This document shows, piece by piece, positions 1 through 64,000 of a DNA stretch of 64,000 nt (the stretch's first letter is position 1; the number at the start of each line of letters is the position of its first letter). The position numbers and the translations under genes are program-made. A model generated the notes under the pieces. It was not told the origin of the DNA. It did not search any database and worked only from the letters and a program-made list of their open reading frames with translations. Origin of the DNA: Myrmaecium sp. VS I D KN 1 (Eukaryota; Ascomycota; Dothideomycetes; Valsariales; Valsariaceae). The stretch covers positions 310,001-374,000 of the forward strand of contig JADQAV010000014.1 in NCBI GenBank assembly GCA_019775845.1, given 5' to 3'.

Positions 1-1268
1 GAGCACGAGGCCGTCCACCGCATACGACCTCAGCGTGCGCGCGGGTATGCGGATGGCGGATGGCGGACGGTAGTGTGGTGGCGGTGGGTAGTATTAACAT
101 GGATATGGATATGGTACATGGGAGTTCGCAGCTTTGACCATGCAGCATGCAGCATGGGAGGAGGGGAGGTGGTATGGCGGTACCAAGCAGCCGCCGCAGC
201 GCGGCTATGCAACGCAACGGTCAGACCCGGTCTGTACTAAAGCCCCCTAACGGTTTCTCAGCCGCGCGATCGCGGCTAAAAGGAATACGCGAGAAGGAGT
301 TCGCGCGGCTTATGTAAGGCTGTCTTCACTGACCCTGGATTTCCTGGGGCAAGGGGGGGGGGGCGGCGCGGCCCGCTTATATAGATATCGGATATCTTAT
401 AGGAGCTATAGGAGAAGATATATATTTCTTCCTGGGTTATTCGCCCTACCAGCCCTGTCCCCTTTCTCGTCTTCCTTTTTTACAGTCCTTTTTCTCTACT
501 TCTTTCCTTTTTTCCTTTCTTTCCCCATCCTTTTAATTTTTCCGGTTTGGGGTGTCCGTTCGCGCGCACGGGCACTGCTCACTGCTGCCTGAGGGATCGC
601 TGGGTGGTTGCCGCGGGATCGCGCTTGCGCCCACATGCATGGAGCGTGCGCGTGCCTAAGGCATACCATGGCCATCCTACCTACCCCTAACCGAAGAGAG
701 ACAATGAGCGTTATCCTCGTCTTGCTCTCAGAACAGAATAAGGACATACCGGTTTACTCTTTTTGTTTATCTTCCCGGTCACATCTGTCACCGCAAGAAA
801 GGCGGGAAAAGAAGAAAGGAAAAGATTTAGGCACTCGCACCGTGGGTATAGACGTGATTCATTCCATCGTTGACTTTTGAAATTCACTTCCGCTTGCCAC
901 CATGCGATCTTCTGATGCGCTAGTTCGTCCTCCGTGTTAACCCAAGCCAATCCCGTCCCATCCCATTCCATTCCATCCATTCGTCCGTCCAGTCATTTAT
1001 AAAACGCAAAGAAACGAGACAACAGCAAAGGTAAGAAGAACCATTTCTGTTCCTTCGGACAGGGAATGGTACACCTCAAGCCTCCACCCACCTAAGCGAA
1101 AGACCAAGCCAAAGAACCTTCTTGCGAGTTCAATCTTCCCATTCCTGCCGTTGCAGGGAACCCGAACAACCTGAATCGACATGCTCGCAGCGGAGAAAAG
1201 AACAAGATGAAGGGGTTAAGAAGGCAGATTAAGTTCAAGTCGTTTTGAGAGCAATGTGAGAGGGCAAA
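1..1268. other. Gene-free left edge
   Basis: No reading frame here has recognisable protein content. The stretch holds a run of G near 350-362, CT-rich tracts near 460-530 and only short, compositionally odd frames. It probably includes the 3' UTR of the minus-strand PI31 gene that ends at 1269 and an intergenic spacer. No RNA gene was recognised. Confidence 0.6.
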
Positions 1269-2451
1269 CTAAATAAAATCCCCGTTTCCATACCCACCAA
1301 ACGGATTCGGCGGCCGCCCTCCTGCTCCAAACCCGCCCGCGCCACCACCACCGCCAGGGAACCGCGGCATTCCCCGATTATCGCGCGGCTCATCGCCCGG
1401 TCCGACAGGATCGTAGCGAGACCCAGGCGGTGCTTGAGGATCGTAGCCCAGACCTCCGCCGCCGCGCTGCCCAGCAAAGAGCGGGTCGTCGAAGGTGGGA
1501 TGCATGCCGCCCCCTCCAACTCCTCCGAGCCCGCCGCCGCCCAAATTCGGACGCAGCGGGTCGTGCGGGCCGAGACCGGGGGGGTAGAGGTCGTTGTCGC
1601 CGATGCTGAGGGGGGAGCGGCTAGGCGGGTTGGGGTACCCTCCGCCCGGCCGGCGAAGGATGTCGTAATCGTCGTCGAAGCCGGGGATGGGCTCAGGAAG
1701 GGCGCCGGGGCGGCGAGCGGGCACGGCGAGGGGATGGTGGAAGGGGTGGGGACGGGCGAGTTGCGGGTCTTGGGGTTGTGGGGGGTTGCGGGGCTGTTGT
1801 TCTGGTTGCCGAGAGGGAGCGGATTCTTCGTAGCCTTCTTTGTGGATGCCGGGCGCGAGGCGTTGGATGATGCTTGTTTTGAGGAGGGAGGAGAGGTCGC
1901 GGAGCCGTGAGGGGGAGATGAAGATTTCTTGTAAGGTTCTCGTGGTCTCTTCGGGGGATTTGTCGGTGCTGGCTGGAGCGGCTGGAAGCGTGGATTCGGA
2001 GACGAAGTCCTTCGCGACGATCTCGAACTGCGCCGTCTTGTCGTCGCCGAGGCCGAGGCCGAAGACGACCGCTTTGTTGCCCAGCCGGGTCACTTTGAGG
2101 AGGTATTCCATGGCGGACTGTGAGTGTGCGTAGCGGAAGGCGTATGAGCCGGTCGCGTTCCATTCGGCAGGCAGCGGTTGGGCATCGTTGGCTTCGGAGG
2201 AGGCTTTTACGCCGTGTCAGTGAGTGGTTCACAAACATGGTCCTACGGACATGTTACTTACCTATGCGATGCTCTTCACCCAGACCTACCAGTCTGAAGC
2301 CCACCGCGATCATGCCAGCATGCACGGCGAGGGCAACGGCATCGAAGGGATTCTTGAGCTGCGGACTAGCGTCCTTGGGCAGGCTGGCCGCCATCAGGCT
2401 GGCCACCGATTCCGCGCTCAACGGGTCTCTCGGAGTATTCCCCTGCGTCAT
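1269..2451 (-). CDS. PI31-like proteasome regulator (PSMF1 family)
   Basis: Two exons, 2451-2262 and 2203-1269, joined across a 58-nt intron with a GTAAGT donor and CTGAC branch point; 374 residues. The N-terminal third resembles the PI31 N-terminal (FP) domain, including the conserved stretch that runs over the splice junction (LPAEWNATGSYAFRYAHSQS, then MEYLLKV). The second half is low-complexity, rich in Gly, Pro and Asp, with the family's DPL/DDP-type motifs. PI31 proteins bind the 20S proteasome and in fungi and animals modulate its activity or assembly; that role is taken from the family. Length is usual for fungal members. The start at 2451 is the first ATG in frame with the FP domain. 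It lies in tandem with ATG18, 0.65 kb upstream on the same strand. Confidence 0.85.
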
Positions 2452-3099
2452 GATGTGAAGTGAGTCGAATTCGAGTGAAGCAAGTCATGAAGGAGAGATG
2501 ATGGTGGATGTAAGTAAGGACGTCGGCGTCGTGGGCGTGAGCTTTGGAGCTCTGGTGGGGCAAACGGCGGACCCCGCTAGGCAGCCGTCAGTGGCGTCAG
2601 CCTGGACGTGCCAGCAAGTCGGTGCTTTTCGGCGGGAGGGGACGGCGGCATCATCATCTTTCATGCCACTGATACAACAACCCGCCGATTGCTTGGGAGA
2701 CTGTACCTACGGCTTCAATACCTATCCGACCTCACACGCACGTCGTCATTCAATATAGCCAACACCCACAGGCATATTGTATCATAATGTATTCATCATT
2801 GCATGCTACATCGTATCAATTGTGAATAATAAACCAGTGAGATGAGAAGGGAGACTCCCGTTTCGATTCGCTGTTCGAGCGACCGTGCCAAAACGCCGCC
2901 GGAGATGCGCGCCTGTAAGAGAACCAATGCCACCGATCCAAAATCATAGCCCTCCTGCCGACTGTACATGTCACGCTCCAGGAAAGAAAGGGGAAACAAG
3001 AGAAGAAGTTCATGCGTGTGCATGTTGAGGCGGCAGACGCTTCCTACGCTGCATCAAGGCGGAAGTCTTTATGCAACGGTGATGAAGAGCCATTCCTGC
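2452..3099. other. Spacer between ATG18 and PI31
   Basis: About 650 bp between the end of ATG18 and the start of the PI31 gene, both on the minus strand. It must contain the PI31 promoter and the ATG18 3' UTR. I see no coding frame with family content and no clear repeat. Confidence 0.5.
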
Positions 3100-4649
3100 T
3101 CAGTCGTCTGCCAGCGACCCTAGTCGATCGCTGGGATCGAGGATGCTAGAGAAACAGCGAAGTCAGCTCTGCATACCTTTATAAACTTTCAAGCCATGAA
3201 CTTGTCAATTTGAATCAAGGAAAACCGATCACTTACGAGAACTGAGAAGACAGCGTGCCCTCGCCCCCCTTCTCCAGGTCAATCGTGAAAACGTAGAACT
3301 TGCCCTCGCTCGTGACCACCATGACCTGCGGGCCATTATTGCTCATCGCCACCACCGTCCGGAGCGGGCCCAGATTGTGCGGGTTCGTCGACTTCGGCAC
3401 CTTTACCCACGCGAAATCCCGCGACGGCTCCCACACCTCGGCCACCGCTTTGGGTAAGTATCCTCCCGCCGTCGCCACGATGGTCTTCCCGATGTTCTGA
3501 GACGTTCGGCGGAAGAGGCTGCCGAAAGAGGGGTTGATGGCTCTTCGTGGCGCACTGTCGTCGTTCGCCTCGTACTCGGAAAATCCAGGGGCTTCCTCGC
3601 TGCTTGGGCTGTTGCTATGTTCTCGGCCTGTCAGGTTTGGCCGGGATCCGGACCCGACGCTATTGCTGCGGCTATGGCTGTGGTTGGCGGCGGTGAGGCG
3701 GAAGATGTGAACGGTCTCCGTGGCCGACGAGACACACAGCAGCGTGGACGTAGAGTTGAATGACATGCTATAGATCCTAGCAGGTATAGAGCCCCGGCGA
3801 AATGAGTAGAGGTTCTGTGCATCGGGCAGGGAGAACACCCGTATGATGGTTCCCTTTTCCGAAGATGTGGCAAGCAGTGTGCCCTCGGTATTGATCGCGA
3901 CATACGATAACGGCGATTTATGCGCTTCAGCTACATTGAGCGGCTCCATCCGGGTCGCATCAAAGATCATGACCTCGCCGGTGGTGGGTGGTACATGGCT
4001 ACTTGAGGGCGGGGCATGCGCAGGGGTTTGGAATGGCTGAGCGGCTGATCGTTGAGGGAGCGGGTACACCAAATAGTTATGTTCGGAGGAAGGAGAAAGA
4101 GCACAGATGGCTGGACGGTATTAGCGCAAACTATTGCGAGTCGGGATCATAAAGCGTACCATTCGGGTTTGGTGAAGTGTCGACCACATGGAGGAGATTC
4201 ATGTTGCTGATGTCGTACATGTAGATCTGGTCTTCGAGGACCACGACGAGGCGCTTGCGGTTCAACTTCACCGCGAGGACCCTCGTTGGGAAGGTCAGCT
4301 CGCATATTGTCGAGTTCCTCTATCAGCCTTGTTAGTGACTGCCCTCCGACCAGGTCACTCCCTCCGACCGAGACGGTCACATGCCTTGGTATTCTGGATG
4401 CGCAACATGCGCGGGGCCAATATCAACGCGACCAGCGAGGTCGAAAAGAGCATCTCGATGATGGCCACATCGCCTTCTCGGGTCTCGTAGCTTTTCGCAA
4501 ACGGATCGGTATGATAGACTCGGAAGCCTTTCGTTGTCCCTGCAGGCCACATTAGAGCGCTGCGCAGATGACGATGCATGCGGAGGTTCCCCACCCACGC
4601 CGAGGAGACTGTGGTCTTGATTGAACGTGACGAAGTTCATGGACGCCAT
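3100..4649 (-). CDS. ATG18: Autophagy-related PROPPIN Atg18
   Basis: Five exons: 4649-4595, 4539-4385, 4319-4160, 4110-3237, 3145-3100; 429 residues. A seven-bladed WD-type beta-propeller that binds PI3P/PI(3,5)P2 and acts with Atg2 at the phagophore and at the vacuole (family knowledge). The N-terminus [16 protein letters not shown], the RVYHTDPF stretch, ICELTFP and the lipid-binding FRRG signature (residues 227-230) are all present, followed by a long Ser/Asn-rich loop in blade 6 and a C-terminal DLEKGGEG strand. The second intron (4384-4320) begins with GC, not GT (AAG|GCATGT), with a CTAAC branch and TAG end; splicing it gives the conserved NTKR-xxx-ICELTFP run. Start at 4649 or 4640 cannot be separated. 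Divergent from TYW4. Confidence 0.93.
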
Positions 4650-5207
4650 GATGGCGATCGTCGAGTGTCTACTACCCACGGGAGGGTCGAGGGTTCGTGC
4701 GTCGGCGTAGGCGCCGTCCCCAGCGCTGCGATGATGCGAGGGTGCGTTCGATGCGTCGGCGTGATCGCCGGGTTCGCGGATGAGGTCACTGTGGAAGGAT
4801 TGGCTGCGCGGGATACGCTGGCATCAAGGTGGACGTCAGGGGGAGGTTTGAGGGACGCAGTAGTAGTCCCGGGTAGACTATCGGGGCAGCTTCATCGACA
4901 GAGGGACGACTTGGCTGCCAGATTCAGGTATCCGTCAGGTATGATCCGAGGTGGAGGTCACTGGCACCGTTCCGCCGTGAGCTGCCTGAGGTGCTGGACC
5001 CTGCGCGGTCACCAGCCACAACGAGGGAGGGGCAACCGCATCATCGATCCGCTTACGCCACATCTCCGGGGCCCTGGGGCGTCGGCCAGGGAAAAAAGTC
5101 CCGATGGGCGAGCGGGAAGCAATTGGTTCTCCATTCCACTCCTTCCAGGCCGCCGTTCACGTCGGACAGTCTTAGAGGTAGCCTTGCTGGGCGATTGCGC
5201 GCCCATC
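4650..5207. promoter_or_regulatory. Divergent promoter region ATG18/TYW4
   Basis: 558 bp separate the start codons of ATG18 (minus) and TYW4 (plus). It must carry both promoters and both 5' UTRs. A long open plus-strand frame crosses it but has no family-like content. No clear TATA box was found. Confidence 0.5.
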
Positions 5208-8200
5208 ATGACGCACACCGAAGCAAGACCGCCGCAGAAGCGCGACGTCTCCATCATGGGGGTAAGACATGCTTTTTCCGCCAACTCCGTCTCTCTCGTG
5301 CAAGGATCTCTTAGATCCTCCAGCTGCCTCCACACCTTATCGATTCGAGCTGTTACCAGATCCGAACCTAGATCACATATGTATCCACCTCGCGGCATCG
5401 CCAGCCGAGATCAGGCCAGGAACATCGCTGATCAGTACCGCTACAGACCAACGACAGCAGTATCGTGTCGAAGAGCAGCGTCGCGAAGCTCTACTTCCCC
5501 GATGAGCCTGACTTCTATGGCGCCTTCATCCGGAAGCCCCAACGGCGGTCACCGCTAATCAACCGGGGCTACTGGTTGCGCATGGAGGCCATCGAGCGGA
5601 CCGTCTTGGATTTCCTGGAAGAACACGCTCACCAGGAAACCTTGGTGGTCAATCTGGGCTGTGGCTAGTGAGTAACATCACGTTGCATTTGTGTCTTGGC
5701 CGAAGATCCGCAAGGCTGTGAGCTGCAGCTTTCCATTATCAATGCGCTTATGAGACTATCTTGAAAGTTTGCTAATGCATGCTCCAGCGACCCTCTGCCT
5801 TTCCAAATATGGCACCGGCATCCGGAGCTTTGCGAGCGTACGACCTTTGTCGATGTCGACTACCCAGCGCTGATCGAGAAAAAGAAGGAAAGCATCCTGA
5901 GAACACCGTTGCTCAGAGAGTCCCTGAAGCAACCGGTCGAGGAGAACCCTAAATCCCCAGTCTTCCTTCAAGCCGGAGGCTACAAGGCTATCGGTTGCGA
6001 CTTACGTCAACTGGCCTTGTTGGAGGCCGCGCTCAAAGAACAGTGCGATATCCAGAATCGCCCCGTCATCTTCGTGGCCGAGGTCTCGGTGACCTACATG
6101 ACGCTGAAGTACGCAGACAAGCTGATCAAATGGTCGAGTTCATTCCCGAGCGCACGGTTCTGCCTGCTCGAGCAGTTCTTCCCCGACGGGCCTACTAATC
6201 CCTTCGCGCGGACGATGATGGCTCATTTCGACGGATTAGGGACCCACTTGCAGGGCATCAGCAAGTATCCGCGCCTCCAGGATCAGTATGTACGATTCAA
6301 GTTGGCCGGCTGGTCGAGTGTACGAGTGCGCAATATGTGGGAGTTGTGGGGCGACGACGAGTTCATTCCCGTAGAAAAACGAAAAGCCTTGGATCAGGTC
6401 GAACCGTTTGACGAGTGGGAAGAATTCGCTTTGTTCTCGGGACACTACTTCCTCCTGGTCGCGGATACATCGAAATCGAACTGCGCAAACGTCGACCCGC
6501 GACCTGAGCAACTCGAAAAGGAGGGGAACATACCCCTCGTCACAAACAGACACCTCGAAATAAAACCCATCGTCACCTCGGATGGAACGGCGATCGAGGT
6601 TCCTCCGGATGGTCGCCGCCGACACGGTGCAGCTTTCTTGCTCAGGAAAGACGTCGCAGCCTGTCATGGTGGGGTCAGCATGTATGGAAGCCGGACAAAT
6701 TCCATCGATGTTTTTTGTAAGAAAGGTGCAACCCCGAAACTTGAAGGACCCCAAGACGCAGAACCTAGGATGTGCCACACTATCACTCATCTGGGTGATG
6801 ACGAATGTTTAATGGTTGGAGGAAGAGCCGCTCCGAACCGAGCAATCGAGACATGTTATCACTTGAAGGCTGGCGTCTGGAATCGGGTGGATGGTTTGGC
6901 AGAGCCACGGTATAGGCATTGCGCCGTTCATGTTAAGATTACTCACGAAGGGGATACAATCCCTGCTGTCCTTGTGTTCGGCGGCAAGTCTTCTTCAGGA
7001 GAGATATTTAATGATTGGTGGCTATGGGACTCTGCACATGGATGGCGAGAGGTCAAGGCCGATGGAAGCAAGCCGGCACCACGGTTCGGCCATGCTATGA
7101 GCAACATCTCCAGCGCTTCAACGCAAGGCTTGGTGACTGGGGGTATCGGTGTGGATGGGAAGGTGCTCAGCGACATGTGGAGGTGGACGCTTCAGCACGA
7201 AGATGGGCTGCGAATATCTTGCGAGGAAATCTCGCACGATATAGACGATGGCCCCGAGTCTGCAGTTGCGAAGAAAAGCCTACCTCGATTCGGCGCAAGT
7301 ATGGTCACTACCAAATGGGGCGTGTTTCTTATAGGAGGAGTCGGAGACGACCGCGTACTCAACGCTGAAGAGGAGATCCTGCTCATCAGAGACCCTTCGC
7401 CCCTCAAGCTCGAGAGGCTTCTCTACGTGTCACCGCTGCCGCCGCGGATGATGTTGATCGGATTTGGCGCGGTGGCCCTGGATGATAGCGAAGTACTTCT
7501 CATGGGTGGTGGAGCGATATGCTTCTCCTTTGGCAGCTTTATCAACTCGGTCTACTTTTCCATCCGGGAGTACGAGCAAACCTCATCGGCAGGCCCGATC
7601 AACGGCACGATCGCCGACAGAACTCGTCCACATGTTGCGAAGGCCAAGCAGATCTTGGATCAAAGCTGGAGAACGTCGCACGACCAGTTGCCCACTCTGT
7701 CACAACCATCGGAGGAGCAAGGCCCGCCAATCACAAAGGTCCGGTCGGTCCGCGTCGAGTCTCCGGAAGACTTCGAGCAGATCGTCGCTGCCGGACAGCC
7801 CGTCATCATCACAGGAGCGGACATCGGGCCCTGCTCCCATCTCTGGTCAACCGACTACCTATGCGAAAAGATCGGCGGAGACCGCGAAGTCGTCGTGCAC
7901 GCCTCCACATCCGAGCGGATGACCTTCGCCCACAAAAACTTCACCTACGTCAAGCGGCGCTTCAGCGCCTTCCTCCACGCCATCACCGCCGCCGGCGAGC
8001 CCTCCTACCTCCGCGCCGTGTCCACCGACAAACCCCTCAAGCACCCCACCTCCCTGGCCCACGACTTCCCCACCATCGCCCCGGACTTCCGTCTCCCGCT
8101 CGCGCTCGCCGCCGTCATCGCACCCACGATGCACAGCTCCCCCCTGCGCATCGCCGGCCCCGTCCGCCTCTGGCTCCACTACGACGTCCTCGCCAACATC

Positions 8201-8749
8201 CTCTGCCAGGTCCGCGGCCGCAAGCGGCTCCGCCTGTTCCCGCCCGCGGATGTGAGCCGCCTCGCCTACGCGCCTGGCGCCTCGAGCTCGGATGTGGATG
8301 TCGAGGCGGGTGGGTGGGCGCTGCGAGGCACGCATCCGCATGATGCCGTCCTGAATCCGACAGATATCCTGTATATTCCGCCGCTGTGGTCGCATACGGC
8401 GCAGCCCCTTGGCGGGGACGGTAGCAGCGGTGACGACGGCGGTGATGGCAGCAGCAGCAGCAGCAGTAGCAGCAGCAGCAGCAGAAGCAAGGGTGTGAGC
8501 GTCGCGGTCAACGTCTTCTTCCGCAACCTGCCCGATCGCGCGTACGCGGCGGGCAAGGACGTGTATGGCAACCGCGATTTGGCGGCGTACGAGCTGGGGC
8601 GGCGGGAGGTGGAGCGCATCGTGAAGGGCTTTGGGGGGCTGCCGGCGGATGTTGCGCGGTTTTATCTTGAGAGGCTGGTGGGGGAGTTGAGGGGGAAGGT
8701 TGATGAGTTGGGTGGGGCTGAGGGTGGTGGGGAGGAGAGGGAGGGGTGA
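5208..8749 (+). CDS. TYW4: tRNA wybutosine-synthesizing protein 4 (methyltransferase-Kelch-JmjC)
   Basis: Three exons: 5208-5261, 5447-5667, 5788-8749; 1078 residues. Family role: SAM-dependent methylation and methoxycarbonylation of yW-72, last steps of wybutosine formation at position 37 of tRNA-Phe. The N-terminal leucine-carboxyl-methyltransferase-type domain shows SSIVSK, KPQRRSPLINRGYW and the SAM loop NLGCGYDPLPFQ. Kelch repeats follow (about 250-560, VFGGKSSSGEIFNDWW among them). The C-terminal JmjC/cupin domain keeps the iron ligands HYD (His889, Asp891) and WSH (His961). The first exon is needed because an in-frame stop lies just before 5447; its MTHTEARPPQKRDVSIMG ends in the usual MG-TN(D/N)SSIVSK junction. 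Odd: an 11-12-residue Ser run from an AGC/CAG microsatellite sits inside the cupin domain after His961. Confidence 0.93.
8448..8486 (+). repeat. AGC/CAG microsatellite inside TYW4
   Basis: An interrupted (GCA/AGC)n tract in the coding strand, read as serine. It is in frame, so length changes by whole units would keep the TYW4 frame open. Confidence 0.9.
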
Positions 8750-11063
8750 TGGCTATTCAGGATATGCTCGTGTTTTGAATGATCAGTTGCTATTCAGTGG
8801 TATCTTTTTCCTCTTGAGATGGGAGAGTGAAAACCTAGTGAAGAGAGCGGAGAAAAGTCCGTGTCGATGAGGCATGTGGTGCAGGAGGTATGTAAACATA
8901 TGTGGCGTGTGGCTTGAGGTCCCTACTCATGCACTATTTAAGCTTTCAAACACCAACCTCAACCTCGGGCTTGACTCCGTGGATTCTTTCTCTAGCTTGC
9001 TACTCCTAGCTCTCTGACGTTAGGTACCTCTTTGGCTCTCTAACTCTCTAGTTGGGGACTGGGCTCGGTACTGGTAGATGGATCGATCGGTAGATAGGTG
9101 GTTGTGTGGTGGGTGTGTGTGTGTGTGTGGGTGTTGTCTCATTCTTTGTGCGCTCACTAGATATTCATTCATCAGTACGTAGGTACTTACCTATCCCGTC
9201 CTATATATCCTGTCTCGCTCCGGCCTTGACGTTTTTCTGATGAGCATTCTTCTTTTGTTGTGGTTCTCTTTCTTTCTTCGAGCTTCAACCCAGTAACTAT
9301 GCATGTTTTGCGCGCGTGGTGTCTGTTGTTTGGACGTACAGTATCAATGGGGATCGAGATGAGATGACATGTCGCCCTGTTAAATTACACACATACGTGC
9401 TCTCTACGCTTTTGTCAACTATCCATGACTCTCCCCTCAAGCCCATATTAATGCACTGACTACTCACCATCCAATACCCTCACAGCCATCTACTACTTAC
9501 TATATATACATACATACTGTATCTATCATTCCCACCTACAATAATGAGCTGACTGACGTCCACCTCCTATCCCGTCCTTATCACGGGGACTCCGGCTCCA
9601 GCGACCAATGCAGCAAAAGACGAGGCGGGCACGCTAAATTAGCGCAGGGTACTACCTTAGCGATTGGCGTGGGTGCCCTTAGGTCCACGCTAAGATAAGT
9701 CCTATGTATGTAAGTCCTGATTGGTGAACGGATCCCTCCCCCTTCGGTTCGCGGGGAAAAGGTGAAGGCGTGATGTATTGTACGACTGCGCTTGGACCGG
9801 CGTGCGGCTTTGGTGGATCGGCAAGGGTTACTGGTATTACTTAGAGTATGGAGGAGGGAGTAGGAGGGTATAGGAGGGTATTGTACGGAGTAGGGCGGTA
9901 GGATTTGGAGGAGGGAGAGATGGGGGGTTTGGTGTGTTATGATGTGTGTTGTGTGTATGCGTGTATGCGTGTGTGCGTGTGTGCGTGTGTGTATGGATGT
10001 GTGGCAGCAGCACGTTTACATACCTGTTTGATATGCTCTCATCCCACTATCCGTACTTCGCCTCTCGCTCCCTAAGGTACTACATACCTACTACTTCCCT
10101 GCTCCCTGCTTCCCAGCTTCCCTGCTGCTGCTCCCTCACCTCCGCTTCCTCCGCCGCTGTTTGTTCACCCTCGCCTTCTTCGTTTTCATCTTCGGTTTTC
10201 TTCACCATCATCACGTTCCACACTCTCTCAATCGTCCCTCTCCTTCCCTCACCTCGGACGTCACCTCCGCTCCGTCACAGGCCCGCGCCCGTGCTCTCCA
10301 TCGGTCCCCGGAGCTGCCGCATTGACCCCCTCCCCGGGCGGTCCCCACAACCGACCTCAGCTGCCAGGTGCTCCCCTTATCTTTCGCCTACCGGTGCACG
10401 ACGACTACAGTACGGATATCAATCACTGCACCCTTTAAAGGTCCCACGGGTTGCTGGCTCGCTCGCTGCTACGGCGTGCGTCCTACCGACCTTCACGTTA
10501 CGACGACGAAACGACTACGGTGCGACAGTACTACCTACTACTACAGTGTACTATAGTACTTCTTACCACTACGGTACGGGGTATTACATACATACTTACT
10601 TTCGTGCCGCATCCTTATCAGTCGCCTAGCGGACCCCGATCCCTCCACACTTAAGTTACTACTACTACTACTACTAGTAGTCACACCTCCCACGCCGGAC
10701 CCGACAGGACCCTCTCTCTCCGCATTCGCCTCCGGCCTGACGATCCACCATCACCTCCCGTCCCCGCCATTGTTCATTGTTCGACCAGACGGCACCCTCC
10801 CGTCCCCCGACACTTCTCCACACCCATCCCATCCCATCATCGTATCCACACCGCCATTCCGACGATCCGAAGAGCTTCCCACTCTCGCCCGATCGATAGG
10901 GTGACGGGCTTGCTATTGTACATCTACTAGTACTCGGTACACCTCGCCGTCTCCGTGCCCCTTCGCACGGCTCCAACCTCAAACGCGTCTCGGTGCTCCC
11001 GCATCCGCGTCCACGCCCGTGCTGCCGCCTGTCTGCATGCGGACACGCTCGCAGCACCCGTGA
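8750..11063. other. 2.3-kb gene-free leader before PPS1-like gene
   Basis: Contains the TYW4 3' UTR and then a long CT-rich, ACTACTACT-rich and GT-rich region before the phosphatase start codon. GT microsatellites lie near 9113-9129 and 9937-9992. A 227-residue frame at 9946-10629 is low-complexity (Cys/Val then Ser/Pro/Thr) and I do not believe it is coding. A tight set of four CGCTAA/TTAGCG hexamers lies at 9632-9693. The region may be a long promoter plus 5' UTR. Confidence 0.5.
9632..9693. repeat. Four CGCTAA/TTAGCG hexamers as nested inverted repeats
   Basis: CGCTAA at 9632-9637 and 9688-9693 and its complement TTAGCG at 9639-9644 and 9657-9662. The first pair forms a near-palindrome with a one-base centre; the outer pair can form a stem. 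Function unknown; it could be a protein-binding cluster. Confidence 0.6.
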
Positions 11064-13304
11064 ATGTCCCAACATCCCCTGGACCATTCCCCCGCGTTTT
11101 CCGATCCATCCGTCGCCGAAACACCCATGGCGGCTGCAGTAGCGAGAGCACCGCAACTGCGTAGACAGTCGCCCATGCGCTCCCAGCAGGTCACCCTGAA
11201 CACCACCGCCGCCGGTTCACCCGCGCCGGTCCCGAACAAGCACATCCCCCTCACATCTCCCGGCCCCGCCCCTGCCGGCCTCGAAACCCCGCCGGCGTCA
11301 CCGCCCTCCACCAACGATACATTCCAGAGGAACACGCTGTGGCCTCCTCACGAACAGGCGAGCACCCTCGCCTCCCACGATCCGCCCGTCTACGGCTTGC
11401 CCGCCAGCAAGGTTGCCGCCGTCCTCGAAGATCAAGCGACCCTCCCTCTGCCCGACGCCGTCGACGTGTTCCCGTGGCTGCACGGCATCCACCACGAAAA
11501 CAAGGCCCAGAACAGCTTCTTCAACAGTAGACGGACGCTGTCCCGCAAGACGCCGAAATGCCTCCGTGCCGTCACGGTCGTGAAGGCCGGTGGGGATCTG
11601 ACCCGCGCGAAGATCAAGGGTGCCATCTCCCCGGAAGAGCTGCTGCATCCGGGCCGCATCAACGGCAACCGAGCCATGTTCCTCGAGCCCGATCCACGAG
11701 AAGGCTTCTCCGTCCGCAACTTCCAGATCCAGGCGTGCAAGATGGCGATGGTCTCCGACATCATCGTGTACGGAGACTCCAAGACGAGCCCTGCGCAGGT
11801 GCTGGATCTGGCTCGTCAGATCTCGAACGCTCAGCGACACTACGAGGTCGTCTCTGGCATCGACCGGGACAAGTTCAACACCTTTATCATGACGGACCCG
11901 TACACGGACTTTGAGAGGTCTTTTCCAGGCCTGGTTGCGGTGGACAGCAAAGGCTGCCTCACCGGCACCGTCGTGGATCTGTGCTATTGGGAACGCTACG
12001 AGATGTGTGCGATGTCCAAGGCGTCCGAAATCAGCTTCAACGTCCACCTCGGTCCGACCCCCGATCCGACCCTCGCTGGAGGGGCCGTGACGAACGACAA
12101 GTTTGACGTCTACATCGAGGCGCGTGATCACGCGCACATTCCCGACCCGGCCTCGTTGGTGGGGTGGACAGCGTTGTTGAAGAACCGGCTCCAATCTCAA
12201 CCATTGAACATTGCGTTTCCGGCTTCAGGCAGCCTTACCAGCGCCATCAGCCCGGCGGAAGTGGATAATATCCTCGCGACGTGTAAATGGATCTACAACA
12301 TCGCTCACGGCAACCTCACCGATCCGCTTGGGGAAGACTCCGACGACGATGTGGACATGGACCCGCAGGATTGCAGACCGCAGAAGGTTTTAATCCACTG
12401 CAGTGACGGCTACACGGAGAGCTCTCTCCTGGGACTGATCTACTTCATGTACGCCGAGGGCCTGCCCACGCATGACGCATGGGTGCAGCTTCACCGGGAC
12501 AAGGGCCGCAATTTCTTCGCGTACAGCACCGATCTCGCCTTGGTCAAGACGATCGAGGCGTGCATCTTGCAAGGCTCTCCCGCCTTCCACGATAACGCCT
12601 TCACCATTCGGGAACCGCGATGGCTGGAACGCTGCGACGGCAGTCTGCCCAGCCGCATCCTGCCGTACATGTATCTCGGGAATCTCCAGCACGCGAACAA
12701 TGGCGAGCTGCTGGCGGAGTTGGGTATCAAGAGGATTCTCAGTATTGGAGAGAAGGTGGACGAGAGGAACATTCAGGAATTCGAGCCGAACAATCTGTTG
12801 TATATCAACAACGTGCAGGACAACGGTGTGGACCCGCTGATGGGGGAGTTTGGGAGGTGTTTGGATTTCATCGGTGCGTGCCGCATTTTCCGTGATACCA
12901 TGAATTTCTATGGCTAACTCGTTGATCGACTAGAACAAGGGAAGGCGGACGGATTCGCCACGCTCGTGCATTGCCGCGTGGGCGTCTCGCGGTCCGCAAC
13001 CATCTGCATCGCGGAAGTCATGGCGGAGCTGGGCCTTTCGTTTCCTCGGGCTTATTGCTTCGTCCGCGCTCGGAGGCTGAACGTGATCATCCAGCCTCAC
13101 CTCCGTTTTACGTACGTTTTTTTCCTGGGATAGAGTGCGGTTGAATCGTTGCGACTGACGTGTGAGCACAGATACGAGCTTTTGAAGTGGGACGAGTATC
13201 TGCAGCAGAAACGCGGCGCGTCGGTCGCTCGACGGGATCTCGAGTGGGCGACGATCGCTCGCGAGATTGCGTTGATGAACAAGCCGTACTCGAGCCGCTA
13301 TTAG
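11064..13304 (+). CDS. PPS1: Dual-specificity phosphatase, Pps1-like
   Basis: Three exons: 11064-12873, 12934-13111, 13172-13304; both introns are 60 nt; 706 residues. Yeast Pps1 is a dual-specificity phosphatase linked to DNA replication/S-phase control; this role is inferred from the family. The active-site signature HCRVGVSRS is intact (Cys617, Arg623) and spans the start of exon 2; the domain ends with RFTYELLKWDEYL. About 170 residues upstream is a second, degenerate P-loop, HCSDGYTES (Cys446, with Glu452 where Arg is expected), in a region with phosphatase-like LLGLIYFMYAEGLP content, as in Pps1 proteins. The first 90 residues are Pro/Ala-rich. The start is the first ATG of the open frame; Met22 is an alternative. 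Confidence 0.88.
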
Positions 13305-14174
13305 GTGATGGTTCTTCTTAGGCTGCCGTCGGAATTTGTGGCAGTTCCAAGGGCACATTAATCCGCCCTTCTTTTCTCTTTCTACTTCCTCGACAGTCGA
13401 AACTTCTCCACGGACGTTCCTCGCCGTCTGATCTGGCCGGGCTTATCAGAGCCGTGCCATCGCGACACAACTGTCCTGCTTGCTGGAAGACGGGGTTCTT
13501 CCAGGGTTTGACATGCTCTGCACTCCATCGTCCATTGACGCCTGGTTCACCCACCCATTCAGTGAAAGGGGTCTTGCTTACCTGCTTGCTTTTTCCCCCC
13601 TTTCTTTTTCTTCTTTCGTCGTGATGATTTCCATGATCCGTCCGTCTCTTCTCATCTTCTAACATGTCTTTTTTGCCCCCCCTTTTTTTTTGCTCTCTTT
13701 CTCTGGCTGGCTGGACTGGACTGGACTGGACTGGTTTCTCTCCTCGCTTTTCCTTTTTTTTTCTTTTCCATTTAGGTATCGTATTGGCTGGGCGTATGTA
13801 TGTCTTCTCGTTTTGTATTCCCCCTTCTTTCTCTTTGCCGTCCGTATATTTGTACCTTACCCCACTTTTTGCTGTCGTCGATTCGCGTCGCGTCGTTTCG
13901 TTTCTTGCTCTTTGTGTTGCTTTCTCTCTCTCTCTCTCTCTAGCTTTTGTTACCCTTTTTTTTTCGGACGAAACACTGGGATTCAGTCCGTTCATGGGAT
14001 GATGGAAATGGGATTTGATTTTGGGATAGGATAGGATATATCGGGTGATGTCATTTCGCTGCTGGCTTTTTGGTTCGCTTCGTTTCTTTTTTGGCTGCTC
14101 TTCGCTTCGGTTCGGTTTAGTACGGTCTTTTGCTTTCTCGGATCTTGCTTTACTCGACTCGTTCGTTCCTCTTT

Positions 14175-14176
<2 letters not shown>

Positions 14177-14216
<40 letters not shown>
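14177..14216. repeat. (CT)20 microsatellite
   Basis: Forty bases of perfect CT dinucleotide repeat. A shorter CT run lies at about 13923-13941. Confidence 0.95.
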
Positions 14217-14221
<5 letters not shown>

Positions 14222-14830
14222 TCTGCGTTTGCTTTTTTTGCTCCTCACTTCGGTACTGTACACGGCGTGAAGATGCTAGCTGGGGCTGGCGGTGGGGGTG
14301 GGGGGTTCGGATTAGGCAATACATATGGCTCCTATTTGCTTTTTTCTTCTCGCTACTTCATCTCTTTGGAAGGAAAGATATTAAGTTTTGCCGGTTTGTT
14401 ATTCTCGTCTCCTCCTCACTCTTTCTTTCTTCGCAGTCTGCTTCGTAGTCTGTTTCTGCGGTGTGAAGGAGACGTGAGGAACAAGAGTAGGGAAGGATGA
14501 TAGGTAGGTAGGAAGGGGGTGAGAGGGGCGGGGATTCGACCGTGGGTGATGAACATGTAAGGTCTGCCTGCTTCTCCCCCCTCCACACGCCGTCTCGGAT
14601 GGATCATAGTATCGTGATAGCCAAGTATTCAGGCATTTAGGAAGTCATTCAGGCTGCCAGGCTCTGATATAGGCCCATGGGAGGCGATGGGAGACGATAC
14701 GAGGTGATTGATTCTCTTTCTTACAAGCACTCCTCTCTCTTTAGATACAATGTGTATTTAGGTATATACGCATATCCCACACCCTCGTCCCCTGCCTAAA
14801 TTCCGTTTAATTCATTCATTCCTTTCCCTT

Positions 14831-14938
14831 CCCTTCTCTTTTCCCTTCTCTTTTCCCTTCTCTTTTCCCTTCTCTTTTCCCTTCTCTTTTCCCTTCTCTT
14901 TTCCCTTCTCTTTTCCCTTCTCTTTTCCCTTCTCTTTT
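14831..14938. repeat. Minisatellite, nine perfect copies of a 12-bp unit
   Basis: Unit CCCTTCTCTTTT repeated nine times without a mismatch, flanked by partial units. The uniformity suggests recent expansion by slippage or unequal exchange. Confidence 0.95.
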
Positions 14939-15490
14939 CCCTTTCTCGTATGGAGTGTTGTTCGTTCGCTCACGTGTCATCTTATACTATTTTACCGCGG
15001 CTCGCCTCGTTGCTCCTCCTCACCTCGTCTTGCCCTATCGCTCCTCGACTTTTGGGCCCATTGTCCTGTATCATGCGTCTTGCGTCCTGCGTCCCTCGTT
15101 CCTCGTTCGTCACCCGCTGCTACTACTACTACTGCTACTGCTACTGGGATATCGTTCGGAGTTGATTGGATGCTGCTATATTTTACTGTACATACTATCC
15201 TATCCTTCTGCACTGTCCCCCCTTTGTTCTTTTGCTCTCGCGGACACGCCTCCGACACAACTTTCACACGCCTCCGACGCACCTGTCTGCATGTTTAGCT
15301 AGCTGGCTGCCTGCCTGCCTTGTTCGGCACGTTCCTTCGTTCCTCGCCCCCCTTCCTTCTTTCCCTCTTCCCTTCCTTCTATGCCGCGTTTCCTCTTTCT
15401 TTTCTTATCGTCCTCTTTCATACGGGCAGTAGGTACAGCCGTTCCGTAGTAGGCAACTTTTATAGTGAATTCATAACCAATATAAATACA

Positions 15491-18400
15491 TCACATCCCC
15501 ACCTCCCCCTCCCCCTCCCTCTCCCCCACATCCCCCACCCCAACCAGCCCCTCCACCAACCCCCCCAACCGCCCATCCACCCCCACCAACCCCCTCACCT
15601 CCGCCCTCCAATCGAACCCCTCCCTCCCCGCCGCAGCCCCACACACAGCCCCCAACCCCCTCATCAGCGCCCGCAACTCCGCCCTCAGCGCCTCCGCCGC
15701 CTGCCCCACCCACTCATCAACACCATCGCGAACGTGGCCCCACGCCACCGCCACCGCCGCAAGCACGTCCGCGCGCCATCGCGGCAGCCGCGGCCAGGCG
15801 GTCGCGCAGAGGGCGCGGAGGGCGCGGGCGGTGGCGCGGAAGAGGTCCGGCGCCGCGGTAGGAAGCAAGGGGTCGGAGAGCGCGGCGGTGAGGGGGGGGA
15901 GGAGGGAGGGGAGGAGCGGGATGCTGGCGAGGCGGAGGGCGTGCAGGTAGGTTGTGAGCGTGTGGAGGAGGGTGGTGGGGAAGGCGGGGGGCAGGTGCGG
16001 AAGCGCGCGCGGATGGAGGTGGGGGAGAAGGTGGGTGTGGAGCGTGTGGGTGAGGGTGTGGACGAGGGCGGTGGGGGGGAGGTTGAGGCGGGGTTGTGGG
16101 GATGGAGGGGAGGGGGTGGGCCAGCGTTTGGTGGCGAGGGTGAGGAGGGCGGAGTAGGCGGCGTTGAGGAGGGGGAGGGCGGTGGGGAGAGGGGTGGAGG
16201 GGGGGGTGTAGGTGAGGGCGGGCTCGAGGGCGTCGTGGAAGATGGGGCCGAGGCCGGTGCGGTGGAGGAGCGCGGGTGGGGTGGCGTGGAGGAGCAGGTG
16301 GAGCAGTTCGATGCCGGTGGTCTTGGTGGCGAGGTCGATGTCGTCGGTGATGGTGAGGATGGGCGGGACGAGCAGGGGCCAGTGTCGCTCGAGGGCGTCC
16401 TCGTTTAGGCCGGAGGTCAGGCACCAGCGCAGGAGGTCAAGGGCGTAGGCGTTTTGAGGGAGCTTCCACGGTTTGAGTTTGCGTTCGGCTTCTGCTTCGT
16501 CGTCGTTGTCGTGTGCTATCTCTGCTATGTCCCGGAACCGTGGCCCGGCCGCGTCATCATCCCTCGTGCTCCTCCTCCGTCCGGCTGCCGTCACGGCGTG
16601 CTTACGGGCGGCCGCGGCCTGCGTGGCGGAGAAGAGGGGGCGGATGGTAAGCGAGAGGAAGTGGGTGGCGAGGTGGACGGGGAGCTCACTGTTCTGCTTG
16701 TCCTTGACCGCCTCGATGGCGGCGGCCGGGTCCGTCGCGTCCGGGTGCCGGAGCTGCCAGGCCATGACCACGTCCAGGGCGTCCTTCATCCAGGGGCCCG
16801 GGTTGGTGGAAAGTGCCTTGGCGAGCGTCTTGCCGTCGAGCAGCGGTTTGAGCGTGTAGGCCTCGAGGACGTCGACGTCGCGGAGATGCGTGAGGAAGAC
16901 GGTATAGTCTTGGATGATGCCTGGGAAGTATTAGATGTGGACGTTAAAGATGTTCAGAAGGGTTCTCGTACCATCTTCGGCATCTGGAGAGTTGGATGTC
17001 TCGTAGAGTAGCGAGCAAAGGACCTGCGTCCGCCAGGTTGGGCCCCAGCGACGAATGGCCATTCCTAGGACATCCCTCGCTGTGGCATCCTCTCCTTCCG
17101 GCATCTTTGCCGGGTTGCGCTTCTGAGCTATGAACTTGTCTTTCAAGGCTCGGATTTCCTCTATGTGCCGCATCGAGTCGGTGACGACAGTGCAAACCTT
17201 GTTGGGTGCCTTGATGCCTTCTCGAACGACCGCATGAGCGGCATAGATGGGCTTGCCCTTCTTGGGCTCGATCATGGGAGCGTCAACCCATGGGATCACC
17301 GATGCCGCGATCCAACCAAGATATCTCTCCTCATCGTCGCGGAAGAGAATCCCTTTGGCCGGGCTGCTCTGCGAGGAAAGCAGCTTCGATACGCAGTCGT
17401 ACGCTCGCTTGAACAGCTGCGTCTCGGGCTTGGACTTCATTTCGTTGGTCGGATCGGTGAAGATGGTGTCGTAAAGTCCGAGGCGGTTAATGATATCCAA
17501 CGCGCCATATGGATCAGGGCCTGATTTGCGTCAGTTACTTCTTTGCTAGCCTCTCTGATGTGACTCACCTCGCAGCATCTTTTCGACCTCGATACCTACT
17601 CTCTCGCGGCTGATCTTCAGCCGCAGCGCTCCCTTGATATCCGGGTTGCCCATGGATTCTTCAGCGCTGGGGTCAATCTTGTAGCCAAGTCGACTGGCAA
17701 ACCGGATCAACCTCAGCACACGCAGGGGGTCATCCTTAAAGGTTTGGTATGGCTCAAGGGGAGTACGGATGATCTTCAACTCCATGTCTTGGAAGCCACG
17801 CCCGGTGAAGTCCTCCACAATCGACTTGTTCAGATTGTAGAACAGAGCATTGACGGTAGCATCCCGGCGCAGCGCATCCTCTTCCGGGGTGCCGAATTCC
17901 ATCTGGGGGTTCCGGCTATCTTCGGAGTAGGTCTCCTTGCGAAGGTTGACCAGGTCGATGTCCAAGCCAAGGATTTTCGTGGTCACGGTCTCGAGATGTT
18001 TGGATTTCTCCGGGTTCGCCTCGATCTTATACAAGCCTGCGCCCATCTTCCGCTTGCCGTCACCCTTGCCATCCTTACTCTCGAGGCCGTACTTCTCTGC
18101 GTTTCCGGGAATTTCCAGGTACTCTTTCATCTTCAGGCCGAACTGGTAGCCGGTCATCTTGTTGATGGCCACGTCGATGTCATGGCTTGGCGTGCCGAGC
18201 AGCTTGTCTCGTACCCAACCTCCGGTGAAACGAAGCTCTAGTGGGGACTTTGCCAGTTCGTCTGGTACGGAGGTGGTGGATTCCAGCTCCGCCGACAGTG
18301 GGTTGCTGTCGATGTACTCTCCAACGTCCAGCAGCAACTGACGGAGCTTGCCCTCGACCTCGGTGAGCTCGATGGTCTTGGTGGTGGCCATCGTGGACGG

Positions 18401-18640
18401 TGTAGAAGAGTGGAAATGTGAAGAAGATGAAGGAGGATGAGGAAATGAAGGAGATACCCTACGCCGTTTGGGACTAGGGACGGTTTGCGCTGGGCTTGGT
18501 GAGCGCCGCAGTGACATGTACGAACCAATAGCGGTCGATGAGAGTCTCGCGGATGCGACTAGGAGGACAGACTGACGAGGAAGACGTCTAGGGAAAGTCG
18601 AGGATGCAAGGAAAACTCGTGTGAGTGCGCTCACGGTCAT
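15491..18640 (-). CDS. CCA1: CCA-adding tRNA nucleotidyltransferase fused in frame to Tti2
   Basis: Three exons: 18640-17569, 17520-16972, 16920-15491; introns 48 and 51 nt; 1016 residues. Residues 1-616 are a class II CCA-adding enzyme: a mitochondrial-type leader rich in Arg/Ser, internal starts at Met42 and Met84 (suggesting dual targeting, as known for yeast Cca1), motif A GGWVRDK (140-146) with DID (154-156), RRDATVNALFYNL, LRLIRFASRLGY, and the fungal end KPGPW-type motif NPGPWMKDALDVVMAWQLRHPD. Without a stop the frame continues at about residue 620 into a Tti2-like alpha-solenoid (LTIRPLFS; LVPPILTITDDIDLATKTTGIELLHLLL in part), partner of Tel2-Tti1 in maturing PI3K-like kinases. The Tti2 part has no Met until near its end. 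A 71-nt intron candidate at 16689-16619 would end the protein after CCA1 (622 residues). Confidence 0.88.
16619..16689 (-). other. Candidate retained/alternative intron at the CCA1-Tti2 junction
   Basis: Reading on the minus strand: donor A|GTGAGC, a CTTAC branch-like motif about 30 nt before the end, a pyrimidine tract (CCCCCTCTTCTCC) and a CAG acceptor. The 71-nt length is not a multiple of three. Removal joins the CCA1 frame to a TAA at 16604-16602 after S-R-G-R-P. Retention keeps the frame open through LTIRPLFS into Tti2. Both outcomes are read directly from the sequence; which occurs in the cell is not known. Confidence 0.55.
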
Positions 18641-19190
18641 CCATGCAGATATCTATGATTGTGCCCGCACTGAATGATAGAAGCCAGCCGAGCTCGTGGC
18701 GCCGATATTACTGGATAGCTGAATGTCACAGGCAGCTGGAGGATGCTGAAGAGAATGTCGATGCGCTTCCTCTCCACAACGTCTTGGGATCGGCGGTGTT
18801 TGCTCTTCCTCTGTTTTGCTCTACGTTGCGTTGTTGAATGATGGATGGATGATGGTATTGAATTGGCGGAAGCTGAATGGAAATCTCCGACGTCCATGTC
18901 CGACCGTTGAGGTGAAGTGCTCCGCATCAATTGCTCTCCGGACCCTTGCTGGCTTTTTCCGGAGCGGCCACCGCAGTTCCCTCGACGTTCGTATACTTCG
19001 TACGGCGTGCCGACGACCGAATACTTACCTTATAACATCCTCGACCACCCTCCTCCCTGCGCCCTGCACACGAGCCCGTCTGCCACCGGAACGGCATCCT
19101 CTCGACCTCCTCACCTCCTCCCATCCCATGAACCGTCCTGCGACCGTCCTGCGCTCCTCGTACACCGCCCACGGGCCCTAGAAGGCCTCC
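18641..19190. promoter_or_regulatory. Divergent promoter region CCA1-TTI2/TRS85
   Basis: 550 bp between the two start codons. An in-frame TAG just before 19191 fixes the TRS85 start. No clear TATA or upstream frame with coding content. Confidence 0.5.
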
Positions 19191-21735
19191 ATGACGACGC
19201 CTTCACAGGATGGCTTCAGCTCCCCCAAGTACCCAGACACCGGCTCGCCGATAATCTTGCCAAAGCGACGGCCGTTTTCGCCCACCGGATCGCTCGCGTC
19301 GCTGCCCTTCCGTCGATCGAATTCCTCCCTCACCTCCCTTTTCGCATCCACATCCTCCCTCCCCCCGCTAGGTGGCACTTCCGGCTCCGCCACCCCCCCG
19401 GCCAGTACAACCCCAACAAACACCTTCTCTCCCGGTGTCCGCTCGAGCGGCTCCTCCCCGGGCAATGCGCCTCACGCTCTTCGATCAAACGAGGCGATCA
19501 GCCTGATCTTGCGCTCGTTCGTGCCCCATGTCGCCGTGTTCGCATCCGCCGACACGGAGGAGCTGGTGCGCCAAAAGGGTTTCTCGGGAGGGCTGTTGGA
19601 GCTGCTCAGGCCGTTCGGAGAACACGTTCCGGGCAAGGTCACGATCCGCGACAGCGTGGGGGCGAGTAGGAGCTGGGAAGATTTCGGCGTGCGCTTCACC
19701 GGGTTGATGGATGGGCTGGGCCTCCCGGCGTACCGGACGAGCATAGACCGGACGGATCCATCCGGCGCGCGCCTATCGAGCGCTTCCTTCTCACGTACGG
19801 GCGGAGATGTTGCGCAAATAGAAGAGGTGGTGGATCGTCACTTGGCTCATGCCGAATACCAGTCCCCTGGACTGCCGGATTACTTTACTTCCAGCGCTGA
19901 GGCTCCAGAGCCCAGCACTACCACCTCACCGTTTTACATGCTATATCTAAGAAGACTGCTGTCCGGTCTTCCTATGACGCCTCACGAAACCTTCGCCCAC
20001 CCGACAGCGTGCGTCATCGCCATTAGCTCGAAAGCCCCGGCGGCTATAGAAGAACTACGACGACTGTACAACAGCACAAACTCCGGCGACCATCGACTAC
20101 CGCAATGGGTGAACAATGAATATCTACGATACTACGTCCTCGTACACGACGAAGACCACGATGACATTCAAAAATCAACAGCGCTCTTTGAACAGATGAA
20201 GCGGCATTTCGGGCTGCATTGCCATCTGCTCCGCATCCGCAGCGATCGGTGCGTCTCTTCAGACGAGGACAGTGTCCGACTACCCGTGTGCGAGTGGATG
20301 TCGGCAGCGGAAGAGCTGGCCGAGATCCAAAAACGAGGTGAGTTCCGCGCCGGCACAGCCCCCCACCGCGCGCTTCCTAACCGCCCCAGAAACCGCGGAC
20401 GACCTCGACGACCCCACCCCCTACCTCTTCGACTCCGACGTCACCGCCATCCGGACCTTCGTCCGCGAACTGGTCACCCAGTCCATCATCCCGGTCATGG
20501 AGCGCGTCTCCGCGCAATGGAACGAGCAGATCCTTTCGCGACGGCGCGGCCTCAGCGGGCGCCTCATGTCGATCTCCAAGCGATGGACGCCCTTCGGGGG
20601 CTCGAACCGGAACTCTTCCCCCGCGAGCACGGGCGGGGGCACGCACGGCAACTACGACTCCCTGCAAGGGTTCTACCGGCCGGACGCGCCGGAGGCGATC
20701 ATGCGCAAGCTGGCCGACTACGCCGTCATGCTGCGCGACTTCAAGCTCGCGCACGCGACGTACGACCTGCTCCGCACCGACTTCGCCAACGACAAGGCCT
20801 GGCGCTACTACGCCGGCGCCCACGAGATGACCGCCCTCACCTCGCTCCTCCTGTCGACGCAGGCGCTCGGCAACAGCGGCGGAAGCGGAAGCGGCGGTAG
20901 TCGTTCCGCCCGTGCCATCCTCGGCGTCGCTGATAACGTCGACACCCTCCTCGAGACGGCCTCGTACTCCTACGTGACCCGCTGTGCGGCGCCGTACAGC
21001 GCGCTGCGCTGCCTGGCCTTGGGGTTCGAGCTGCTGCACGCGCGGGGCGGCGCGGCCGCCGACGAGGCCGCCCGCTGGGCATCCCGGATCCTGGAGTCGC
21101 AGACGCCCGCCCTGGTGGGGCCGGTCGGGCGCACGCTCTTCGTCGAGCGGGTCGGGGCGTGCTACGCGGCGAAGCGGGGGTGGGGCGGCTTGCGGTGGGG
21201 CGCCCGCCGGCGGAAGGCGGGGCTGTGGTGCTTTTTGGCGGCGGATGGGTGGGTAAGGTTGGGACGGGGGGTCCAGGCGGAACGCGCGTTGCGGGAGGCG
21301 TGTCGGTTGTATCGGGTGGATTTGGATGCGTTGGGAGGTGGGGAGCTGAGGAAGGGGGGGAAAGAGCAGGGACTGGGTTTTGAGGGTATGCTGGATGATC
21401 TGGAGGCTTTGCGCGAGGCGATCAGGGATCTGCGGCTGGATGCTATGGGGCTGTATGATGCGGATGCGGATGAGGAGCGCGATTTGTCTGGCGACCAGGG
21501 CGGGGGTGAGCCTGAGGTGGAACAGGAGGTTGAGGTTAGCAATGAGTTGCTGGATGGCGCGACCAGCAGCTCCAGCGCGGCGCGCAAGCATCGGCTCAGT
21601 CTGATCGGGGCGGTGGCGCCGGGGATGGTGCCGATGGTGGATCCGCTTGGTGCCGCGGGTGAGCAGGAGCCCCCGACGCCGATGAGGACGCTGAGGGATG
21701 ATAAGGGGGAGAAGTTGAGGGGGGTGGCGGAGTGA
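19191..21735 (+). CDS. TRS85: TRAPPIII complex subunit Trs85 (TRAPPC8 family)
   Basis: Two exons, 19191-20337 and 20390-21735, around a 52-nt intron; 830 residues. Trs85 is the TRAPPIII-specific subunit that directs the Ypt1/Rab1 exchange factor to autophagic and endosomal membranes (family knowledge). After a Ser/Pro-rich leader the conserved part runs from SLILRSFVPHVAVFAS through FYMLYLRRLLSGLPMTPHETFAHPTACVIAI, WVNNEYLRYYVLVHDEDH, and across the junction to FVRELVTQSIIPVMERVSAQWNE and the ILSRRRGLSGRLMSISKRW-type motif, then a helical repeat region (YAVMLRDFKLAHATYDLLRTDF). The C-terminal 100 residues are acidic and poorly conserved. The long minus-strand frame across exon 2 is a shadow of GC-rich codons. 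Confidence 0.9.
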
Positions 21736-22613
21736 GGGGTGGGGAGGTGGGAGGTGGGGAATGGCTTTCTTTTTATATTATCTTATTACCTCTTATTTTC
21801 TTCTTTCTTCTTCACCTTTCCTTTTGTTTGTTCCCTTTACTTAGCTGCCGACCCGATGACCTGGGATAGGCGGGGAGGAGGGGAGTTTAGAAATGCAATA
21901 GAGACGCTGGAGCTGGGCTGGGCTAGGATGGGACGGGAAGGAAGGGTGATTATGCGGATGATGGATGATGGATCTACTTGTTTCTTCTCCTCTTCCTTCT
22001 CTTCTTACTCTTCTTCTGCTTCTTCTTTACATTCATATCCTTATTCATCTACGTTGTCAGCCGCTTCTTTTCTCACTTTCTTTCCTGGTCTGACAATGCT
22101 TCTTCTTTGCTTCTTCTGCTTTCGACCTTGACCTTGACCGAGATGAGAAGAGATCCTTCCCGATACTCAATTTATACATATATATATCTACTGCCTCGCT
22201 ACACGACGCCCGGAGAAAGAATTAAATCGAAAGAATAAGGGAAAAAATGGTTAATACAGTTGTTTATCCTTTTCCCTATCACGTATAGAAATATTTATAT
22301 ATAGTTTCTGACCGAGCGACGCATGTGACAGGCAGACAGCCTTGGCGTTGGACCCTGACTCCATTTGAACTTGAACGGCCTTTGCTCTTCAAAACCTCAC
22401 TCACTGAACAAGCCACCAAGCCCCGATCTGAGCTCTCCGCTGAGCTCTTATCCAACCGAGTACCGACGCGCTTTGAGAAAGTAAAAGAGTCTGTCTACCG
22501 CTTTGGCATATCACGCGTCGGACTCCCTCGACTACAGCAGAACTTCCCTCGCAATCCCGCACGCCGTCAAATCCCAGTCACCAACAGACGGCGAAACGAC
22601 CGACACAAACCCA
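21736..22613. other. Spacer TRS85-POP4
   Basis: Nearly 0.9 kb with a TTC/CTT-rich tract at 21966-22120 and AT-rich stretches near 22170-22310. Contains the TRS85 3' end and POP4 promoter. The open frame that precedes POP4 in phase has no ATG that is not followed by a stop, so I begin POP4 at 22614. Confidence 0.5.
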
Positions 22614-23417
22614 ATGGCGCCATCCGACGAAGCCAAGCAGCTCCCACAAACCCTGCTCGTGCGCGCCCTCGGCCAAGAGGTCGGCGCCGAAATCTACCAA
22701 GAGCGCGTCCTACGCCGGGGTCTCAACCTCCGCGGCAACTCGCCACCCGCGGACGATCGCAGCGCCGGGGCTGAGGCCAGTGCCACCGCGCCAGCGGGAG
22801 GGAACGTGCTGGACGCGCGGGCGACGCGGCGGGCGGCGCGGAAGGAGCGGCAGGAAAAGCGACGGCAGGGGCTGAGCCGGGTGCGACCGCTAACGGCGGC
22901 GCGCAAGCGGGCGCTGGGTCTGTATGAGATCCCGCGGGCGCAGCGGCGGTGGGCGGTGTTCGCGCCGTTGCATCGGCTGTGGTGCGGGTACATGCGGGAG
23001 GTGCTGGGGTTGCGGGCGGCGGAGGGGGATGTGGTGAGTGGTCCGTTGGATGGCGGGGCGCCGCGGAACGCGACGCAGGTCTCGCCTGCGCAGGCGGGTC
23101 CGTTGTTGGTGAGTGCGGATATGCATGGCGCGGTTGTGGAGGTGGTGCGGAGTCGGTGCCCGAGTCGGGTGGGCTTGAAGGGGATTGTGGTCCGCGATTT
23201 GAAGTTTGTGTTTGAGGTGGTGACGGAGAGGGATGAGTTGAAGACGGTGCCGAAGGAGCATACGGTGTTTCGGTATGAGGTCCCGTTGGCGAGGGATCCG
23301 GATGGGAGGGAGAGGCGGCCGTTGGTGTTCGAGGTGCTTGGGAGCCAGTTCGAGCATCGCGCGCCGGATCGGGCGCATCGGAAGTTCAAGATGCATCTGG
23401 CGGCGGATATTGTTTGA
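22614..23417 (+). CDS. POP4: RNase P/MRP protein subunit Pop4 (Rpp29)
   Basis: Single exon, 267 residues. Pop4/Rpp29 is a shared protein of nuclear RNase P (tRNA 5' processing) and RNase MRP (rRNA processing). The C-terminal half holds the Sm-like barrel of the family: LLVSADMHGAVVEVVRSRCP, then VGLKGIVVRDLKFVFEVVTE, LKTVPKEHTVFRYEVP and FEVLGSQFEHRAPDRA-HRKFK. The N-terminal half has the basic RATRRAARKERQEKRRQGLSR helix and a LTAARKRALGLYEIPR motif seen in fungal members. Start chosen at the first true ATG in frame. A second subunit of the same ribonucleoprotein, Pop5, is 27 kb downstream. Confidence 0.93.
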   Translation: MAPSDEAKQLPQTLLVRALGQEVGAEIYQERVLRRGLNLRGNSPPADDRSAGAEASATAPAGGNVLDARATRRAARKERQEKRRQGLSRVRPLTAARKRALGLYEIPRAQRRWAVFAPLHRLWCGYMREVLGLRAAEGDVVSGPLDGGAPRNATQVSPAQAGPLLVSADMHGAVVEVVRSRCPSRVGLKGIVVRDLKFVFEVVTERDELKTVPKEHTVFRYEVPLARDPDGRERRPLVFEVLGSQFEHRAPDRAHRKFKMHLAADIV

Positions 23418-23848
23418 AGACTGAATGGATTTGGTCATGAGATGCAGACTATACATCATCGGACAGCCGGGCCCGGAGGTCATTGGGTCCCCAAAAGACG
23501 GAACGAAAAGGGCGCTCCGTCGCGAGGCTGCTTTCGCAGGTTGCACATGCGAATTCGAGACCCATTGTCCACTCGTGGATTGAAGGAAGATGTCACGGCG
23601 AGAGGAACGCTGAAGGAATAATCTGCAAGCGGCGTCGAGCAGACGCAGATTCGCATGGAGCAAGATGCTTGAGGCAGTCAAGGGAAGCAAAGAGATGAAG
23701 TTCAGGATACGGAGACGAACGAACGGCACCAATGGATGCGCATTGTGCCTTCCTTAAGTTCACATTTCGGCAAGATGCGACTACTGTACTTACACTCGCT
23801 GCGATCTCGAGCCCTCGCTCCCTACCTTTCCTCCGCTCTCATCGCCCT
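23418..23848. other. Spacer POP4-receptor gene
   Basis: Holds the POP4 3' end and the receptor promoter. The receptor frame is open from an ATG at 23732, so the coding start could lie there and add 39 residues without recognisable content. Confidence 0.5.
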
Positions 23849-25731
23849 ATGTCTGGAATATCTCTATCCTTACGCGCTGATCCTAATGAGCCTCGGCGGC
23901 AGTTCCTCAACATTCACTCAGCTTCCGAGAAAGATACCCTGAGACTCGTCGCCATCCCTTGTGCCGCTATCACCGTGCTAGCTACCTTCGTCACCTGCAC
24001 CTGGTTCTTTCGCATGGGCGGCTTGTTTCGCCATCGGTGCGCGTTTGCTCTGTCGTTGATGCTGCTATCGTCGCGCTAATCCGGCCATTAGACTCATCCT
24101 GCTCCTTGTCCTGGGAGACTTCATCAGAGCCGTTGGATACATGGTCAATGCTGCCGTAGCTCTCGCAGAAGGCAGGTTGTACTCGCTCTCCTTGTCCTGC
24201 CAAGCTTCGGGCTTTCTGATACAGCTGGGCACCGAGATAAGCGGTCAGTCCGCGTTTGTTCGCTGTGGTCGAGGCTGTTCTTCGTTCTGACGTTGACTCA
24301 GACTTCACTGTCGCGGCGATCGCCATTCACACTGCCCTCCAAGTTCTCCGGCCGACCTATAACTTGACCGGGCCCAATGGTCTCTCTCGCTATCCTCATC
24401 AAGTGTTCGGCGTCTTAACTCTCCTTCCGATATTCATGGCCGCCTTGCCCTTTGTCAACCCAGACATCCCCGGCGGTGGCTACGTGGCTGAAAGCGCCTT
24501 TTGCATGCTCCCGACCTTCCCTGTATGGTACAAGTTGGCTCTGGGATGGGTTCCACGCTATGTCATCGCGGGCATGATACTAGGCCTGGCTGTGTACCTG
24601 AACATCTATCTGGCCGCCCGGAGTCGGAAGATCGTGAAGATGACTACTGATTTGCCTGACGCGGGGCTTCGGTCACTTGGCTCCTCGTGTCCCAGACCGA
24701 AGAAAAGACCATACCTCGCACATCGGCAGCAGCGAAAGCGTCCAAAGTTCAGAGATGGTAACTCATTTGTTTCTGACATGTCCAGGGCGAACTCCAGTCA
24801 AGCTGCTTCGCCCGCCGGATCCCCGCTCCCATCTCCCGCGCTCGTCAGTAATTCAGTTGGCATTCCCACGGCTGGGAGAGCGAGTGAAACCAGCAGCACT
24901 GACGATGAGCGATGCAGCGCGGACACGACGAGCACGCACTTGGCGCGTACCAATCGACTCATGCTCCTGCGTCTCCGGATGCAGTTCATCTACCCTATCG
25001 TCTACTTGATCCTATGGACCATCCCTTTTTCCCTCCAATGCCTGCTGTTCACCCACAGCTACGGGACCAGTCCGTCGATGACATTTTCCATCATCGACGT
25101 ACTCTGCCGAAACATCCTGGGCGCCGTCGACTGCTTGATCTTCGGCCTACGGGAGCAACCCTGTCTGCGGATCCCCGGTACAAGCGGCACCTTTCTGGGC
25201 AGCATAGGCCTGGGCTGGCTAGATACGGCACGCGGCAAGCGGAAAGGCAAAGAAAGGAGAGCACGGATCAGGCCCCCGATCCTCCCCCAGCACAGCTCTA
25301 CCACCGACGTCCATGACCACGAGCCCACTCCCGCGCCCGCCGAGCCCCGACTACCCCAACCCACCCTCGCCCGCTGGACTGCCCGCGCCGCCCCGTCCGC
25401 ACCGCCCACGTCGACCGCCGTCCCCCCGCACCGGCACACCTCGCCAGCAGCCCGCTTCCGCTTTCTGCTCCGCTCCCGCTGCGACACCAAGGAGTTCGCC
25501 CGGAGCCGGGCGTACGAGCGCCTCGCCGCCGAGCGTGCCGAGCGCCTCGCCGCCAGCTCGCCCGCCGCCGCCCTCGCGTCCCTCACCGGCATGGACCCAG
25601 CCCCAACACCGGAACCGCCGCGCAGCGACGATGCTGACAGCGAGGACGAGGATGAGCAGAGGGAGCGCGATGTGTGGTCCGCGTTGGCTGAGCTGCGGCC
25701 CCCTGGGAGTGAGCGGTCGGGGGCAGGTTGA
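23849..25731 (+). CDS. Git3-like seven-transmembrane receptor
   Basis: Three exons: 23849-24036, 24092-24243, 24302-25731; 589 residues. Related to S. pombe Git3 and yeast Gpr1, which signal glucose through a G-alpha protein to cAMP; the ligand here is unknown. Seven hydrophobic segments: RLVAIPCAAITVLATFVT; LILLLVLGDFIRAVGYMVNA; FLIQLGTEISDFTVAAIAIH; VFGVLTLLPIFMAALPFV; YVIAGMILGLAVYLNIYLAA; then, after a Ser-rich third loop of about 120 residues, FIYPIVYLILWTIPFSLQCL and FSIIDVLCRNILGAVDCLIFGLRE, the Git3 C-terminal signature. The cytoplasmic tail is long, Pro/Arg-rich and then acidic. The start at 23849 is a choice; 23732 is also open. Confidence 0.82.
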
Positions 25732-26021
25732 GGGAGTTTTGATCGGTGTGGGAGGGAATTGGAGGGGTGATGGATACAGTAGAGAGGGGGGTTGGCTCGG
25801 TTTGACGTCTCGTTCGACCAACCTCGCTTTGCATTCCGTAGTCCTCGTGGAACAGAGAGTGGGAAGAGTAGGAGCGCCGCTGCATCTTTCTTCATCTACA
25901 TCCATCGTCTTCTCTTCCCTTTCCTACATCACTTTCCGTATTCTCCCTCTCCGTGACGCCAGCCCGGGAATCGTCTTCCACACACACCTTCCCCCNNNNN
26001 NNNNNNNNNNNNNNNNNNNNN

Positions 26022-26052
<31 letters not shown>

Positions 26053-26562
26053 CCCTGAAATGCAACGTGTGATGCGACACCACACCTTAGACTCTTCCCC
26101 TGCCTAGCCCATGCTTGCGTATGACGAAGCCGCGCGCCTTCCAAACAAATACGAGGAAGAAGAGCACACATGGAAGAACATGGCCTTTGCTCTGCCGGTC
26201 GCTCGCTCGCTGGTTCGCCATTGGCCCATGGGATGGGATACGGACGATCGACGCGAGTCGACTCCTTCGGTAGTTTCTCCTCTCCTGCTGCTGAAGGTCT
26301 CCGGACACGCTGAAAGGAATGGCGCATATGTTTCGTCGGAAGGGGACTCAGTGGGGGAAGCGGTCAGTGGTGTTGGTGATGGGAGCGGGCAGCACTGGGT
26401 TTCGTGGGCATGCGGGGGTGGTTTAGGGAACACAAATTCATGCACATGTACATGTACGTGTGTATAGATAGATATGTGTATGTACTTACACATATCAAGA
26501 CACGAAACAGCGCCGAGAAGCAGGATGACGTCCACACCCAGCCGAACCTAAAGCCCCCCACC
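25732..26562. other. Spacer with assembly gap in poly-C
   Basis: Convergent 3' ends of the receptor and CnxE genes flank this stretch. It contains 26 unknown bases inside a long C run and low-complexity frames. No gene recognised. Confidence 0.6.
25991..26047. repeat. Poly-C homopolymer with 26 N
   Basis: C run at 25991-25995, N at 25996-26021 and 26 C at 26022-26047. It is most simply a gap left where reads failed in a homopolymer. The true length is unknown. Confidence 0.9.
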
Positions 26563-28992
26563 TCACAGCTCACTAACCAACTTCCCCATCAGCAAAGCCT
26601 CGCACGTCTCGCCCTTCTTCAAGCATCCCGGCCGCACGGGAAGCACAAGAAGGCCGTTAGCCTGCTTAAAGCTACCAATACGACTACTACGCTGACCACC
26701 AGTGGAAGCGGCGCGAAGACGGCCGTCGGGGCGAGCGACACGAACCACGCAACGGTGGAACTCCTGACGAACGGGGTCGAGGGGGATATCATCGTCGAGG
26801 ACGACGGAGAGCCGGGGGAGGCCGACGGGCGCGACGCCGGCGGCGCGGTGCAGGCTGGGCAGGACGAAGAGGTGGAAGGTGACGACGGCGGAGGCGGGGT
26901 TGCCGGGGAGGGAGAAGAGGAGTTTGGTCGTGCGAGTGCCGGTGTCGGCGTCCTTGACGGGGACGGTGGCGAAGGTGGTGGGCTTGCCGGGCTTCATGGA
27001 GACGCGGCCGAAGTGGATGGTGCCGCCGAGTTGGCGCTCGATGGTTGGCTTTAGCAGGTCGAGCTCGCCCATGGATACGCCGCCGGAGGTGATGACGACG
27101 TCGCAGCGGCGGAGCGACCGTCGGAGGGTTTCTTCGAGCGTGCCGGGACTGGAAGGGGTGGTGATTGATGATGTTAGAGCGAACCCGGTGTGAACGAGAA
27201 CGAGACGACATACCTGTCACTCGCGATGCCCAGGTCAACCGCTTCGAAGCCGGAGTTCCTCGCGGCCGTCAAGAGCGTCGGGCGGTTCGTGTCCCTAACC
27301 TCTCCGAGCTTCAACTCACCCTCCCGATTGAACTCCACGATCTCATCCCCCGTGCTCAAAACGCCCACCACCGGACGTCGATACACGCTCACCTCCTTCA
27401 CGCCCACGCTCGCCAGCAGCCCAAACTCGCCTCCAACCGCTGAGATCCCCTCGCCCTTCCGCATCACCACGTCTCCCGCCCGCACATCGCTCCCCACCTC
27501 CCGCACATTCTCCCCGGCCGCCACCGCATCCGTTAACACCTCCACCTCCCTCTCCTCCTCCCCATCTTCCGTCCGGCTCACCAGCACCGTATCCTCCACC
27601 ATGACCACCGCGTCCGCCCCCTCCGGCAGCGGCGCGCCCGTCGTGATCCGCGCCAGCTCCCCCTCGCGGAGCTCCCGCAGCCCGCCATCCGCGCGCACCT
27701 GCGCGTGCGAGACCAGCGCGACGGGGTACGTGCCCGTCGCGAACCGACCGGAGGCCGGGAGGCGGATGGCGTAGCCGTCCACGATGCTGGCGCGGAAGGC
27801 GGGCACGGATTCGGGCGCGCGGACGTCGGCGGCCAGGACGGCGCCGACGAGCGAGCTCTCGACGGGGACGGTGTGGGCCTGGGGTGCGGGGGTGTATTGC
27901 GCGATGAGGGCGAGAGCGTCGGAGACGGAGAGCATGGGGTAGGGGGAGGAGCGGTGCCGGCGGGTGGGACCGAGGGTGGGATCGTTCGACTGAGGATGGA
28001 CGGATGGGTTGGTGTGTGATTTGGGAGTGGCGTGCGAGCCGTGGCCGTGGCCGTGGCCGTGGTCATGCCCATGGTGGTGATGGTGATGATGCCCCCCATG
28101 ACCTACGTAGATGGTCTAACTTAGCCCCACGTCCCGACGGTGAATAGATAGTAGCAGACTAGGTGCTCTTCCAGGGACAATGGTTACCCTCAGATTTGGA
28201 CGAAGGAATGACGGATGCAGCGCCCGACGCCACGCCCGCCTCCTTCTCGAGTTTCTTGACGCCGCCGACATGAAGTTGCCGGGAGTCAGCCCCAGCCACT
28301 TGCAGACAGGCGTGCGGAAGCAGCTTCAGGACGGCTTCCAAGTTCTCCGTGGCACCCTTCGGAGAGCCCGGGAGAGTCAGGATGAGCGTGCTTCCCCTGG
28401 TGCCGGCGACGGGCCTCGACATGAGGGCGACTGGGATAAGGTCAACCACGGATACTTTGTGAACGTTGGAGGAGGGAAGGGGGAGATCCTACATGGAGTC
28501 ACAGCCAGCGACGCCGCAAGCATACCGTGACTATATATATCCCCGCGATTTCAGCTTGCATCCGATAGCACACAAGAGCTCACAATTGGGGCCCTACACT
28601 AAGCCCGGCGCATGCCTCTCCAGCAGCGGCGACACCGCCTAGACAAGCCCCATCAGCAATCACTTCACAACTCACATGGAAGATCTCTTCAAATCCCATC
28701 TCATCTCCTCCCCAAAACGTACCTCCGGCGTGCGATCCTGCACCGCGAACCCCGTCCCTCCGCTGGTGACCACCAAGTTCAACGGCTCATCCCCATCCGT
28801 CCAGCCCTTGATCGCGCTCTGGATCTCGTTCGCGTCGTCCGGCACGATCCGCGTCGACACCACCGCCCACTGGCCCCGCCCGCGCTCGTCGAACGCCGTT
28901 CGCAGGGCCGGCCCGCTCCGGTCCGTGGACGGGTCCTGGTACGCCGTCTCGGACACGACGAGGATGCCGGCTGTCAGCGTGCCGTTCTCCAT
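26563..28992 (-). CDS. cnxE: Molybdopterin adenylyl-/molybdenumtransferase, gephyrin/CnxE-like (MogA-MoeA fusion)
   Basis: Six exons: 28992-28723, 28638-28598, 28530-28493, 28430-28188, 28102-27214, 27148-26563; 688 residues. Two-step enzyme: the MogA-like part adenylates molybdopterin, the MoeA-like part inserts molybdate, giving Moco for nitrate reductase and other enzymes (family knowledge). MogA part: AGILVVSETAYQD, VVTSGGTGF, APGLVHGML, LILTLPGSPKGATENLEAVL. A linker from about residue 198 is packed with His and Gly. MoeA part: LSVSDALALI, FRASIVDGYAI, ITTGAPLPEGADAVVMVEDT, VGVLSTGDEI, SGGVSMGE and LFSLPGNPASAVVTFHLFVLP. Exons 2 and 3 are only 41 and 38 nt. The fused order equals Aspergillus CnxE. 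Tail ends in LMGKLVSEL. Confidence 0.94.
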
Positions 28993-29526
28993 CGCGATGG
29001 GTCGCTCGTGGATGGCGGCGACCGGTAGGTACTGTACAGTATGTTGGCAGGCGGGATGTGAGGTTGGTGGTGGTGATGGTGGAGATGCGGGCACCTCCTT
29101 ATCGAAAGGCTGCGATCTCGGTAGAACAACAGACCGAGTGGACGAGCACTGCTCTTCTCAGCAGCGCAGCGTAGTAGTGTATTGTCCGTAGTTTCAAGGA
29201 ACAAAATTGTGGATTCTATCATGCTATGCCCTAGATTTACACTCCCCCTTGAAATGGCTACAACAGTGAAACGTAACTCCCGCTAAAGCCTTGATTTTCC
29301 CCGGCCTTTGGATAGGCCATCACCACGTCGTTGGGGTTGTATATACTACGAGGCGAGGCCGTGAGAAAGGACCGTTTAAATCTTCTCCCGAACGCTTCAT
29401 CACGGAAATCCGCGTATAGAAGAACCCCGGCACGTCTGCTCACTGCAGAAAGCTTTCCAACCTCATACGCACTCTCTACGGTATCCCGGCATACTTTGCT
29501 CCGCGCGTGTCTGACTATGGGATGCT
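28993..29526. other. Spacer VMA16-CNXE
   Basis: Tandem minus-strand genes flank it: the 3' end of VMA16 and the promoter of the CnxE gene. Frame upstream of the CnxE start is open to 29094 but has no MogA-like content. Confidence 0.5.
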
Positions 29527-30357
29527 TCACGCAGAGAAATCCAATGCCTTACCGGAGACCAATAAGCCTATGATGAGGCCGAAGAGACCAAGGACTGAGC
29601 TGAAGATCTCGATAACCAAAATCTTGACAAACCTGCGACGCTCCATGTCAGCGCTTCCTTGTGTTTCAAATGAGGGAGTATGTACTCACAAGGTGGGGTC
29701 CGCAGCATCGGCCAAGGCAGCACTACTGCCGTTGATGCCCACTGAAACACCGCAGATCAAGTTGCACATGCCGACCGTCAACCCAGACCAAAACAGCGCA
29801 TAGCCGGTATACAAGTTCGATCCGGAATAGAGCGCTTCGCCTTGTACGTCGGTAAGCTTGGCCGAGAACACAATCGACATGATGACTCCGTAGATCGCGA
29901 CGACCTCGCAGAAGATGATGGAGATGAGGTTCTTCGTCCGGATCCGGGGAGCCCTGACACCTCCGCCGAGGATAGAGGTACCGGTGATGAAAATGCCCCT
30001 GTAATACCAGCCGCCGTAAGTAGCTGCCCGTGCTTCGTGAGTCGGGAACGGTTTCCTTACCATGCGGCGCCGACGACGGACAAGCCTATGCACAATCCAA
30101 TTCCTAGATCTGCCCACATAAACGGAGACACTGTCTCAAGGAATTCGCCGACCTGGAGAGATCTTATTAGAGAGCACGATCATATGGGTGGTGTGGTGTA
30201 GAGTGCCCATGTACATTGAATGCTTCGCCCTCGCCATTGAACAGCATGTCTAGCTATCGTTAGCAGCCACCCTGCTTCAAACTGGTGTCCGGTACTTACA
30301 CAGCCCAATCACTGTCAAGGCGGCAGTCGTGCCCCCGACGGCATACTTGAGACTCAT
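29527..30357 (-). CDS. VMA16: V-ATPase proteolipid subunit c'' (Vma16)
   Basis: Five exons: 30357-30300, 30249-30215, 30152-30061, 29998-29690, 29632-29527; introns 50-62 nt; 199 residues, near the 213 of yeast Vma16. A membrane-rotor subunit of the Vo sector that carries protons into the vacuole and other organelles. Hydrophobic segments in order: [58 protein letters not shown] with the buried Glu; [40 protein letters not shown] with a second Glu. Signature [19 protein letters not shown] between segments 2 and 3 identifies c'' over c. Ends KALDFSA. Its start lies 268 bp from the divergent TFIIA gene. Confidence 0.95.
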
Positions 30358-30625
30358 CTTGCGCAGATGTGCTCACGGGAGAGAGATAGGTGGTGAGCAA
30401 GTGGAGCTCTTCCAGCAGTTGATGGTTCCAGATGGCGCCGGGGAGCTTGGTGATGATGCAGCGCCCCCGGTGAGGTTCTTCCGGACGCCGAGGGACGACC
30501 TGACAGCCGACCCATGGCCCGGGGTTTACCCGCTTACCTCAGCCGAAGTACTACCGCCGGCCTCCCGCGTCACCAGTTGGATCTACACAGCGCCATCCGA
30601 CCATCAGCGGGAGACGTTCGCAAAC
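30358..30625. promoter_or_regulatory. Short bidirectional promoter VMA16/TOA2
   Basis: 268 bp between the start codons of two divergent, constitutively needed genes. No TATA box is clear. The space must hold both promoters and both leaders. Confidence 0.5.
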
Positions 30626-31100
30626 ATGGCATCTCAAGATCCGAAGCAGTACTACGAGCTCTACCGCCGTAGCAGGTACGGCGCCATGCGCTCTGATGCA
30701 CCGCGCCGTGCATGTCGCTAACTTCAGAACGCAAACAGCCTGGGCACCGCGCTCACCGATACGCTCGACGATTTGATCAGCCAGCATCGCATCGAGCCGC
30801 AGTTGGCGCTCAAGATCCTCGCCAACTTCGACCAGGCGATCGCCGATACCATCGGAGAACGGGTCAAGTCCCGTTTGACGTTCAAAGTATGCCCGCCGGC
30901 GGTGGACGTGGCCTCCGTGGTGATTCTCCTGCTGACTGTAGCTTGCCGTACAGGGCCACCTGGATACCTACCGCTTCTGCGACGACGTCTGGACCTTCAT
31001 CATCAAGGATATCAACTTCAAGCTGGACAACTCCAGTCCCCTTCACGCCGACAAGATCAAGATCGTTAGCTGTAGCAGTAAGAGACCGGGTGAGGCTTAG
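30626..31100 (+). CDS. TOA2: TFIIA small (gamma) subunit
   Basis: Three exons: 30626-30675, 30739-30886, 30954-31100; 114 residues. TFIIA-gamma pairs with Toa1 and steadies TBP on TATA DNA. The family is recognised end to end: [72 protein letters not shown] and KIKIVSC. The first intron acceptor at 30738 is the one that gives [12 protein letters not shown]. The model reads through to SSKRPGEA and a TAG. An intron candidate follows KIVSC (donor A|GTAAGA near 31076-31081, branch CTAAC, pyrimidine tract, CAG near 31171) and would give a different tail, NKKWSDTPLEDDCCG. Confidence 0.92.
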
Positions 31101-31863
31101 AGGGACATGGCGCTCTCCAAGCATCACGCCGGTGGAAACTGCGAGCTAACTAAAACTTTTCTTGCGTCAGACAAGAAATGGTCAGACACTCCCCTCGAAG
31201 ACGATTGTTGCGGATGATCACATGGACTTTGCCCTCTTTCTGGAAACTACTTGGGCGGTGTCGATGAACCCAGCGGTCACGAAGGCAGTGGAGCAGTATC
31301 GAATGAAAGACGGGAAACTGGCACAGTGCGGCGAAGAAGCAATATCGAGACAAAGGCGACGAATTCCGCAAGGCGGTAAAAGCGGAGCTCTACGCCGCAG
31401 GAGAACTCGTTCACCACCACGGAGCAAGGCGTAACGGCAGACGATGCTTACGACTGGCTTCCGTATGGTGGGAGCTACACCTATTCCTGGCATCGCTTGC
31501 AATTTCATTTTTCATTTATGGGGTACTTGGGGCGTTGCGAGGTCTTCTTGGGGGAATCAATGCGATACCAATCAGCGATAGCACTAGCTCAACAATTCAT
31601 TATCATGATCATTATAAAAGAGAGTTATACCGGCATGACGGCATGTGATACATATCACCAGGCACTGAACCACCATGCCCTTCAGCCTTACATGTACCTA
31701 GTTTTGCGGGGATGTGGGGGAAATGCGCCTTGACACACATCAGACGGGGGGAGCTCGGCTTGGCAAGCTCGACCTCCATCCCCCATCCATCCCGACAGCT
31801 TCTCTCGAACTCCGCATCGCATCACACCTTCTCCAGCGCGATCACAGCCCTCCAAGTCTCCAA
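31101..31863. other. Spacer TOA2-DMT gene
   Basis: Contains a strong intron-like end near 31127-31171 (CTAAC, pyrimidine tract, CAG) that may belong to an alternative TOA2 transcript, then AT-rich spacer and the promoter of the next gene. Short frames here show no family content. Confidence 0.5.
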
Positions 31864-32731
31864 ATGGCGATCCCGCAACCGAAATCCGCATGGCTGATGC
31901 TGGCCGTCGCCAGCGGCGCCTGCGCCGCCTTCAACGGCGTCTTCGCTAAGCTGTAAGCTACTGCCCTCCTCCGTCGCATGGCTGCCCTTCCTTCTGGCAT
32001 AGATATATATATATATATGTATATATGTATATATACAGACCACAGCAGCGCTAACAAGCACCTTTCCTGCCACCAGCACAACCACGACCCTCACGACCAC
32101 CTGGTCGCACGCCGTCTCCGGCGCCTTCGGGCTCTCCCCAGACAACCAATTCTTCGAATACTGTTTCCGCGGCGTACGTCACATCCCCATCCCACCAGCT
32201 CCCGCATCCCTTCCCGCAGCTTCCGCACCAAAACCCACCGACTAACCGCCCACCGCACAGCTCTTCTTCCTCCTCAACCTCCTCTTCAACGCCATCATGT
32301 GGGGGCTCTTCACCCGGGCGCTCACGCAAGCCAGCTCGACCGTGCGCGTCAGCGTGATCAACACGAGCGCCAACTTCATGCTGACCGCCCTGCTCGGCGC
32401 GCTCCTCTTCGGCGAGCGCCTACCGGGTCGCTGGTGGGTGGGCGCCGCTTTGCTCGTCGCTGGCAGCGTTATCATCGGGCGCAGGGAGGAGCTGGTCAAG
32501 GAGGGCGATGCGGGTACCGCGGGTCCGGAGCCGACGGTGGTTTTGGGTTCGAGGAGAGAGGGGGGCAGGGAGGAGGGGGGGTTGGAGAGGTATGTGGATG
32601 AGCCGGAGTCGGTGCCGGGGGAGGATGCGGCGGCGCCGCCGAAGGCCCGGAAGAGGGATAGTGAGGATGAGGTTGAGTTGAGGACGGTGAGGGAGGGGGA
32701 GGTTGAGGGAGAGGAGAATCCTTGGAAGTAG
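31864..32731 (+). CDS. Small four-segment DMT-type membrane protein (TMEM42-like)
   Basis: Three exons: 31864-31952, 32077-32173, 32261-32731; 218 residues. Four hydrophobic segments: WLMLAVASGACAAFNGVFAK, LFFLLNLLFNAIMWGLF, SVINTSANFMLTALLGALLF and WWVGAALLVAGSVIIGR. The STVRVSVINTSANF run and the GERLPGRWWVGA turn are typical of EamA/TMEM42-like half-size drug/metabolite transporter relatives, which may act as dimers. Substrate unknown. The last 70 residues are acidic and Gly/Glu-rich, probably cytosolic. The first intron (124 nt) carries an AT microsatellite at about 32002-32035; its CTAAC branch is intact. Convergent with DDB1, 155 bp apart. Confidence 0.82.
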
Positions 32732-32886
32732 AGCGTGGTTTCTGGAGGCGTGAAATGAAGTATTTAGCAAGCGTGTAGATTACCCTAGATGCACATTTAT
32801 TCGTTGATTGGCAGAGACACGACTAGAAAACACCCAATCTTTTTCATTAAATCGATCATTATTCTCTTCCCAGCGCCGCGGCCCAC

Positions 32887-35800
32887 CTAATGGAGCCGCC
32901 TGAGGACCTCCACCATAGCCTTGACCTCCTCCACATCCACGCCCAGCCCTTCGACGGCCTTGCGCTGCACCTCCGGCGCGCAGTCCAGGAAGCGCTCGAT
33001 CAGGTCGCCGTCCACGAACCGGGTGGGCTCGTCCGCCTCCCGGACCGCGTTCTTGAACGCGCGGTACTTGGCGAACGGCACGTGCCCGGGGCTCTGCACG
33101 AACTCGGCCAGGTTCAGCTGCAGGCTCATGAGCAGGTTCTGCTTCGACGGCGCGATGAGCGCGAAGAGGTAGATCGACCCTTCGACCTGTGTGCGATCGG
33201 CGCGTTAATGGTGCAACCACGACATCAAAACTGCCATGGAGAGTCGGACTTACCGTGGCAAGAAACGCCTTCGGCACGACCGGCGCGTCGGGCGAAGTCA
33301 TCACGTCGATGGTTCGGATCCGGTTCACCATCTCTCCAAGAAGCATGTCACTCGTCACCTGGAGTCGCCGCCGATCCTCGGCCGTCACCCCATTGACGTC
33401 GCGGGAGAGGACCATCAGGTTGCCTTCGGCGTCGCTCTCCAGATACGTGTTCTCGGCCACCTCAGCCACGGCGGTGCTCCAGATGGTTTGGAAATGGCGA
33501 GCGATCTCGGTCAGCGTGTCCGGCAGGCCGGTCTCGCCGCGCTTGTACTCGAGGACGGAGACGCTCTTCATCAGGTCCGCGACGGCGATGGTGTTGCCGG
33601 AGACGTGAATATCGATCGGCGCGGTGGACGTGCGATAGGCCGCTTTCTTCACCAGTTGTGGGACGTTTAATTCGGATTGGTAGTCGAACGCGTACACGAC
33701 GACCTGATCCTGCACGTTAGTGATGGAAAAACCGGAGGAGGAGAAAATGAGCATTACGACTTACCGTCTTTGTCAAGCCAGCCACGATACGATTGTCCAT
33801 CGTAGCGAGACATCGGCAGCTACCCTTGATCGCAAGCTCCGTAATCTCCTTCAACTTTCGATCCTCCGTCACCTCCAGCACGATGATGCGGCCTCGCGCG
33901 TCCGTTTCGGGATCGTCAAGGTAGGCAGTGCCAACGATGAAGCACTGACCGATCTCGCCTTTGCCCTCGCCCTTGTCCGCATATATCACGCTTTCGATGA
34001 GCTCGTCTTCGTTGAGGGAGAACGTGTCAAGCTCCTTGAAAAGAACCTCATCCGCGAGCTTGAAGTGGCTCTTCAGCACTTCAGCCCCGTTCTTGAGTGT
34101 CCGCTTGATTGTCCCGATGCCAAAGGCTTTGAGGGCAGGAGCATAGGCTATCCGCCGAACGGTCTCGTTAACGATCAGGGTCTGCACATGAGTCGTCCGC
34201 TCCGCATCTACCAACGCAATCTTCAGATCCTCTGTCGTTGCAATAGCAATTGCTCCAGGATATGAGGCCGAGTTGAACGGGCAGACCGCGACCGCTTTAT
34301 CTGCTGTCACCGCAGAATATACTAAGCGGCCTTCGGACCCATAGATAAGACTTGGGTGCTCGCACGTCGCGAATACGTTGTACGTCCCGTCTTCGCGAGG
34401 CAGAGAGTAGAAGTTCGGCTGCTGCGTGCCTAATATGATACTCTTCTTGTCGGTGAACTTGAGGGTTTCCTCGTTAAAAGTATAAGTGACAACCGTACCG
34501 TCAGCCATGGCGACAAAGAGGGTCGGCGGCTGATCGGCGAAGATGGTCGTCAGCAGCAGTGATCGTGGAACCGATTCATCGGAAACGGTGACGCTGTTCC
34601 GCGGCTCCAAGGTGTCGAGGTCCAACACGGACACCGTGGAATCCTGCCAGAATCCAACGAAGCATATACTCGAGCTGCTGGAAGGAATGCCCACGCAGGC
34701 GATCTGGCTCGTCGGATCGAACTGCTTCTCCGCTCGTTGGCTCAGACCATCACCTATCGCTAATATCACTATACGCACGCCTCCCAAGGAAAGCACAACG
34801 CGTTCTTCGTTGGCGGATGCCGCAGTGACAAGGCCGCCGGTTGCTTTCCATTCACCTACAACCATGCCACTGTCCAACTCAGTGATCCTAGCTCCTGAAC
34901 TGGTAACTTGTAGGAGTCGACCTTGCGGCAGGTTCATTGCCACCAGTGTGGTTTCAGACAGCGTCAGACCCTTGAACTCCTCAACCTCCTCGACATCACC
35001 GTCCGCATCAAACCGGAAAACTCTAGACTCGTCGGTGAACGTGACGAGAAGAGTGTCGACATATCCAGAGGCTGGTTGGGACGCGAGACTGAAGACGTTG
35101 GAAACATGTTCCATCTCGCCTAGTATACCCAGGTCTTCCAGGCCCACGCCGCTTCGTACACTCCTCAAGCTACCATCCTTGAACGCTCCACTGCCGGTGA
35201 CTATGCGAGCTTGACCGGACGAATACTCGTTGCTCTGCCCTTCACCCGACCTATTCCCCATATCCATAATCGTGAAGTCAAGTATGGGTGCAATGTTGGC
35301 GAATGTCTGGACCACTTCTATAGATCCCTCCTTGATCTGCACGACCTGGGAATCGCCTTGGTGGGAGCCGACAAAGATGAGGCCGGCATCCAAATACACC
35401 AAAACCGATGCCCGAGAAGTCTCTCCGATGACGTCAAGTTTCCAGCTCTGAAGGGAACCTGACTCGTCCAGCAGGAGCATCAGGAGGTAAAGCTTTCCAT
35501 ACTCGTCCGCAAGGACAAAACGCTGGTCATCCACTTGCTCCCAAGCTACGAAGATGGTCGCTTCTTTCAGCGGCTGTGTTTTTGCGGTATTGTTCTCGTC
35601 GTCCACGTAGGTGATTGCGGTCTCTCCGACGATAAGCAGACCGTATGCTGGCGCAGATATCGGTATGATGTGACTTGCCCCTAAATCGAGCTCCTCTTTC
35701 AGCCCTTGTGCATCCTCGAGCTCGACAATGCCTGGCTCGTTTCCGGTACCAGGGGAGTATTCTATGCGGCGCGTGCGCAGGCGGACTTTGGACTGGTTGT

Positions 35801-36437
35801 CTTCATAGAGCAGCGCCAGCTTTGGCTTTTCCGAGTCATACGGTCGCGGGTATAGAAACGCGGACGAGCGCACGAAAAGTTCAGGTATCCTGGTTGGTAT
35901 AGGATCGCTGAGCCTGCCAATTTCAGTCTCTGGTCGCTTCTTCTTCCCTCTCTGTATGATTGGGACAACTGTGATTATGCCTTCGAAGAGCTCCAATGTC
36001 ATGAATCTCCCAGTGGGGTCGACGAGGCATCTGTCACCCGTTTGGGTGTCCCGGGCGGCTTTGTCGGCAACGTCCACATAACTCTGCTCCGTCTTGAGTT
36101 CCTTCGTTTGGCTGTCCCATGATAATGTGAAGTATGTGTATCTGTCCGTGCCGACGAACAGATGGTCTGTGGGAGAGGTTGTGGGCCGGAGCTTCTGTAG
36201 CAAGGTCACCTTACCATATATGGTCTTCGAGTGTCGGAGAGACAAGCCATCTTCGGTCAGGTTGTATATTTCTAAACGGTTCGCTTTCCTGTTCAACTCA
36301 GATATTAGCGAGGTTGATATGGCGGAGAGGTTCTGATCTTACGCTACGACCAAGCATTCCTCCTCCGGAGTTAGCAGATTGATCTTGATAGCATGGCGGA
36401 CGCTGCTAGGGCGATGGATTGGGGCTATATAGGCCAT
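32887..36437 (-). CDS. DDB1: DNA damage-binding protein 1 (DDB1)
   Basis: Four exons: 36437-36343, 36288-33765, 33709-33254, 33186-32887; introns 54-67 nt; 1124 residues, near the 1140 of human DDB1. Large triple beta-propeller adaptor of Cul4 ubiquitin ligases in repair and chromatin control (family knowledge). N-terminus MAYIAPIHRPSSVRHAIKIN then EEECLVVAKANRLEIYNLTEDGL; first propeller LFVGTDRYTYFTLSWD, GRFMTLELFEGIITVVPI; middle repeats; C-terminal propeller GLTKTDQVVVYAFDYQ, NTIAVADLMKSVSVLEY, YLESDAEGNLMVLSRD, VEGSIYLFALIAP and the helical end RFVDGDLIERFLD. The pattern fits DDB1 better than the paralogues Rse1 or Cft1, judged by its shorter length and N-terminus. Divergent from RPC37. 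Confidence 0.93.
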
Positions 36438-36706
36438 AGTTGACTGTAATCTCTTCGTCTAGTTGAGATCAAGGGGGATAGACAATTAACATGGCAAAAG
36501 GCGAGCAGGAAACTATAGGTTTGATGCAGGTAGCAGCTCGAGTCGTTGGTGAAGCTAGTGAAGCTATCGCCGAAGAGACGGGTGGGACGCGCTTGTGCAT
36601 CCCACCTAGTGACGGAACCACGCGCGGGAGTCTCGCCGAAATGGCCGCAAAAACGTGGGGCAACATTTTTTGTGAGCCTGTCCCAAACCAACCCACACCC
36701 CGGAAA
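36438..36706. promoter_or_regulatory. Short bidirectional promoter DDB1/RPC37
   Basis: 269 bp between start codons. A plus-strand frame crosses it (36491 on) and runs in phase through the RPC37 start region to a stop, but has no family content. No TATA box is obvious. Confidence 0.5.
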
Positions 36707-38003
36707 ATGAGCAACACAGCTATGTCGCGTGAGTCCGAGACCTCTTAAGAGCGCATAGATCTGCTGCGACTGTGCTTTTGAGAGCCTCTTTACTGACATC
36801 AGCCTCGCAACAGCCTCTTCAATCGACGCCGACGATGACCCAGTGGTTTCGGAGTACGATGTCTACATCACTCCCGAGCAAGCGGAGCAGACGTATCTGC
36901 TACAGTATACGAATCGCAACAAGGAACAACCGTACAATCGCAGGTCAAATGCTCAGCCACTCGAGATGCGCCTGAAACCGAAAACCGGATTCATCGAGGT
37001 CGACGTGCCCATGAACGTGCACAGGAACTACGACAAGTACAAAGGCGTGCAGTGGGGCGAAGCGCTACGCAAGGCAAAGGATGAAGGGCAGACTGCTTTT
37101 GGTGTCGCCGGTGGCTTTGAACGTCCGCCACTTCCTCCGCGCATGGGAGGTTTGAAGGGCGCCAGGCCCGGGCAGAGGCCTGATGCCGGCGAGGATTCCG
37201 ACGACGATGTCGAGCAGCTGCTCCAAAGGTTCGATGATGCGAACGAAAAGGGCCATGTCATGAATAAGCAAACACTAGGTGGCCAGATCTTCAAGGACGA
37301 ACCAGGCAAACCGATGTACATGCTCGGGGCATTCCGTGGTCGTAAGCAGTCCCATGCTCATGGCAGTTTTGGGCCAGGATAAGGTTTGCTAATAGCGTAT
37401 CACCAGGGGAACTCCATCTCACCAAACTGACCGGCATCGTGCAAATGCGCCCCCAGTTCCATCATCTAGATGCTGTAACGCAGATAGAACAGGCCAACCG
37501 TCGACGTGAGCGAGAGGCGGCCGAGCCTTCGCGCATCGCCGAGCCCCGGGCGGTGCAGATGTCTATCAAGTCTGGGGATGGAGAGACCGCGGATACGGGT
37601 TCCACGAAAGCCTTCCTGCGCATGGCTCAAGATGAGCCTTGGAGCAAGTTGATCTATCAAGATGAAGATGTAAGAACCTTCACATCCCCATACTTCGGCT
37701 ATCTCTGACCCAAAACAGACGGATGAAGCATATGCTGCATATCACGAAAAGCTGTTCGTGGAAGACACCTCAACAGCAGCCAAGCTGCAAGCCTCCATGA
37801 ATGGCGAGACCTACCTCGAAGTCATCAGCGCTCCGCGAGTTGATCCCAGTGGCCGTGTGAAGAAGAAGCCGTTGACCAGGAAACAAATCCGAGCGTTGGA
37901 TGCCGATGAAGAGTCTGAAGCATCCGACATGGAGGCCCTCCATGACAGCAGCAAAGCGATCGAAGGTGCTACCCAAGAGGCCGAAGACGTAACCATGGCA
38001 TAG
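36707..38003 (+). CDS. RPC37: RNA polymerase III subunit Rpc37 (RPC5 family)
   Basis: Four exons: 36707-36728, 36814-37341, 37407-37669, 37719-38003; 365 residues. Rpc37 pairs with Rpc53 in a TFIIF-like module for initiation, termination and reinitiation at tRNA and 5S genes. Evidence: IDADDDPVVSEYDVYITPEQ, YLLQYTNRNKEQPYNR, LKPKTGFIEVDVPMN-VHRNYDKYKG, KPMYMLGAFRGR, ELHLTKLTGIVQMRPQFHHL-DA. The C-terminal half is charged, ending AEDVTMA. The first coding exon is 22 nt (MSNTAMS). The second intron could start at the good donor GTAAGC (37342, used here, FRGRELHL) or six bases earlier at a weaker GTCGTA; both keep the frame. Confidence 0.9.
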
Positions 38004-38734
38004 TCCTTGGGCCCGGTCTTTCCTTTTTTGCTTTTTGACTATTCCGGAATGATCTTTAGCATAGCGACGGCGTTTTGACATATTAGATGGGCTTCTGGAA
38101 GGAATATAGGCAAAAGTTCACGACGGCGGAGGGTATCCAACAGAGGCGAGATATACAGTACTGCATCCTGCCTTAGAAGATGCATGAGTTTTGGCGGAAA
38201 TGTTGGAAGTAATCATATATCGATCGGCTCACTGGATCGAGTGCCTTAACTGTTGCAGCACAGCCTTCCATGATTCCTCAACTACATATGCTTCCTCAGG
38301 CTGTCCGCAGAGAAGAAAGCGAGAACGATTGATGTCATCACTTCTCCATACTGTATCTGCATTGCTCTCCAATCCACCTCTCTGACTGCCATTCCCGCAT
38401 GCAGTTCACACTCGGTAAGTGCCGTCCGCCGGTGTTCCCCAGACCAAGAACTGGGGCTCATCGGCTTCCACTTTGCGGGGTAGCCGAAACGGCGAATGTT
38501 CCCCCACATCTTGCGGGGTTCCTCCGCCTTTCCTCGGCCTCTGCTCCACACGATGTAGGTAACTACTCCTTACGTTAGGGACAGCGGTCACGCACCCGCC
38601 CTGAGGTGCTTCGGTATTTTTAGTACGAATGACCTCGGCTCCGTCGTCCGACGCATGTTTTGCTTACATGTCTTCCCGCCTCACGTCCGTTCTTGACCAC
38701 GGCCTCCCGTTCGGTCGCGAAATAGATTGACAGG
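38004..38734. other. Spacer RPC37-HIBADH
   Basis: Tandem plus-strand genes flank 730 bp with no recognisable frame, RNA or repeat. It carries the RPC37 3' end and the dehydrogenase promoter. Confidence 0.5.
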
Positions 38735-39906
38735 ATGAGAGCTATGTCTCTAATAAACCGGCCGCTGAGCCGGTTCATCGCTTCCCCCTCGACCAGGCGC
38801 TTCTTCTCGAGCTCCTCAAGCACGCAGACTACCTATGGATTCATCGGGCTGGGACGGATGGGTAAGTATGCGCGTCACCTTCGAGCTTCGCATCCCGGCA
38901 TGCTAACAAGCTGTGTAGGGTATCCGATGGCGAGAAACCTTCGAGCGAAACTGCCCGCGGACGACACGCTGATCGTTCACGATATTAATCGTGATGCGGC
39001 CGCGCGTTTACTCAAGGAAGCGCCGGGTGGTCCAGATTCAATCCGGGTAGCGGAGAACCCGCGGGAGGTGGCGGAGAAATCGGTGAGTGCATTTGGTTCG
39101 CAGGATGCACCCTTTCACACTCTCCAACAACATTTTTGCGGGTACAATAGCGGTGCTAAACAACGCTTCAGGAAACGATTATCACCTGCTTACCCGAGCC
39201 GCAACACGTGAAAGCCGTATACGGAGCCATGCTCAAGCCACCCACCCTCCCGCGCGACGGCATCGCAAAAGAAAGGTTGTTCATCGACTGTTCAACCATC
39301 GACCCCGCCTCCTCCATGGAGGTCGCCAACGCAGCGCAAGCACCCGGCCTCGGAAAGTTCGTCGACGCGCCAATGTCCGGGGGCGTAGTAGGCGCCGAAG
39401 CAGGCACGCTGACCTTCATGCTCGGCGCCCCTCCCGAGCTCGTAGGGCGGGCGACAGAGGTCCTCTCGATGATGGGCCGTCGCTTGCTGCACATGGGCGA
39501 GCAGGGCGCGGGGCTGAAGGGCAAGCTGGCGAACAACTATCTCCTCGCGATCAACAACATCGCGACGGCGGAGGCGATGCATATGGGTATTCAGTGGGGT
39601 CTGGATCCGAAAGCGTTGGCAGCGATGATTAACACGAGTACTGGCCGATGCTGGCCGAGCGAAGTGAACAATCCTGTGCCGGGAGTGGTTGAGGGGTCTC
39701 CTGCGTGCAAGGGGTATGCGAACGGGTTTGGGGTGGGGTTGGCGAATAAGGATCTTAGACTGGCGTTGAAGGCTGCCGAGGATGCTGGCGTTCGGCTTGT
39801 GTTGGGGCAGACGGCGAAGGCTTTGTATGATGCTGTGGAGGCGGATGCGGATTGTAAGGGGAAGGACTTTTCTGTTGTGTATCGATATCTTGGGGGAAAG
39901 GAATAG
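38735..39906 (+). CDS. 3-hydroxyisobutyrate dehydrogenase, mitochondrial
   Basis: Three exons: 38735-38861, 38919-39082, 39172-39906; 341 residues. NAD-dependent oxidation of 3-hydroxyisobutyrate to methylmalonate semialdehyde in valine breakdown, expected in the mitochondrial matrix. The first 30 residues (MRAMSLINRPLSRFIASPST then RRFFSSSSS) are a typical matrix leader. The Rossmann signature GFIGLGRMGYPMARNL spans the first junction. Substrate loop DAPMSGGVVGAEAGTLTFM, catalytic-lysine motif GLKGKLANNYLLAINN, cofactor-end motif FGVGLANKDLRLAL and the final KDFSVVYRYLGG are all present and intact. Met4 is an alternative start. Confidence 0.95.
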
Positions 39907-40329
39907 ATTTTGCCTGTCGCATCAGTACTCGATAATAGTTGCAATACAGATATACCATCACCTGTTGACGCTGGACTGTCTTTTATAAGTTGGCATGGAA
40001 GGTACAGTTGCAAATGTTTCTGAAAGGATAAAAGTAACAAGGATGATCACCGAACGTGGAGTGGAAGCGAGAGCAGAACCCTTTCAAGAATGTATCTTGA
40101 AGGACTTTAATGTTCGGCAACGGAGTATCGTGGAGTGAGCACCATCGGTCACAAGGCTCGCTTGGAGATACGCTCAGCCTCACCAGGAACTGGACCGGAC
40201 CCTGGACTCCCTTCGTCATCGTCCGAACCTTCCAAGATCATCCACCTTCTCTTCCTTGCCTCTACCTATCACTATCGACTACCGACATAATCATTTCTTG
40301 ACCATCCAACCCAGTATACTCCAACGAAA
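39907..40329. other. Spacer HIBADH-PMP3-like
   Basis: About 420 bp with the dehydrogenase 3' end and the promoter and leader of the Pmp3-family gene. Nothing else recognised. Confidence 0.5.
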
Positions 40330-40923
40330 ATGTGCGGTACCGACCTTTTCCTCGCTATACTCTCCATCCTCTTCCCACCTATCGGCGGTAAGTCCACCTC
40401 CCAGCGTTCACCCCACCTCTTCCCCAGTTCGCCCCACTGCCCTCCCGGTTCCAGGCGCTGACCACCTCTCTCCACAGTATGGGTAAAACGCGGCATCTGC
40501 AGCGCCGACTCCCTCATCAACCTTGCGCTCTGCTGCCTGGGCTTCCTTCCAGGTCTGCTTCACGCCTGGTACATCATCTGGACCTACCCGGAGGTCTACG
40601 AGACGATCCCCGCGGACGCGGAGGGCGCCACGGTGACGTACTACTACGTGCAGCAAGGCCCCGCGCCGCCGCCGCGGGACCAGCAGTATCAGAGCCACCG
40701 CGGCGTGCCCGCCGCCGGCTACGGCACTCTGTCCAGCTCGCCGAACGCGCAGTTCCCCGGCCAGCAGAGCGGCAAGAAGAACAGCTTCGCCCAACCCCAC
40801 ACCCACCAGTCCCGTCCGTCGGGTGCGGGACCGAGCGCCGCGCATCCGGATGGGAATGAGAACCCGCCGCCGACGTATGCGGAGGTTATCAAGGGTGATC
40901 ATAAGGTCCAGACACAGGAGTAG
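40330..40923 (+). CDS. Pmp3/RCI-family membrane protein with PPxY tail
   Basis: Two exons, 40330-40387 and 40478-40923; 90-nt intron; 167 residues. The first 60 residues are a complete Pmp3 domain with two hydrophobic helices: DLFLAILSILFPPIGVWVKR and SLINLALCCLGFLPGLLHAW, then YIIWTYPE. The domain is known from small plasma-membrane proteins affecting membrane potential and salt tolerance. Unlike the 55-residue Pmp3 itself, this has a 100-residue Gln/Ser/Pro-rich cytosolic tail ending in NPPPTYAEVIKGD. PPxY is a ligand for WW domains of Nedd4/Rsp5 ligases, as in yeast Sna3/Sna4, so vacuolar sorting through Rsp5 is a fair guess. Confidence 0.88.
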
Positions 40924-41502
40924 GCTCGGTAGACATTGGCGCGGTTTCAGACGCTTGTTACGGGAATAAGGGCGCTCTATATAATGGAATGACTCTAATT
41001 GGGATAATGGGACTGATTACTGGGATGGATGGGTGCTATGGTCGGCATGGTGGCGTTCTCTGGGCTTCTCAAGGGGGATATCTGCTTTGAGTACGGTGGC
41101 TCTCCTTTGTACTCTCTGTTCGCACCCTCTCGGTCACGTATTCTACAGAAAGGACTCCGCTCAAGCTTCAGGGTTTGCTCTGGATGATTGCACTATAATG
41201 ATTTTTGCTATATCGCGACTCCTCCCAGGCTCCCGTCATCCCGATCCACGATGACTCAGCCTGACCCCAGCCAAGCCACACAGCACAAGCCACTTCAATT
41301 ACCGGTCACGTGCCACGCGATCTCGCGTCTTGAACGCCTCCAGAGTTCCCCGTCCCGTCGCCGCCAGGACATTTCCCATTCAGGCCTTCCGTGGGCAACA
41401 AAGCACACCACTTTCCACCTGACGCCCCTCTCCTCCACCCCGAGGGAGCGGAGCAACGCGACGAATCACACCATCATCACCACGACGGTTGCCTCACATC
41501 AC
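40924..41502. other. Spacer PMP3-like-RAD18
   Basis: Frame upstream of the RAD18 start is open back to 41188 and contains a further ATG at 41251, but the added residues show no conservation I recognise. Otherwise promoter and 3' UTR. Confidence 0.5.
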
Positions 41503-43185
41503 ATGGCGTCCACCAAAGCCTCTTCCGCCATGGCGGCCGCGGCCGCGGCCGCGGTGACGGACAGCACGGACTGGCTGCCGACGGCGCTGCCGGGGTTCGC
41601 CGCGCTCGACGCGGCGCTGCGGTGCCAGGTGTGCAAGGAGTTCTACGACACGCCGATGGTGACGTCGTGCGCGCACACGTTCTGCTCGCTCTGCATCCGG
41701 CGCTGCCTCGCGGCGGAGGGCCGGTGCCCGACCTGCCGCGCCCCGGACCAGGAGAGCAAGCTCCGCCGCAACGGCGCGGTGGAGGAGGTCGTGGATGCGT
41801 TCGTGGCGGCGCGATCGGGCGCACTGGCGCTGGCGACGGCGCCGACGGGTGATGGGCAGGGCGAGAGTGGGGATGGGAGGGGGAGGAAGAGGAAGAGGAA
41901 GGTGGGTGAGGCGGGGTTGGAGGGGGAAGGAGAGGGAGAGGGAAGGCAAACGCGGGCGAGGACATTGAGGACGAGGGCGCGCGAGGCTGAGGTGCCGTCT
42001 TCGTCGCATGAGGATGAGGAGGTGGACGGCGATGAGGTTGTGGACTTGGTGCAGGAGGAGGAGCAAGGGCAGGATGATGATGATGGGGAGTACCGACCAG
42101 ACGACGGATTGGTGCCGTGTCCGATGTGCGGGAAGCGCATGAAGGAAGAAGCCGTGTTCCATCACCTGGACCGCTGCGACGAGGAGAAAGCGCAGACGAC
42201 GAAGAAAAGTTCCGCGGCGGCGAAGTCATCTTCCTCCTTCACATCACGAAACCACCACCACACCCGCCCCTCCACCAACCCGTTGCAGCAGACCCGCCGA
42301 ACGACGACGTCCACGCCCCAACCGCCCCCGTCCCGCATCACCCAGCTCAACTACAGCCTCCTCACCGACCGCGCGCTCAAGCGCAAGCTCATGGACCTCG
42401 GCATCCCCTCGCACGGGCCGAAGCCGCTGCTCCAGCGCCGCCACACCGAGTGGGTGAGCCTGTGGAACGCGAACTGCGACAGCAGCCGGCCGCGCTCGAA
42501 GCGCGAGCTCCTGCGCGAACTCGACATTTGGGAGCGGAGCCAGGGCAGCGGCGGCGCCGGCTCCGGTGCCGGTTCCGCCGCCGGCAATGCGGTCATGCAG
42601 AAGGATTTTGATGCTACGGGCTGGGCGCGTGGCCATAAGAGTGATTTTGATGAGCTCATTCGAGCGGCGCGGCGGAAGCGGGAGGCTACTGCTACGACTA
42701 CCACTACCATTACTACGACCAGCACAACCACTCCCCCATTAACAACGACGACGACAATACCTCCGGCCGCAGAACCAGCCCCGGAGCACAACCAAAATTC
42801 GCAACTACGGCCGGAGCAAGAGCAAGAACGAACCTCCTACCCCTCCTCCCAATCCCAACCTCCGCCTAACCCGAACCTCAGCCCCAACCCGCCGACCACA
42901 GACCTTACCCGCCCCTCCACCGACAACGCCGCCGCCCCCGTTCTCGCCACCATCCGCAGTGCCAAAGTTGAGCGCGGCGAGAACACCGCCCACCCGGCGC
43001 CGGCGGCGGCCCGGCGGTCCAGCGTCGTCGATCTTGAGGCCACGCCCGAGGAGGGAGGGGGAAGCTCTGGGGCTGAGGTGGGGACTGGTATCGTTGACGC
43101 TTCCTCTGCGTCTGGTTCGTTTCGCGACTCTGGGGGGAGGGGGGAGGATCTCGCCGCGGAGGCGATGCCGACGGTGGGGCGGTGA
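41503..43185 (+). CDS. RAD18: Postreplication repair E3 ubiquitin ligase Rad18
   Basis: Single exon, 560 residues. Rad18 with Rad6 monoubiquitinates PCNA at stalled forks. Domains in order: C3HC4 RING at 41-78 (C41, C44, C56, H58, C61, C64, C75, C78); an acidic, basic-patched spacer; a UBZ4 zinc finger with C206, C209, H221 and C225 (VPCPMCGKRM, HHLDRC); a SAP-like domain (YSLLTDRALKRKLMDLGIPS then LLQRRHTEWVSLWNANCDS); and the Rad6-binding region near FDATGWARGHKSDFDELIRA. The final 170 residues are Thr/Pro/Asn-rich and disordered-looking. The order RING-UBZ-SAP identifies Rad18. The start is the ATG before MASTKASSAM, followed by an Ala run from a GCGGCC repeat; an upstream ATG at 41251 is possible. 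Confidence 0.92.
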   Translation: MASTKASSAMAAAAAAAVTDSTDWLPTALPGFAALDAALRCQVCKEFYDTPMVTSCAHTFCSLCIRRCLAAEGRCPTCRAPDQESKLRRNGAVEEVVDAFVAARSGALALATAPTGDGQGESGDGRGRKRKRKVGEAGLEGEGEGEGRQTRARTLRTRAREAEVPSSSHEDEEVDGDEVVDLVQEEEQGQDDDDGEYRPDDGLVPCPMCGKRMKEEAVFHHLDRCDEEKAQTTKKSSAAAKSSSSFTSRNHHHTRPSTNPLQQTRRTTTSTPQPPPSRITQLNYSLLTDRALKRKLMDLGIPSHGPKPLLQRRHTEWVSLWNANCDSSRPRSKRELLRELDIWERSQGSGGAGSGAGSAAGNAVMQKDFDATGWARGHKSDFDELIRAARRKREATATTTTTITTTSTTTPPLTTTTTIPPAAEPAPEHNQNSQLRPEQEQERTSYPSSQSQPPPNPNLSPNPPTTDLTRPSTDNAAAPVLATIRSAKVERGENTAHPAPAAARRSSVVDLEATPEEGGGSSGAEVGTGIVDASSASGSFRDSGGRGEDLAAEAMPTVGR

Positions 43186-43913
43186 GGTCGATGGCGCGCG
43201 CGGAGATGGGGAGTGAGTCGTCTATTGGTGGTGGTGCTGCTGGTAGTAGTATAGGTGGTGGTACGTCGCCATCTTCATGAGGTGAAGTAGGAGGCTACGC
43301 TGGGAAGCCGGGAATGGTGAGGGGGCGTGCTACTTGTGGAGTGCCTTCTTTCTTTCTTTTTTTCTTGTGCGTTTCGGCATTTCCTGGCTCTTGGGCTGGC
43401 TTCGGGTCGGGTTTGGGTTTAGGTTTGGCACTGGGTCTGTGATGGGTTGCAACGCTTGGGCTGCGAGATGGGATGACGGATGACGGACGGACGGATGGCG
43501 GTTTAGGTGTTCGCTGCTGGATGTGGCCGGGAGGGAGGGGGTGTGGATATATTACATACCGATCACAGACAGACGGACATAAACGCGGGCGGATAGAAAG
43601 GCGGGAGATGATAGAAGGAGCGAGGGCAGACGAAGAAGAAGTGAATGCATGGCCGAATGAATAGCGGGAATAAACCTCATTTCGCTCCCATATTTAACTC
43701 AAGACAAGACGACAGGGGAAGAAAAATACAATCTAGGATGCAGTCTTTCTAGATAGTAGTACACACATACTATTATACACATCCATCCTACTTAGCATTC
43801 AAGAAAATTCCGCACCGGCTCAAGAAGAAGCCAACCAAACGGAAGCAGGAAAAGGAGAAGGCGGAGGAGAGAGGAGAAGAGTAAAAAGAAATGGAAAAGC
43901 GGGAGGGCGAAAC
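43186..43913. other. Spacer between convergent RAD18 and GPN2
   Basis: Two 3' UTRs and spacer, with a TTTCTTTC tract near 43345-43362 and GGTTT-rich bases near 43405-43425. No gene recognised. Confidence 0.5.
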
Positions 43914-45369
43914 TTATCCCTTCCGCACAATCTTAACCCCACCCCCTTCCGTCGTCCTCATCGCAGGCATTGCTTTTCGAAACCGCTCCTGCATCTTCTC
44001 AAGATCCTCATCATCCTCCCCCTCCTCCCCCCTTTCCTCCATTTCCATCTCCCCATCCCCCCCACCACCCCCCGTCCCCCTTCCCTGCCCCCCCAACTCC
44101 CTCGCCTCCCTCTCCCACTCCTCCCTCTCCCTCGCATCCCACTCCGCCCGGCGATCCAGCCAGCGCTCCTGCACGTCGCGGGCATCCATCGTCGTCGCGT
44201 CCTGGCGCATGGCCACCTCCCAGACCGTGTCGGTGGCGCCCGCGGTGCCGGGGCCGAAGGCGTAGCCGCCGGCCCGGTCGACGGCGCGGAGCAGCGTGAG
44301 CATGGAGCGCTTGTCCTCGACCGCGAGCGTTTCGAAGCCGACGAGGGCGTAGTCGTCGATCAGCTGCACGAGGGCGCGGTTGAGGCCGGTGAATTTGGAG
44401 GTCGGGTTGGTTTCGTCGTCTGAGTCTTCGTCGCTTTCTGCTGATTCCGAGTCTCCTGCTGCGTCATTCGTGTCGGCATCGGCGCCGGCGTCAGGGGTTT
44501 TCCTCTCTTCTTCCTTCCCTCTTTCCGTCACCTTTTTCCTCCTCTTCGCGGCACCACCGCCAAATCGGGCGCGCTGCTCGCGCGCGAGGTGGGGGAGGAG
44601 GTAGTCGAGCGACTGGACCTCGGTGTAGAAGTCGAGGTTGAAGGGGAGGTCGCCGTAGTTGGGCAGGTTGTCGATCTTGGTGAGGACGTTGAGGTGGGGG
44701 AGGTCGAGCTGGAGCATGCCCCGGAGGGCGAGCAGGAGGGCGGAGATGTACAGCGACGGCTGCGAGAGCACGAAGGAGTCGGTCAGGGAGACGACGACGA
44801 GCTGTGGAGGCGGTGTCGTTAGCGTGCGCTGTTTCTTTGAGGGTGTCTCTGAAGATGGGGGCAGAAGGAGGGCTGGGGGAGTCAAGGGAGGGCGCGGACT
44901 CTGTACCCGAGTTTTTGGAGGCGGAGGAAGATGTTGCGGAGGGAGGCGTGGTGAGTGAAGAGCTCGACCTGGCCGGGGCAGTCGAAGAGTATGTAGTCCT
45001 CTGCAGAGTGTGATGCTGTCAGTCATCCGCGTCGGCGATGATGTGTGAACGCCATCTTCCGTGCGGCGCATCCGGCTCACCTCCGAGCTCCTTCAGGCCC
45101 TCCTCCAGCCATTCGAAGTTGTGCTCCAGCTCCTCGAGGGCGTATAGGACTCCGCCGTTCGGGCCAAGCTCCTCGGCCTCCATGACTTCCTCCAGGGAGA
45201 CGAGATCGCGGACGTCGAGGGCGGCCGGGTAGGCGGTATGGTCGTTGGCCGGGTCGAGGTTGACGACGGAGCACTTGCGGCCGATCGCCGTCATGAACTG
45301 GAACATGCCGTAGCAGTACGTCGACTTGCCCGCCCCGGGCGACCCGATCACCAGCTGCGCGAAGGGCAT
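43914..45369 (-). CDS. GPN2: GPN-loop GTPase 2
   Basis: Three exons: 45369-45081, 45000-44900, 44801-43914; 425 residues. GPN GTPases help assemble and import RNA polymerases II and III. P-loop GSPGAGKST (9-17), NLDPAND, the defining Gly-Pro-Asn loop GPNGG (69-73), G3 motif DCPGQVELFTHH, and TKID guanine-specificity motif in LPHLNVLTKIDNLPNYGDLPF. The second intron uses a weak donor AGA|GTCCGC that yields the exact family run KLGYRLVVVSLTDSF. The paralogue is judged to be Gpn2 by this run and the SLDYLLPHL region. Odd: long acidic insert (TNDAAGDSESAESDEDSDDE) and a charged C-terminal tail of about 90 residues. Start 247 bp from BUB3. Confidence 0.9.
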
Positions 45370-45616
45370 CTTGGCGGTTGTGAATGTGGATGAGAGACAC
45401 GTTGCCGAGAGAGAAAGGAAGAGAGATGCGCCGGGCGATGAGGGAGGGAATGGATGCGGGCAACTCCATGTCCGGCAGAAAGTTCACGAATGTCCCTCAC
45501 CGCCTTTGCTCGCGACCAACGCCTTGACGACCACCGCATTCACCAACAAGCTTCGCCGAAGCTCCAAAGACCACAAGTGACCTACGCACCCGCACGCTGC
45601 GCGCATCTCGTCCACG
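45370..45616. promoter_or_regulatory. Short bidirectional promoter GPN2/BUB3
   Basis: 247 bp between the start codons of divergent genes, the shortest such gap in the window. No TATA box seen; it must also hold both leaders. Confidence 0.5.
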
Positions 45617-46837
45617 ATGAGTTCCTGTACGTTCCTCTTCTCCCCTCCCCTTTGCGACACCGCGTGACCGACTGACACCATCAACGCGCAGCGCAATTCG
45701 AACTCAACAATCCGCCCACGGACGCCATCTCCGCGGTCAACTTCGCGCCGGGCTCGTCAACCAAGCTGCTCGTCGCCTCCTGGGACAAGCATGTCTACCT
45801 CTACGACACGCACGCCCAACCGGGCGGCCAGCTGCTCCGCAAGGTCGAACACCGCGCCCCCGTGCTCGACGTCTGCTTCGGCAAGGACGAGAACGAAGCG
45901 TTCAGCGCCGGTCTCGACTGGGACGTGCGGAGGTGAGAAGAAGAAGAAGCGCCCCGCATGCTTTGGTGAAGTTCGCCAGATACTGAACACACATCTTTCC
46001 CCCAGGATCGACCTCACCACCGGCGAGCAGACGGTCCTCTCCACCCACTCCAAAGGCGTCAAGTGCGTCGCCTACGACGCCGCCCACAACATGCTCATCT
46101 CCGCCTCCTGGGACGAAACGCTACACATCCACTTCCCGCTCGACCCAACCAAAGCACCCACCACCATCCCGCTCCCCAGCAAACCCTTCGCCATCTCCCT
46201 CTCCCCCACCAAGCTCGTCGTCGCCATGGCCTCGCGCACCAACCACATCTACGAGCTCGCCTCGCTCGCCATGTTCGCCTCGCAAACCCCGGACGACGAC
46301 GCCGACGCCGCCACCCTCCGCCTCGAGCCCTGGCAGACCCGCGAGTCCTCCCTCCGCTTCCTCACCCGCGCCGTCGCCTGCATGCCCTCCGACGCCGGCT
46401 ACGCCACCTCCTCCATCGAAGGCCGCGTCGCCGTCGAATGGTTCGACCCCTCCCCGGCCTCGCAGGCCCGCAAGTACGCCTTCAAATGCCACCGCCAACC
46501 CACCACCACCTCAGATGGCGCTGCGGAGATCGACACCGTCTACCCCGTCAACGCCCTCGCCTTCCACCCGGGCTGGGGCACCTTCGCCTCCGGCGGCGGC
46601 GATGGCGTCGTCGCCCTCTGGGATGCTCTCGCCAAGCGCCGCATCCGGCAGTATCAGCGCTATCCGGCCTCCGTGGCGGCGCTGGCGTTTGGTGGTGAGC
46701 GCGGTCGTCTCCTTGCGGTGGCGGTGTGCCCGGGCTTTGAGGATGGCATGGTGGACATGCCGGCGGATGGGGTGGTCAAGGTGTTCGTTCGCGAGTTGGG
46801 CGAGACGGAGGCGAAGGGAAAGGAGAGGAAGGGTTGA
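45617..46837 (+). CDS. BUB3: Spindle checkpoint WD-repeat protein Bub3
   Basis: Three exons: 45617-45626 (10 nt), 45692-45932, 46006-46837; 360 residues. Bub3 is a seven-bladed propeller that brings Bub1 and BubR1/Mad3 to kinetochores through phosphorylated MELT motifs. Start MSSSQFELNNPPTDAISAVN is the usual fungal start and needs the 10-nt first exon. Blades: LLVASWDKHVYLYDT; VLDVCFG-AFSAGLDWDVRRIDL; VKCVAYD-MLISASWDETLHIHF; ATSSIEGRVAVEWFDPSP with [34 protein letters not shown]; and YPASVAALAF. These match Bub3 over the related Rae1/Gle2 by the EGRVAVEWFD and KYAFKCHR stretch. Intron 1 is 65 nt, intron 2 is 73 nt. Confidence 0.94.
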
Positions 46838-47776
46838 GGTGAGAGGGGTGGGATGTGGGGGGGGGGGCTGTTTTTTCGAAGTTGTTTCTTTACGCTGTTC
46901 GAGGGAGTTTTTCGTTTGATGGGCGTTGTGGTGTGGGTTTGCTCTGTCTCTTCATTTCTTCCATTGTTTCGGGATATGGGGTGCGGGGTGTGGGGGTGTG
47001 GGGCGCAGAGCACAGGCATGATGGCGGTTCAAAGGGTGGAAGGAGTCCGGAGGATGGTGTCCATGGACGGAGTCCACGGAAGCAGTCCGGAGAATAGAGG
47101 AGGGGAGGACACGAGTCACGGCGAGAAAAACAACACCAACGGGTAAAGAGAAGATTATAAGGTGGAAAGATAGATGAATCTGTCTTTCTCTATGTACCAA
47201 CCGAAAAGACATCGAGATGACTCCAACCTGGAAAGAAGTTCGTCCTGCTATCTAACTTCCTGCTAGGTACATGTAAGGAGGACGTTGCCATGTATACTGT
47301 ACTGTATCTGATCTTCCTTCTTGCTCTCCACATACTCGCTGTTGCTGTTCGACAAAAGGCCAGCGAGCCAGTGAGTAAATCCAAAAAATACCAATGATCC
47401 CAAGAAAAGAAAAGACAAGAAAAAGAAAAAGAAAAAGAGGCAGCTGATTCGTAACCCTTTACAAAACCCAGACCGAAAAAAAAGCCTGATATCCAATCCA
47501 ACCGAAGCAATCAAACGACAAGAGAAAGGAAAGGAAAGGAAAGGAAAAGCCCTCTTCGCTTTGTGAGACATCCGGAACACACTAGGAAAAAAAAGAAAAC
47601 TTCGTGCGCGCCCTCTCTGGGGTGAGTGTTCCGAGAGAGGGGGGAAAAGGGGAAGAGTCGTAACGGACATGGGGAAAAAAGGGCATGCGTCTAATAACAC
47701 GCATGTCCACCGCAACCGTCCATTCGCCAATGATCTCCGCCACAACAACAGCTCAACGCCCCGTGGTTCGTACAGC
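46838..47776. other. Spacer between convergent BUB3 and CHM7-like genes
   Basis: Two 3' UTRs with a G run at 46855-46867, AAAAG/GAAAA-rich tracts near 47400-47440 and 47520-47550, and no recognisable gene. Confidence 0.5.
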
Positions 47777-49609
47777 TTAGGCATACACCCGCTGTCCCTC
47801 TGTCTCCTGCTCTTGCACCTGCTGCACGCCTTCCTGCTTCCCAGCCTCCTCCTGTTCCAACTCATCAGCCCTCGCAGGTCCAGACGCAGCCGCAGCCGCC
47901 GACGCATCAAAGCTAATCGAGCTCAGCCGTCTTCTCAAGTCGCGATCGACCTTCTCTTCATCCAGCAGCCTCCTCTTCTCCTTTTCCTCCTTCTCCATCC
48001 TTTCCCGTTCCACCTCCCTAGCCCTCTCAGCATCCGCTGCTTTCCTCTCCGCCTCCTCCCTCTGCGCCTCCCACCGAGCCAACTCCTCCAACCTCCTCTC
48101 CGTCTTCGCAAGTTCCTCCTTCTCCCTCTCCTCCCGCTCAAGCGCCTCCATCTCCTCCTCCACGCTCTCCTCATCCATAACACCCGGCTCAGCACCAACT
48201 TCATTGATCAAAGCACCCACCTCCTCCACCTTGCCCATTTCATCCCGTAACCTATCCACCACCTCCTCCACACCTTCCACACCGCCGACTTCCTTATTCA
48301 GCCCCTTCAACACCGCAGCGCTCTCCCGCATCACCCGCACCACCGCCACCTGATCCGTCGCCTCCTCGATGCGGGCGTAGACCGTCTCGAGCTGGGCCAG
48401 CGTGTCGACGCGGCGCTGGAGGCTGCGCTCGGCGAGCTTCTTGCTGCGCAGCGCGCTCTTGGCCGCCGTCGGGCTCTTCGCCGCCACCGCGTCGCGGGCC
48501 GTCGCGTCCAGCGCGGCGATCTTGGCGGTGAGCTCCGGGATGACGGCGTGGAGGTTGTCGATCAGCGTGCGGATGGAGGCGATGGTGACGTCGCTGTCGG
48601 TGATGGGGGAGGGGGCGCCGGCGGGGGAGGAGGGGGCCTTGAATTTGACGGCGGTGGGGGTGTGGGTGAGAGCGCATTTGTCGCGGGCGAGGTAGGTGAG
48701 GATGATGGTGAGGTCGGTGGCGCTGAGGGGTTGGGAGGGGTTGAGGGTGTGGGCGAAGGCGGCCCGGAAGGTTTCTGGGCTGTAGATCAGGTCGGTGGGG
48801 GATTTGTAGGCGGAGGTCGCTTGGGAGACGATGGTGTTGGCGGCGCGTTCGAGGTTGGCGAGGATCACGAGGGTGTCGGGGCGGAGGCGGTCGGGTGGGG
48901 ATGAGGAGGTGAGTCCGAGGGTGCGGAGGCCCCAGGACATGATGGCCCAGGGGCTGATCTTCCAGGATGTAGAGTAGATGCTGGTTTTGGCCGTGAGGAA
49001 GTCTCGGAGGGGTATCATGTCTTTCTTCTGAACGGCTTCGTACTGGAAGTATAGTTAGTATTCCGGCGTTGGTCTGGGAGAGATTGGTGCGTACGATGAC
49101 CGCTGCCAGCGCAACTGGCTGTCCATATTCGGCGGTGGTGAGGGCTCGCAGGAGCTCAGTGCTGGTGTGTATGGTCAAGAGGTCGCCAGCGGCTCCTTGG
49201 GAGGGAAGCATGCCCGCCCGAGCAGCGTTTGTCAGAGCCTTCAGCCATGACTCGACGTTGGCTTGGTAACCCTCGGGGTTGGATTCGCGGAGCTTGGTGA
49301 AGTCGGAATAGAGAGACCGAAGACGGTTCTTGCTGTGTGTCTCCGTCAGCTCACGCATACGATGCCGGGTGCCGTTGGGCACTCACGGACAAAAGGGACA
49401 TACCTCTTGAAGTCGGGCTCGTGGTTCAAGATGAAGTCGAGCAGGTCGGACATGTCGCTGGCATGCTCGACGTAGTCGTAGAGATTGAAGGGCCGACGAC
49501 GGGAGTCCCTGAGCCTCCAACGTGGGTCGTCGTCGTCGTCGGCGCCGGCGGCCTGTGCAGCTCGGATCGTGCCAAGATCCAGGGACAAGCTTCTGGTTCG
49601 CTTGCCCAT
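47777..49609 (-). CDS. ESCRT-III-like Snf7-family protein, Chm7/CHMP7-like
   Basis: Three exons: 49609-49404, 49332-49095, 49042-47777; 569 residues. Chm7/CHMP7 recruits ESCRT-III to the inner nuclear membrane for nuclear-envelope and pore quality control. N-terminal winged-helix-like part: KNRLRSLYSDFTKLRES, ALAAVIYEAVQKKDMIPLRD then FLTAKTSIYSTSWKISPW, which I know from fungal Chm7 proteins. Then IYSPETFRAAF and LSATDLTIILTYLARDK. The Snf7 core begins at about residue 290 (ITDSDVTIASIRTLIDNLH; SALRSKKLAERSLQRRVDTL; YARIEEATDQVAVVRVMRES). The acidic end EEVGALINEVGAEPGVMDEE is Snf7-like and is followed by a very long Glu/Arg coiled coil of about 110 residues. Confidence 0.84.
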
Positions 49610-50338
49610 TTTTCGCTCGCGCGTCGGGTCGGCCCTTTAAATTCTCTGCCGGATTTCTGTTTTTCCCTTTTTCTTCCTTTTTTTCTTGTGTGTGTTGTGT
49701 CCGTCACCCTTCGTCACTTTTCGACAAGCCTCACGCAAGCAACCGACGATTGCTAGTGAAGGAGAAGAGAAAGAGAGAAAGAGAGAAAGAGAGAAAGAGA
49801 GAAAGAGAGAAAAGAGCGTGCAGGTGGATTTTGCATGTTCTGAGACAACGCACGCACCTCGCCGCGGATTGTTTTTGCGTCACGAGAAAGATGTTGAGGT
49901 GACGAAGAGGGAGAGGAACGGCAGAAACGGCAGAAACACGAGTCGGTGGGCAACGGTCGCGGATCTACATAAGTATATATTTATATTTATATGATCCCGA
50001 CTAGTGGCATCATCTCACACACAGGCGCCTGATTCAACGCAGGTCCTGTGTCGATGCATCAATCGTAAGTTACTTTTCCCTTCTACCTCTTCACCTTCCT
50101 ACCACCTTGCATGATGACAAAGAGCTTTTGCTCGATCACATAAACCCAGCTCTTCGAAGGCCTCGTTACAATCTCACGTTGAGGTCCTTATGAGACAAAC
50201 GTTTATTCTGAACTCTGTGTCCTTTCACCGCTTGGATTCACATCGTCTTTGACTGACACACAGTCTGACTGACACACAATCGCAGGAAAATATAAATCCA
50301 CTTTACCTTGACCTACCTTCTTGATCATTCACGCAATC
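49610..50338. promoter_or_regulatory. Divergent promoter region CHM7-like/POP5
   Basis: 729 bp between start codons. It holds a GA-rich tandem repeat at 49766-49812 on the CHM7 side and a TATAAAT motif at 50291-50297, about 40 bp before the POP5 start; that is close for a fungal TATA box and could be only an AT-rich leader. Confidence 0.5.
49766..49812. repeat. 8-bp purine tandem repeat (AGAGAAAG)
   Basis: About six copies, the last slightly altered. It is all purine on the plus strand. Confidence 0.9.
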
Positions 50339-50935
50339 ATGGTCCGTCTCAAGCACCGCTACTTGCTCGCCACCTTCGTCTATCCCACCTCCATCGTCAA
50401 AGGCGACAACAACCAAGATGCTCCCAACGTGATCCAATTCAACCAGCCAAGCCCCCGCGGCCTCAGCAACGCCGTGCTCTCCAAGCTCATCCGCGAAGGC
50501 GTCGCCGAGCTCTTCGGCGACCTCGGCGCCGGCAACGTCGCGACCGGCTTGAAGATCAACTACCTCTCGCCCACGACCTCCACCGCCATCATCCGCGCCC
50601 CGCGTTCGCACTACCGCATGGTCTGGGCCGCGCTGACGCACTGCACGAAGCTTCCGCACCCGCTCAGCCAGGAGTGCGTGATCAGCGTCGTGCGAGTGTC
50701 GGGCACCATCCGGAAGGCGGAGGATGAAGCCATTCGGCGTGCCAAGGTGCTGATCCAGCGGGCGAAGAATGCGGAGAAGGATGACATGGATAACATCCTG
50801 AGAAACATGACTGGTCCTACCGCTGCTGCGTCGGCTGTCCATCCGCCTGTCGTCGACATCAGTGACGATGAGGGGTCTCCTGCCCCTGCAGAGGCTGCCG
50901 AACCCGATAACTCTGACGAGGACGAGAATGATTGA
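50339..50935 (+). CDS. POP5: RNase P/MRP protein subunit Pop5
   Basis: Single exon, 198 residues. Shared protein of RNase P and RNase MRP. Start MVRLKHRYLLATFVYP is the strict family start. Further hallmarks: LIREGVAELFGDLGAG then LKINYLSPTTSTAIIRAPRS, YRMVWAALTHCTKL, and ISVVRVSGTIRKAEDEAIRR-AKVLIQ. The last 50 residues are acidic (ISDDEGS..SDEDEND), as in several fungal Pop5 proteins. Intronless, like POP4 in this window. Confidence 0.94.
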   Translation: MVRLKHRYLLATFVYPTSIVKGDNNQDAPNVIQFNQPSPRGLSNAVLSKLIREGVAELFGDLGAGNVATGLKINYLSPTTSTAIIRAPRSHYRMVWAALTHCTKLPHPLSQECVISVVRVSGTIRKAEDEAIRRAKVLIQRAKNAEKDDMDNILRNMTGPTAAASAVHPPVVDISDDEGSPAPAEAAEPDNSDEDEND

Positions 50936-51634
50936 ACGTCCCCTTACGTTCACACCATCAATCTTTTGTAAAACATGCGTGTATAACATCACCTATGTTG
51001 CTCACGACCATCGCGTCAGGAGGAGGTCTTTCTCCATTCCAGCACCGCATCGCCTGATACGGCACCCCATGCTAGCCGTCACTCTTCGCGAGCAGGGCAC
51101 GTCACGAGGAGGAGAGTGCGAAGAGGAGACAAGGAGATGTTCGGCGTTGACGCCAAAAAGCTTTCCGCTATGTAACATACTATGATACCCCACCGTCGCG
51201 CTATCACAGATATAATCACGATACGAGTGAATCAATTTACCCAATCAATCAATCAATCAAATTAATCACCATTATTTTGCACTGCATCACGCATGGTTGT
51301 CTTCTCTGTCCTGTCGGCTTCACATGTCTCTCTCGGTCGTTCTGACATGTCTCTATCGCGTCATTATTTTCCATATGGGTTTTTTCCTGCTTCCGATCCG
51401 AAGACGTCTGTCTTATCCTTCGATGCGAGGTTGCGTGCGTCTCGCCTCGTGTCTCACATCCGTTTCATTCGTCGTCCTCCCTTGGACACAGACAGACAGA
51501 CTCCATCTCCATTCAACCACCCATGCCATCAAGCATCAAGCATCCGACGTCCAGCGTCCGGCCTCTCCTCCTTCCCACCATCTTCCATCCCCACCACCCC
51601 AGCCAACAACCCCCACCCCTCCCCTCCCCTTCCC
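50936..51634. other. Spacer between convergent POP5 and tetraspanin genes
   Basis: Two 3' UTRs. A CAAT-rich short repeat (AATCAATCAATCAAT) lies near 51240-51262. Frames at 51293-51931 are low-complexity and overlap the tetraspanin 3' end on the other strand. Confidence 0.5.
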
Positions 51635-52412
51635 TCACAGCCGACCCCCCTCATTCTTCTCATCAATAAACCGATACCGCTCCATCTCCCTTCTGTGCCT
51701 CAACAGCATCGCGACCGCCAGCAGCAAGCCCACATCCAACGCCACCAACCCAAACAGCCCCGTGAAGAGCAGCGCGAGAAACGCATTCGCATACGACGCG
51801 AACGCCGCCACGCACCCGCCCTTCGTCGCCGCCGCCAGCGCGCTCGGGCACGTCGTGTCTTGCACGAAGGCCGTCGTGGCGTCGGTGTAGCCGCAGCAGT
51901 CGAACTAACGTACGTCGTCGTCAGCAGGTGAGCGGTGGAAAGGGACGGGGGTTGGGGGGTTGGGGGGTTGGGGCTTGGGTTCGGGAGGCACCACGCACCC
52001 TCTGCTGCAACAGACTCTGCGTCCGCGCCGTCTGGCGGGCCCAGAGCACGCCGAGATCGGCGCGGGTGCTGAGGGAGGGGATCCAGACGGCGACGGCGAG
52101 GCCCAGGGTGAACAGGGCGCAGACCAGCACGCTCCAGCCGTGCAGACGCAGCCAGCTGCGGCTGCTGGGCAGCAGCAGGCTGGGTAGGGAGAGCGTGCTG
52201 GTGAGTAGGATGAGGGCGCTGAGGATGAGGGTCGGGGTGAGGGGGAGGGTGGTGAGGAGGAGGGTGCTTGGGAGGCTGGTGGTGGGGAGGGAGGTGAGGG
52301 GGAGGTGGGTGAGGCTCCGGAAGTGCAGGGTGAGGGTTAGGAGGAGGATGCCGCTGGTTAGGAAGAGCAGTTCGGTTGTGAGGAAGGTGAGGAGGGTGGG
52401 GTTGGGGGCCAT
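51635..52412 (-). CDS. Fungal tetraspanin-like protein
   Basis: Two exons, 52412-51999 and 51904-51635, around a 94-nt intron; 227 residues. Four hydrophobic segments: LLTFLTTELLFLTSGILLLT; LILSALILLTSTLSLPSLLL; WSVLVCALFTLGLAVAVWI; FLALLFTGLFGLVALDVGLL. Between segments 3 and 4 is a short large loop with the tetraspanin CCG signature (FDCCGYTD) right after the splice site and two more Cys (DTTCPS, KGGCVAAF) as needed for the two loop disulphides. This layout is that of tetraspanins; it resembles fungal Tsp3-type proteins more than Pls1, but I cannot be sure which. Function in plasma or internal membranes is inferred only. Confidence 0.8.
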
Positions 52413-53701
52413 CGTGGTGGGAGATGGCTGAGGGGATTGGTGCCGATGGGAGGAAGAGAGGATGGGGAGGGTTTGGTTGCGCTTTGGAACCGCTGGGAGG
52501 GCGTTGATGAAAGACGAGTAGTAGGTGTGGCGTGTAGCAGTCCTCGGAGTGATGGAGAGGTAAGAGAGAGAGGACGAAGAGATGACGAGAGATTATCGCG
52601 ATGATTAAGGGAAGAAAAGAGAGTGAAGGAATGAAAGAAGAGCGTCGACCAGCGAACGTGATTATGTTCAAAGATTTAATCTCGACGCGCCCGCGTGAAG
52701 GAGGAAAGGAGGAAAGGAGCGGAATTAGAAGAAAGCAACGACGACGGTGAGGAAGAAAGAAGAAGAGAGAGAGAAAGATGAGTGGAACACAGCGGCGGTT
52801 CTCTACCTACCTGTCGGAAGGGAAGGTGTAAGTGTAGTAGTATAGCGTAGTGTAGGTAGTATGAAGATGAAATCTGAAAACCAGGAGGTGTTTCATCTCG
52901 TCGCAACAGCGCTTCCATAACGTGCACCTAACCGCTGCAACGTCACAGAGATGGCGCGACGCCCTTGTTCGTCTCATACCAGGTACCGTCTCGTGTCGAA
53001 TCGCGCTGCACTGCTGCATGAGGTGACCAGCACGTGTTAGCATTAATGTCGGTGCTGGTGTCAAAAGTTCCCCCACCTGCGACCTGCGACCTGCGACCTG
53101 CGACACCAACTCCCAAGCAACACGCAACATGCAACGTGCAACACGCAAACACTCAGCAAGAGTCTTCAGACTGCATCTCGAACGCGCCCGAGACGAGACA
53201 GAGGGTCAAGAGGGTGGAACAAAAAGAAGGGGGGAAAATAAGGATATTTTCATGCTTCATCTCTATTACATTCAACCACTCACCCATTCATTCCCTCGTC
53301 CTCAAGACATCTCCATATAAGCCAAAGGGGAAGAGCTTGTTTAGGGGAGAGGGCGGGAAGGGAGGGGGGTATACATAAGCCCATATCAAAAAATCCACCA
53401 GGTAAGTATTAGAAAAAAGAAACAGAAAAAGAAAAAGAAAACCCCCCATATAAGAAGCCTCCCACATCTCCCCCAAACCCGTCCTTCTTTTTATTTTCCG
53501 GGAAGGAAAAGTGGAGCGGAGAGGAAGAAAAGCGCCATGCTTAATAAGAAAAGATAAGAAAAGTAGTAAAAAAAAAGAATTAAAGGAAAAAGTCGTTCAA
53601 CATCTTTTCGTCGCCATTCCAGAGATTCATCTTCCTCGAATAAGCTCTGTCGGCTCACATCTCGAGACGAAGAGCCCAGGCACTCCAAGGGGAGGAAAAC
53701 A
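52413..53701. other. 1.3-kb spacer RING gene-tetraspanin
   Basis: Between tandem minus-strand genes. Contains purine-rich tracts (52680-52790, 53400-53440), a 7-bp tandem repeat at 53076-53103 and no frame with family content. It should include the tetraspanin promoter and the 3' UTR of the zinc-finger gene. Confidence 0.5.
53076..53103. repeat. 7-bp tandem repeat (CCTGCGA), about four copies
   Basis: Four near-perfect head-to-tail copies in the spacer upstream of the tetraspanin gene. Confidence 0.85.
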
Positions 53702-55286
53702 TCACAGCTTCGTATCCTGCCTCCCCACCTCGCTCTCACGGCGGGCCGACCCCCCCGGCACACCCGCAGCCCGGGACCCCGCCCCCGCCCCAGTCCCCGA
53801 GCCCGACGCGCCCGCACCAGCCACCCGATTCTGCGCCTGCAGCCGACACGCCGACAGCCAGCGGAGGTGCACGTTGATATTGTTGACCACCGCGTTGACG
53901 CGGGTCATCTCGTCGCGGAGGCGACCGGTCTCATTCAGCACCGCGAGCATGGTGCGGCCCTCGCTTTCCGTGAGCGCGGCGCGGATGCGGGTGAGTTCGT
54001 CTTGCAGGGCGCCGTGCAGGGAGAGGAGGTGGGTGACTTGGGGGTCGTAGGTGGCGGCGGCGGCGCTGCTGCTGCCGTCGGCGTAGGAGGAGGACGAGGA
54101 GGATGAGCCGATGGTGGTGGCGAAGGGGTCGTCGGGGTTGCCGGGGGAAAGGGAGAAAGGGTGGTCGTAGATCATGGATTGGAGGTTGGCGAAGCCGGCT
54201 TCGAGGATGTCGAGCTTGCGCTGCATCGTCGCTTGGACGGTTTGCTGCGCTTTGTACTTGGCTTCGTGGGCTTGCAGCACGGGCGTCATGCAGGCGATGG
54301 GGCACTGCGTCGTGTGCATGTCGAACCGTCGCCGCGTGCCGACGAAGGTGCAACCGTATACCGCGCCTGGGCAGGGAAGCGGCGTGAGCGGGCAGTCGCG
54401 CTCGAAATGCGGTTTGAGATGTCGACGGAGGATGGGGTCGTGGCACTGGGGGCATTGGATGTGGCTGTTGGGGCAGTGGTTTTGTTCATGAGCCTGTGAT
54501 ACGAGGTTAATCGATGGTTGCTGATGCCGGTGGAGTGCGACAAACCTCGAGGTCCTTCTTCGCCAACGAGACGTGGCAGTCCTCACAGGTGACGGTGAAG
54601 TGAAGGCATCCCTGGTCGACATCCTTGAGAGGTATGCCTTGGTTACATCCCTCCGCAGGACACTCGACCATAGTGTACATGCAGTATTTCTCGACGTGAT
54701 CGGTGACGTAGCCTCGCTTATCGGTCCATGTGCAGCCTTGATAGGCATTCGGACACTTGCAGACCAGATCATCGACCATATTGGTGAAGACCCGCGGGAC
54801 CGGCTTGATGTCTTTATGGCGGTTGACGCCTTGGCGGCACACCGGGCATGACCTTCTCCCCGAGTCCTGGACGTCGAGGGCGTGCCGGATGCATTCGTCG
54901 CAGAAGATGTGCTCGCACGGCAAGCATACCGGTCGGATGAACGGACACTGGCAGATGAGGCAGACAAGGTTCCCGTCGCACGGTTCCGGATAGTCCAACG
55001 CTCTGAGGTCTAACGACATTCTCTGAAAGGCGTGCTCCCGCCGGTTCTTCGAGGATGGTGAGTGGGAGGCCCGGATGGCTAAGGGGGAGGGAGAAGGAGG
55101 AGGGGCACCGACCAACAAGAGTTCTTGCGCCGCATCATCAGACTCGGACGAGTTTCGACGTGAAGTGACAGGAACGGGCGCCGTACTCACGGTCGACGAG
55201 TCGAGAGAGGCGGCCGTAGCCGTCCTGCTTGGGGCTCTCGAACGACGACCGGGAGACGGCGTGCGGGGAGCGGGAGCGTCAGCCAT
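53702..55286 (-). CDS. RING and TRAF-type zinc-finger protein (putative E3 ligase)
   Basis: Two exons, 55286-54546 and 54493-53702, around a 52-nt intron; 510 residues. After a Ser/Pro-rich leader of 80 residues comes a C3HC4 RING (LVCLICQCPFIRPVCLPCEH, IFCDECIRHAL, SCPVCRQGV). TRAF-type zinc fingers follow: LVCKCPNAYQGCTWTDKRGY-VTDHVEKYC, VECPAEGCNQGIPLKD, then across the junction HCPNSHIQCPQCHDPILRRH and LPCPGAVYGCTFVGTRRRFD. A helical region (about 360-470, KAQQTVQATMQRKLDILEAG; LRDEMTRVNAVVNNINVHLR) is likely a coiled coil. No MATH/TRAF-C domain. Ubiquitin-ligase activity is inferred from the RING; partners are unknown. This combination is common in filamentous fungi. Confidence 0.85.
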
Positions 55287-56013
55287 ATCGAATGGTCCTC
55301 ATCGCCGTCGTCTGATGGTGGGCGCAGCGGGGAGAAAGAGAGGGAGAGGACGACGAGGAGGCGGAGGAAGTAGAAGAGATATGTATACGAGGAAGTAATC
55401 CAAGCACACGCGGATTGGATCGTTGGAGAGCAGGCTGAGACGCTTGAAGCTTGGAGCCTGGGGAGCAGCCAGGAATGGATGCGGTGCCACCCTGGCGATC
55501 CCCTCCGGCCATCCATTCAAGGAGCATCAGCCAACCAGGTCCGGTACGGGACGGCGGAGGGACCACCTGGGCTTTTGCCCTGCCAAGTCTGACAGGCGGG
55601 GGGTGTCCTCTCAGGCACTCAGGCAGGCATTGCCGGTAGATCCAAGGCGTCAAGGCGTCAAGGCAGCCAGACGGACAAGGCATCCATTCCATCTCCGCAT
55701 CCAACCCCCGATAACAAGTGACATCCGAAGACCTCACCCGCCAACTGATCGTCTTCATCCACTCCACTCAGAACTCCCTTTCTTCTCTATTCAGTCTTCT
55801 CCCTTACGATACCCATCGCACCGTCCTTCTCGCATCGCCATCCTCCATCCCGGTCGGAGCCCGTAGCTCCCTTTGCGACACCCGCCCGCACTCATTCAAA
55901 TCTCCCGCACTACCACCACCGCCGCCGCTATCATCACCACCTCACAACTATCACCACTGTGATTACCTCCTCCAAAGCCTCTACTGCGCTCTTTTTCGCC
56001 TCCGTCTCCCACC
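55287..56013. promoter_or_regulatory. Divergent promoter region RING-TRAF/SYN8-like
   Basis: 727 bp between start codons, with CT-rich leader bases before the SNARE gene (55750-56010). No clear TATA box or extra gene. Confidence 0.5.
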
Positions 56014-56901
56014 ATGTCCTCCAATCCCTCCCAACTCTTCCTCCTCGCCGACCACATTAAGCTCTCCCTGCTTGAGCGACAACGCGCCATCTCCCTCAAC
56101 CTCTCTCCAAACTCGCAAGATGGGCAGATCTCCCGGTCGCTCGAGACGCTCAAGTCCGGCGTCGACGCGCTCGAGACACAGCTAGCGGACACACCCGACA
56201 CGTATGTCTATTAGAGTCCTGAAGGGACCTCTTTCCAGCTCTCTCGAAGAAACTCTCATGACTAACCAAAAACCCTCCGCAGAACCCTCCACGAACAACT
56301 CTCCCTCCTCCAATCCCAATACGCAACGCTGTCCTCCCAATTCCAAACCCACCCTTCCATCCCCGCCACCAACGCAACCACCCACACACCCAACGACCCA
56401 GCCCTCGCCCCCGACTTCGCCGCCGCCGCCACCAGCAAACCGCCCGCCTCCACCACCACCACCTCCAAACCGAAATCCGTCCGCTTCCGCGACACCTCCC
56501 CAGACCCAGAAGAAACCGCGACTCGCGCCGCCCTCTTCCCCTACCGCGACGACCCCGACGCTTCCGCCTCCCCAGACCACCTCGACCCCTCCCGCCTCGA
56601 CAACCCCACCCTGCACGCCCACCACCAGCACATCCTTCGCGCGCAGGACGACCAGCTCGACCAGCTGGGCGCCTCCATCGCCCGGCAACGGGAGCTGAGC
56701 ATCCGCATCGGCGACGAGCTCGACGCCCACGTGGCTTTACTCGATGACGTCGACGAGGCCGTCGATCGCCATCGGGGTCAGCTGGATCGCGCGCGCGCCC
56801 GCCTCGACCGCGTCGGTCGCGCCGCCCGCCGCCATTGGGGCCTCTCGTGTATTGTTGGGTTGATTGTGGTGTTGGTTGTGTTGATTGCGATCACTAAGTG
56901 A
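56014..56901 (+). CDS. Qc-SNARE, Syn8/syntaxin-8-like
   Basis: Two exons, 56014-56201 and 56283-56901, around an 81-nt intron; 268 residues. Start SNPSQLFLLADHIKLSLLER-QRAISL is the helical N-domain; the DGQISRSLETLKSGVDALE motif is typical of fungal Syn8-like proteins. A Pro/Thr/Ala-rich linker of about 70 residues follows. The SNARE helix runs from about LHAHHQHILRAQDDQLDQLG to VDEAVDRHRGQLDRARARLD, with Gln in the zero layer expected in RIGDELDAHVALLDD-VDEAV; the exact zero-layer residue needs alignment. Ends in a tail anchor SCIVGLIVVLVVLIAI-TK. Acts in endosome-vacuole fusion by family inference. Confidence 0.82.
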
Positions 56902-58456
56902 TGGGGCGGCTGGGGGGTTGGGGGAGGTTTGGGGAGGTTCGGGGGGGTTGGATCTTGCTTTTTCTTTTGGCTTTTTGTTTGGGCATGTGTCGGGTGTTGT
57001 GTTATGCTGGCATTGCGGGGCGTTGGAAAGGGATTTGGGGGTTTACTGGCAGACCAGGAGGGTAAAGGGCGCTTTTGGACTCGGGATTGGGAAACGGGAA
57101 ATGGAGACACATTTGCTTCTTCACTTCGCATCTGTAGCTTTAGCAGCTATGCGATTGCGATTGAAATGTAATGCAGTGCAATGCAATGCATATAAGCGCG
57201 TCATCAGCACCATCTCTTAGGATACGTCCTATTTCCTCTCTAATTATGTTCTAACCTTCCCCGCTGACGGCGAAAGCGGCGATCGCGGCATGGGAGCAGA
57301 GGGTTGGTGGCAGAGGGTGGCATAGTGGGGAAGTGGGAGGTGGGGGCCAGGTACGGAAGTGGGGGTTTACGAGCTCATGGGAAAGAAAATGGAGACGACA
57401 ACCACCAACCACCAACCGACAGATACGGAGGCTCGGTTCTATCCACACCCTTCCCTTCTTTCCTCCATCCTCTTCTCTTCACCTCCCGTTACTATTACCG
57501 TGCTCCGCTCCGCTCAGCTCAGATCCCTCCGGTCCCGCAAGGATGAAGATAGGGAACGAACGGCGTGATCTGCGATTATAGAACGAACAGAACGGAACGG
57601 GGCGGAGAGGAGGGAAGTGAGAAATGCGAGAATATGGGAGAGCGGGAGGGAACGGAGAGAAACGTATTTGCAGGAGAAAAAAAAGAGTTCTTCTATATGT
57701 ACGGCACACCACATCACTATCATCATCAGCATCATCGTCGCCGTCACCATGGTGACGGTTGTTCTCGATTGTATGAATGTATGTGCACCGTGCTCTCTTC
57801 CTCAGGCGCTCAAGCCAATTCGTGAGATGAAAACCACTCGATCACGTCTGTCATGTTGCTTCCTCGCTTCCTTGCTGAATTGCTCGTGGCGTGCCATCTA
57901 CTCGTCCAAGGCCGGATGAGGGGTTCGAGAATTGGGAAAACGCACAAAAAATTAGGAAAAGATACCACACCACTCTCCGTCGTCCTGCCGCCGCCGGCAA
58001 CGCCACGTTTGAATCATGACTATCGGAGGAGTAAAAGAGAGAGGGATACTGAAGCCTTACCCGAGGAAAATCTAAAGCAGCCTCAGGAGAACGGGTAGCA
58101 TTGAGACCGTGAGAGAAACGCATCATGCGCTTGACGTAGATGAAAAAGAAAAATAACGCTGCGTGGATTCGAGCTTTTGATAGAGTTCTGTGGTAGTAGA
58201 AGGGACCTGATGTGATGCAGGGTTGCGCGGTGTCACACATGCGCACGGCTCTTTCCCAAGGGGCGAGACAAGTGTGGGATGTAGATCTGCGGCGAGACAT
58301 CGTGGTCTTCAGTCGCAGCGATGAGCGGTCGCGGTATAGATATGGTGTTTGACACTCCGACGAAGACGGTGGTGACGCGGCGACTTGGGTATCTTGAGCT
58401 CAAATATATATGTTGGAAGATCTGCTTCGGCTGTCGTATAGGCGGCAGCAGAGTAA
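56902..58456. other. 1.55-kb spacer between convergent SNARE and carrier genes
   Basis: Two 3' UTRs plus spacer. G-rich bases follow the SNARE stop (56902-56950). Several 60-150-residue frames are Ser/Arg-rich and have no family content. No RNA gene recognised. Confidence 0.5.
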
Positions 58457-60560
58457 TCACTTCAGCTTCAACGCCTTTTTCGAGGATTCGTAGACGACGT
58501 AGGTGATCGAAACGGCGGGGACGACCTTGAGCAGGTTCGGCGTGAGCCCGCGGAAGAAGCCGCGGATGCCTTCTTTTTCGAAGGTCTGCTGGGCGACGTC
58601 CCGGATGCCGGTGTATGTCCGGGGATGGAGGATGGTTCCTTGGCTTTGGAGGCGGGTTCGAAGGACATTGAGAGGGTAGACTAGGGAAGCACCGAGGGCG
58701 CCGCTCACACCCCCGATCAGGGCGGTGGCCATGGGCCCGGGCTGGGCGTCTGCTTCGTGACATCCACGTTTCTTAGCGTTGCGAAGAGCAATGGTGCGCT
58801 TGAGGAATTCGAAGGTGCCTAGGTCAATGGCGGCGTATGGGAAGATGCCGAACAGTCCCATCGGCAGACCGCGATAGAAAGCAAAAAGGCCATTGGCTCT
58901 CCACATCTTCTTCGCCGTTGCTATGATGAGCTGGTTTCCATGAAGACCGCCTTCTACGGTCTCGCATTGCATCCGGCTACCAGGTTATTAGTGAAAGGAG
59001 CACAGGAGAGGTACACGGATTATCCTACAATTTCAAGGTGTCGATGGGGTAGACGAAGAATCTAGGTATGTCAGAAACAGCGTTCATTCTTCGCAAAAGC
59101 CTGAGTCCTTACTGTGAAACCATGCCTGCTATACCGCCAGCGAAGAACTTTGATGATGGATGGATCCTCATGGGATCGTTATGGCCTTCAAATCTCGCAA
59201 ACATCCTTTTCGAAGCCTTGTGTTCATGTTAGAAATGGTGCTCTCAAGATCATCACACTCCTACTCACTTCGTATGAACCGAACTTGATAGCTGATTCTG
59301 GCATGACTTTAACTACGTTCAACCCATTTCCTTTAAAAAAAAATTAGATGAGATCTCCAGAGGTACTAGCAGTGGGCTAAGATCTTACCTGCGTAGAGGC
59401 TTCGCATGCCGCCAGCACGCCATAGTTCCTGCATGGCATTGCTCAAGGGACGGATGGCATTACGCATAGCAACAAAAGGATTGCCGGATTTTGCAGCCTC
59501 CACGGCCTCCTTTGCAACATCTGTCTGGGCGATCAAGTAGACTTTCAGACGATCAAGAGGAGCGGTCGAGGTACGCGAAATGATCCCCGCAAGGCCTCCC
59601 GCCACAAAATACCCTGGATTCGGGACACATGACATTAGCGCCAATTTCAAATATGCCCCCAAGGATGAATCGATGTCGTCTGCCTCTGCCGGCAGCGTGT
59701 CGTAGAGATCTTGTGGGCGGGAGGACCTCATGTCGGGTCGGTCGAGATCATGTGTGCTGGGTAAAGGATCAAGGGGCGGAGGCTGGGGAGGCTTTGCGAT
59801 CGCGACAATGGATCCGAAAAATAGGTTAAGAAATGATTTTGCAATACCTAAGCCTTGAATGGTCTCGTCGCTGATCTGAACGTCGCCTTCGGGGTTCATC
59901 TTCATGGCCGAAGAGAAATAAGACAAGATCTCGCTCAGGCTAGGATCGCTAGCAGGCAAGAATAATAGGAAGTCCCTGGTGATGGTGAGCACATGCGCAG
60001 ATGTTGCCGTCTGCATGTCCTTGAAGCCTTACCTCCATTCGTCGAAGGTGATCACGCCGTCCTTGTTGGTATCGACTTCCGCGAAGAATCTATCCAGCTT
60101 CGAGTTCGGCACCGCCAATCCGGCATGGGCAAATGCCTGCCGTAGCTCTTTCTTTTCCAGCTTTCCGTCATTATTATGATCGATACTCTTGAAGAGGTAG
60201 TATAGCTCCTGTTCCGTTTGCTTCACGAAGGATTGGAATTCTTGTACAGGGTCAGCAGCTGATAAGAGCACCGTTGCCCGGCAAATCGAAGCTGACCATT
60301 ATATGTGATTCGTCCGTCCCCGTCCGTATCCACAGCCTTCAAGACATCCTTTAGGAGTTCGTCGGCTTGTTTTAGAGCTGTTGCGCAGAGATCAGCCATT
60401 GCCCAACATCCCTCATTCCAAGGACTCGCATACGGTGATCGAGCTTCCTCAGCCCCTTCTTCAGCCCGCGCAGATCAAGGTGACCTTGTCCTGCGGTGTC
60501 CAATGTCCTCCAAAGCTCTTCCACTCGTGCATCCTGTGCATTCGTGGACTCGCCGTCCAT
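58457..60560 (-). CDS. SAL1: Ca2+-regulated mitochondrial ATP-Mg/Pi carrier (Sal1/APC type)
   Basis: Eight exons: 60560-60434, 60377-60297, 60240-60033, 59975-59389, 59330-59269, 59216-59113, 59061-59029, 58976-58457; introns 51-58 nt; 573 residues. Carries ATP-Mg against phosphate over the inner membrane under Ca2+ control (family knowledge). Four EF-hand positions: 21-32 ([12 protein letters not shown], degenerate), 59-70 ([12 protein letters not shown]), 90-101 ([12 protein letters not shown]) and 126-137 ([12 protein letters not shown]), the last three with good Ca2+ ligands. Three carrier repeats follow with signatures PLDRLK (278), PIDTLK (395) and PLNVLR (502), the last with Asn for the usual acidic residue. 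Adenine-nucleotide-carrier-like [12 protein letters not shown] end. A 75-residue insert with [11 protein letters not shown] lies before repeat 1. Exon 7 is 33 nt. Confidence 0.92.
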
Positions 60561-61280
60561 CTTCTCCGAGTACTCAAGGGGGGGATGTAGGTTATGTCCC
60601 GTCGTCTTCGTTCATGGCGGGAATGCTCGAGACTGAGACGGAGGCCCGATGGCACAGCAGGGTCGCGGGGTTCGGAGGCTCACAAGGGGAGCATGTGAGG
60701 ACGAGAACACACCGCGGAAGAGAGACAGAGAAAGAGAGCAAATGCGGTGGGGCCGTCCGGGCCTCAAGCTATGATGTTGGTCTGGAGCGCAGAGGTTGGC
60801 GGGCGTTTTTGCACCAGGACCGAAACGTTTAAGCGACCCAGCGGCAGCCCTGTGAGCTTGAGGCGATTACATACGAGAAGACACCGGCCCGAACCGTGCC
60901 CATGAATAGGTAGAGAATCCACGACAGGACAGGATCCGGCGCCGATAGTTCCTGGCTGCAGCGGTTCGTGAGATGATAAGGATTCGCTCCTCTACAAGCT
61001 GTTACTGTGGTGGGCATCTGCGCATTTCGCTATTGCATTGGTCGCCGGCTGCCGCTGTTCTGGGCGTGTACCTCTCTCTATCTTGAGCCGGCACCTCATC
61101 CTCCGTACCGGCCTTCGAAGCTTGCACTTCATATCTTTTCTACAACCTCACCTTCTTTTCTTTTGTGGTTATTTCCATTTCTTCTGGCTGTCGATTTTCT
61201 ACTGCATCAAACGTCTCATGGTCCATTGACATTCGCGTTCTGCACTCTCTGTAAAAGGCTCGTCATTCTTGCTGGCGGCG
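60561..61280. promoter_or_regulatory. Divergent promoter region SAL1-like/SSN8
   Basis: 720 bp between start codons with a TTC-rich leader before the cyclin start (61130-61210). No extra gene seen. Confidence 0.5.
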
Positions 61281-62315
61281 ATGGCGGCTAGCTACTGGCA
61301 TTCCACTCAACGGCAATACTGGACTTTTACGAAGCAGTCCCTTGCGGACAGGAGGAAAAAACTCGAAGATGCGGAGCGACATTTGATCCAGCAATACCCG
61401 CTTCCGGACCGGCGGTTACTGAGCATCTACTTCTACAACCGTAAGGCGCCAACCACGCTTCCCGCCGGCTACAACTGACCGACTGTGGCAGAAATGCAGA
61501 AACTCGTGAGAACGATCACGGTCAGACAGCAGGCCTTGGCGACCGCGCAAGTCTATATCCGACGGTTCTATACGAAAGTCGAGATTAGACGGACGAGCCC
61601 GATGTTGGTCGTTGCCACCGCGGTGTACATGGCCTGCAAGATGGAGGAGTGTCCTCAGCACATACGAATCATCTCAGCAGAAGCCAGGAACCATTTGCAA
61701 GCAGGTACGTGCATAGCCATATTCCCATCCATGAGAGAAAAGCATGGGCCGAAAACCACCCCCCTTACTAACCGAGATACAGATTCCGGCTCATTCGAGA
61801 CGGCCAAGATTGGCGAATGCGAGTTTTCGATTATATCGGAGATGAATTCCCAACTCATCGTCCATCACCCCTATCGCAGCTTGGCCGATCTGCAGCAGGC
61901 ATTTCCGCTCACCTCGGAGGAGCACAATCTGGCGTGGTCGGCCATCAACGACCACTACTTCACAGATCTGCCCCTTTTATATCCCCCGCACGTGATCGCC
62001 ATCACCGCAATTTTTCTGGCAGTGGCCCTCCGGCCCACGCAGGTTGGCCTTCAATCGCATTCGACCACCGCCGCGAATGCCTTGCAAGCTTTGGGCAACG
62101 CTCGAGCCGGGGCTCAACCGCAGCCTCCCAGCGGACAGCAAAGCCGGGTGCAAAAGCTTGTCAACTGGATCGCGGACAGCGCGGTGGAGATTGAAGCCAT
62201 CGTCGACTGCACGCAGGAATTGATTTCGTTATACGAGGTTTGGGAGCAATATAACGATAAGACATGTCGAGATGCGATCGCCAGGCTTGTCAAAGGACGC
62301 AGTTTGGATAAATGA
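61281..62315 (+). CDS. SSN8: Cyclin C, Mediator kinase module (Ssn8/Srb11)
   Basis: Three exons: 61281-61440, 61492-61704, 61783-62315; introns 51 and 78 nt; 301 residues. Pairs with Cdk8/Ssn3 in the Mediator kinase module. The start [20 protein letters not shown] is the cyclin C hallmark, followed by [41 protein letters not shown] and, in exon 3, [26 protein letters not shown]. The second cyclin fold has [20 protein letters not shown] Gln/Ala/Ser-rich insert (residues about 225-250) separates helices of the second fold, as in other filamentous fungi. Ends LVKGRSLDK. Confidence 0.95.
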
Positions 62316-64000
62316 CTACGTACTCAGGGACGGCATGGGGTTGAATAGCAGCCTGCTGGGGGTTTGACTGCGAGGTGGTGCGGAGTTGCAACGACGATAG
62401 ATACCCCACTGATTTATTTCAACGTTCGCTGTTTCTCTTCACCGAATGAACAGTTGACAAGTTTCTGGACGCCAATATCAACCTACAACAACATTCCATT
62501 GTGTACAATGCTTATTCGCAAGTCGGCCGTTTATACGGGGCTGAGCCGGCACAGCCTGAAGGAGGGAGTTTCCGGCACGCCGTCTGTTCGTCGGAGGCTG
62601 TGCTTCCCCGAGAGATCCCGCACTTCGTACTGCCAGGTACTTAGGGCTTGGTCGGAGCGACATCCCCCGCGACAGGATCTTGAACCGGGCTACAAGTGAA
62701 CCCTCCATCAGACAAGATAAGTTAACCGCCTGGGCGCGTAGCATCCAAACCACCGTTCGCCATCCATCATGCTCCTGAGTGGATGCGGGCGGGCACACCC
62801 TAATGGCATCGAGGATTGGCATCGAAGATTGGAACGATGCCCGTCGCACCTTGCTGCTTGCGGGTGATCCGCATCGCCTCATCCCCTCCGGACCGCTTCT
62901 CGACCGGCCGTCCGGCTGGACTACCACCTACAAGCAGCAGGGATGCACGACCCTGCTGCCGATGACGGGGTACCGCCGACCACCTACCTACCAGCCAGCA
63001 GTAGCCCATGGAAGCTTGCGCTTCCACACGGGTACTCACGTAGCAACATGCACGCTCCCGAAAACGAAGAGTCTCGGTCCCCCCATCCCTCGACGATCTC
63101 TCCTCTTTCATTGGATGTAGCAAACGGTGAGAGAAGTCGTAGGGCTCGAGGGACAGACGGCTTTGCCAGCGCATCGCTGTGAAGAAAGCCAACTAGATAA
63201 CGACGTCCCTTCCACGGTGAGGGACACTCTGACGCAGGAGAACAAAGTCACCAACGGGTGCTAAGCTAGCGGTCAAGATAAACAACATAGCGGAAACTCT
63301 TTTACATGCGTGGTGGGCATGATGCAAAGGGAGGGAGGGAGAGAGCGGTCAGGCCAGCAGCCAACCTCGCTGCGAGCGCAAGCTGGCGGGAGAGGGGAAG
63401 GAGGAGGGAGGGGAGACGAGGGGGATGAAGGCGGGCGGGCGGGCGAGATGAGGGAGGGTGGCACTGGTGGGTGATGGCGGTCTTGGCATGCAGTGGGGCT
63501 GCTCTGTGCCTGATCTCGTTGGTCCCTGGCGCCCCTGTTGTGCTGGTCGAGAGGGCTCATGTTTCATGCAGAAGCGCTGGGTCCCCCGCCAGCAGCAGGT
63601 GTAGCCGCGGAACGCAGGGCCAGGAGGTTGGTATATCGAGGCTTGTATGGATAGGCAGTACCGGATGATGGACAGGTCACTAGTACCTACATATAGTACT
63701 GCATTCAGCGTATCAGATGGGAGGTAGTATATGTCCTTTGAAGAGTTACCGACCTTATATACCTATTCCGAAGCAAGTTACTCCCCGTAGATAGATAATT
63801 TACGGAGCGGACAGCCAAATCTCCAGCGAGGGATGCGCAAATTAACTCGCCGTGGGCGTTCAGCAAGTCGAATCAGGTGCTTGCGACGGCCGCAGGTGGA
63901 CGAGCGGCCCTAGAAGACGCTGGGCTGGCCCTAAGACCCTCTAGGCCAGCCGCCAAAGTGGCAGCGATCGCTTCCGCCCATCCCGCCTGCGTCCTAGCGG
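62316..64000. other. Gene-free right edge
   Basis: 1.7 kb after cyclin C without any frame that looks like a protein. Base composition alternates, and a GGCTGGCC/GGCCAGCC hairpin lies at 63923-63951. It may hold the promoter or 3' end of a gene outside the window. Confidence 0.5.
63923..63951. repeat. Short inverted repeat (hairpin)
   Basis: Arms GGCTGGCC (63923-63930) and GGCCAGCC (63944-63951) around a 13-base loop that can pair a little further (CCTA with TAGG). Not followed by a T tract. Function unknown. Confidence 0.6.

What the first reader, a model, noticed from the sequence alone, without database searches (positions are those of the whole stretch)
15491..18640. CCA-adding enzyme and Tti2 in one open reading frame
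The frame of the tRNA nucleotidyltransferase passes its usual end (…MAWQLRHPD…, residue ~601) and continues about 400 residues into a Tti2-like solenoid with no stop. The Tti2 part has no Met from Met593 until a Met near its very end, and no alternative start exon is visible, so it appears translatable only as an extension of CCA1. A tRNA 3'-end enzyme joined to a cofactor for Tor/ATM-family kinase maturation would link tRNA status and Tor-kinase supply, at least by shared expression. The fusion itself is read from sequence; the joint function is inference.
Basis: partly seen in the sequence, partly recalled or inferred. Interest (0 to 1): 0.85.

Follow-up and report, generated by a model that had tools for sequence, protein, structure and literature searches.

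The report
CCA1–Tti2 fusion with internal splice switch
In many filamentous fungi one gene makes the enzyme that finishes tRNA ends with a helper of TOR/ATM-type kinases attached, and a small optional intron at the joint probably lets the same gene also make the tRNA enzyme alone.

Summary
On the minus strand, 18640-15491, three exons read without a stop through a complete CCA-adding enzyme (CCA1, residues 1-617) into a Tti2 solenoid (618-1016). It is the only copy found of either family in this genome. It is no local accident: 110 of the 120 listed relatives carry both domains, in Dothideomycetes, Xylonomycetes, Sareomycetes and Candelariomycetes, and one Arthoniomycete. The fusion replaces about the first third of Tti2, the part whose human counterpart binds TTI1.

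New here: a probable exitron at the joint. The junction residue is Gly, Ser, Cys or Arg, all with an NGT codon, in 202 of 205 anchored fused rows. The window reads AGT GAG, a GTGAG 5' splice site. Four relatives with CCA1 alone lack this segment; two look cDNA-derived. Splicing the window's 71-nt candidate (16689-16619) would end CCA1 five codons later; retention gives the fusion. So one gene probably makes CCA1 alone and CCA1-Tti2. No RNA was read for this species, and no transcript evidence for the retained form was found. A tRNA-to-TOR signalling role stays inference.

The parts
15491..18640 (-). whole fused gene CCA1-Tti2, 1016 aa when both introns are removed; stop TGA 15493-15491
17569..18640 (-). 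exon 1 (CCA1 N-terminal part, possible mitochondrial presequence by inference; in-frame Met at 18640, 18517, 18391)
17521..17568 (-). intron 1, GTGAGT...CTGAC...CAG, 48 nt
16972..17520 (-). exon 2 (CCA1)
16921..16971 (-). intron 2, GTACGA...CTAAT...CAG, 51 nt; the same site is found unspliced in environmental ORFs of relatives
15491..16920 (-). exon 3: end of CCA1, all of the Tti2 part and the stop codon
16690..18640 (-). CCA1 (class II, e-type tRNA nucleotidyltransferase) residues 1-617, with two introns
   Evidence: motif check; Pfam; PDB profile hits of fused relatives
15494..16690 (-). Tti2 part, residues 618-1016 (lacks the N-terminal region of standalone Tti2)
16619..16689 (-). candidate exitron, 71 nt: donor A|GTGAGC (16689), branch-like CTTAC (16651-16647), pyrimidine-rich tract, CAG acceptor ending at 16619; encodes most of the first Tti2 helix when retained
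   Evidence: helix; homologous segment missing in CCA1-only relatives
16602..16618 (-). tail of the predicted spliced form (S-R-G-R-P-stop), stop codon TAA at 16604-16602
16763..16789 (-). last in-frame Met codons before the Tti2 part, Met585 (16789) and Met593 (16765); possible internal starts
18588..18634 (-). second intron-like stretch (47 nt) inside the first 18 codons; untested

Best explanation
A real, old gene fusion with an exitron at the joint. (1) Shown: CCA1 and a Tti2 lacking its N-terminal part share one reading frame, kept over 23 different linker lengths. (2) Strongly indicated in relatives: most of the first Tti2 helix is encoded by an intron-like segment that can be spliced out, shifting the frame so that translation stops after 3-8 extra codons and yields a complete CCA-adding enzyme. 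(3) Inferred for this species: the 71-nt segment 16689-16619 does the same; its retention gives the ~112 kDa fusion, its removal a ~69 kDa CCA1. (4) Inferred: the fusion is the cell's only source of Tti2 and works as the co-chaperone that, with Tel2 and Tti1 (both found in this genome), matures TOR/ATM-family kinases; the CCA1-only form does the bulk of tRNA 3'-end work, including in mitochondria if made from the first Met. The ratio is then set by splicing.
For: Continuous frame and domains. Same order in relatives: 16 of 17 listed with both domains; 110 of 120 listed (the query itself included; 9 lack Tti2, 1 lacks the CCA1 head), whose length limits shut out whole fusions, 100 of 120 listed rows are still pieces with CCA1-type sequence before Tti2 (95 by pattern, 5 by eye), 18 are standalone Tti2 and 2 are fragments that do not tell. 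Single copy of each family here. CCA1 catalytic motifs intact. Junction residue: 202 of 205 anchored fused rows have G/S/C/R, 201 of them followed by Glu; 11 of 216 fused rows were not counted. Four CCA1-only proteins reaching the joint end by reading the segment right behind 'RPLF(x)K' out of frame: P0120's tail fits 2 of 61,737 positions, both exactly there (60 shuffled tails: mean 0.05 hits); P0097's fits there in all 5 close relatives tested; P0102's in its 90%-identical relative; P0092's in its congener only, just before that point. Of 23 measurable environmental ORFs, 21 keep intron 2 unspliced; the 2 with intron 2 removed are P0102 and P0120, both without the exitron, so they look like cDNA. 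Window candidate; GTGAG at the joint arises in 5.6% and the whole pattern in 4.1% of synonymous recodings. Tel2 and Tti1 present.
Against: No RNA or protein data for this species. The branch-like CTTAC departs from the CTRAY consensus (recalled; CTGAC and CTAAT in the gene's own introns). No cDNA-like row shows the RETAINED form (0 of 2), so translation of the fusion rests on conserved coding and annotation, not on transcripts. P0097 and P0092 are annotation models that may lack RNA support. The two short tails are weak alone: P0102's has 9 fits in 61,737 positions, 3 of them after K/Q/E, against a mean of 4.0 for 5 shuffles; P0097's 37 fits, 26 after K/Q/E, against a mean of 5.6 for 5 shuffles. 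P0102's tail also fits a second place in P0035 and, in P0004, only a place elsewhere; P0097's has a second place in P0038. P0120's tail does not fit its best full-length relatives P0046 and P0055. P0092 would use a slightly different acceptor that I could not reconcile fully. The fused Tti2 lacks the part that in human TTI2 binds TTI1, which weakens the inference that it still joins the TTT complex. Three of 205 anchored rows (P0098, P0173, P0202) have no NGT-codable residue there.
Confidence: 0.67

Rival explanations
1. Constitutive fusion only: every CCA1 molecule carries Tti2; the GTGAG at the joint is a by-product of a conserved Gly/Ser-Glu-Leu helix start, and CCA1-only models are prediction errors or rare mis-splicing.
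For: The fused frame is found throughout the relatives listed; most listed models are fused; the window's branch site is poor.
Against: Two cDNA-like ORFs from different species lack exactly the segment. Cys and Arg at the joint are poor helix caps (recalled) but have NGT codons, and Asp and Asn, common caps, are absent in 205 anchored rows.
Confidence: 0.17
2. Two genes after all: the joint intron is constitutive, CCA1 ends just after it, and Tti2 is translated from a separate transcript starting inside CCA1 (Met585/Met593) or from an unseen upstream exon; 'fusion' models are annotation artefacts.
For: Both cDNA-like rows are spliced (2 of 2). The two Met are kept in the 54-sequence alignment (M525 invariant, M533 at least 90%, numbering of P0010). 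No retained transcript was seen.
Against: The Tti2 helix inside the segment is conserved as protein and lies in frame with CCA1 over 23 linker lengths without a stop, which translation from a separate upstream exon would not require. Standalone Tti2 has a further N-terminal part that is absent here (weak search for it elsewhere).
Confidence: 0.14
3. The fused Tti2 part has lost its role in the TTT complex (it lacks the TTI1-binding region) and now serves CCA1, for example as an RNA- or import-binding solenoid.
For: The missing region corresponds to the human TTI1-binding part (PMC8278493, passages). In the model of fused P0010 the first Tti2 helix is confident and the low-confidence stretch (591-610) comes after it, so that helix may belong with CCA1; I saw no coordinates.
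Against: No other Tti2 was found in this genome although Tel2 and Tti1 are present; Tti2 is essential in S. cerevisiae (PMC4889661, passages).
Confidence: 0.1

Closest known systems
Class II, e-type CCA-adding enzymes of fungi (structures 9ns2 and 9ns4, cca1 and cca2, S. pombe by recall)
   Same: Motifs and the fungal flexible-loop consensus Yxxx(x)SRxP present as YSEDSRNP (consensus from PMC7014341, passages); fused relatives match over the whole enzyme
   Different: Carries a C-terminal Tti2 solenoid; the matched part of the known enzymes ends at about the position of the joint
Tti2 / TTI2 of the Tel2-Tti1-Tti2 (TTT) co-chaperone (human 7f4u, 7ole; Pfam PF10521)
   Same: Profile of fusions matches human TTI2 from residue 216 onward; HEAT-like solenoid
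   Different: About the first third, including the part that binds TTI1 in human, is missing and replaced by CCA1
Exitrons (protein-coding introns; definition recalled)
   Same: Intron signals inside an open coding exon; spliced and retained forms both make protein
   Different: Here the exitron sits at the seam of two fused genes and decides between one enzyme and a two-function protein
GARS-AIRS-GART locus of animals (recalled, not looked up)
   Same: A multifunctional gene whose alternative RNA processing also yields the first enzyme alone
   Different: There by intronic polyadenylation within one pathway; here by an exitron between two unrelated pathways

Membership tests
e-type class II tRNA nucleotidyltransferase | PolyA_pol head domain over curated cut-off | tested here: met
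   80.3 bits vs 23
e-type class II tRNA nucleotidyltransferase | accessory domains PolyA_pol_RNAbd and tRNA_NucTran2_2 over cut-off | tested here: inconclusive
   21 bits vs 22 and 14.8 vs 27; relatives P0097, P0102, P0120, P0092 pass the first (26.6-28.9) but not the second
e-type class II tRNA nucleotidyltransferase | motifs A, B, C, E and flexible loop Yxxx(x)SRxP | tested here: met
   GGWVRD..DIDVAI, YSEDSRNP, RRDATVNA, DPLRVLRLIRF, ISRERVGIE; motif names recalled, loop consensus from PMC7014341
e-type class II tRNA nucleotidyltransferase | full-length match to solved fungal enzymes | tested here: met
   profile of 54 fused relatives (window not among them) to 9ns2 cca1 6.5e-113 and 9ns4 cca2 8.5e-111, match ends at profile 541-545 just before the joint; window exon 3 alone hits 9ns4 7.9e-09
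e-type class II tRNA nucleotidyltransferase | adds CCA to tRNA | not testable with these tools
   needs assay
Tti2 (PF10521) | PF10521 over curated cut-off | tested here: met
   164.8 bits vs 25.2, profile 30-276 of 279
Tti2 (PF10521) | N-terminal region present in standalone Tti2 (TTI1-binding in human) | tested here: not met
   absent before the joint; the Pleopsidium N-terminal region has no match in the genome (best E 0.39; weak test)
Tti2 (PF10521) | partners Tel2 and Tti1 encoded in the same genome | tested here: met
   PF10193 at C2:350993 E 5.4e-36; PF24181 at C10:451246 E 2.2e-30
Tti2 (PF10521) | binds Tel2-Tti1 and stabilises PIKKs | not testable with these tools
   needs pull-down and depletion
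Tti2 (PF10521) | structural match to solved TTI2 chains | tested here: inconclusive
   Foldseek and VIA-align list many HEAT/ARM solenoids, TTI2 not among the 50 rows shown by each; the sequence profile does match TTI2
Exitron | donor, branch site, pyrimidine tract and acceptor inside an open coding exon | tested here: met
   GTGAGC..CTTAC..CAG, 71 nt; branch site off consensus
Exitron | splicing of the segment observed | tested here: inconclusive
   indicated in relatives: P0102, P0120 cDNA-like, P0097, P0092 models; in this species no RNA available
Exitron | retained form is also made | not testable with these tools
   only annotation models and coding conservation; 0 of 2 cDNA-like rows retained

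The most novel reading that the evidence does not exclude
The exitron is a regulated switch that ties PIKK supply to tRNA maturation: cells decide by splicing, perhaps under TOR or stress control, how much of their single CCA1 gene product carries the co-chaperone needed to make Tor, Tel1/ATM, Mec1/ATR and Tra1. The CCA1 half may tether TTT to tRNA-rich sites or replace the lost TTI1-binding part of Tti2.
Probability: 0.18. Interest if true: 0.9.

Novelty: new variant of a known kind. Interest (0 to 1): 0.72.

Why it matters
Two housekeeping proteins from unrelated pathways (Tti2 essential in S. cerevisiae, PMC4889661) have been welded into one gene over several fungal classes. Tti2 thereby lost the region that in human binds its known partner, which challenges the current picture of the TTT complex and can be tested. 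A splice site that seems conserved at DNA level inside the seam would show how a fusion can be tolerated: the enzyme keeps a free form. It also offers a natural 'Rosetta stone' link between tRNA maturation and TOR, for which functional links are already published in yeasts.

Tried and rejected
Sequencing error hiding a stop: rejected, because the same joined order recurs in many other genomes.

Second copy of either gene in the genome: none found (six-frame searches that score only the best candidates).

Tti2 N-terminal region encoded elsewhere: a search with the Pleopsidium N-terminal region gave only E 0.39. The region diverges fast, so this is weak.

DNA of relatives to read the splice sites directly: not obtained. 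Two scans of viral contigs gave no relative, metagenome contigs is capped at 0, and genome contigs (prokaryotes) was not scanned.

Structural look-up of Tti2: generic HEAT/ARM solenoids and other proteins were listed, TTI2 not among the rows shown. Single-sequence PDB search with exon 3 found only CCA enzymes, 2 sequences.

Tree of the Tti2 part (41 of 45 chosen sequences, 4 dropped because the script found no start motif): unrooted; the window's branch is long. Standalone forms group with the Sarea, Xylona and Pycnora fusions; one origin of the fusion is neither shown nor excluded.

Literature: searches returned no paper. Searches (6 listed; 10; 15 listed of 81) list none that from its title or abstract start describes a CCA1-Tti2 fusion; 34 (12 listed of 14) and 51 (8) none about an exitron in this gene. 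Only listings were seen, except the passages, abstracts or sections cited.

First junction counts by regular expression were superseded. Fused rows not in that count, found: P0060, P0078, P0100, P0233 (not anchored) and P0061, P0077, P0125, P0138, P0193, P0221, P0222 (CCA1-tail pattern not met); of these P0125, P0138, P0193, P0221 and P0222 show GEL, and so do P0060 and P0233.
Full report
Where it is. The gene lies on the minus strand. ATG 18640; exons 18640-17569, 17520-16972 and 16920-15491, the last with the stop TGA at 15493-15491; introns of 48 and 51 nt with normal fungal signals. The product has 1016 residues and 111.9 kDa. Pfam gives PolyA_pol and, at residues 611-892, Tti2 with 164.8 bits against a cut-off of 25.2. 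The CCA1 half has the class II motifs and the fungal flexible loop YSEDSRNP (loop consensus from PMC7014341, passages read). Neither family has a second place found in the 25.66 Mb assembly. Tel2 and Tti1, the partners of Tti2, are encoded elsewhere in it.

It is not peculiar to this genome. A search with the Tti2 half found 17 proteins, 16 with both domains in the database's own Pfam column. A search with a fused relative listed 120 of 2130 hits: 110 of 120 (the query itself included) have both domains, 9 lack Tti2 and 1 lacks the CCA1 head. The named genera are mostly Dothideomycetes (class recalled), plus Xylona (Xylonomycetes), Sarea (Sareomycetes) and Pycnora (Candelariomycetes) and Chrysothrix (Arthoniomycetes) (these four classes). 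Standalone Tti2 makes up 18 of 120 listed rows (sorted), among them Pleopsidium (Lecanoromycetes), Cirrosporium (Xylobotryomycetes), Geoglossum types and Letharia (classes recalled). I saw only the best 120 rows, and no Eurotiomycetes, Sordariomycetes or Leotiomycetes that I recognised by name, so the full range is open.

What was lost in the fusion. Standalone Tti2 proteins carry an N-terminal region before the motif '(I/V)(R/K)PLFxK'. In the fusions this place is taken by the end of CCA1. A profile of standalone Tti2 matches human TTI2 from residue 217, and a profile of the fusions from residue 216, while its CCA-enzyme match ends just before the joint. By counting back, the fused Tti2 begins near human residue 150-180 (estimate). 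In human TTI2, residues 1-193 co-purify TTI1; residues 194-508 did not, but were mostly insoluble (PMC8278493, passages read). So the fused Tti2 lacks the known TTI1-binding part. How it joins TTT, or whether it does, is an open question.

The joint. Of 216 fused rows, 205 could be anchored (204 database clusters and the window). The triplet at the joint is GEL 180, SEL 18, GEP, CEL, REL and SDL one each, and TES, ASL, TEL one each. The residues G, S, C and R are those that can be coded NGT; with GAG following this is NGTGAG. The length between CCA1's last conserved motif and this triplet takes 23 different values, so the triplet does not belong to CCA1, and standalone Tti2 does not have it. 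Related rows are not independent, and I saw no DNA of relatives, so I give no p-value. In the window it is AGT GAG CTC.

The candidate exitron. From that GTGAGC (16689) the first good acceptor downstream is a CAG ending at 16619, after a pyrimidine-rich tract and a branch-like CTTAC (16651-16647); the piece is 71 nt long. Removing it gives ...KDKQN-SRGRP-stop. Keeping it gives most of the first Tti2 helix (helix 83-112 of the exon-3 model; block pLDDT 96, 96 and 82). By my pattern such a piece occurs twice in 25,941 nt of long-ORF sense sequence of this window, both times in this gene (thresholds set after seeing the site). Given the peptide, 5.6% of synonymous recodings make GTGAG there and 4.1% the whole pattern. 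On its own this is weak.

Evidence from relatives. Nine of the 120 listed CCA1 relatives lack Tti2. Four run into intron 2 (P0089, P0112, P0115, P0116), and one is a partial model ending at the joint (P0118). The other four, P0097, P0102, P0120 and P0092, diverge exactly at the joint with short tails GQTG, GQPI, GQSSNGH and GSPRPSCKR. I asked where in 182 fused relatives such a tail could be read out of frame. P0120's tail fits 2 of 61,737 positions, both directly after 'RPLF(I/T)K'; 60 shuffles of it average 0.05 hits after K/Q/E. It does not fit its best full-length relatives P0046 and P0055. P0097's tail fits 37 positions, 26 of them after K/Q/E (5 shuffles: mean 5.6), and fits the place behind 'RPLF(A/V)K' in all five close fused relatives tested, with one further place in P0038. 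P0102's tail fits 9 positions, 3 after K/Q/E (5 shuffles: mean 4.0), so alone it is not significant; but it fits this place in the Dothistroma protein P0035, 90% identical to it, besides one other place there, and in P0004 only a place elsewhere. P0092's tail without its Gly fits one place in 183 fused rows, directly after 'LTIRPLF' of its congener P0030, in another frame and so with a slightly different acceptor. In the alignment with P0053 the Zymoseptoria model P0061 also resumes right after the same Lys.

Are any of these transcripts? Proteins from the sources lgn, ena and jgi behave as unspliced reading frames: of 23 in which the intron-2 region could be measured, 21 carry intron 2 translated in frame (56-59 residues instead of 40); 10 more could not be measured. 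The two exceptions with intron 2 cleanly removed are P0102 and P0120, and both lack the exitron. The simplest reading is that their contigs are cDNA of the spliced, CCA1-only mRNA. I could not see the contigs themselves. By the same test no cDNA-like row shows the retained form (0 of 2), so that form rests on coding conservation of the helix and on annotation.

Model. One gene, two products: exitron spliced, a free CCA-adding enzyme; exitron kept, CCA1-Tti2. Tti2 has no start of its own, and CCA1's last Met codons (585, 593) are the only alternative seen. Steps shown: the frame, its conservation, and loss of the Tti2 N-terminal part. Strongly indicated in relatives: splicing at the joint. Inferred: use in this species, co-chaperone function, regulation. 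Links from tRNA to TORC1 are published for yeasts: tRNA inhibits TORC1 in vitro, and overexpressed tRNA precursors prevent TORC1 down-regulation in S. pombe (review PMC7563549, its headed sections 2 and 3 read). CCA addition becomes limiting when Pol III is not repressed by Maf1 (PMC5390780, abstract). They make a functional reason for the fusion thinkable but show nothing about it.

Structure. The fused relative P0010 folds with mean pLDDT 86.7 and pTM 0.73. The first Tti2 helix (558-579) is confident, and the low-confidence stretch of that region (591-610, block pLDDT 66-67) lies after it. Its CCA1 half matches the Arabidopsis CCA-adding enzyme (TM 0.74 by target). The window's exon 3 folds with mean pLDDT 89.1 and pTM 0.85 and its Tti2 half is a HEAT/ARM-type solenoid.

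Verdict. The added exitron is the most interesting part and the least certain for this species. I found no paper describing the fusion (searches; the last listed 15 of 81), although databases already annotate both domains on such proteins (e.g. P0055).

Noticed in passing
window 18634-18588 (-): A second intron-like stretch of 47 nt (GTGAGC...CCCTAG) lies within the first 18 codons; splicing it would break the frame from Met1 and leave Met42 or Met84 as possible starts, which could choose between mitochondrial and other forms of CCA1.
   Followed up: partly
window 19182-21735 (+): Divergent neighbour is Trs85 (TRAPPC, PF12739), matched in two overlapping frames (19182-20897 and 20200-21732), so with an intron or frame change between about 20330 and 20420.
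   Followed up: partly
window 14829-14943: Perfect 12-bp tandem array TTCCCTTCTCTT (9.6 copies, 100% matches) downstream of the fused gene's 3' end.
   Followed up: no
window 5765-8746 (+): One long frame with leucine carboxyl methyltransferase, Kelch and cupin-like/JmjC domains, probably a TYW4-type wybutosine enzyme (name recalled), again a tRNA-related multidomain protein in the same window.
   Followed up: no
P0202, P0173, P0098 (relatives): The only three of 205 anchored fused rows without an NGT-codable residue at the joint; whether they lost the splice site is unknown. P0173 has a Gly-Glu a few residues earlier.
   Followed up: no
P0060/P0078 (Dothideomycetes sp. NU459, models t1/t2), P0100 (Elsinoe): Annotated models that cut the Tti2 start differently at or near the same donor, perhaps because of conflicting splice evidence there.
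   Followed up: partly
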